NCBI GenBank assembly: GCA_031271045.1
Contig: JAISWO010000051.1
Location: 1 to 37,987, forward strand
DNA length: 37,987 nucleotides
DNA from: Tannerellaceae bacterium
Lineage (GTDB): Bacteria > Bacteroidota > Bacteroidia > Bacteroidales > Tannerellaceae
Reading direction: 5' to 3'
The notes beneath the pieces are model-generated. The model saw only the letters and a program-made list of their open reading frames with translations, was not told the DNA's origin and ran no database searches. Position numbers and translations under genes: made by a program. This document shows positions 1 to 37,987 of the stretch, piece after piece; within the stretch, counting starts at the first letter, position 1, and the number at the start of each line of letters is the position of its first letter.

Positions 1-13
1 ACATTTTTAAACC

Positions 14-86
14 GCGGAAGTAGCTCAGTTGATAGAGCATTAGCCTTCCAAGCTGAGGGTCGCGGGTTTGAGTCCCGTCTTCCGCT
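14..86 (+). tRNA. tRNA-Gly (anticodon TCC)
   Basis: A full cloverleaf can be drawn: acceptor GCGGAAG pairs with CTTCCGC, the anticodon stem TTAGC/GCTGA closes a loop with anticodon TCC (reads GGA/GGG), and the T arm CGGGT-type stem and loop are intact. No CCA is encoded. It is the first gene of a tRNA-Gly/tRNA-Thr/tuf cluster. Confidence 0.96.
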
Positions 87-95
87 CCGATGTTT

Positions 96-167
<72 letters not shown>

Positions 168-222
168 CTGATAGGAAACAAGGATGGATATGCACATTAA
201 TAAATAAAGAACAAATTAAGCT

Positions 223-1410
223 ATGGCAAAAGAAAAATTTGACAGATCGAAACCCCACGTCAACATCGGCACAATAGGCCACGTTGACCATGGTAAAACG
301 ACATTGACCGCTGCTATTACAACTGTATTAGCAAAGAAAGGTCTTTCCGAAATCCGTTCATTCGATTCTATCGATAATGCTCCGGAAGAAAAAGAAAGAG
401 GTATAACGATCAACACAGCTCACGTAGAATACCAGACAGCAAATCGTCACTATGCTCACGTGGACTGTCCGGGTCATGCCGACTACGTGAAGAACATGGT
501 AACAGGGGCTGCCCAAATGGACGGCGCCATTATCGTAGTTGCCGCTACCGATGGTCCGATGCCTCAAACACGTGAACACATCCTTCTGGCTCGTCAAGTA
601 AACGTGCCCAAATTGGTTGTTTTCATGAACAAATGCGACTCCGTTGACGACGAAGAAATGCTGGAATTGGTTGAAATGGAAATGAGAGAACTTCTTTCGT
701 TCTATAACTTTGATGGGGACAACACTCCTGTGATCCGAGGTTCTGCCCTGGGTGGTCTCAACGGTGACCCTCAATGGGAAGATAAAATTGTAGAACTCAT
801 GGACGCATGTGATACTTGGATACCGTTACCTCCTCGCGAAATAGATAAGCCCTTCCTTATGCCGGTTGAAGACGTATTCTCAATCACAGGTCGTGGAACC
901 GTGGCTACAGGTCGTATCGAAACCGGTATCATCAAAACGGGAGAAGAAGTTCAGATTATAGGCTTGGGAGCTGAAGGAAAGAAATCCGTTGTCACCGGTG
1001 TTGAAATGTTCCGTAAGATATTGGACGAAGGTCAGGCAGGTGATAACGTAGGCCTTTTGCTTCGCGGTATTGACAAGAATGAAGTAAAACGCGGTATGGT
1101 CATCACCCACCCGAACAAGGTAAAACCTCACTCCAAAGTAAAAGCCGAGGTGTATATTTTGAAGAAAGAAGAAGGCGGTCGTCACACACCGTTCCACAAC
1201 AAATACCGTCCTCAGTTTTATATCCGCACATTGGACGTTACGGGAGAAATTACCCTTCCCGAAGGAACTGAAATGGTTATGCCAGGTGACAACGTATCAA
1301 TCACGATCGATTTGATCTATCCAGTAGCATGTAGCGAAGGTCTGCGTTTTGCCATCCGTGAAGGCGGACGTACGGTTGGAGCTGGTCAGATAACCGAATT
1401 GTTAGACTAA
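223..1410 (+). CDS. tuf: Elongation factor Tu
   Basis: EF-Tu is the cytoplasmic GTPase that delivers aminoacyl-tRNA to the ribosomal A site. The 395-residue length is normal. G-domain motifs are visible: P-loop GHVDHGKT at residues 19-26, switch I RGITI, DCPGH, NKCD and the SAL motif. Domains 2 and 3 follow, ending with a typical [10 protein letters not shown] segment. The start is the ATG that gives [14 protein letters not shown], the family N-terminus. The gene lies between tRNA-Thr and tRNA-Trp, the classic arrangement upstream of secE-nusG. No promoter is visible between tRNA-Thr and tuf, so transcription probably starts upstream of the window. Confidence 0.99.
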
Positions 1411-1419
1411 ATTAGGATA

Positions 1420-1449
1420 TCCTCCTTGCATCCTTCGGATGCGGGAGGA
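1420..1449 (+). other. RNA hairpin between tuf and tRNA-Trp
   Basis: TCCTCC pairs with GGAGGA around an inner stem GCATCC/GGATGC with a 3-nt loop. No U-tract follows, so a factor-independent terminator is unlikely. It more plausibly separates or protects the tuf mRNA 3' end from the tRNA precursor. The role is inferred. Confidence 0.55.
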
Positions 1450-1455
1450 ACCCAT

Positions 1456-1528
1456 ACGGAAGTAGCTCAGTTGGTAGAGCACTGGTCTCCAAAACCAGGT
1501 GTCGGGAGTTCGAGCCTCTCCTTCCGTG
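1456..1528 (+). tRNA. tRNA-Trp (anticodon CCA)
   Basis: Acceptor ACGGAAG/CTTCCGT is fully paired. The anticodon stem CTGGT/ACCAG encloses CTCCAAA with anticodon CCA. D and T arms are present and no CCA tail is encoded. It sits between tuf and secE, its usual place in many bacteria. Confidence 0.96.
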
Positions 1529-1557
1529 CAAGAAAATCGATAAATCGATAGACTCAG

Positions 1558-1752
1558 ATGAAGAAAATTTTAAACTATTTTAAAGAATCTTATAACGAGC
1601 TTGTTTATAAAGTTTCTTGGCCTACGCGAATAGAACTATCTAACAGTGCGGTGATTGTAATGTTTGCTTCCCTTATAATCGCAGTGCTGATTTTCGTGGT
1701 AGATTTGGGCTTCGAAAACATTATGCAACTTTTCTACAAGACCTTGTATTAA
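1558..1752 (+). CDS. secE: Preprotein translocase subunit SecE
   Basis: SecE is the small essential subunit of the SecYEG channel in the inner membrane. The 64-residue product has the minimal single-spanning form: a cytoplasmic amphipathic helix with the conserved SWPTRIEL segment (about residues 20-27), then one hydrophobic transmembrane helix (about 30-50). It follows tRNA-Trp by 29 nt and precedes nusG by 26 nt, the conserved secE-nusG order. Confidence 0.96.
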   Translation: MKKILNYFKESYNELVYKVSWPTRIELSNSAVIVMFASLIIAVLIFVVDLGFENIMQLFYKTLY

Positions 1753-1778
1753 TAATTATCAGCTAAAGAAGGAGAGAT

Positions 1779-2321
1779 ATGTCTGACGTTGAAAAAAAAA
1801 TTTATGTTCTACGCGCTATCAGTGGCAAAGAGAACAAAGTTAGAGAATATCTGGAGGCTGAATTGAAAAATACAGACTTGGGAGAGTATGTGTCGCAGGT
1901 GTTGATCCCCACCGAAAAGACATTCACTGTACGTAACGGTAAGAAGGTGATGAAAGAAAGAGCCTATTTGCCGGGGTACGTATTGGTAGAAGCTGTATTG
2001 GTGGGAGAAGTAGCCCATCGTTTAAGAAACATTCCCAACGTAATTGGTTTTCTTGGCGGATCAGATGATCCGGCACCTTTACGACCGTCGGAAGTCAACC
2101 GTATTTTAGGGACAGTCGATGAATTGCAGGAACAACAGGGTGACATGGACATCCAATACTATGTCGGCGAAAACGTGAAAGTGACCTATGGGCCATTCAA
2201 CGGTTTCAGTGGTGTGATAGAAGAAGTTCATGCTGAGAAAAAGAAACTGAAAGTGATGGTTAAAATCTTTGGACGGAAAACCCCGCTTGAGTTGGGTTAT
2301 ATGCAGGTAGAGAAAGAGTAG
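1779..2321 (+). CDS. nusG: Transcription termination/antitermination protein NusG
   Basis: NusG binds RNA polymerase to modulate pausing and Rho termination and couples transcription to translation. The 180-residue product starts with an NGN domain (KIYVLRAISGKENKVREYL) and carries the PGYVLVEA segment near residues 65-72. It ends with a KOW domain (VTYGPFNGFSGVIEEV). An AAGGAGAG sequence precedes the ATG, a clear Shine-Dalgarno site in a phylum where these are uncommon. It is followed by rplK after 68 nt. Confidence 0.98.
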   Translation: MSDVEKKIYVLRAISGKENKVREYLEAELKNTDLGEYVSQVLIPTEKTFTVRNGKKVMKERAYLPGYVLVEAVLVGEVAHRLRNIPNVIGFLGGSDDPAPLRPSEVNRILGTVDELQEQQGDMDIQYYVGENVKVTYGPFNGFSGVIEEVHAEKKKLKVMVKIFGRKTPLELGYMQVEKE

Positions 2322-2389
2322 TACACTTGTTACGGAGTTGTATGTAGTCTTCTGTTATTTGGTGTTATATATCTAAAATTTCAAAAAAA

Positions 2390-2833
2390 ATGGCGAAAGA
2401 AATTGCAGGACAAATCAAATTGCAAATTAAAGGAGGAGCAGCAAACCCTTCTCCGCCGGTTGGCCCAGCATTGGGTTCCAAGGGTATTAATATTATGGAG
2501 TTTTGCAAGCAATTCAATGCCAGGACCCAAGACAAAGGTGGCAAGATATTGCCAGTAGTAATCACTTACTATGCCGATAAATCTTTTGATTTTGTTGTCA
2601 AAACACCTCCTGTGGCCATCCAATTGCTGGAAACCGCAAAAATAAAAGGAGGATCTGCTGAGCCAAACCGCAAGAAAGTTGCAGAAATCACTTGGGAACA
2701 AGTTAAGGCTATTGCAGAAGACAAAATTGTGGATTTAAACTGCTTTAGCGTTGATGCAGCCATGAAAATGGTCGCAGGAACGGCCAGAAGCATGGGTATT
2801 ACTGTTAAAGGGACGTTCCCGGGAAATAATTAA
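2390..2833 (+). CDS. rplK: 50S ribosomal protein L11
   Basis: L11 forms the GTPase-associated centre stalk base on 23S rRNA and is needed for the stringent response. The 147-residue product has the N-terminal domain with the proline-rich [16 protein letters not shown] stretch (about 21-36) and the C-terminal rRNA-binding domain ending near GTARSMGI. It is first of the L11-L1-L10-L7/L12 gene string, 15 nt from rplA, so the pair is likely one translationally coupled unit. Confidence 0.98.
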
Positions 2834-2848
2834 AAAACTTCAATTGAG

Positions 2849-3547
2849 ATGAGTAAACTTACAAAAAATCAAAAAATGGTTTTAGGCAAGATTGAAGCTG
2901 GGAAAGCATATACGTTGAAAGAAGCTTCTACGTTGGTGAAAGAAATTACGACTACCAAGTTTGATGCGTCCGTTGACGTGGATGTCCGTTTAGGTGTAGA
3001 CCCCCGTAAAGCCAATCAGATGGTAAGAGGCGTAGTTTCATTGCCTCACGGCACAGGTAAACAGGTTAGGGTTCTTGCATTATGTACTCCCGATAAGGAA
3101 ACCGAAGCAAACACTGCAGGTGCTGATTATGTCGGGCTGGACGAATATATCGACAAGATTAAAGGAGGTTGGACGGACGTAGACGTCATTATCACTATGC
3201 CTTCCATCATGGGTAAAATAGGTGCTTTAGGTAGGATATTAGGCCCGCGCGGTTTGATGCCTAATCCCAAAAGCGGTACGGTTACCAATGATATAGGACA
3301 GGCGGTGAAGGAAGTCAAGCAGGGTAAAATCGACTTTAAGGTAGATAAGACAGGAATTGTTCATACCTCGATCGGAAAGGTTTCTTTCGATCCTGACCAG
3401 ATACGAGAGAATGCGAAGGAATTTGTTTCGACACTTATTAAGTTGAAACCTTCTGCAGCTAAAGGTACATATATAAAGAGCATTTATCTTTCGAGTACGA
3501 TGAGTGCGGGTATTAAAATTGACCCCAAATCCATTGAAGAAATCTAA
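2849..3547 (+). CDS. rplA: 50S ribosomal protein L1
   Basis: L1 binds 23S rRNA at the mobile L1 stalk and in many bacteria represses its own L11-L1 mRNA. The 232-residue product has the family landmarks [16 protein letters not shown], the PHGTGK segment and the [16 protein letters not shown] signature (about 131-146). It lies between rplK and rplJ with very short gaps (15 and 8 nt). I did not identify an L1 binding site in the leader. Confidence 0.98.
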
Positions 3548-3555
3548 CATATTGA

Positions 3556-4095
3556 ATGATGAAAAAGGAAGATAAAAGCGCAATTATAGAACAACTTTCT
3601 GCTACTGTACAGGAATATCCAAACTTCTATCTGACAAACATTGAAGCACTGAATGCAGAAAAGACAAGTGCGTTGAGAAAAGAATGTTTCAAACAGGAAG
3701 TGAAATTAGTTGTTGTAAAAAACACTTTGCTAAAAAAAGCCCTGGAACGCATAGATGGAGACTTTTCTTCATTGGATGCTGTCTTGAAGGGCAACACGGC
3801 TGTTATGTTTTCCCATGTGGCAAACGTACCTGCTCGCTTGATAAAAGACTTTACGAAAGCGGCCAAAGGCAAAGACAAAGAAAATGCAAAGCCGCAGTTG
3901 AAAGCAGCCTACGTACAGGAAACCTTCTACATAGGTGCCGAGCATCTGGAAGCTTTAGTAAATGTCAAGAGCAAGAACGAACTGATCGGAGATGTGGTTG
4001 CATTGTTGCAGTCTCCAGTGAAGAACGTTATATCCGCCCTGCAATCGTCAGGACAAACGATTCTCGGAGTATTAAAGACTCTGGAAGAACGATAA
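3556..4095 (+). CDS. rplJ: 50S ribosomal protein L10
   Basis: L10 anchors L7/L12 dimers to the ribosome. The 179-residue product has the N-terminal rRNA-binding domain (KTSALRKECFKQEVKLVVVKNTLLKKAL is typical) and a C-terminal helix for L7/L12 dimers. Two adjacent ATGs (3556 and 3559) could start it; both give nearly the same protein. Only 8 nt separate it from rplA, so there is no room for a long L10-type leader as seen in enterobacteria. Confidence 0.97.
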   Translation: MMKKEDKSAIIEQLSATVQEYPNFYLTNIEALNAEKTSALRKECFKQEVKLVVVKNTLLKKALERIDGDFSSLDAVLKGNTAVMFSHVANVPARLIKDFTKAAKGKDKENAKPQLKAAYVQETFYIGAEHLEALVNVKSKNELIGDVVALLQSPVKNVISALQSSGQTILGVLKTLEER

Positions 4096-4136
4096 ATTTT
4101 TATTTATAGATAAACAATCATTAAAATCATACAAAA

Positions 4137-4514
4137 ATGGCAGATTTGAAAGTTTTTGCTGAACAATTAGTAAACTTGACCGTAAAAGAAGTTAGCGAAC
4201 TGGCTACAATCCTTAAAGAAGAATATGGCATTGAACCGGCGGCAGCGGCTATAGCTGTAGCTGCCCCCGTTGCTGGCGTTGCTGCCGAAGCGGTAGAAGA
4301 AAAGACTTCTTTCGACGTTGTACTGAAATCCCCAGGCGCTAATAAATTAGCAATCGTTAAGTTGGTAAAAGAGTTAACAGGTCTTGGCTTGAAAGAAGCG
4401 AAAGATTTGGTAGACGGCGCACCTAACACGATCAAAGAAGGTATTGCTAAAGCGGATGCAGAAGGATTAAAGAAAAGCTTGGAAGAAGCGGGAGCTGAAG
4501 TTGAGCTTAAATAG
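4137..4514 (+). CDS. rplL: 50S ribosomal protein L7/L12
   Basis: L7/L12 is the multi-copy stalk protein that recruits translational GTPases. The 125-residue acidic product has an N-terminal dimerisation region, an alanine/valine-rich hinge ([18 protein letters not shown], about 37-54) and the globular C-terminal domain with [32 protein letters not shown] and the terminal GAEVELK. It is followed by an attenuator-like hairpin before rpoB. Confidence 0.98.
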
Positions 4515-4541
4515 TATTTATACCCTGGTATCCAGGTAATC

Positions 4542-4582
4542 GGTTAAGAATCTTCTCTTGAGCGAAGATTCTTAACCTTTTT
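4542..4582 (+). terminator. Attenuator/terminator hairpin between rplL and rpoB
   Basis: A perfect 14-bp stem, GGTTAAGAATCTTC (4542-4555) with GAAGATTCTTAACC (4564-4577), closes an 8-nt loop and is followed by five T. It sits 27 nt after the rplL stop and 41 nt before rpoB. In Escherichia coli a partial terminator in the same place lowers rpoBC relative to ribosomal protein expression. The same role is inferred here. Confidence 0.85.
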
Positions 4583-4623
4583 GTGTCTATATTTTTCAAT
4601 TAGTTCAACAAATCCTACACTAA

Positions 4624-7600
4624 ATGTCTTTAGCATCTGAAAATCAAAGAGTTAATTTTGCTTCGATTAAGAATCCACTTCCTTATCCAGATTTTCTTGA
4701 AGTACAATTGAAGTCATTCCAAGACTTTCTCCAAATTGACACACCTCCTGAAAAAAGGAAAAAGGAGGGACTGTATAAAGTATTTGCGGAAAATTTCCCC
4801 ATAGCAGATACCCGCAATAACTTTGTATTGGAATTCTTAGATTATTATATCGATCCACCGCGTTATACCATTGACGAATGTATTGCGAGAGGATTAACAT
4901 ACAGCGTACCATTAAAGGCCAAATTAAAACTATACTGCACAGATCCGGATCATGAAGATTTTGATACTGTGGTGCAAGATGTCTATTTAGGTCCGATCCC
5001 GTATATGACGGAAAAGGGAACCTTTGTAATTAATGGAGCAGAACGAGTGGTCGTTTCACAATTGCATCGTTCACCAGGCGTATTTTTCGGACAAAGCACA
5101 CACGCAAACGGAACGAAATTGTATTCGGCACGCATTATCCCATTCAAAGGTTCGTGGATCGAATTTGCCACCGACATTAATAACATAATGTACGCGTATA
5201 TTGACCGTAAAAAGAAATTGCCTGTTACAACACTTCTGAGAGCTATCGGATTTGAAAGCGATAAAGATATTCTTGAAATCTTCAATCTGGCCGAAGAGGT
5301 AAAAGTTTCCAAAACCAACCTGAAGAAACTCATAGGACGCAAATTGGCTGCCCGTGTATTGAAGACATGGGTGGAAGACTTTGTGGATGAAGATACGGGC
5401 GAAGTAGTATCTATTGAACGCAATGATGTCATTATCGACCGGGAATCGGTATTGGATAATGATAATATTGAAGCTATTCTGGAATCCGGGACACAAAATG
5501 TGCTACTACATCGCGATGATCAGAATCTTTCTGATTATGCAATCATATACAACACGCTCCAGAAAGACCCCAGCAACTCTGAAAAAGAAGCAGTATTATA
5601 CATTTACAGACAGTTAAGAAATGCAGAACCGGCGGACGAAGCAAGCGCACGCGAAGTGATTACCAATTTGTTTTTCTCTGAAAAACGGTATGATCTGGGC
5701 AATGTGGGCCGTTACCGGATAAATAAAAAACTGGGACTTACCACAAGTGACGACATTAAAGTATTAACGAAAGAAGACATAATCGAAATCATCAAATACC
5801 TGATCGAGTTAATTAACTCAAAGGCCATCGTGGATGATATCGACCATTTGAGCAACCGTCGTGTACGCACCGTAGGCGAACAATTATACAACCAATTTGG
5901 CGTAGGATTGGCACGTATGTCACGCACCGTGCGTGAACGAATGAACGTACGCGATAATGAAGTATTTACACCGATTGATCTGATCAATGCGAAGACGATT
6001 TCTTCCGTGGTTAACTCGTTTTTCGGCACCAATGCCCTATCACAGTTTATGGATCAGACGAATCCCTTGGCAGAAATCACGCATAAGCGCCGTTTGTCGG
6101 CTTTAGGTCCCGGAGGTTTGTCAAGAGAACGAGCCGGATTCGAAGTACGCGACGTCCACTATACACACTATGGCCGTCTTTGCCCGATCGAAACGCCAGA
6201 AGGACCGAATATCGGTTTGATCTCTTCCCTTTGCGTATATGCAAAAATTAATGACCTCGGCTTTATTTCTACCCCTTATCGCCGGGTAGAAAACGGACAA
6301 GTGGATTTTTCGGATGAAGGACTGAAGTATTACACAGCTGAAGAAGAAGAAAAGATGACGATAGCTCAGGGTAATGCGCCATTGAACAACGATGGCACCT
6401 TTATCCGCGAAAGAGTAAAATCGCGATTAGAAGCCGATTTTCCTCAAGTTACCCCTTCCGAGGTTAATTTAATGGATGTTTCTCCTACGCAAATAGCTTC
6501 TATCGCCGCCTCTCTCATCCCGTTCCTTGAACATGACGACGCAAACCGTGCCTTGATGGGTTCAAACATGATGCGCCAAGCAGTCCCCTTGCTACGCCCC
6601 GAAGCACCTATCGTTGGTACGGGAATAGAAGCTCAAGTAGCAAGAGATTCACGTACGCAAATTATTGCCGAACACGATGGTGAAGTGGTATTTGTAGACT
6701 CTACCTGCATAAAGATAAAATATGATCGCGATGAAAATGAAGACTTTACAAGCTTTGAAGATGCGATTCATACCTATCATATTCCCAAATGGAGAAAAAC
6801 TAACCAAAGTACAACCGTTGACCTGCGTCCGATCTGTGAACGTGGCGATCTCGTAAAAGCCGGTCAGATACTGACGGAAGGTTATTCTACCCAAAATGGA
6901 GAGCTAGCGTTGGGACGCAACGTGAAGGTTGCCTATATGCCTTGGAAAGGATATAATTACGAAGATGCCATCGTACTGAACGAACGCATGGTACGCGAAG
7001 ACTTCTTCACTTCCGTCCATGTAGATGAATATATACTGGAAGTACGTGATACCAAACGAGGAATGGAAGAACTGACATCCGACATACCTAATGTAAGCGA
7101 AGATGCAACCAGAGACTTGGACGAAAGAGGTATCGTACGTGTAGGCGCCCGCATCGAACCGGGTGATATTCTGATTGGTAAAATCACTCCGAAGGGAGAA
7201 TCAGACCCTTCGCCGGAAGAAAAGTTATTACGTGCCATCTTTGGTGATAAGGCCGGAGATGTAAAAGATGCTTCATTAAAAGCAACCCCATCGCTACACG
7301 GTATCGTCATTGAAACAAGTCTATTCTCTAAAGCCATAAAGAAACGCAAATCCAGATTAACGGACAAAGCTCTTCTTCCGAAATTAGACGAAGAGTACGA
7401 AGAAAAATTGGCTGCATTGAAAGGACTACTTGTCGATAAGCTCATAATTCTGACCGGAGGCAAAGTGTCTCAGGGAGTGAAGGATTATATGAACACGGAA
7501 ATCATTGCAAGAGGAATTAAATTCACTCGCAAAGAGCTGGAAGGATTAGATTACAACTCTGTCCAGATCAGCAAATGGACAACGGACGCTGCCAAAAACG

Positions 7601-8436
7601 ATCTGATTAAGGAGGTCATCCTGAACTACTTAAAAAAATATAAAGAACTGGATGCCGAATTGAGACGCAAGAAATTCGACCTTACCATCGGCGATGAGTT
7701 GCCTACCGGTATTGTGCAAATGGCCAAAGTATATATTGCCAAGAAACGCAAGATACAAGTAGGCGATAAAATGGCCGGGCGACATGGGAACAAAGGGATC
7801 GTATCCAAGATTGTCCGCCAGGAAGATATGCCTTTCCTCCAAAACGGAACACCTGTTGATATTTGTCTGAATCCGCTGGGCGTACCTTCACGTATGAACC
7901 TGGGGCAGATATTCGAAGCCGTATTGGGATGGGCTGGACAGAACATGAACGTCAAATTTGCCACTCCCATCTTCGACGGTGCCTCGTTAGACGACTTGAA
8001 TGAATGGACGGATAAGGCAGGCATTCCCCGTTATGGCAAAACCTACCTATACGACGGTGGTACCGGTGAACGCTTTGACCAGCCAGCTACGGTAGGGGTT
8101 ACATACTTCCTGAAGCTAGGCCACATGGTTGATGACAAGATGCACGCCCGTTCTATTGGACCGTACTCACTCATCACTCAGCAACCTTTGGGAGGTAAAG
8201 CTCAGTTCGGTGGCCAGCGTTTCGGAGAAATGGAAGTATGGGCGCTGGAAGCATTCGGCGCAGCACATATATTGCAGGAAATCCTTACGATTAAGTCGGA
8301 TGATGTAGTTGGGCGCTCCAAAGCGTACGAGGCGATCGTAAAAGGCGAATCTATGCCCAATCCGGGGATCCCCGAATCACTGAATGTATTGCTTCATGAA
8401 TTGAGGGGACTTGGTTTGAGTTTCACTCTTGATTAA
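4624..8436 (+). CDS. rpoB: DNA-directed RNA polymerase subunit beta
   Basis: RpoB is the beta subunit of RNA polymerase. The 1270-residue length matches Bacteroidetes RpoB. The rifampicin-binding cluster lies at about residues 470-493 ([20 protein letters not shown], then LSAL), with the positions equivalent to E. coli Q513, D516, H526 and S531 all wild type. The GPNIGLI segment, the [21 protein letters not shown] region and the C-terminal [24 protein letters not shown] clamp contact are present. The protein ends LGLSFTLD. It follows the attenuator hairpin, and rpoC starts 27 nt downstream. Confidence 0.99.
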
Positions 8437-8463
8437 TTGATAACTCTTTATAAATTAAAAAAT

Positions 8464-11400
8464 ATGGCTTTTAGAAAAGAAAATAAGATAAAGAGTAACT
8501 TTTCAAAAATAACTATCGGTTTAGCTTCTCCCGAAGAAATTCTTGAAAATTCAAGCGGCGAAGTGCTGAAACCGGAAACGATCAACTATCGCACGTACAA
8601 ACCCGAACGAGATGGATTATTCTGCGAACGTATTTTTGGTCCGATCAAGGATTACGAATGTCATTGCGGGAAGTACAAACGCATCCGTTATAAAGGAATC
8701 TTTTGCGATCGTTGTGGTGTAGAAGTTACAGAGAAGAAAGTTCGCCGCGAACGTATGGGACATATTCACTTGGTTGTCCCTGTGGCCCATATTTGGTACT
8801 TTCGTTCCTTACCTAATAAAATCGGTTATTTATTAGGTATTCCAACCAAGAAACTCGACTCCATCATTTACTATGAACGATACGTTGTTATCCAACCCGG
8901 GATAATTAACTCCATTGAAGAATTAGACTTGCTGTCGGAAGAAGAATACTTGCAGGTTATAGACAGCCTGCCAAAGGAAAACCAGCTATTGGAGGATACG
9001 GATCCCAATAAGTTTATCGCCAAGATCGGAGCGGAAGCCATATACGATCTGCTGGCACGCTTAGATTTGGACTCTCTGTCCTTTGCATTACGCGACAGAG
9101 CAGGGACAGACACTTCCCAACAACGTAAGAATGAAGCGCTGAAACGCCTGCAAGTCGTCGAGTCATTTCGTGCTTCCAGAGGGCGGAACAGGCCGGAATG
9201 GATGATTGTGAAAGTAGTCCCTGTCATACCTCCCGAATTGCGCCCGTTAGTCCCGTTAGATGGAGGACGTTTTGCTACATCCGACTTGAACGACCTTTAT
9301 CGTCGTGTGATTATTCGCAATAACCGACTGAAACGACTGATTGATATTAAAGCTCCGGAAGTAATCTTGCGTAATGAGAAGCGTATGCTCCAAGAAGCCG
9401 TGGACTCGCTGTTTGACAATTCCCGCAAATCAAGTGCAGTAAAGACGGACGCCAACCGTCCGTTGAAGTCACTTTCCGACAGCTTGAAGGGGAAACAGGG
9501 ACGTTTCCGCCAGAACTTGCTGGGTAAACGTGTGGACTATTCCGCCCGTTCAGTTATTGTAGTAGGGCCGGAACTGAAGATGCACGAATGTGGTATCCCG
9601 AAAAATATGGCTGCCGAACTGTACAAACCATTCATTATCCGCAAACTTATTGAACGTGGTATTGTAAAAACAGTTAAATCGGCAAAGAAAATTGTAGACC
9701 GTAAAGAACCGGTAGTATGGGATATCTTAGAGTATGTAATGAAAGGTCATCCCGTGTTGTTGAACCGTGCACCGACCCTGCACCGTCTGGGCATCCAGGC
9801 TTTCCAGCCTAAATTGATAGAAGGAAAAGCCATACAGTTGCATCCTCTATCCTGTACCGCGTTCAACGCTGACTTTGACGGAGACCAGATGGCTGTTCAC
9901 CTCCCGCTGGGAAATGAAGCCGTTCTGGAAGCACAGATGTTGATGCTGGCTTCACATAACATATTAAATCCGGCAAACGGAGCCCCTATTACCGTTCCTT
10001 CCCAAGACATGGTGTTAGGATTGTACTATATTACGAAGTTGAGACCAAACGCAAAAGGAGAAGGATTGACCTTCTATGGCGTGGAAGAAGCAATGATTGC
10101 TTATAACGAAGGAAAAGTGGACATCCACGCTCCGATCAAAGTGTATATCGAAAGTACAACAGAAAACGGAAGAGTGGAAAAAAAGATGATCGACACATCG
10201 GTGGGCCGCGTAATGGTAAACGAGTTCGTTCCCAAGGAAGTTGGATTCGTAAACGAAGTGCTGGGAAAGAAAGCGCTCCGCGACATCATCGGTGGAGTAA
10301 TCAAATCCTGCGGGGTAGCCCGTACTGCACAGTTCCTGGATGACATCAAGAATCTCGGATACCAGATGGCTTTCAAAGGAGGATTGTCATTCAACCTATC
10401 CGACGTACTTATCCCGACGGAAAAAGACGAGCTGGTGAAAGCCGGTTATCAGGAAGTGGAACAAATCATGGGCAATTACAGCATGGGGTTCATCACCAAC
10501 AATGAACGCTACAATCAGATTATAGACACATGGACACACGTAAACAGCCGTCTGTCCGAAATCCTGATAAAAAAGCTCACAGCCGACAACGATGGTTTTA
10601 ACTCCGTCTTTATGATGATGGATTCCGGAGCACGTGGTTCCAAAGAACAGATCCGTCAGCTTTCCGGCATGCGTGGTCTGATGGCCAAGCCCCAAAAAAG
10701 TGGAGCCGAAGGAGGACAAATCATTGAAAATCCGATTTTGTCAAATTTCAAGGAAGGTCTGTCGGTGTTGGAATATTTCATCTCTACGCACGGCGCCCGA
10801 AAAGGATTGGCAGATACGGCATTGAAGACCGCCGACGCAGGATACCTGACCCGCCGTTTGGTGGATGTTTCCCACGATGTGATTATCAATGAAGAAGACT
10901 GTGGCACGTTGCGCGGTTTAGTATGCACAGAACTCAAGAACAACGAAGAAGTCATCGCTTCCCTATACGAACGTATCCTGGGGCGCGTGTCGGTACACGA
11001 TATTCAGCACCCCTTGACCGGTGAACTGTTAGTAGAATCGGGAGACGAAATCCGTGAAGATGCTGCCAGAAAAATCCAGGAATCCCCTATTGAAAGTGTA
11101 GAAATCCGCTCGGTACTTACCTGCGAATCCAAAAAAGGAGTTTGCGCCAAATGCTATGGACGTAACCTGGCAACCGGGCAAATGGTTCAAAAAGGAGAAG
11201 TCGTTGGCGTCATTGCAGCTCAATCCATCGGAGAACCCGGCACACAGCTCACCCTGCGTACCTTCCACGTTGGAGGGATCGCATCCAATATTGCTACGGA
11301 AAACAGCATAACGTCCAAGTACGACGGTCTTCTGGAAATTGACGAACTCCGCGCTGTTGCTTCTATTGACCCCTCAGGGAAAAAGCATCAGGTAGTCGTA

Positions 11401-12753
11401 AGTCGTCTGGCTGAAATGCGTATTGTCGATCCGAACACCAAGATCGTCTTGCTGACACATAATATACCCTACGGCTCGAAACTCTATTTCGCTCATGGCG
11501 AAGCAGTGAAGAAAGGCGATGTCATCATCGAATGGGACCCGTTCAATGCCGTTATCGTATCAGAAGTAGCAGGAAAGATTGAATTTGAAAGCGTTATCGA
11601 AGGGGTGACATATACGGTACAAAGCGACGAAACGACCGGTCTGAAAGAAAAGATTATCATCGAACCTAAGGATAAGACCAAAGTACCGGTAGTACATATC
11701 GTAGATGAAAACGGAAGTCACCTGAAAAACTACTCCCTGCCTTTAAGCGCTCACATCGTGAAAGAAAACGGCGACTCGGTTAAAGCAGGCGAAGTTCTCG
11801 TAAAGATGCCACGTGCAGTAGGTAAAACAGGCGACATCACCGGTGGTTTACCCCGTGTTACGGAACTGTTCGAAGCGCGTAATCCATCAAACCCTGCCGT
11901 TGTCTCAGAAATCGACGGCGAAATAGGTTTCGGCAAGATCAAACGCGGAAATCGAGAAATCACGGTTACATCCAAGCTGGGAGAAATGAAGAAATACATG
12001 GTTTCACTATCCAAACAGCTTCTTGTTCAGGAAAACGACTACATCCGTGCCGGTATGCCTCTGTCAGACGGCGCAATCACTCCGTCAGATATTCTTGCAA
12101 TCAAGGGACCGACGGCTGTGCAGGAATACATCGTCAACGAAGTACAAGATGTTTATCGCCTGCAAGGTGTGAAAATCAACGACAAACACTTTGAAGTAAT
12201 CGTACGCCAAATGATGCGCAAAGTAGAAGTTGTTGATCCGGGAGACACCCGTTTCCTCGAACAACAAGTGGTAGACAAACTGGAAGTGATGGACGAAAAC
12301 GATCGCATTTGGGGAAAGAAAGTGGTAATAGACGCCGGAAGCTCCCAAACGCTACAAAAAGGACAAATCATTACCGCCCGCAAGTTGAGAGACGAGAACA
12401 GTATGTTGAAACGTCGCGACCTGAAATTAGTGGAAGTACGCGACGCAGTTCCCGCCACAGCAAACCAGATACTTCAGGGTATCACCCGTGCGGCGCTGCA
12501 AACGAACAGCTTTATGTCGGCCGCTTCTTTCCAGGAAACAACGAAAGTATTGAACGAAGCAGCTATCAACGGAAAGATCGACCGCCTGGAAGGTTTAAAA
12601 GAAAACGTAATCTGCGGTCATCTTATCCCTGCCGGTACCGGTCAGCGCGACTACGACAAATTAATCGTCGGAACAAAAGACGAATTTGATCGTATCTATG
12701 CCAATCGTAAAAATGTAGGCGAACTCAATATGATGGATAAAATCAAAGAATAA
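8464..12753 (+). CDS. rpoC: DNA-directed RNA polymerase subunit beta'
   Basis: RpoC is the catalytic beta' subunit. From this ATG the product is 1429 residues, beginning MAFRKENK, the family start. A reading frame extends 27 nt further back to a TTG next to the rpoB stop, but that extension is not conserved in kind. The N-terminal zinc site is visible as [20 protein letters not shown]. The active-site motif NADFDGDQ is at residues 468-475, with metal-binding Asp 470, 472 and 474. A second cysteine cluster ([16 protein letters not shown]) and the trigger-loop region with [19 protein letters not shown] follow. A strong terminator lies 25 nt after the stop. Confidence 0.99.
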
Positions 12754-12777
12754 AAAGGTTTATTTTATTCACGTGAA

Positions 12778-12822
12778 AATGCTTCCGGCCAAATGAAAAA
12801 CAAGCCGGGAGCATTTTTTTTC
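12778..12822 (+). terminator. Intrinsic terminator after rpoC
   Basis: AATGCTTCCGGC (12778-12789) pairs with GCCGGGAGCATT (12804-12815) with one T-G wobble, and a run of T follows to 12821. It ends the ribosomal/RNA polymerase operon. The next gene starts only about 20 nt later. Confidence 0.93.
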
Positions 12823-12841
12823 AAAAGGAGGAAAACAGAAT

Positions 12842-13726
12842 ATGCCAAACCGGACTGATGTATTAAATGAAATAACTTCGCTTTCTGCCGAAGACTGTTT
12901 TTTGGTGATGCGGCGGATAAGGAACAGCTTCACCTATCCGCTCCATGTACACCCGGAGTTTGAATTAAATTATCTGGAAAATGCAAACGGTGTCATCCGC
13001 ATAGTCGGAGATTCCGTTGAAGAAATCGGAGATTTAGACCTCTTACTTGTTGCCGGAGGAACCACTCATGCCTATTCGAACCATAAATGCAAATTTGAGG
13101 AAACGACAGAAATAACGATCCAGTTCTACCGCTCCACTTTCGACAGTCTGCTTAACAAGCGACATTTCAAATCCATAAAAACAATGTTTGAGAATGCAAC
13201 CCACGGTTTGGTATTCAGTCGTCAGGCAATAATCCGGATCCGTCCGAAGCTAAAAATGATTTCAGGTGATGCACCCGATTCCTTTCAGAATTTTCTGCTT
13301 TTGATGGAGACACTCCAAATCCTCTCGCTCGACGGGGCCGCACGACGCCTGAACGCTTCCAACAAACTAAAGAATTTCAGCCATATCGACAGCGACCGTC
13401 TGGAAAAAATCATGCTGTTTTTGCACGAAAACTACCATCGTCCCGTCACATTGGCGCACGTAGCCAACTCAATCAACACAAGCGAGTCTTCCCTCACCCG
13501 TTTGCTGAAAAAATGGACAGGAAAAACATTTATCGACAATCTGAACGACATCCGCATATCCGAAGCCGGTTGCCGGTTGATCGACACAAGCGACTCCGTA
13601 GCGGAGATATGCTATAAATGCGGCTACAATAACCTGTCAAATTTCAATCGCGCCTTCAAGAAAAGAAAAGGTTTTACACCTACGGAATACAGAGAAAAGT
13701 ACGCACATGCGCATTTCATGGTATAA
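12842..13726 (+). CDS. AraC-family transcriptional regulator
   Basis: This is a 294-residue DNA-binding regulator. The N-terminal half is cupin-like (FTYPLHVHPEFELNY at about 20-34, then VAGGTTHAY), typical of AraC regulators that sense a small ligand. The C-terminal ~100 residues form the two-helix-turn-helix AraC domain: TLAHVANSINTSESSLTRLLKKWTG, then DSVAEICYKCGYNNLSNFNRAFKKRKGFTPTEYREKY. A strong AAAGGAGG precedes the ATG. The gene starts inside the shadow of the rpoC terminator with no room for a separate promoter, so it may be read through from rpoC or use a promoter overlapping the hairpin. Its targets cannot be told from the sequence. Confidence 0.93.
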   Translation: MPNRTDVLNEITSLSAEDCFLVMRRIRNSFTYPLHVHPEFELNYLENANGVIRIVGDSVEEIGDLDLLLVAGGTTHAYSNHKCKFEETTEITIQFYRSTFDSLLNKRHFKSIKTMFENATHGLVFSRQAIIRIRPKLKMISGDAPDSFQNFLLLMETLQILSLDGAARRLNASNKLKNFSHIDSDRLEKIMLFLHENYHRPVTLAHVANSINTSESSLTRLLKKWTGKTFIDNLNDIRISEAGCRLIDTSDSVAEICYKCGYNNLSNFNRAFKKRKGFTPTEYREKYAHAHFMV

Positions 13727-13772
13727 GAGAACGCTTGTTGACGAAATAATACCATTTATTGAAAAAAAAGTA

Positions 13773-13804
13773 TTTGGTGGCTTTTTATATAGTTTTTACA
13801 TTTG
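13773..13804 (+). promoter_or_regulatory. Bacteroidetes-type promoter for a small RNA
   Basis: A TTTG at 13773-13776 and TACATTTG at 13797-13804 match the known Bacteroides -33/-7 consensus, with a 20-nt spacer. A start would fall near 13808-13812. No coding region follows until after a terminator. Confidence 0.82.
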
Positions 13805-13807
13805 CAC

Positions 13808-13925
13808 AATCTTTAATATTTAAAGATTGGTTACAATTAAAGGATTTTACATTGGTTTAAAGAATTGAGAATTAAAAACACAACTGGGAAACGGTTGCCT
13901 GCGAAGGTGGCCGTTTCTGTTTTAA
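13808..13925 (+). ncRNA. Candidate ~115-nt structured small RNA
   Basis: This stretch runs from a good promoter to a good terminator and contains no ATG. The 5' end forms a perfect 10-bp stem, CAATCTTTAA/TTAAAGATTG (13807-13816 with 13820-13829). A mostly single-stranded A-rich middle follows. The 3' end is a 13-bp hairpin capped by a GCGA (GNRA-type) tetraloop, then a T-rich run. It could be a free small RNA or an attenuated leader of the DUF3467 gene, but that gene has its own promoter overlapping the hairpin. I do not recognise the family. Confidence 0.65.
13888..13925 (+). terminator. GNRA-capped terminator of the small RNA
   Basis: GAAACGGTTGCCT (13888-13900) pairs along all 13 positions, including three G-U wobbles, with AGGTGGCCGTTTC (13905-13917) around a GCGA tetraloop. 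TGTTTT follows. Confidence 0.85.
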
Positions 13926-13945
13926 CGGAATATTGACTACCTTTG
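13914..13945 (+). promoter_or_regulatory. Promoter of the DUF3467 gene
   Basis: TACCTTTG at 13938-13945 is an exact -7 element. At the expected 20-nt spacing upstream is TTTC (13914-13917), one base from the TTTG consensus. It overlaps the 3' arm of the preceding terminator, so the two units are tightly packed. Confidence 0.7.
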
Positions 13946-13980
13946 TTGTTGCATTTTTAAACCTCTTATTATCATACAAT

Positions 13981-14292
13981 ATGGAAACAAAGAACCCCCA
14001 TCCCGGAAATGAAATCCAGGTAGAACTTACGGAAGAAATTGCTCAGGGAACGTACGCCAACCTGGCTATCATCGCACACTCTTCCTACGAGTTTATCATT
14101 GACTTTATCAGAGTGGTACCCGGTGTACCCAAGGCAAAGGTAAAAAGCCGCATCATACTGACCCCCGACAATGCCAAACGCCTGCTGTATGCTTTGCAAG
14201 ACAACATACGAAAGTTTGAAGAACAAAGTGGAGACATAGACAAATTCGACAACATCCTACCTCCTCTCGGCGGAATAAAAGGAGAAGCCTGA
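13981..14292 (+). CDS. DUF3467 family protein
   Basis: This is a small, uncharacterised cytoplasmic protein of 103 residues. The start is the ATG giving METKNPHPGNEIQVEL. The frame extends 48 nt further upstream, but that part runs across the promoter. The product has the DUF3467 pattern: EIAQGTYANLAIIAHSSYEF, then a DFIRVVPG segment, a KSRIILTPDNAKRLLYALQDNI block and an acidic tail. No signal peptide or membrane segment is seen. DUF3467 genes commonly lie close behind rpoC in Bacteroidetes, which suggests a link with transcription, but no function is established. Confidence 0.88.
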   Translation: METKNPHPGNEIQVELTEEIAQGTYANLAIIAHSSYEFIIDFIRVVPGVPKAKVKSRIILTPDNAKRLLYALQDNIRKFEEQSGDIDKFDNILPPLGGIKGEA

Positions 14293-14325
14293 TCGTCCTC
14301 CCCTTATTCATTTTTGTGCGTCCCT

Positions 14326-14612
14326 CACAAATGTTTGTGAGAGGCGCACAAATGTTTGTGAGGGGCGCACAAATGTTTGTGAGGGGCGCACAAATGTTTG
14401 TGAGAGGCGCACAAATGTTTGTGAGGGACGCACAAATGTTTGTGAGGGGCGCACAAATGTTTGTGAAGGACGCACAAATGTTTGTGAGGGGCACACAAAT
14501 GTTTGTGAGGGACGCACAAATGTTTGTAAGAGACGCACAAATGTTTGTGAGGGGCGCACAAATGTTTGTGAGAGACGCACAAATGTTTGTGAGAGACGCA
14601 CAAATGTTTGTA
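14326..14612 (+). repeat. Tandem array, 14 copies of a 21-bp palindrome-core unit
   Basis: The core CACAAATGTTTGTG occurs 14 times at exact 21-bp steps, starting at 14326, 14347, 14368 and so on to 14599. The last copy ends TA instead of TG. The core is a 6-bp inverted repeat (CACAAA/TTTGTG) around TG. The 7-nt linkers vary between AGGGGCG, AGAGGCG, AGGGACG, AAGGACG, AGAGACG and AGGGGCA. Read as RNA, TTTGTG-linker-CACAAA also forms a hairpin with a 7-nt loop. Because 21 is divisible by three, reading frames stay open across the array on both strands; these are not considered genes. It fills the gap between DUF3467 and the mutA promoter. Confidence 0.97.
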
Positions 14613-14698
14613 AGAAAATTTCTGACATTTTATCTCTGTAAAGATGAATCCTTCTGTCGAACTCACGCTAAAAACAAGGGTTATTTCGTCGTTTTTCC

Positions 14699-14729
14699 AT
14701 TGCGGATATTTTTATTTATTTTACCTTTG
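14699..14729 (+). promoter_or_regulatory. mutAB promoter
   Basis: TACCTTTG at 14722-14729 is an exact -7 element. An ATTG at 14699-14702 with a 19-nt spacer is a plausible -33 element. The ATG of mutA is 50 nt downstream. The 21-bp array ends 86 nt upstream of the -33 element. Confidence 0.75.
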
Positions 14730-14778
14730 CACCCTGTTATTGAACGATATAATATCAGTCTTATAAACAACAAACAAT

Positions 14779-16644
14779 ATGGCAGATTTAAAAGAAAAAC
14801 TTTTCTCTGAATTTCCTCCAATCTCTAAAGAAGAATGGATGGCAAAAATTACGGCAGATCTGAAAGGAGCGCCGTTTGAGAAAAAACTTGTGTGGAAAAC
14901 AAGTGAAGGGTTTGACGTAAGTCCTTTCTATCGCACGGAAGACATCGAAGGAATGAAAAGCATCTCTTCCTTGCCCGGCGAATTTCCTTTTGTTCGCGGA
15001 ACAAAAAAAGATAACGATTGGAAAGTACGCCAAAACATCGACATTGCCGACTTCAAGACAGCAAACACTAAAGCGCTTGACCTGCTGCAAAAAGGTATTA
15101 CTTCCCTCGGTTTTCATTTCAAAGGGGATGATGTAACCCCGGAAAACATCGCAACTTTATTACAGGGTATCTACCCCGAATGTGTGGAATTAAACTTCAA
15201 AACCTGCAACAACAAAGCAGAAACGCTCATCCACATCCTGAGCAACTACCTGAAAGGAACAGGAGCCGACTTAAACAAATGTTTCGGATCCGTAGACTAC
15301 AATCCATTTAAAAAACCCTTAGTAAAAGGACTGACGGCCGACAACTGGGTAGAGCAAACCGCCGCCATACTCCGCGCCTCCGAAGCCCTTCCCGCTTACA
15401 AAGTCATCGCCGTAGACGCCTGCCTGCTGAGCGACGCCGGCGCATACATCTCGCAAGAACTGGGATACGCACTCGCCTGGGGCAATGAGATCATTGCCAA
15501 ACTAAGCGACGCCGGATTCACAGCCGGAAGCATTGCAAAAAAAATCAAATTCAACTTCGGCATCGGAGCAAACTATTTCATGGAAATAGCCAAATTCCGC
15601 GCCGCACGCTGGCTGTGGGCCGAAATCGTAGCAGCTTACCAACCGGAAGAAACCTGCCGTTGCGCCTCCAAAATGGCCCTCCATGCACAAACATCGTGGT
15701 GGAACCAAACCATATACGACGCCCATGTAAACCTGCTACGCACACAAACCGAAGCCATGTCGGCCGCCATTGCCGGGGTAGACTCCATCGCCGTTTCCCC
15801 ATTCGACGAAACGTACCAGACCCCCGACGAGTTCTCCGAACGCATCGCTCGCAACCAACAACTCCTGCTCAAAGAAGAATGTCACTTCGATAAGGTGACC
15901 GATCCATCGGCCGGTTCCTATTACATAGAAGTATTAACACACTCACTGGCCGGCGTAGCCTGGAAACTCTTCCTCGAAGCGGAAGACAAAGGCGGATTCT
16001 ACGCCCTGATCACATCGGGCGAAGTACAAAACGCCGTCAATGCCTCATCCGCAATCCGGAAGAAAGCCATTGCCACCCGCCGGGAAATACTGTTAGGCAC
16101 CAACCAATACCCAAACTTCACCGAAGTAGCAGCAGTCAAAATAAAGAACGACAACAACTCCTGCTGTAACTGCGGAGCAGAAAAGGCTACCCTGCCGACG
16201 CTCGACTTCTCGCGCGGAGCTTCCCAATTTGAAGCCCTACGCCTGTCTACCGAAAAGAGCGGCAAAGCCCCGAAAGCATTCATGCTCACCATTGGCAACC
16301 TCGCCATGCGCCTGGCGCGTTCACAATTCTCAAGCAATTTCTTCGCCTGCGCCGGATACAAAATAATCGACAACTTAGGATTCGATACCGTAGAAGCCGG
16401 CGTAGAAGCAGCCGTCAACGCCGGAGCCGAAGTCGTAGTCCTCTGTTCCAGCGACGACGAATATGCACTCCTGGCCATTCCCGCCTACAAAGCATTAGCC
16501 GGCAGGGCCGAATTTGTTGTGGCCGGAGCCCCGGCTTGCACCGACGAACTGAAAGCCGAGGGAATTACCAACTTCGTAAACGTAAAGAGCAACGTCCTGG
16601 AAACACTGAAAGCGTTTAATGCAAAATTAGGAATTGAATTATGA
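14779..16644 (+). CDS. mutA: Methylmalonyl-CoA mutase small (beta) subunit
   Basis: This is the non-catalytic partner of the coenzyme B12-dependent mutase that interconverts succinyl-CoA and (R)-methylmalonyl-CoA. The 621-residue length fits the family. The N-terminal half has the mutase barrel pattern ([57 protein letters not shown]). The C-terminal flavodoxin-like domain lacks the cobalt-ligating DxHxxG motif, as expected of small subunits. A cysteine-bearing NNSCCNCG insert near residues 457-464 links the two domains. The stop overlaps the mutB start by 4 nt (ATGA), so translation is coupled. Confidence 0.97.
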
Positions 16645-18785
16645 GACCGGATTTTAAAAACATAGATATAGAAAATGCCGGATTCGCAGCAACCGATGCA
16701 GCGGAATGGGCAAAGGCCAACAATATAACGGCCGATTGGAAAACACCTGAACACATCCAGGTGAAATCAGTATATACCAAAGAGGACCTGGAAGGAATGG
16801 AACACCTCAATTATGCCTCCGGACTTCCCCCTTATCTGCGCGGACCGTACAGCGGAATGTACGCCATGCGCCCCTGGACAATCCGCCAATACGCCGGATT
16901 CTCCACCGCCGAAGAATCGAACGCATTCTACCGCCGCAACTTAGCCTCCGGGCAAAAAGGACTGTCGGTGGCTTTCGACCTGGCCACACATCGCGGATAC
17001 GATGCCGACCACGATCGTGTAGTAGGCGACGTAGGAAAAGCCGGCGTTTCCATCTGCTCGCTGGAAAATATGAAAGTCCTATTCGATGGTATTCCATTGA
17101 ATAAGATGTCTGTATCCATGACCATGAACGGAGCCGTACTCCCCGTACTGGCCTTCTACATCAATGCAGGACTGGAACAAGGCGCCCAATTGGAAGAAAT
17201 GGCAGGAACCATACAGAACGACATCCTGAAAGAATTTATGGTGCGCAACACCTATATCTATCCACCGGAATTTTCGATGAAGATCATTGCCGACATATTC
17301 GAATACACCTCGCAGAAGATGCCGAAGTTCAACTCCATCTCTATCTCAGGCTACCACATGCAGGAAGCCGGAGCGACGGCCGACATCGAAATGGCCTACA
17401 CCCTGTGCGACGGGATGGAATATCTCCGCGCCGGGATCAACGCCGGGATTGATGTGGATGCCTTTGCCCCCCGCCTTTCCTTCTTCTGGGCCATCGGGAT
17501 GAATCACTTCATGGAAATAGCCAAAATGCGCGCCGCACGTATGCTGTGGGCCAAGATCGTGAAAAGCTTCGGAGCCAAAAACCCCAAATCGCTGGCCCTT
17601 CGCACACACTGTCAGACCTCCGGCTGGTCGCTCACCGAGCAAGATCCCTTCAACAACGTAGGACGCACCTGTATCGAAGCCATGGCCGCCGCCTTAGGAC
17701 ACACTCAGTCGCTCCACACCAACGCCCTCGACGAAGCCATCGCCCTGCCAACCGACTTCTCTGCACGTATCGCCCGTAATACACAGATATACATACAGGA
17801 AGAAACGCAAGTATGCAAAGAAATCGACCCTTGGGCCGGCTCCTATTACGTCGAATCGCTCACCCACGAACTGGTGCACAAAGGCTGGGAACTGATTCAG
17901 GAAATTGAAAGCATGGGAGGCATGGCCAAAGCCATCGAAACCGGTTTGCCCAAGATGCGCATCGAAGAAGCCGCCGCACGCACTCAGGCGCGTATCGACT
18001 CAGGCTCCCAGACCATCGTCGGCGTAAACAAATACCGTCTGGACAAAGAAGCCCCCATTGACATTCTCGAAATAGACAATACCGCCGTCCGCATAGAACA
18101 GATCGACCGATTGAACGAACTTCGCGGCAAGCGGGATGATGCTGCTGTAAAGCAGGTACTGGCCGAGATCACCGAGTGCGCCCGCACCAAGAAAGGCAAT
18201 CTGCTGGAGCTGGCCGTAAAAGCCGCCGGACTCCGCGCCAGCTTAGGCGAAATATCCGATGCCTGCGAAGCCATTGCAGGACGTTATAAAGCAATCATCA
18301 GAACCATATCAGGCGTGTATTCATCAGAAACAGGAAAAGACGCAGACTTCATCCAAGCCACCCGACTGGCCGAACAGTTTGCCCAAAAAGAAGGCCGCCA
18401 GCCCCGTATCATGATCGCCAAAATGGGTCAGGACGGGCACGACCGCGGCGCCAAAGTAGTAGCAACAGGTTATGCCGACTGCGGTTTCGACGTCGACATG
18501 GGGCCTTTGTTCCAAACACCGGCCGAAGCAGCTCGCCAAGCCGTAGAAAACGACGTACACGTGATGGGCGTTTCCTCTTTGGCTGCCGGACACAAGACCC
18601 TGGTTCCGCAGGTCATTGAAGAGTTGAAAAAGCTGGGGCGCCCCGACATCATTGTCATCGCCGGAGGCGTTATCCCCGCCCAAGACTATGATTTCCTCTA
18701 TAAAGCAGGCGTAGCCGCCATCTTTGGACCGGGCACCTCCGTTGCCAAAGCCGCTGTACAGATACTGGAAATCCTGTTAGGCTAA
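16641..18785 (+). CDS. mutB: Methylmalonyl-CoA mutase large (alpha) subunit
   Basis: This is the catalytic subunit. It rearranges succinyl-CoA and methylmalonyl-CoA with adenosylcobalamin, the key step of propionate formation from succinate in Bacteroidales. The 714-residue product has a TIM-barrel with substrate-site segments [36 protein letters not shown] and [21 protein letters not shown]. The C-terminal B12 domain carries GQDGHDRG with D598, H600 (the cobalt ligand) and G603. The ATG lies inside the mutA stop. A strong terminator follows the gene by 28 nt. No epimerase or decarboxylase subunit genes are adjacent. Confidence 0.98.
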
Positions 18786-18812
18786 ACCCCCAGCGCTCTT
18801 TCTTCACAAATT

Positions 18813-18858
18813 AAAAGCCGGCTTGCAGATTTGCAAAAGCCGGCTTTTGTTTTTTTTG
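18813..18858 (+). terminator. Intrinsic terminator after mutB
   Basis: AAAAGCCGGC (18813-18822) pairs with GCCGGCTTTT (18839-18848), followed by G and a run of eight T. The loop contains a small inner stem (TTGC/GCAA). Confidence 0.93.
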
Positions 18859-18943
18859 ACGCAACATTCATCGCCACTGAAGGCTACGATGACCGACGCG
18901 GCGGTGTCGAAATGGGATGGATTTCAAAATCCGATAGGGAGAC

Positions 18944-18973
18944 TAAAAAAAATCCGGACTCTTCGCCCGGATT
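18944..18973 (-). terminator. Terminator of the helicase-like gene
   Basis: On the minus strand AATCCGG (18967-18973) pairs with CCGGATT (18951-18957) and is followed by a T run (18944-18950). It lies 5 nt past the stop of the minus-strand gene, opposite the mutB terminator, so the two units converge. Confidence 0.88.
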
Positions 18974-18978
18974 CTTTA

Positions 18979-20508
18979 TTAATTGGAAATCATTTGTTGG
19001 TTGTCTATTTCTTTTCGCATGACTTCTTCTTTGAAGCCCGAATCCCGGATGAAACTGCTTCCGTATTCCAGGAAACAGTTGTAGAGGAAACTGTCGGAAG
19101 GATTATTGATCAACTGGTCTATCAAATGACGGTAACGCATCTGAGCTTTGGAGGAGCGTACTTTTCTCAGCACTTCCAATTGTTCAAAGCGGGTGAGCAG
19201 TAAACGATTCCGGCCTTCCTGCGTAAGTTTGCGACTCAACATCAAACGGTCTTTGTCCGAAAAGATATGTACTTCGCGTGAATGAGACGCTTCAAAGTGT
19301 TTTGCGCTCATATATGCTTCCTGCAATAACTTTGTGTGTGAATAAAGTCCTTTCACCGTTTCCGCATCAATAAACTTTGCGACACAAATGGGCAAGAGAT
19401 TACCTGTTTTATCGACAAAGCGGGCATAGCTGCAAGATTGAACGGCTTCATTCAATAGTTCGCGTGCTCCTTCATGCTGGGCGGTTTCCATTTTTCTCAT
19501 CCAACTGGCATATATCTTTCCGGCATTTTTCAGCCAGGCGCGTGCCTGTTTGGGTGTATAAAAACTAAGTTCCGTATTGATGTTGCTGATATGCATCACA
19601 CTTTTCACACCTTTGCGGAAACGTCCGACAATCTGTATCACATCCTTGTCCGGGTCGAAGAAAGAGGGTTTGTTGTTAAACAGATCGGAGATCAGAATGA
19701 CATGCGGTGGTTCATGCGGTTCCAAATCTACGGCTAAATAGTAATGGGAAGTGAACATGTTATAACGGCGCAGCTTGTCCGTGCTTGGCAGTTCTTCATC
19801 GCAGAAAACAGCTCCGCTCTCCTTTAACAAGGGTATGTCGTTAAGCAGCGATTCTATCGTCTCAATCGAATGGCAGAAGATGCAGACCGGTCCGGTCAGG
19901 TCTGCAAGTTGTGCAGAAAGCGTTTCGACGATATTATTGGTGGTTATCAGATTGAGAGGTAGCTTGTATTCATAATCCGGACGAATGGTCAGGATTTTGA
20001 AGCCATGTTCTCTCATCAGGGGATCGCTTGCTATGATCGGGGAGGACGAGACCACCGAGCGATTGCGGAAGCGGAAAAAGTCGTCTCTCATGCGTTCCAC
20101 GGGAAAGTCTTTATCACATTCGTCAATCAACAGGAAGAAGTCTTCATATACATTTATATTCAGTTCTTCCATGATTTCTTTTACTGTGAAAAAGTTGTCA
20201 GGTGTTGTGAGTACTTTTTTCCTGAAAGTAGATGGTGTCAACAAATAATCTGCGATACGTTTATTCGTCACTCCTTTGTAAACGCCCAAGGCATCAGGGA
20301 ATTTTTCCTGTTTGCTTTTGATGGACGATACGTTGGGCTCCACGATGATGGAGTTTCTGTCCGCTGTTAGTTCACAATGAGTTACGCCTAATCCGGGCAA
20401 CATCTTATTTATTATACAATTTGATGGAAGCGTATTAAAACCTCTACGCTTAAAAGTGTCCTCGAGCTTTTCTCCTTTACGGACACACATAATTAATTCT
20501 TGTAACAT
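18979..20508 (-). CDS. Divergent SF2 helicase-like protein with a degenerate Walker A
   Basis: This is a 509-residue soluble protein that I do not recognise as a named gene. Its order of motifs follows superfamily-2 helicases. A P-loop-like PGLGVTH lies at 38-44, with valine 42 where GKT/S has lysine. Then come a motif Ia-like NSIIVEPN (52-59), Walker B LLIDECDK (126-133), an SSSP segment like motif III (154-157), a motif IV-like PVCIFCHS (207-214), and QIVGRFR (292-298) like the arginine-finger motif VI. About 200 C-terminal residues are unassigned and charged. AAGGAGAA precedes the ATG and a TACCTTTG element lies upstream. It stands alone downstream of lepA on the same strand and converges on mutAB. 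It could be a cryptic mobile-element helicase or a domesticated ATPase; activity is uncertain. Confidence 0.7.
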   Translation of the reverse strand: MLQELIMCVRKGEKLEDTFKRRGFNTLPSNCIINKMLPGLGVTHCELTADRNSIIVEPNVSSIKSKQEKFPDALGVYKGVTNKRIADYLLTPSTFRKKVLTTPDNFFTVKEIMEELNINVYEDFFLLIDECDKDFPVERMRDDFFRFRNRSVVSSSPIIASDPLMREHGFKILTIRPDYEYKLPLNLITTNNIVETLSAQLADLTGPVCIFCHSIETIESLLNDIPLLKESGAVFCDEELPSTDKLRRYNMFTSHYYLAVDLEPHEPPHVILISDLFNNKPSFFDPDKDVIQIVGRFRKGVKSVMHISNINTELSFYTPKQARAWLKNAGKIYASWMRKMETAQHEGARELLNEAVQSCSYARFVDKTGNLLPICVAKFIDAETVKGLYSHTKLLQEAYMSAKHFEASHSREVHIFSDKDRLMLSRKLTQEGRNRLLLTRFEQLEVLRKVRSSKAQMRYRHLIDQLINNPSDSFLYNCFLEYGSSFIRDSGFKEEVMRKEIDNQQMISN

Positions 20509-20542
20509 TATCGTTCTCCTTTATATGCTTTTTTTCCAAGCG

Positions 20543-20550
20543 CAAAGGTA
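20543..20550 (-). promoter_or_regulatory. -7 element for the helicase-like gene
   Basis: The minus strand reads TACCTTTG here, an exact Bacteroidetes -7 element, 35 nt before the ATG. No good TTTG is seen at the -33 position. It lies in the 88-nt gap after lepA, so the gene can be transcribed separately from lepA. Confidence 0.65.
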
Positions 20551-20596
20551 AAATATAGAAGAGTAAAATAAAAGGCATATTTTGCATTTCTTTTTA

Positions 20597-22384
20597 CTAA
20601 TCTAATTTCAATACTGCTAAAAAAGCTTTCTGTGGAACTTCGACTGTACCGATCTGTTTCATGCGTTTTTTCCCTTCTTTTTGTTTTTCGAGCAACTTCC
20701 GTTTGCGGGTAATATCTCCGCCATAACACTTGGCTGTTACGTCTTTACGGACAGCTTTGACGGTTTCGCGGGCGATGATTTTTGCTCCGATAGCGGCCTG
20801 GATGGCGATGTCAAACTGTTGGCGGGGGATGAGTTCTTTTAGTTTTTCACACATTTTCCGTCCGAATGACACGCTATTGTCTATATGGGTGAGCGTCGAG
20901 AGGGCGTCTACCGGTTCGCCGTTCAGCAGGATGTCTAATTTTACCAATTTTCCCGGACGGTAGTCATGAATATGGTAATCAAACGAGGCATATCCCTTGG
21001 AAATGCTCTTGAGTTTATCATAAAAATCGATCACGATTTCGCCTAAGGGCAAGTCGTAGAAAATCTCCACCCGGTCGCCCGATATGTATTCCTGTTTAAG
21101 GAGGATGCCGCGCTTGCCTAAGCAGAGCGTCATGATAGGGCCGATATAGGCGGTATTGGTTATGACGGATGCCCGTATATAGGGCTCGTCGATGTGGTCG
21201 ATCAGGGCCGGGTCGGGCAGGCCGCCGGGGTTATGCACTTCCGAGCAGTTGCCTTTCTTGTCGTACACCATATACGAGACATTCGGGACGGTGGTGATGA
21301 CGTCCATATCGAACTCCCTGTCTAAGCGTTCCTGGACGATCTCCATGTGTAGAAGTCCCAGGAATCCGCAGCGGAAACCAAATCCCAATGCGGCCGAGCT
21401 TTCAGGCTGAAAGGTGAGGGAGGCGTCATTCAATTGAAGTTTCTCGAGGGAAGAGCGCAGGTTCTCGAAGTCTTCACTGTCGATCGGATAAACGCCGGCG
21501 AAGACCATGGGCTTGACTTCTTCAAATCCGGCGATGGCTTTGCTTGCTCCTCCTTTGATGTGGGTGATCGTATCCCCTACCCTCACTTCGCGCGAGGTTT
21601 TGATTCCGGAAATAATATAGCCCACGTCTCCGGTTGTTATTTCGTTGCGGGGCGACAGGGTCAGTTTCAGTACTCCGACTTCGTCGGCATCATATTCTTT
21701 GCCGGTGGCGATGAACTTGACGAGGTCTCCTTTGTGTATACTGCCGTTCACGACCTTGAAGTAGGCTATGATTCCCCGGAAGGAATTAAAGACGGAGTCA
21801 AAGATCAGGCATTGCAGGGGCGCATCGGGGTCGCCGGCCGGGGCGGGTACTTTCTCTATGATGGCGTCTAACATTGCATACACGCCTTCGCCTGTCTTGC
21901 CGCTGGCGCGGAGGATGTCCTGGCGCGGACAGCCGAGAAGTTCTACGATCTGGTCTTCTACTTCTTCGGGCATGGCGCTGGGCAGGTCGATTTTGTTGAT
22001 GACCGGGATAATTTCCAAGTCGTTCTCGATGGCCATATAGAGATTGGAGATGGTCTGCGCCTGGATGCCCTGGGCGGCGTCGACTATCAGCAGGGCACCT
22101 TCGCAGGCGGCGATGGAGCGCGACACTTCGTAGGAGAAGTCGACATGTCCCGGCGTATCAATCAAGTTCAGTATATAGTTTTCACCTTTATATATATATT
22201 CCATCTGGATGGCATGGCTCTTGATCGTAATACCTCGCTCGCGCTCCAGTTCCATATCGTCCAACACCTGCGCCTGCAAATCTTTCCCTTCGATCGTCTT
22301 GGTATATTCAAGCAAACGGTCGGCCAGGGTACTTTTGCCATGATCTATATGGGCGATAATACAAAAATTACGGATATTCTTCAT
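20597..22384 (-). CDS. lepA: Elongation factor 4 (LepA), ribosome back-translocating GTPase
   Basis: EF-4/LepA is a ribosome-binding GTPase that remodels stalled or mistranslocated ribosomes. The 595-residue length is typical. The G domain shows [10 protein letters not shown] (10-19), [25 protein letters not shown] and an SGKTGEGV G5 segment. Domain landmarks [19 protein letters not shown] and the unique C-terminal domain ([45 protein letters not shown]) are complete. The ATG gives [16 protein letters not shown], the standard start. Confidence 0.99.
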
Positions 22385-22405
22385 CTAACTATATTTATTG
22401 ATGGA

Positions 22406-22437
22406 CAAAGGTAGGCATTTTAGGGCTCTATAACGAA
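22406..22437 (-). promoter_or_regulatory. lepA promoter
   Basis: On the minus strand TACCTTTG (22406-22413) is an exact -7 element, and TTCG (22434-22437) sits at the 20-nt spacing where TTTG is expected. The lepA ATG is 21 nt downstream. Confidence 0.72.
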
Positions 22438-22530
22438 CAGAGTGGGTAAAAAGCATCTTATCAGGATCTACACGTTCACCGGCGGCCAGCCTCCCCGCAG
22501 CGTATTTTTTACGCACAGAAACCGGGCTAT

Positions 22531-22561
22531 ATTGTCAAATCCATGATTTATCATACCTTTG
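22531..22561 (+). promoter_or_regulatory. Promoter of the TPR protein gene
   Basis: TACCTTTG at 22554-22561 with ATTG at 22531-22534 (19-nt spacer) fits the Bacteroidetes consensus. The ATG follows 19 nt after the -7 element, so the leader is very short. It is divergent from the lepA promoter. Confidence 0.72.
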
Positions 22562-22580
22562 ACGGGCATTGTAATACGTT

Positions 22581-24740
22581 ATGACACTACAAGAAATAAA
22601 CCAAGCGTACAACCGCATCGCCGGTTCGTTAGATAATAAAGAAGTAAAGAGCGCGTTCGATTCGCTTCAGTCGCTCATTTCCGGTAGCCGGGAATATGCT
22701 TTCCAGGAGAAGCTCGACGAGTTGCAGGATACATATAAACAGATGTTGCGCTACCGGATAGAAGGCGTCAAAGACCCTATGCAGGAAGATATCTACCGGA
22801 ACATCCTGACATCCACCTACGAGCTGGCCGACCAGATCAGACATAGCCTGCTGACGCCCACCTCCTCGCTGTCGTTCTATAACTGTCGCCGGAATTTGTC
22901 TGTGCAGGAAATCAACTTCGAAAAGACCCACAAACAGCTCGCCTCCTGCTGCCGGACAGGAGACGTTGTGAAATACGAAGAAACCATCAATCTTCTGTTT
23001 AACCAGATATGGGTATCCGGGTTTTTCACGTCCGAGGACAGCGCAGCGATAAAGAAAATATGGAACAACCAGCTCCTGCCCTTCACAGCGCAATGCCAGA
23101 TAATCTCGGCCCTGACGCTGGGCTTGCAGGCGTCTTTCGACAAAGAAAAGTTGCTCCTTCTGTTTGACGCCGCACGAATGTGTGCCGGCGAGGAAGCGCG
23201 CATACGAGCGTTCATCGGCATCCTCATCACCTTGTATCTCTATCGCAAACGCACGGCCTTGTATCCGAAAATAGCCAACTGCCTGGCGATGCTTGCCGAA
23301 GAAACCGGGTTCACCCAGATCCTTCAGATGATCACGTTCCGCTTCATCCTGTCGCGGGAGACCGAAAAGATCACCCGCAAGCTGCAAGAAGAGATCATAC
23401 CCGAAATGATCAGGCTACGGCCGGAGATCCACTCAAAGATAAACCCGGAACAGTTTGTCGACCCGACAGACGATAAGAACCCCGAATGGCAGAGCATCTT
23501 CTCCGGAACATCCCTTGAGAAGACCATGGAAGAGTTTTCCGAACTACAACAGGAGGGCGCCGACGTTATGCACTCGACGTTTATTCATCTGAAACATTTC
23601 CCCTTCTTCCGCAAAATGAGCAACTGGTTCATGCCCTTCACGCTGAAAAATTCAGTCTTTGACGCTCATTCCGACAAGGAGAAGCACGAAACAGGCTTCC
23701 TGCGCACCTTGTCGCTGATGCCCTTCCTATGCAATTCGGACAAATACTCGTTTTACTTCAGCACGATGCAACTGCCTGAGGAAGCGAGGCGCATGATGAC
23801 GGAGCAAATCAAGCACCAGGTATTAGAAATGGTCGAGCAAAACCAGGGCGAGACGAACCGGAAAGAGGCAGAATTCGCTACCATCTGCGGGCAATACATA
23901 CAGGATCTGTACCGCTTCTTCAAACTGCATCCGGCGCATCACGATTTTGACGACATCTTCATCTGGCCGCTCGACTTTCACAACCTGACCATACTCCAGC
24001 CCTATCTGTCCGATGCCGAAAGCCTGACCGGCATTGCCGAATATTACCTGAGGAAAAACTATTTCGACGATGCGCTGACCATCTATACGCATCTGGCCCG
24101 AACACAGAAAGAGAATCCTATGCTTTTTCAGAAAACAGGCTACTGCCTGCAAATGAGCGGCGACCTTCAGGGCGCCCTGGAGGCTTACCTGCATGCCGAC
24201 TTGCTACAGGCGGGAAGCAAATGGCTCATCCGCCGGATTGCCGGATGTTATCGCAGCCTCAAGCAACCGGCCATGGCGCTGACCTATTACCGGCGATACG
24301 AGAAACTGGACCCCGGCAGCCTGTCCGCACAAATGAACATAGGCAACTGTTACCTGGAGCAAAAGGACTATAACGAGGCCCTGAAATGCTATTTCAAAGT
24401 TGATTATCTCGACGCTCAAAGCCACCGGGCCTGGCGCCCCATTGCCTGGTGTTCCTTCCTGACCGGCCGTTACGACCAGGCGCGCAATTATTACAGGAAA
24501 ATCATCCGCGAAGATACGCCCACCCTGCACGACTTCCTCAACGCCGGGCATACGGAATGGGCGCTTCAGAACACCCGGAAGGCAATCGACTTCTACCTTC
24601 AGGCTATCCACCGGGAGGAAGATAACTTCCACAAGTTCAGGGTCGAGTTCCTGAAGGATATCCCCGACCTGATCGTAGCCGGCATCCGGGAAAAAGAAGT
24701 CCCCCTCATGCTCGACCAGTTGATGTACCTGGTTCAGTAG
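22581..24740 (+). CDS. Tetratricopeptide repeat protein of unknown function
   Basis: This is a 719-residue protein without signal peptide or membrane helix, so probably cytoplasmic. The first ~480 residues are helical and unassigned; two segments look structured (LLPFTAQCQIISALTLGL and MSNWFMPFTLKNSVFDAHSD). From about residue 490 a run of TPR motifs is clear: YLRKNYFDDALTIYTHLA, LQMSGDLQGALEAYLHAD, MNIGNCYLEQKDYNEALKCYFK, SFLTGRYDQARNYYRKII, TRKAIDFYLQAI. TPRs usually mediate protein-protein contacts. It is transcribed alone from its own promoter and converges with the pycB-type gene. I know similar hypothetical proteins occur in Bacteroidales, but no function is established. Confidence 0.82.
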   Translation: MTLQEINQAYNRIAGSLDNKEVKSAFDSLQSLISGSREYAFQEKLDELQDTYKQMLRYRIEGVKDPMQEDIYRNILTSTYELADQIRHSLLTPTSSLSFYNCRRNLSVQEINFEKTHKQLASCCRTGDVVKYEETINLLFNQIWVSGFFTSEDSAAIKKIWNNQLLPFTAQCQIISALTLGLQASFDKEKLLLLFDAARMCAGEEARIRAFIGILITLYLYRKRTALYPKIANCLAMLAEETGFTQILQMITFRFILSRETEKITRKLQEEIIPEMIRLRPEIHSKINPEQFVDPTDDKNPEWQSIFSGTSLEKTMEEFSELQQEGADVMHSTFIHLKHFPFFRKMSNWFMPFTLKNSVFDAHSDKEKHETGFLRTLSLMPFLCNSDKYSFYFSTMQLPEEARRMMTEQIKHQVLEMVEQNQGETNRKEAEFATICGQYIQDLYRFFKLHPAHHDFDDIFIWPLDFHNLTILQPYLSDAESLTGIAEYYLRKNYFDDALTIYTHLARTQKENPMLFQKTGYCLQMSGDLQGALEAYLHADLLQAGSKWLIRRIAGCYRSLKQPAMALTYYRRYEKLDPGSLSAQMNIGNCYLEQKDYNEALKCYFKVDYLDAQSHRAWRPIAWCSFLTGRYDQARNYYRKIIREDTPTLHDFLNAGHTEWALQNTRKAIDFYLQAIHREEDNFHKFRVEFLKDIPDLIVAGIREKEVPLMLDQLMYLVQ

Positions 24741-24743
24741 CAC

Positions 24744-24769
24744 AAGAGGGAAGTCCTCCTCTTCTTTGT
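24744..24769. terminator. Possible bidirectional terminator
   Basis: In the 32-nt gap between two convergent stops, AAGAGG (24744-24749) pairs with CCTCTT (24758-24763), followed by a weakly T-rich tail. The stem is short, so this is tentative. Confidence 0.4.
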
Positions 24770-24772
24770 ATC

Positions 24773-26620
24773 TTATATTTCTATCTCGATCAAGCCTCCG
24801 CCGGCGGGCACGTTAGCGCCGATCCGGGTCAGGACGCGCTTCACTTTTCCGCCACATTCGGTGGTGATACTGTTCTCCATTTTCATAGATTCCAGTATGA
24901 CGATCTCCTGTCCGCGGGCGACAACGTCGCCTGGCTTCACTAATATCTTAAAGACATTGCCCGGCATGGGCGACGCGACAACGTAACCGGTGATGGGCGC
25001 CTCGTCGGTTGCGGGCGTTTCCTCCTGGCGGACGGCGGTTTGCTGGGCGGCCAGGAAGCCGGCTTCCTTTTGCTTGGTCAGGAACGTGCGGGCTACGGAG
25101 GGGAAGAGCTCCAGCAGTAGCGCTTCCTTCTCGTTGGCTGCCAACCGGACGCCGCCGAGTTCGTCCAGCACAGGGTTGTCTTGCAACTGATGGCGGGAGG
25201 TGTCGTAGGGCGTTTCCTTTTCCACCTTGGCGATCTTGAGCCGGAAGGCGGGATCGACCGGCACAGGCGTTTTGCCGTATTCGCCTTTCACCAGGGCGAC
25301 GAACTGATTCGAGACATTGGTGTACATCGGTTTCCCGCGACTGATGTCGAGGGCGCAATTCACTGCCTGCGCGCCTACGATCTGGCTGGTGGGCGTGACC
25401 AAGGGGGGCAGTCCGGCATCCAGGCGGACGGCGGGTATCAGTTTCATCGCATCTTCCAGTATGTCCATTGCGTTCATCTGCTTGAGCTGGGCGACCATAT
25501 TGGTGTACATGCCTCCGGGTATTTCGGCTTTCTTGACCAATTCGTTCGGCTTGGGGAAGTTGAAATAATCTTCTATGGCATGGCAGGCCTGCAGGAGAGC
25601 TTCTTCGTTGTCTTTTTGGGCGGCGGCAATGGCCCGGTCGAAGAGGGCGTCGATGTCGGCCGGCAGGGTATCGGTCAGCGGATTGAAGGGCTTGGGGAAT
25701 TGTTTGACGGCATCGAAGGATTCCAGTTCGCGACGGATGTCGAGGAGTTCGTTATTGATTGCGGCGACGGCCTGCATATCCACATCCAGTTCGACACCCA
25801 GCTTCCGGCAGAAGAGGTAGACTAATTCGATGGCCGGGGCGGCCGGTCCTCCGGCGAAGTTCCAGATGACGGTATCGACAATATCGACTCCGTTGACGAT
25901 AGCGGCCAGGACGGCTGCCAGGCCATAGCCCGGCGTGCAATGGGTGTGAAAGTCGATCGGTATATTTAGCTCTTTCCTGAACAGGCGGATCAGGGCGGCG
26001 ATCTGCGAGGGCTGTATGAGTCCGCTCATGTCTTTGATCGTAATCATGTCGGCGCCCAGGGCTTCCATCTCCAGGGCCTTGTTGAGGAAGTATGTTCCGG
26101 TAAAGACGGCTCCCGGCAGCGGCTTTCCTTTGAGGCGGGCCTTGAGCCGTTCGGCTGTACTGAAATGCGGGTCGATGGTGTAACAGACGGCGCAATCGGC
26201 GATCCCTCCGTAAGCCTTCACCGAGCGGATGGTTGACCGGACGTTGTTCACGTCGTTGAGTGCATCAAAGATACGCATGATACCCAGGCCCGAGTCGATG
26301 GCATTGCGGCAGAAGCCGTCGATGATATCGTCCGGATAGGGCGCATATCCGAAGAGGTTCCGTCCTCTGGACAGGGCGGTCAGCAGGGACACATCTCCGA
26401 CGGCGGCTTTGATCTTCTCCAACCGTTCCCAGGGATTTTCCCCCAGGTAGCGCATGACGGAGTCGGGCACAGCCCCTCCCCAGACCTCCATTGCATAAAA
26501 ATTTGCCTCTTTGTAAAAAGGAAGTACCCTGTCGACCTGCTGTTGGGTCATCCGGGTAGCGAAAGCGGATTGTTGACCGTCTCTCAGGGTCAAGTCTCGA
26601 ATTAATAATTTCTGTTTCAT
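24773..26620 (-). CDS. Biotin-dependent carboxyltransferase (pyruvate carboxylase subunit B / oxaloacetate decarboxylase alpha type)
   Basis: This enzyme class moves CO2 between oxaloacetate or pyruvate and a biotinyl carrier. The 615-residue product has a carboxyltransferase barrel: RDLTLRDGQQS (8-18), the metal-site DFHTHCTPGYG, and ITIKDMSG with K196, the lysine expected to be carbamylated. A conserved PYC_OADA-type helical domain follows. A C-terminal biotinyl domain carries ESMKMENSI with biotin lysine K580. The family more often shows VLRDAHQSL and EAMKM, so this is a variant. No biotin carboxylase or membrane decarboxylase subunit is adjacent, so the partner must be elsewhere. With mutAB it fits C4-dicarboxylate and propionate metabolism. 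The exact reaction cannot be told from sequence. Confidence 0.88.
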   Translation of the reverse strand: MKQKLLIRDLTLRDGQQSAFATRMTQQQVDRVLPFYKEANFYAMEVWGGAVPDSVMRYLGENPWERLEKIKAAVGDVSLLTALSRGRNLFGYAPYPDDIIDGFCRNAIDSGLGIMRIFDALNDVNNVRSTIRSVKAYGGIADCAVCYTIDPHFSTAERLKARLKGKPLPGAVFTGTYFLNKALEMEALGADMITIKDMSGLIQPSQIAALIRLFRKELNIPIDFHTHCTPGYGLAAVLAAIVNGVDIVDTVIWNFAGGPAAPAIELVYLFCRKLGVELDVDMQAVAAINNELLDIRRELESFDAVKQFPKPFNPLTDTLPADIDALFDRAIAAAQKDNEEALLQACHAIEDYFNFPKPNELVKKAEIPGGMYTNMVAQLKQMNAMDILEDAMKLIPAVRLDAGLPPLVTPTSQIVGAQAVNCALDISRGKPMYTNVSNQFVALVKGEYGKTPVPVDPAFRLKIAKVEKETPYDTSRHQLQDNPVLDELGGVRLAANEKEALLLELFPSVARTFLTKQKEAGFLAAQQTAVRQEETPATDEAPITGYVVASPMPGNVFKILVKPGDVVARGQEIVILESMKMENSITTECGGKVKRVLTRIGANVPAGGGLIEIEI

Positions 26621-26666
26621 AGTATCAAAAATTTCGTATTCACTATAGTATTAAAATTTAATGTCA

Positions 26667-26674
26667 CAAAGGTA
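26667..26674 (-). promoter_or_regulatory. -7 element for the carboxyltransferase gene
   Basis: TACCTTTG on the minus strand, 46 nt before the ATG. The -33 region is AT-rich without a clear TTTG. Confidence 0.6.
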
Positions 26675-26756
26675 TGGAATCAAAATCTAATTTGAATTAC
26701 AATATCTAACAAAATGATATTAAAAAACAGGATTCAATATAGTCTCCTCCGACACT

Positions 26757-26807
26757 CCGCTCCGGCCAAACTATGTATAGTTTCACCGCAGAGCAATGCA
26801 GGAGCGG
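26757..26807. promoter_or_regulatory. Nested inverted repeats between the carboxyltransferase gene and cysK
   Basis: CCGCTCC (26757-26763) and GGAGCGG (26801-26807) bracket a perfect 7-bp dyad, AAACTAT-GT-ATAGTTT (26768-26783). The site lies between two divergent promoters and could be a regulator binding site. No known family is assigned. Confidence 0.45.
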
Positions 26808-26824
26808 CAGGGCGGATGTCTAAA

Positions 26825-26873
26825 TATACCATATAGAGGGTATATCACAGACAGTTTTATACCCTTATCTTTG
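26825..26873 (+). promoter_or_regulatory. cysK promoter with an upstream dyad
   Basis: TATCTTTG (26866-26873) matches the -7 consensus and lies 37 nt before the ATG. A dyad TATACC/GGTATA (26825-26830 and 26839-26844) overlaps the -33 position, where no TTTG is found. That would suit an activator- or repressor-controlled promoter, which is inference. Confidence 0.6.
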
Positions 26874-26910
26874 CCCAATCAGAAAACAACACTTAAAAGT
26901 TAATATCACC

Positions 26911-27858
26911 ATGGGAAAAATTGCAAAACAACTCACAGACCTGATTGGGAATACTCCATTGCTCGAACTGTCGAACTACAACAGCAACAAGGGGCTCAAA
27001 GCCCGTTTGATAGGAAAGCTGGAATATTTTAATCCGGCAGGAAGCGTGAAAGACCGTATCGCTTTGTCGATGATTACGGATGCCGAAGAAAAGGGCTTGC
27101 TCAAACCCGGCGCTATCATTATTGAGCCGACCAGCGGGAATACCGGCGTAGGGCTGGCCTTCGTGTCGGCGGCCAAAGGGTATAAGCTGATCCTCACGAT
27201 GCCGGAAACGATGAGTCTGGAACGTCGCAACCTCCTGAAGGCATTGGGCGCCAACTTGGTGCTCACCCCCGGGAGCGAAGGCATGAAAGGAGCCGTGGCC
27301 AAGGCCGTAGCCTTGCAAGAGGAAACGCCGGGCGCCATCATCCTCCAACAGTTTGAGAACCCGGCGAACCCGGCGATTCACAAACAAACCACCGCACAGG
27401 AAGTGTGGAACGATACGGATGGGAAGGTCGATATCTTCGTCAGCGGCGTAGGTACGGGAGGTACGGTGAGCGGCGTTGGCGAGGCACTGAAATCGCTCAA
27501 CCCCAAAGTAAAGATCGTAGCCGTAGAGCCGGTCGATTCGCCGGTCTTATCGGGAGGGAAACCGGGTCCGCACAAGATACAGGGCATCGGCGCCGGCTTT
27601 GTCCCCAAGATATACGACGGAAGCGTAGTGGATCAGATCATCCAGGTAGCCAATGACGACGCCATCCGCACCAGCCGCGAATTAGCCCAGCAGGAAGGAC
27701 TTCTGGTAGGCATCTCGTCCGGCGCTGCCGCATACGTTGCCACCGAACTGGCCAGGTTACCCGAAAACGAAGGAAAGACAATCGTAGCCCTACTGCCCGA
27801 TACGGGCGAGCGGTATCTGTCTACCGTCCTTTATGCCTTTGATGAATATCCGCTATAA
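26911..27858 (+). CDS. cysK: Cysteine synthase A (O-acetylserine sulfhydrylase)
   Basis: CysK makes L-cysteine from O-acetylserine and sulfide with pyridoxal phosphate in the cytoplasm. The 315-residue length is typical. Visible hallmarks are NPAGSVKDR with the PLP lysine K47, the phosphate/substrate loop TSGNTG (74-79), the [14 protein letters not shown]-phosphate loop, and the LVGISSGAA segment with the serine that contacts the pyridine nitrogen. The start [18 protein letters not shown] is the family start. It is monocistronic, divergent from the carboxyltransferase gene. Confidence 0.98.
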
Positions 27859-27924
27859 CAGCGGAACGGCGCCTGAAGAATACCTTGCAGGCAAAGCCTC
27901 GTTTGTTCGCTGACGGAAGCGCCA

Positions 27925-27954
27925 CCCGGCAAAGAAGTTATTACCTTTGCCGGG
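27925..27954 (+). promoter_or_regulatory. PAP2 gene promoter overlapped by a 10-bp inverted repeat
   Basis: TACCTTTG at 27942-27949 is an exact -7 element, 26 nt before the ATG. A perfect inverted repeat CCCGGCAAAG (27925-27934) / CTTTGCCGGG (27945-27954) with a 10-nt spacer embeds most of it. It may be an operator, or the hairpin ending cysK, although no T run follows. Confidence 0.6.
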
Positions 27955-27975
27955 AAATTTAAAAGATAGCGATCA

Positions 27976-28728
27976 ATGAACTATGTATCATCTTGTCTCT
28001 TAATCCTGATCCTGGCCGCAGGGGTAAATGCGGCGTATGCCCAGTGCGACAGTCTTCATCATGTGCAGGACGCATCCCTGCCGCCGACGGAAGAGGAGGT
28101 CGTCCATTCTCCTTATACGCGGATTATCCTTCCGGCGGTATTCGTTACGTACCAGGCTCTGTCGAAGGTGAAGCTGGCAGACCGGTACGTCCAGAACGTA
28201 GCGCCCCGCTGGCGTATCAAGATGGACGACTATCTGCAATACGCCCCTGCCGCAGCGGTCTACGGACTGGACTTTGCAGGGATCAAGGCAAAGCATAACT
28301 TCAGGGACCGCACGTTTGTGATGCTATCCTCCTACGTCTTCGAGGTTTTGTCGGTACGGGCGATCAAATACAGTTTCAAGGTGGCGCGTCCGGATGGTTC
28401 GACGAACAACTCCTTTCCGTCCGGGCATACGGCTACGGCCTTTGTGGGAGCGCATATCCTGTTCAGGGAATATCACGAGGCTTCGCCCTGGATAGGCCTG
28501 GCAGGGTATACGGCGGCCACGGCGGTGGGGCTGTCGCGTATCGTGAACAACAGGCATTGGCTGAATGACGTGGCGGCAGGGGCAGGCTTGGGTATCCTGT
28601 GCGTCGAAGCCGGATACTTGTTGCTGCCTGTCTTCCGGCAGATGATGGGCGAGGGAGGGCTTGATATAGTTATAGCGCCCGTTGTCGGGAAACAAATGTA
28701 TGGGTTGGGCTTTGCCTGCCGGTTTTAA
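27976..28728 (+). CDS. PAP2-superfamily phosphatase, probably exported or membrane-associated
   Basis: PAP2 enzymes remove phosphate from lipids such as phosphatidate, undecaprenyl pyrophosphate or lipid A. The 250-residue product begins with a signal-peptide-like hydrophobic stretch (about 6-20, with a possible cut after AAYA). The three catalytic motifs are complete: KYSFKVARP (K-x6-RP), SFPSGHTA, and SRIVNNRHWLND (SR-x5-H-x3-D). Hydrophobic segments around them suggest membrane contact in the periplasm. It ends at the first of the Pho-box-like repeats of the pst operon, so its stop overlaps that site. The substrate is unknown. Confidence 0.88.
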   Translation: MNYVSSCLLILILAAGVNAAYAQCDSLHHVQDASLPPTEEEVVHSPYTRIILPAVFVTYQALSKVKLADRYVQNVAPRWRIKMDDYLQYAPAAAVYGLDFAGIKAKHNFRDRTFVMLSSYVFEVLSVRAIKYSFKVARPDGSTNNSFPSGHTATAFVGAHILFREYHEASPWIGLAGYTAATAVGLSRIVNNRHWLNDVAAGAGLGILCVEAGYLLLPVFRQMMGEGGLDIVIAPVVGKQMYGLGFACRF

Positions 28729-28780
28729 CCGTTTCGTAACCGTTTCGTAACTGTCCTGTTGCAATTAGGCCTTAACCTTG
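28727..28780 (+). promoter_or_regulatory. Candidate Pho box and promoter of the pst-pho operon
   Basis: Three 11-bp direct repeats follow each other without gap: AACCGTTTCGT (28727-28737), the identical AACCGTTTCGT (28738-28748) and AACTGTCCTGT (28749-28759). An 11-bp period of a (C/T)GT-containing half-site is the design of the enterobacterial PhoB box. A near-consensus -7, TAACCTTG (28773-28780), places the third repeat over the -33 region. The pstS ATG is 22 nt downstream of the -7 element. Confidence 0.72.
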
Positions 28781-28801
28781 CAGGCATTAAAACGATAACG
28801 T

Positions 28802-29833
28802 ATGAAGCATGTATTTTTATTTTCTGCCTTGTGCCTGTGCGCCGTCTCTTGCGGGGGCGACAAGGTGAAACTTTCGGGAGCGGGAGCCACGTTCCCGGCT
28901 CCTTTTTACAACATTGTGTGCAAGGCTTACAGCCAGGCGAGCGGCAACGAGGTCTCTTACGGAGGCATCGGCAGCGGAGGCGGCATCCGGAGCCTGGCAG
29001 ATAAGACGGTCGACTTCGGAGGTACGGACGTCTTCCTGTCGGACGAAGAAATGGCGGCCTTGGGCGCCGACGTGATACATATTCCTACGGCCCTGGGAGC
29101 CGTCGTCCTTGCTTATAACCTGAAAGAGGTGAACGAACTGAGGCTGACGCCGGAGCTTATCTCCGCCATCTACCGCGGAGAGATCAGGCAGTGGGACGAT
29201 CCCCGGATACAGGCTGCGAACCCCGGCATCGCCTTCCCCGGAAAGACGATTACGCCGGTATACCGCTCGGATGGCAGCGGGACGACGGCTGTCTTCTCCG
29301 AGTATATGTCGAAGACCAACCCGGCCTGGGAGGAAGCCATCGGACAGGGCAAATCGCTGCCCTTCCCCACCGGCGTAGCAGCCAAGGGGAATCCCGGCGT
29401 GGCCGGCGTCATTGCCGGTACGGAAGGCTCGATCGGTTATATCGGCTCGGAGTATGCCTTGGCGCTGAACATCCCGTCGGCGGCCTTGCTGAACCGCGAA
29501 GGTCGCTTCGTGAAGGCTGCCAACCAGAGCATTTCGGCCTCCGCCCGCGCAGACGTCCCCCCCGACACGCGCACGAGCATCACCGACTCGCCCGAACCGG
29601 AGGCCTATCCGATCAGTACGTTTACCTGGATCATCGTTTACAGGGAACAATCCTACAACAAGCGGACGGAGGCGACCGCCAAGGCCTTGGCCGCCCTGCT
29701 GAGCTATATCATCAGCGACGAAGGGCAGGAGATTGCCGCCAAAACTTACTACGCTCCGCTGCCGCAGACCGTCCGCGAGGCTGCCGCCGCACAGGTCGGC
29801 TCCCTCACCTTCGGGGGCAAAGAACTCCGGTAA
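28802..29833 (+). CDS. pstS: Phosphate ABC transporter substrate-binding lipoprotein
   Basis: PstS captures phosphate outside the inner membrane for the PstCAB transporter. The 343-residue product has a lipoprotein signal (MKHVFLFSALCLCAVSC) with the lipobox cysteine at position 17, so it is probably membrane-anchored. The mature part starts LSGAGATFPAPFY, a PstS signature, and shows GGIGSGGGIRSL, TVDFGGTD (phosphate-site Asp) and YRSDGSGTTAVF. It heads the pst-pho operon behind the Pho-box-like repeats and is 3 nt from pstC. Confidence 0.96.
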   Translation: MKHVFLFSALCLCAVSCGGDKVKLSGAGATFPAPFYNIVCKAYSQASGNEVSYGGIGSGGGIRSLADKTVDFGGTDVFLSDEEMAALGADVIHIPTALGAVVLAYNLKEVNELRLTPELISAIYRGEIRQWDDPRIQAANPGIAFPGKTITPVYRSDGSGTTAVFSEYMSKTNPAWEEAIGQGKSLPFPTGVAAKGNPGVAGVIAGTEGSIGYIGSEYALALNIPSAALLNREGRFVKAANQSISASARADVPPDTRTSITDSPEPEAYPISTFTWIIVYREQSYNKRTEATAKALAALLSYIISDEGQEIAAKTYYAPLPQTVREAAAAQVGSLTFGGKELR

Positions 29834-29836
29834 GTT

Positions 29837-30688
29837 ATGAAAGATCGCATCTTCAGGGCGACACTCTTCCTCGCGGCCGGCCTCATCGTCCTGCTGACGG
29901 CCGGCATTGTCTACGGCCTGGTCAGCCAAAGCATGGATGCACTGACGCACTTCGGGCCGTTGCACTTCATCACTTCGCCGGCCTGGGATTCGCGCAGCGA
30001 CGACTACGGCGCCCTGTCTTTTATTGCGGGAACGCTCCTTACGGCAGTCCTGGCGCTGGCTTTCTGTATTCCTTTTTCCTTCTCGGCGTCGTTGTTCAAC
30101 GGCGAGTATTTCCGGGGCCGGAAGATAGCGACGGTGGTAGGCTCGATTGTCGATTTGCTGGCCGGCGTGCCGAGCATCGTCTTTGGTCTGTGGGGATTCT
30201 ATACCTTGCGGCCATTGCTGGCCGGAGCGGGAGGACAGGGCTTCGGCATATTGTTGGCCTCCATCGTGCTGGCGATTATGATCATCCCATACGCCTCGTC
30301 GCTGAGCGCCGAGTTTATCGCCATGACGCCCAGCGAGCTGAAAGAAGGGGCTTATAGCCTGGGGGCCACCCGGATGGAGGTCGTTCGCTACGTCAGTCTG
30401 CCGGTAGCCGGGTCGGGGATCCTGGCTTCCTATATGCTGGCTTTCGGCCGGGCGCTGGGCGAGACGATGGCCGTCACCATGCTGATCGGCAATACCAACA
30501 ACCTCCCCCACGGCCTGACGGATACCGGCAATACGATGGCCAGCATCATCGCCAACCAGTTCGGCGAAGCCGGAGGACTGAAGCTCAGTTCCCTGATGGC
30601 CATCGGCCTGCTGTTGTTCCTGCTTACGGCTACCATCAATTTCCTTTCCAAATACATATTAAAATGCGTCACACTCTCGAAGTCCTGA
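29837..30688 (+). CDS. pstC: Phosphate ABC transporter permease PstC
   Basis: PstC is one of the two membrane subunits of the phosphate importer. The 283-residue product has about six hydrophobic segments, the first at residues 8-28. The ABC-permease EAA-type loop reads ELKEGAYSLGATRMEVVRYVSLP. The VDLLAGVPSIVFGLWGFY segment and GRALGETMAVTMLIG are characteristic of PstC. Its last 25 nt overlap the pstA reading frame. Confidence 0.96.
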   Translation: MKDRIFRATLFLAAGLIVLLTAGIVYGLVSQSMDALTHFGPLHFITSPAWDSRSDDYGALSFIAGTLLTAVLALAFCIPFSFSASLFNGEYFRGRKIATVVGSIVDLLAGVPSIVFGLWGFYTLRPLLAGAGGQGFGILLASIVLAIMIIPYASSLSAEFIAMTPSELKEGAYSLGATRMEVVRYVSLPVAGSGILASYMLAFGRALGETMAVTMLIGNTNNLPHGLTDTGNTMASIIANQFGEAGGLKLSSLMAIGLLLFLLTATINFLSKYILKCVTLSKS

Positions 30689-31731
30689 ATCAGGATACCT
30701 CCCAGCCGTGCGACAGGTCGCAACGTTACAACCCGACAGATCGTAAGGTTACGACTCAACAGATCGTAATGCTACGACCCGGCAGGTCGCAACGCTACGA
30801 CCCGACAGGTCGTAATGCTACGACTCAACAGGTCGTAACGTTACGACCCGGCAAGCCGCAACGCTACGACTCGTCTCGCAACAGCCGTCGCATCAAAGAC
30901 CGTCTGTTCTTCTACCTCGTCTGCTGCTGTACGTTCCTGACGCTCATACCCTTGTTTCTGATCCTGTGGGAGCTGATACAAAAGGGATACCGTCAGTTCA
31001 ACCTGGGCCTCTTCACCCAGGTGGCGCCCACGTCGATGGAAGCTATGCTGGCGCGCATCAGCGGCGACGCCCTTCCCGGAGGCATACTCAACGGCATCAC
31101 CGGGACGCTGCTGATCCTCTTCGTCGCCATCCTCGCAGCCATCCCGCTGGGTATATGGGTCGGTATCTATTTAGCCGAGAAAGGAGAACGCCCTCTGGCC
31201 CGCCTGGTGCGCAACCTGGCCGACCTGCTCCAGGGAATCCCCTCGATCGTGACCGGCATCATCGTCTACATCTGGGTCGTCAGGCCGATGGGAGGCTATT
31301 CGGCCCTGGCCGGCAGCGTAGCCCTGGCCGTAATGATGCTCCCGATGGTGATCCGCTCGACGGAAGAAAGCCTGAAGATGCTGCCCGCTTCGCTGAAAGA
31401 AGCCGGCCTGTCGCTGGGCGGCTCTTATGCATCGGTGATGCTGCGCGTCTTGCTGCCCTCTGCCTTCAGCGGCTTGTTTACGGGCTCGCTCATCGCCATC
31501 TCGCGCGTGATGGGCGAAACGGCCCCCCTGCTGGTCACCGCCCTGGGAGCGGCCGCCATCAACTGGGACCTGAGCCGTCCGACCAGCTCCGTCTCCCTGC
31601 TCATCTGGGAGTTCTACAACGATCCGAACCTGGCCCCCCTGGTATGGTCGTCCTCCCTCCTGCTGCTACTCATTATATTATGCATCAATCTCTCAGCCAA
31701 AAGCATCGCCACGAAATGGAAGACACAGTAA
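30664..31731 (+). CDS. pstA: Phosphate ABC transporter permease PstA with a repeat-encoded N-terminal extension
   Basis: PstA is the second membrane subunit of the importer. The typical PstA part begins around residue 76 (RIKDRLFFYL) and has about six transmembrane segments, LLQGIPSIVTGIIVYIWV, and the EAA loop SLKEAGLSLGGSYASVMLRVLLP. The first ~75 residues are extra. They contain a 23-residue repeat (RSQRYDPT... ending TLRPG or MLRPG at 18-40 and 41-63, then a partial copy) encoded by a 23-bp tandem repeat whose three-unit blocks keep the frame. The start at 30664 overlaps pstC. Internal ATG codons in the array (for example 30769) could also be used. The extension is cytoplasmic if translated. 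Function as a permease is not in doubt; the true start is. Confidence 0.9.
   Translation: MRHTLEVLNQDTSQPCDRSQRYNPTDRKVTTQQIVMLRPGRSQRYDPTGRNATTQQVVTLRPGKPQRYDSSRNSRRIKDRLFFYLVCCCTFLTLIPLFLILWELIQKGYRQFNLGLFTQVAPTSMEAMLARISGDALPGGILNGITGTLLILFVAILAAIPLGIWVGIYLAEKGERPLARLVRNLADLLQGIPSIVTGIIVYIWVVRPMGGYSALAGSVALAVMMLPMVIRSTEESLKMLPASLKEAGLSLGGSYASVMLRVLLPSAFSGLFTGSLIAISRVMGETAPLLVTALGAAAINWDLSRPTSSVSLLIWEFYNDPNLAPLVWSSSLLLLLIILCINLSAKSIATKWKTQ
30716..30871 (+). repeat. 23-bp palindromic tandem repeat inside the 5' end of pstA
   Basis: Seven units of 23 bp start at 30716, 30739, 30762, 30785, 30808, 30831 and 30854; the last is degenerate. The core is GGTCGTAAcgTTACGACC-like; in unit six (30831-30848) it is a perfect 18-bp palindrome. 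Units 1-3 and 4-6 share the linker order CCGACA, CTCAACA, CCGGCA, so the true duplicated block is 69 bp and keeps the frame. At mRNA level it can form a chain of hairpins at the pstC-pstA junction. Confidence 0.95.
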
Positions 31732-32486
31732 AGTATATCCTGGAGCTGAAGAACGTCTCAGTCTCCTATTCACCCGGCAAGCAGGCAGTGGACAACGTCA
31801 GCGCCGGCATCCAGCCCCATACGGTCACCGCCATCATGGGCCCCTCCGGATGCGGCAAAAGCACCCTGCTGAGGGCCGTCAACCGCCTGCACGAACTATA
31901 CCGCGACATCCGCACCACCGGCGAGATCCTCCTCAAAGGCGAAAGCGTCTTCCGGATGAACCCCATGCAAGTACGCCGCCTGGCCGGCATGGTCTTCCAA
32001 CGCCCCAACCCCTTCCCGACCATGAGTGTCTACGGCAACGTGCTGGCCGGCTATAAGTTGAACAACATCTCCCTCTCGCAGGCAGAGAAGGACGGAATCG
32101 TCGAACGCAGCCTCCGGAGCGTCAACCTCTGGGACGAAGTAAAGGATTCGCTCAACAAGAAAGGCACCTTCCTCTCCGGCGGACAGCAACAGCGTCTCTG
32201 CATCGCACGTACCCTCGCGCTCAAGCCGGAGCTCCTCTTGATGGACGAGCCAACCTCGGCGCTCGACCCCATCTCCACCGCCCGCATCGAAGAACTGATC
32301 CTGGAACTGAAAAAGCAAGTGACCATCCTCATCGTGACGCACAATATGTCGCAAGCGGCACGCATATCCGACCAGTCCATGTTCATGTACTTAGGCGAGC
32401 TGGTCGAATTCGGCCCCACCAAGCAAATGTTTACCAAACCCCGCGACAAACGAACCGAAGACTACCTGACAGGCGCCTTCGGCTAA
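31716..32486 (+). CDS. pstB: Phosphate ABC transporter ATP-binding protein
   Basis: PstB is the ATPase that powers phosphate import on the cytoplasmic face. From the ATG at 31716 the product is 256 residues, the usual size. It shows Walker A GPSGCGKST, a Q-loop (VFQRPNPFP), the signature LSGGQQQRL, Walker B LLLMDEPTSALDP and the switch histidine VTHNM. The frame extends 750 nt further upstream inside pstA but that part is unrelated. The start overlaps the end of pstA by 16 nt, so translation is likely coupled. Confidence 0.97.
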   Translation: MEDTVKYILELKNVSVSYSPGKQAVDNVSAGIQPHTVTAIMGPSGCGKSTLLRAVNRLHELYRDIRTTGEILLKGESVFRMNPMQVRRLAGMVFQRPNPFPTMSVYGNVLAGYKLNNISLSQAEKDGIVERSLRSVNLWDEVKDSLNKKGTFLSGGQQQRLCIARTLALKPELLLMDEPTSALDPISTARIEELILELKKQVTILIVTHNMSQAARISDQSMFMYLGELVEFGPTKQMFTKPRDKRTEDYLTGAFG

Positions 32487-32527
32487 TTCTATTCACACCT
32501 CATCACACCTCATAATTCAAAACAAGG

Positions 32528-33202
32528 ATGAACATCAAGACAAGACAATTGGAACTCCTCCTCCACGATTTCGAACTGCTGGCAAAGACAACGCTCACCC
32601 AACTGCAAATCACCCACAAACTATTGCAGGACAACAGCATCGAACAACTCTACGAAGAAGCCGAAGCAAACGAGATCATCCTCGACCGGCTGGAGATCAA
32701 AATGCGGGAAGAAGCGGTATTTACCATCTTCCAGTTCAACCCCAAAGCCGCCGACCTGCGCAAAATCATCACCTACCAGGACGTGACAACCAACCTCGAA
32801 CGCATCGGCGACATGCTGCTCAACGTAATACATTTCCTGCGCGTGACCGACTTCTCGCGCCCCGGCTTCGAAGAACTGAAAAAGAAAATAAACCTCATGA
32901 TGGAACGCATCGGCGATATGCTCCGCCACGCTATCCTCTCTTTCTCAGGCGAAGACGGCCGCCTGGCCTACCAGGTAATCGAAGAAGATGACCGCGTAGA
33001 CGAATTATATCACCAAATCAGCCTATATTTACAGGAAGAATTTCAAAACAGGAAACTAACAAAAGCCGAAATCAGGAACATGATACATTCCAATGCCATT
33101 TCGCACAACCTGGAACGTATCGGCGACAACGCCACCAATATGGCCGAAGCCGCCATCTACCTGATCGAAGGAAAAGACGTCCGCCATGGAAACAAAGAAT
33201 GA
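32528..33202 (+). CDS. phoU: Phosphate signalling regulator PhoU
   Basis: PhoU couples Pst transport to the sensor kinase and keeps the Pho response off when phosphate is plentiful. The 224-residue product is a two-repeat helical bundle. Each half has the metal-binding NLERIGDM or NLERIGDNATNM motif (about 92-99 and 192-199). It lies 41 nt after pstB, in a gap with a doubled CACCTCAT-type sequence, and overlaps the response regulator gene by 17 nt. Confidence 0.96.
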   Translation: MNIKTRQLELLLHDFELLAKTTLTQLQITHKLLQDNSIEQLYEEAEANEIILDRLEIKMREEAVFTIFQFNPKAADLRKIITYQDVTTNLERIGDMLLNVIHFLRVTDFSRPGFEELKKKINLMMERIGDMLRHAILSFSGEDGRLAYQVIEEDDRVDELYHQISLYLQEEFQNRKLTKAEIRNMIHSNAISHNLERIGDNATNMAEAAIYLIEGKDVRHGNKE

Positions 33203-33893
33203 CAGCATCCGCCTCTTAGTCGTCGACGACGAAGCCGATATACGGGAAATCCTCCAGTTCAACCTCGAAAACGAAGGCTACCTCGTCGATACGGCCGACT
33301 CGGCCGAAGAAGCCCTCCGCATCCTCTCGCCCGGGCATCAACTGATCCTGCTCGACGTCATGATGGGAGGCATATCGGGATTCAAACTGGCCGATCAGCT
33401 CCGCAAAGACGGCAACCAAACCCCCGTCATCTTCCTCACCGCACGCAATACGGAGAACGATATGCTCACCGGATTCTCCACCGGAGCCGACGATTACATT
33501 GCCAAACCTTTTTCCATCAAAGAAGTAGTGGCGCGCATCAAAAGCGTGCTCAAACGATTCCATACCCCGGCCAAAGAAACAACCGGCCTCCTGCGCATAA
33601 ACGACCTGGTCATAGACACGCGCACCAAAATGATCTCCGTCGACGGCGCCCGCGTCGAACTGACCAAAACGGAATACAACATCCTCCTGCTACTCATGCA
33701 AAACGAAGGCGAAATCTTCTCCCGCTCCGATATCCTCGACAAAGCCTGGGCAAACGACGGCATCGTGCTGGAAAGAACCGTCGATGTACACATCACCCGC
33801 CTGAGAAAAAAGATAGGCCCTTACGCCGACTGTATCGTCAACCGTACCGGCTACGGCTACCTCTTTAATTCAACCTGCCATAAAGACTCCTGA
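33186..33893 (+). CDS. phoB: PhoB-type response regulator
   Basis: This is a 235-residue two-component regulator. The receiver domain has acidic residues D14-D15, phospho-acceptor D57 (LILLDVMM), T85 and K107 (YIAKPFS). The C-terminal winged helix (VELTKTEYNILLLLMQNEGEIFSRSDIL through VDVHITRLRKKIGPY) is of the OmpR/PhoB type. Its position between phoU and a PAS-containing kinase in a pst operon makes a phosphate-response role very likely. It would be expected to bind the 11-bp repeats in front of pstS. Confidence 0.93.
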   Translation: METKNDSIRLLVVDDEADIREILQFNLENEGYLVDTADSAEEALRILSPGHQLILLDVMMGGISGFKLADQLRKDGNQTPVIFLTARNTENDMLTGFSTGADDYIAKPFSIKEVVARIKSVLKRFHTPAKETTGLLRINDLVIDTRTKMISVDGARVELTKTEYNILLLLMQNEGEIFSRSDILDKAWANDGIVLERTVDVHITRLRKKIGPYADCIVNRTGYGYLFNSTCHKDS

Positions 33894-33903
33894 ACCTCTG
33901 CGT

Positions 33904-35631
33904 ATGAAAACAACCTACCGCCAGCGTATCTTCGGCTACTTCCTGCTGATCTTCCTCCTCTTCGCCGCAGGCGTTATCCTGATCGAACGCAAACAGGAAC
34001 AACGATTCCGCACCGCCGACCTGGAAGCCCGCCTCGACGGATATACCGAGATGGTCCACGAATTTATCAACCAGCACCAACCCGGACAGGATAGCATCGG
34101 AAGACTCGACGAACTCAGCCGCCTCATGCCGCAACATATCCGTATCTCCGTCATCAGCGACGAAGGACGGGTATGGTTCGACAACGAAGTAACCGACGTA
34201 GACCGGATGGACAACCACCTGGGCCGCCCGGAGATCATGAACGCCCTCTACTCCTCTTACGGCTCCAACATCCGCACCTCCGCCTCCACCCGCCGCCCAT
34301 ACCTCTACTATGCCCGGCATTTCAGAACCTACTACATACGCGTCGCCCTGCCCTACAATATGGAAACGCGCAATATGCTCAAAGCCGACAACCTGTTTAC
34401 CTATATGATCATCGCCCTTTTCGTCGTCGCCCTGATATTCATCCATTACGTAGCCGAACGCTTCAGCCAATCCATCCTCCAACTAAGAAAATTCTCATCC
34501 GACATACGGAAAGGACAAAACATACCGGAACACATCCCCTTCCGGGAAGACGAAGTAGGAGAAATAGGACGTGAACTCATCGACATCTTCAAGCAAATGG
34601 AAAACAGCAAGAAGACAGTCGAAAAAGAACGGGAAAAGCTGATCCGTCATTTCCGCTTCTCCGGCGAAGGACTCTGCATCTTCAATCCCGAGATGGAAAA
34701 GATCTATGCCAACACACACTTTATCCGATACCTTAATCTGATGACCGACCGGCCCACCTTCGACGCCGAAGACATCCTGAAAGACGAAGTCTTCAAGCCC
34801 GTTATCGACTTCATCCACGACAAAGGGAAAGAATCCAATCACACCGTTTTCTCTATCAGCAAAAACGGCAAAACATTCTCCGTCCAAGCCATTGCCTTCG
34901 AAGACAAAAGCTTCGAGATCATCATCAAAGACGTTACCAAAGCCGAAAAGACCCGCCTCCTGAAACAGGAAATGACCAGCAACATCGCCCACGAACTGCG
35001 CACCCCCGTCACCAGCCTGCGAGGCTATCTGGAAACACTGAACAACCGGGAGCTGGAGGAGAGCAAGCAAAAACAATTCATCGAAAGAGCTTTCCAACAA
35101 ACCATCCGCCTCTCCAACCTGATTGACGACGTAAGCATCATCAGCAAAATAGAAGAAGCTCCCGCACAATTCACCATCGAGAAGCTAAACCTGGCGCTAT
35201 TAGTCAACGAAGTGCGAATAGACCTGAGCGACAAACTGGCCGCCGCGCACATCCGATTCACCTCCTCCATACCGGACAACCTGACCCTCATAGGTAACTA
35301 TACCCTCCTGTATTCCATCTTCCGTAACCTGGCAGACAACTCCATCAGTTATGCCGGCCGGCACATTGAAATACACATCAGCCAATACGCCGAAGACGAA
35401 CATTATTACTACTTTTCCTATTACGACACCGGATCCGGCGTAAAAGAAGAACACCTCAGCCGCCTCTTCGAACGCTTCTACCGTGTCAACGAAGGGCGTA
35501 CCCGCGACACAGGAGGCTCCGGATTAGGATTGTCCATCGTCCGGCACGCCATCCTTTTCCACAAAGGCGATATACAAGTGAAAAACCGCACCGACGGCGG
35601 ACTGGAATTTCTTTTTACACTAAAGAAATAA
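33904..35631 (+). CDS. phoR: PhoR-type sensor histidine kinase
   Basis: This is a 575-residue membrane histidine kinase. Transmembrane segments are at about 10-27 and 164-182, with a periplasmic domain of ~135 residues between, larger than in E. coli PhoR. A HAMP-like linker (about 184-235) and a PAS domain (about 245-345) follow. The H box is IAHELRTP with phospho-acceptor H363; the N box includes N475 and N479, with DTGSGVKEEHLSRLFERFYR and GGSGLGLSIV. It is 10 nt from the regulator gene and ends the pst-pho operon. No terminator is obvious in the 12-nt gap to the convergent gene. Confidence 0.93.
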   Translation: MKTTYRQRIFGYFLLIFLLFAAGVILIERKQEQRFRTADLEARLDGYTEMVHEFINQHQPGQDSIGRLDELSRLMPQHIRISVISDEGRVWFDNEVTDVDRMDNHLGRPEIMNALYSSYGSNIRTSASTRRPYLYYARHFRTYYIRVALPYNMETRNMLKADNLFTYMIIALFVVALIFIHYVAERFSQSILQLRKFSSDIRKGQNIPEHIPFREDEVGEIGRELIDIFKQMENSKKTVEKEREKLIRHFRFSGEGLCIFNPEMEKIYANTHFIRYLNLMTDRPTFDAEDILKDEVFKPVIDFIHDKGKESNHTVFSISKNGKTFSVQAIAFEDKSFEIIIKDVTKAEKTRLLKQEMTSNIAHELRTPVTSLRGYLETLNNRELEESKQKQFIERAFQQTIRLSNLIDDVSIISKIEEAPAQFTIEKLNLALLVNEVRIDLSDKLAAAHIRFTSSIPDNLTLIGNYTLLYSIFRNLADNSISYAGRHIEIHISQYAEDEHYYYFSYYDTGSGVKEEHLSRLFERFYRVNEGRTRDTGGSGLGLSIVRHAILFHKGDIQVKNRTDGGLEFLFTLKK

Positions 35632-35643
35632 AACGGCCTCTCA

Positions 35644-36285
35644 TTAAAAGTATAATTCCCCGAAACATTCGGGACGATGAAAGTCCGGCACAGGAGCAGA
35701 GACCGGATTCCAACTCACATAATGGGGCGTATCCGTCTCATCGGCGCATTTATAGAAATTGCCCAGAATCTTCTCCGGCAGATTGCCCGGATCCAGCCCC
35801 ATCAACCTCAGAGGAATCGCTACCACCAACTCCCAAGCGTAAACACCTTTCTTTTCAGGAAAGGCCTTCTGCTCCATGGTTGTATAACGGCGTATCTGCT
35901 TATATTCCTCTTTCGATAGCATAGCTTTCATATCACGCGATATACGGCGTGCCGCATCACATACTCCGAGACAATTGAACTCAAAATTCATGTACGATTC
36001 TTCACCCGTTTTCTTCATAAAAAACTCCACACAACTATCCTTGTACACTGGGGAGCCATCCTCTTCATAGACAGCCTTCAACGAGTTCCCTTTCACGAAA
36101 AAGCGAATATACAAACTCTGGTTACTGCGAGCCACATCTACCACTGCAACCGGTTTATAGGCATACTCAGACCAGTTGATGACATCCATATAAATCCTCT
36201 GCGACTTGTTTTCTAATAAAAAACCGACAGATGATAATTCCAACACATCAAGAGCTGGCAAATACGGAATGATGAGATTTTTCAT
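35644..36285 (-). CDS. CBM9-like (carbohydrate-binding family 9-like) domain protein
   Basis: This 213-residue protein looks like a stand-alone copy of the CBM9-like beta-sandwich common in Bacteroidetes. Landmarks are WSEYAYKPVAVVDVARSNQSLYIRF, a DSCVEFFM segment (KDSCVEFFMKKTGEESYMNFEFN is typical), YAWELVVAIPL, and a C-terminal NFYKCADETDTPHYVSWNPV. No signal peptide is visible, so it may act in the cytoplasm or be exported by other means. It converges on phoR with no shared function evident. The region is more AT-rich than the pst operon. The ligand is unknown. Confidence 0.8.
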   Translation of the reverse strand: MKNLIIPYLPALDVLELSSVGFLLENKSQRIYMDVINWSEYAYKPVAVVDVARSNQSLYIRFFVKGNSLKAVYEEDGSPVYKDSCVEFFMKKTGEESYMNFEFNCLGVCDAARRISRDMKAMLSKEEYKQIRRYTTMEQKAFPEKKGVYAWELVVAIPLRLMGLDPGNLPEKILGNFYKCADETDTPHYVSWNPVSAPVPDFHRPECFGELYF

Positions 36286-36316
36286 ATTATTTCAATTTAC
36301 AATTTATTTTTCGATG

Positions 36317-36324
36317 CAAAATTA
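36317..36324 (-). promoter_or_regulatory. Possible -7 element for the CBM9-like gene
   Basis: The minus strand reads TAATTTTG (TAnnTTTG) 31 nt before the ATG, overlapping the stop of the upstream exporter gene. No -33 element is clear, so the gene may also be read from the exporter promoter. Confidence 0.4.
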
Positions 36325-36951
36325 AAGGTAGAACACTACCACCGATATTACTCCCATGATCGCAAGCATAAGAATAACTGTCCCGACTATTCTGTTTAAT
36401 ACCCATATGTGGCGAATATTAAACCACTTTCTCATTTTAGAGATAAAATAGGTCACACCAAACCACCAGATAATAGCGCCCAAACCAATACACACAACCC
36501 CACTGATCAGCATCCACATCGAATGTTCCGCCACAACAAATCCAAAACGGGCAAACAATCCGATATATAAAAGAACAATCAAAACGTTGCTAAAGGTAAG
36601 TAGAAAACCGGTAACGCAATCGTATGTGTACGATATTTTTTTCTCTCTTTGCTTTTCTAAGCCTTTCACAGGGTTATTCCGGCACGTATAGAGGCCGAAT
36701 AAGCCTAAAACGATACTGCCTGTCAATTGCAGAGCCGCCTGATTCGTTTCGATAAAATTAACCATAAAGCCCATTCCCAAACAGGTTATGGCCGCATATA
36801 ACATGTCGGAAAACATCGCACCTATTCCGGTAAAAAAACCAAACCATCGTCCCTTACCGAGTGTCCTTTGTACGCATAACACTCCTACCGGTCCAAAGGG
36901 AGCCGATACTAAAACTCCTATAACAAGTCCTTTTCCAATTAGTCCCAGCAT
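36322..36951 (-). CDS. LysE-family amino acid/metabolite exporter
   Basis: This is a 209-residue inner-membrane protein with about six hydrophobic segments. The N-terminus has the LysE/RhtB pattern: GLVIGVLVSAPFGPVGVLCVQRTLGKGRWFGF, then GIGAMFSDMLYA. A short polar loop of basic residues (NPVKGLEKQREKK) lies mid-protein. Members export amino acids or related solutes, but the substrate here is unknown. It lies upstream of the CBM9-like gene on the same strand with a 36-nt gap. Confidence 0.9.
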   Translation of the reverse strand: MLGLIGKGLVIGVLVSAPFGPVGVLCVQRTLGKGRWFGFFTGIGAMFSDMLYAAITCLGMGFMVNFIETNQAALQLTGSIVLGLFGLYTCRNNPVKGLEKQREKKISYTYDCVTGFLLTFSNVLIVLLYIGLFARFGFVVAEHSMWMLISGVVCIGLGAIIWWFGVTYFISKMRKWFNIRHIWVLNRIVGTVILMLAIMGVISVVVFYL

Positions 36952-36980
36952 TCAATTTCTATCTTGCATTTACTTTTCCG

Positions 36981-36988
36981 CAAAGATA
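36981..36988 (-). promoter_or_regulatory. -7 element for the LysE-type gene
   Basis: TATCTTTG on the minus strand, 29 nt before the ATG, fits the TAnnTTTG consensus. No TTTG is found at the -33 position. Confidence 0.6.
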
Positions 36989-37102
36989 ATGCCTATAAAA
37001 TTAATTTAAGCACACCTATCCACGGAAATCACACAGGAGTGTGTCTTCCGCAGGTCACCGGCCTGTGGTTATGAAAGATGCCGGTTGAGCTTCAGCTATT
37101 GG

Positions 37103-37207
37103 CTAATAGGCGTTTTTGTCGCCCCGGATCATACTGACGATGGTACGTAGTATGATGAATAGATCTAAGGAGAAGGTCCGGTTTTGTATGTACCAAAGGC
37201 TATACGT
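37103..37207 (-). pseudogene. C-terminal remnant of a polyprenyl-phosphate sugar transferase
   Basis: On the minus strand, from about 37207 to the TAG at 37103-37105, one frame reads SLWYIQNRTFSLDLFIILRT and then IVSMIRGDKNAY. This is the conserved end of bacterial sugar transferases (WcaJ/CpsE-like initiating glycosyl-1-phosphate transferases), which close with a DLWYIENWS...LDLKII...RG pattern. Only about 34 codons remain. Upstream the frame runs into the 42-bp tandem repeats instead of the catalytic domain, so the gene is truncated. Such genes usually start capsule or exopolysaccharide loci, which suggests this region was next to one. Confidence 0.75.
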
Positions 37208-37560
37208 CCCACTGATTTCTACGGTGGGATAAATTGGGTTCAGATTAGCCCCACTGATTTCTACAGTGGGATGATTCGGGCTCGGAGTGGCCCCATTGAT
37301 TTCTATAGTGGGACTGATTGGGCTCGGAGTGACCCATTCATTTTTACGGTAGGACTGATTGGGGTCGGAGTGGCCCCAATGATTTCTACGGTGGGACTGA
37401 TTGGGCTCGGAGTGATCCCATTCATTTTTACGGTGGAACTGATTGGGGTCGGAGTGGCCCCATTCATTTTTACGGTGGGACTGATTAGGGTCGGAGTGAT
37501 CCCATTCATTTCTACAGTGGGACTGATTGGGTTTGAGTTCGTGTCACCGATTTTTACAGT
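37208..37560 (+). repeat. 42-bp tandem array with a hairpin core, about nine units
   Basis: Units start at 37208, 37250, 37292, 37333, 37375, 37417, 37459 and 37501, with a degenerate ninth near 37543. One interval is 41 bp, the rest 42. The core CCCACTG-ATTTCTA-CAGTGGG (exact at 37250) is a 7-bp inverted repeat with a 7-nt loop. The variant at 37292 (CCCATTG/TAGTGGG) keeps pairing through wobbles. The rest of the unit is a GATTGGG(C/G)TCGGAGTG-type linker. Frames stay open because 42 is divisible by three; the 41-bp unit shifts them. I do not treat the predicted FTVGLIGVGV-like peptide as a gene. Confidence 0.93.
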
Positions 37561-37847
37561 GCAGGGAATAGAGCTGCAAAAGACCCTTCCGCAAAAATCG
37601 GTGAGACTTACTTACTGGTTCACGTCCGTTCCAGGCTCTTCGGGCGAGGCCGGATCGGTCGGATCAGGGGCGTAAGGCTTTCACTCCACTTACCACGTAG
37701 TAACATTCCGGGCAAAATTTGTTTACCTTAGTACATGACAAAAAATAAATAAACTGCCGGTATTCGGCAAAATAGTTCTATTTTTGTTTTGAAAGAACCC
37801 TAATAATCAGTAATTTAGAGGAAAACTTTACATGTTTATCTCTGGCT
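37561..37847 (+). other. Non-coding gap leading to the transposase
   Basis: No convincing gene is seen here. A short GCCG/CGGC inverted repeat lies at 37756-37768, and a TATTTTTG at 37779-37786 could be the -7 element of the transposase gene. The left end of the insertion sequence should lie in this stretch, but I cannot define its terminal repeat without the right end. Confidence 0.5.
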
Positions 37848-37987
37848 ATGACTACTAAGGTTCCGTACAAAAATACACAATTGATTGCAGTTTTACTCAA
37901 TCATTTCGGGAGAAATATGAATTTAGCCCGAATCAAGTTCTTTGGCATGTTTATTTGCGCATTATGCAAGGTTCAAACCGTTGGGTT
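37848..37987 (+). CDS. IS4-like transposase, N-terminal part (cut by the window edge)
   Basis: From the ATG at 37848 a frame stays open to the window end. It reads MTTKVPYKNTQLIAVLLNHF, then GRNMNLARIKFFGMFICALC and KVQTVG. The NLARIKFF...ALCKVQTV pattern is the typical N-terminus of a group of Bacteroides DDE transposases of the IS4 type. Only 46 codons are in the window, so the catalytic residues and the element's right end are not visible. It marks the right border as a mobile-element site next to a truncated sugar transferase. Confidence 0.8.
   Translation, partial: MTTKVPYKNTQLIAVLLNHFGRNMNLARIKFFGMFICALCKVQTVG

Follow-up and report, generated by a model that had tools for sequence, protein, structure and literature searches.

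A dispersed family of palindromic 21-bp tandem repeats, present upstream of mutAB and elsewhere in a Tannerellaceae genome, and the size class of arrays to which it belongs

The stretch of DNA analyzed here (henceforth the window) is a contig of 37,987 nucleotides from a Tannerellaceae bacterium whose genome assembly (G000) comprises 2.79 Mb and is 88.5% complete. A regular array of palindromic units lies between the gene for a DUF3467 protein and a pair of genes for methylmalonyl-CoA mutase (mutAB); two further arrays of unrelated sequence are found toward the other end of the window. The features to which we refer are as follows:

13933..14292, + strand: ORF of a DUF3467 protein (Pfam); start as predicted, stop 33 bp before the array
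14305..14325, no strand: candidate degenerate edge unit TATTCATTTTTGTGCGTCCCT, possible on inspection by eye
14326..14612, + strand: array of 14 units of 21 bp, each a core CACAAATGTTTGTG plus a 7-bp linker (consensus AGGGGCG, with G>A variants)
14613..14699, no strand: spacer from the array to the mutAB promoter, mostly not in common with the near relative L029
14700..14729, + strand: putative Bacteroidetes-type mutAB promoter, TTG-N19-TACCTTTG (by eye)
14730..14778, + strand: mutAB leader CACCCTGTTATTGAACGATATAATA..., near-identical in the window, L029 and L030
14779..16644, + strand: mutA-type gene, methylmalonyl-CoA mutase, 621 aa (Pfam)
16641..18785, + strand: mutB-type gene, methylmalonyl-CoA mutase with B12-binding domain, 714 aa (Pfam)
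30711..30870, no strand: second array of the same size class, 7 units of 23 bp, dyad GGTCGTAACGYTACGACC, unrelated sequence
37208..37531, no strand: third array, 7.7 units of 42 bp, unrelated sequence

Tandem Repeats Finder delimits the array at 14326-14611, with a period of 21, 13.6 copies, 92% matches and 0% indels. The copies run head to tail and the unit falls within the 10–60 bp range of tandem repeats. On the + strand of the window the core CACAAATGTTTGTG occurs 14 times in exact 21-bp steps, confirming the initial annotation, which had reported 14 phased repeats free of length drift. Twelve of the 14 cores are exact; the copies at 14515 and 14599 end in A. When up to two mismatches are allowed, both strands of the window together return 26 matches, where shuffled sequence would be expected to give 0.24. 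Open frames extend across the array, as 21 is a multiple of three. A CRISPR array was ruled out: the 7-bp linkers are near-identical, where unlike spacers would be required.

The core had been described as a palindrome, nearly invariant, with linkers that change only at purine positions. The arms CACAAA and TTTGTG are indeed complementary, but the palindrome is imperfect, its TG center being non-palindromic. All 15 substitutions in the array are G>A: two fall among 196 core positions and 13 among 91 linker positions (Fisher p ~1e-5). The core, however, has few Gs, and the argument from its invariance is therefore weaker than it appears: when only G sites are considered, 2 of 42 are changed in the core and 13 of 65 in the linker (p = 0.043), and the contrast between core and linker is thus largely one of base composition.

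From the end of the array it is 87 bp to a TTG-N19-TACCTTTG element, which we take to be a promoter of the Bacteroidetes type; the position of the array just upstream of the mutAB promoter was correctly called. Among six sequences compared, TACCTTTG is aligned in five, while L036 has identical letters, unaligned, further upstream. The leader (CCCTGTTATTGAACGATATAATA...CAGTCTTATAAA) is recognizable also in L031 and L039 and is possibly a conserved 5′ UTR element; it has no match in Rfam, and a scan of the window at Rfam gathering scores returned three tRNAs and nothing further. Among named relatives, those closest in MutA are metagenome bins of the Tannerellaceae, the sample codes of which resemble those of termite-gut surveys.

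It had been proposed that the array is a binding platform belonging to mutAB. Its location 87 bp upstream of a conserved promoter is what such a regulatory array would lead one to expect; yet in L029 and L030 (MutA 85% and 82% identical, respectively) promoter and leader are nearly identical to those of the window, and no array separates the DUF3467 gene (identified by eye) from mutA. Moreover, the same core adjoins unrelated genes elsewhere in the genome (below). We consider a mutAB-specific regulatory array very improbable indeed, and a mutAB-specific operator was rejected on the strength of these empty sites and of the dispersal of the core. As far as these comparisons can be read, the array is without a dedicated role at mutAB, and regulation of mutAB should not be read into it. 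The initial annotation had the observation right and the local interpretation mostly wrong.

Two features of the relatives are worth recording. In L029 an array of 22-bp palindromic units, unrelated in sequence, lies beyond the DUF3467 gene on its opposite side. In L030 (L030:3694-3888) the gap between the DUF3467 gene and mutA holds two inverted copies of ~31 bp, 164 bp apart, which look like a small MITE; the pair occupies the same gap that holds the array in the window.

A search of the genome and its relatives for the core, which the initial annotation had suggested, gave a positive answer for the one and a negative answer for the other. With at most one mismatch the core occurs at 40 places in G000: all are within arrays and none is isolated. 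Five clear array loci have the core in a 21-bp register (contigs C2, C20, C25, C38 and C68), and a degenerate sixth array of the core family is found on C70. The double unit, with at most two mismatches, was found in none of 122 further family genomes, of which 61 are at least 90% complete and many are incomplete, and in none of 40 additional genomes drawn from the phylum. Viral contigs contain no exact match to the double unit, and a phage origin of the array was rejected on this ground.

The four sister loci (C2, C25, C38 and C68) share no common placement relative to genes. On C68 the array sits between two convergent genes (by eye); on C25 it lies ~40 bp upstream of a start codon, close to the contig end; on C2 it is found beyond the 3′ end of a glycosidase-like gene (by eye); and on C38 it is inside a gene. 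The array of the window is one locus of a dispersed family, rather than a switch dedicated to mutAB. Units of the C25 array (L110:9938-10084) and of the window have the same linker orientation and opposite center dinucleotides (CA versus TG), as though an inversion of the palindrome's loop separated them.

Dispersed copies of one family, together with empty sites in relatives, are also what a non-autonomous transposable element (MITE) carrying a minisatellite would leave behind. An element of this kind is to be found in Porphyromonas gingivalis, a species that we take to belong to the same order as the window organism. As described by Klein et al. 2015 (PMC4596501), BrickBuilt is a 23-nt minisatellite within a MITE, with a copy number that varies among strains; it is present at 19 loci in ATCC 33277, is reported to be always intergenic, and is bounded by a leader and a tail that bear IS5-like terminal repeats. 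The same source lists 41-, 23- and 22-nt repeats in P. gingivalis, the 41-nt repeat residing in MITE464/PgRS. The likeness to the family described here extends to a tandem unit without spacers, dispersed loci, imperfect copies and predicted stem-loops. The differences are that the published consensus is 23 nt in length, whereas the present unit is 21 bp and differs in sequence by eye, and that one of the present arrays lies in frame in murD.

Comparison of the DNA flanking the five arrays (up to 300 bp per side; for one side of C25, 156 bp) gave no shared match exceeding 15 bp in length or scoring better than E 0.079, so that shared ends are largely refuted, and no leader or tail common to the five loci, as in BrickBuilt, was found. 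The BrickBuilt terminal inverted repeat GAGACCTTTGCA does not occur in the window at up to two mismatches (2.85 expected). Within 500 bp of the five arrays there are two 10-of-12 matches to it, one beside C38 and one within a unit of C68, with two mismatches each and no pair. A MITE of the BrickBuilt sort is accordingly an improbable carrier. Given the other unit, the missing BrickBuilt end, the unshared flanks and the lack of a Y1 transposase, we have not filed the array as BrickBuilt. The last point concerns REP and BIME palindromes, which are dispersed intergenic palindromes associated with RAYT (Y1) transposases. The present arrays resemble them in being dispersed palindromes and differ in forming long, regular head-to-tail arrays. 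No match to Y1_Tnp (TnpA_REP) was obtained in G000, at its 88.5% completeness, although two of eight other genus genomes searched have one; a RAYT/REP system was rejected on this basis.

Of particular interest is the array on C38 (L111:9394-10086), where ~30 palindromic 21-bp units run in frame from the start codon of murD to the body of MurD (assigned by Pfam). The start codon overlaps the stop codon of mraY. Of 17 other genomes of the genus, 14 were readable at this locus (of the remaining three, two were missed by the motif search and one was cut by a contig end): none has an array, and murD starts within ~10 bases of the mraY stop. On the evidence of the reading frame, either MurD would carry an extension of ~229 residues built of heptapeptides, or translation would restart after the array.

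The core takes three forms in successive blocks along this array (GGAAA..TTTC, CCAAAG..CTTTT and CACAAA..TTTGTG), with the 21-bp register unchanged. Pair 5-14 of the dyad illustrates the pattern: among 30 units it is G-C in 10, C-G in 10 and A-T in 8. Counted over nine pairs, Watson-Crick combinations fill 169 of 270 cells; shuffling one side of the dyad gives 147.3 (sd 5.1; z 4.2), with a maximum of 164 in 2000 shuffles. Pairing is not uniform: pair 3-16 is poorly paired (6/30), and the center is unpaired (9/30). When the distinct units of the five arrays are pooled (56 in total), there are 339 Watson-Crick cells of 504 against 314.3 (sd 6.2; z 4.0), with at least one of the 2000 shuffles higher (340). 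As the covariation on C38 is distributed over three blocks, it may rest on few independent events. To this extent the initial annotation is supported: from the covariation of the arms on C38 and the enrichment of dyads in arrays of this size class (below), the dyad looks either constrained or actively maintained while its letters change.

The arrays also bear traces of how they grew. Units of C25 match best at lag 2 (0.943, versus 0.817 at lag 1), and those of C68 at lag 3 (0.898, versus 0.868 at lag 1), the mark of two- and three-unit duplications; C25 carries a young 42-bp higher-order repeat. Units of C2 and C38 match best at lag 1, and those of the window array give no clear lag, so that higher-order repeats are present in two of the five arrays and absent by lag from three. 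By eye, the units at the edges of arrays look decayed.

Together these observations are probably best accounted for by a dispersed palindromic minisatellite, found in one genome, built on an imperfect palindrome of 14–18 bp with a fixed period of 21 bp and growing by slippage or unequal exchange. A neutral minisatellite had been listed as an alternative in the initial annotation; it is the best fit among the readings then offered, but the array is not fully unconstrained. According to the scheme that we favor, a seed would enter a gap between genes or, in one case, the beginning of murD; the array would then be enlarged and homogenized, one to three units at a time, by slippage during replication or by unequal exchange; and its edges would decay, as their appearance suggests. 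Single-stranded units may fold into hairpins and thereby promote slippage. One arm of such a hairpin could then template the repair of the other, preserving the dyad while the letters change; template switching at quasi-palindromes is a known route of mutagenesis. Hairpin folding is most likely the reason that the dyad has been retained, with binding of a dimeric protein the main alternative, and we infer that the array itself is neutral.

Hairpins could alternatively matter in RNA, the array acting as a transcribed chain of stem-loops that affects mRNA stability or termination. It begins 33 bp after the stop codon of the DUF3467 gene, and the folding of a 145-nt stretch of it greatly surpasses that of shuffles for either strand (z -7.7 and -5.3); good folding of tandem palindromes is, however, expected by construction. 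Of five single units folded as RNA, four (window +, window - and two from C38) do no better than shuffles, the exception being the C25 unit, which folds alone at -7.8 kcal/mol (z -3.4). No terminator-like site was found in 14250-14800, and some arrays of the wider class lie in divergent gaps. Finally, the mismatches of the 23-bp array in the window, read on the gene strand (13 A-C, 2 G-T), run in the wrong direction for G-U tolerance. Across 23 arrays the same comparison of G-T with A-C mismatches gave totals that favor one type per array (79 versus 19), the units within an array being related by descent. An RNA element is, on balance, a doubtful proposition of low probability.

The minisatellite reading is less complete where the period is concerned. 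Bacterial minisatellites are usually taken to be products of slippage with broad size ranges. We surveyed sampled stretches of DNA with Tandem Repeats Finder (score of at least 60, at least 2.5 copies, one period per array). Within the genus there are 69 such arrays: 42 have units of 20–24 bp, 19 have units of 40–45 bp and none has units of 25–39 bp; most units in the class are 21–23 or 41–43 bp. The cut on copy number removed 25 of 94 genus arrays, among them 15 at 20–24 or 40–45 bp and 3 at 27–29 bp, so that with shorter arrays counted 3 of 94 fall at 25–39 bp. The gap is not a fault of detection, as a simulation recovered 90 of 90 arrays of 25–39 bp.

The pattern holds in the separate samples of the genus. 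The 427 kb from the window's genome, which include four loci fetched because they hold the core, contain 31 arrays (16 at 20–24 bp, 12 at 40–45, none at 25–39); the 327 kb of it not chosen for arrays contain 9 at 20–24, 11 at 40–45, none at 25–39 and 3 others. Other species of the genus (585 kb) have 38 arrays, with 26 at 20–24 bp, 7 at 40–45 and none at 25–39. Other genera of the family (298 kb) have 40, of which 19 are at 20–24 bp, 17 below 15 bp and 1 at 25–39. Outside the family arrays are rarer: 6 in 273 kb from other families of the order (3 at 20–24 bp), 6 in 145 kb from other orders of the class (1 at 20–24, 2 at 25–39) and 1 in 166 kb from other classes. A mixed set of 80 mutA loci, Tannerellaceae included (658 kb), contains 16 arrays, with 7 at 20–24 bp, 1 at 25–39 and 1 at 40–45. 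Two 50-kb stretches of E. coli K-12 (100 kb) have none, a sample too small to say more.

Grouping by similarity gave 80 families with units of 15–60 bp: 52 at 20–24 bp, 19 at 40–45, 3 at 25–39 and 6 at 15–18. The longer units are not fused or doubled 21-mers, an explanation rejected because similarity at a half-unit shift reaches p < 0.05 in only 1 of 19. Dyads follow the same division. In five of seven sample groups, with families counted per group, the best consensus dyad is significant relative to base shuffles (mid-p < 0.05) for 22 of 52 families at 20–24 bp and 7 of 19 at 40–45 bp, and for none of 12 families of 12–19 or 25–39 bp. As 30 of the 52 families at 20–24 bp have no significant dyad, the palindrome is common in the class and not universal.

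Both patterns bear on the possibility of a genome-wide binding platform, in which a dimeric or nucleoid protein would occupy each dyad and a spacing of about two or four helical turns would be selected. Dyads are enriched in the class and covary in one array; periods cluster near 21–23 and 41–43 bp; and among 46 units from the five loci (10 of the 30 units of C38 used) the last three positions of the unit vary most. The platform explains the gap in periods better than does a minisatellite growing by hairpins and slippage. However, 34 of the 52 families at 20–24 bp have units of 22 or 23 bp, which drift around the helix in a way that helical spacing leaves unexplained: the phasing on one face of the DNA that had been claimed for the window array suits its own 21-bp unit and not many others of the class. 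Because the sequence of the unit differs between families, a single sequence-specific protein could not serve them all. Nor was a preferred gene context seen: with a crude home-made gene finder, 61 arrays of the class fall into 22 co-directional, 5 convergent and 10 divergent gaps, 5 genes and 19 contig edges, against background gaps of 181 co-directional, 43 convergent and 57 divergent, roughly as gap types occur and with no visible preference for promoter regions. On this evidence we regard the platform as unlikely. Iterons of plasmid origins, which are direct repeats near two helical turns, resemble the arrays in spacing; the coexistence here of many unrelated families per genome is a difference, for which reason the iteron reading was set aside.

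A plain slippage minisatellite does not predict two sizes of unit, and the period rule is left unexplained by it. It is conceivable, if still rather unlikely, that dozens of unrelated arrays in the genus owe their periods, of about two and about four helical turns, to one mechanism or protein, which would make the arrays a feature of the chromosome that depends on geometry and is independent of sequence. They could then be either a phased protein platform with a role in chromosome organization or the traces left by an enzyme whose duplications of DNA are of set length. Were it true, the length of arrays would be set by geometry and not by sequence, offering a testable handle on the origin of bacterial tandem repeats.

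The sizes given for P. gingivalis in PMC4596501 (22/23 and 41 nt) match both size classes found here; the 41-nt period of PgRS/MITE464, compared by description, fits the second (41–43 bp). MITE parts flanking the repeat, as in that element, were not seen in the present case. If the period is indeed fixed, the BrickBuilt and PgRS repeats would be described members of the class and would join a wider phenomenon of the Bacteroidales. Apart from the work on P. gingivalis, no account of a Bacteroidales-wide rule was found among the matches listed from open-licence PMC text or in passages of PMC5771137; passages of PMC9426551 treat intergenic tandem repeats of Planctomycetota and give no periods. 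In itself the window array is unremarkable within its class; what is unusual, and merits pursuit, is the class as a whole, for its two lengths of unit and its dyads.

Some further arrays may be recorded. The 7 x 23-bp array of the window is found at the 5′ end of an ORF for an ABC permease (30664-31731) in which the Pfam match begins at residue 163; the true start of the gene may lie after the array. The 42-bp array, near the end of the window and inside an ORF without a Pfam match, has no dyad of 6 of 7 pairs. Period-10 arrays on TCTTATGAGT or its complement occur in a different genus of the family (G025), several of them in ~220 kb (L131:15351, L143:16713 and L145:1305). Two 22-bp arrays, L159:12243 in the window's genome and L114:15027 in G002, have the stem CGGCTG/CAGCCG in common and differ in their centers; to judge by these letters they may be one family in which the arms were kept and the loop changed.
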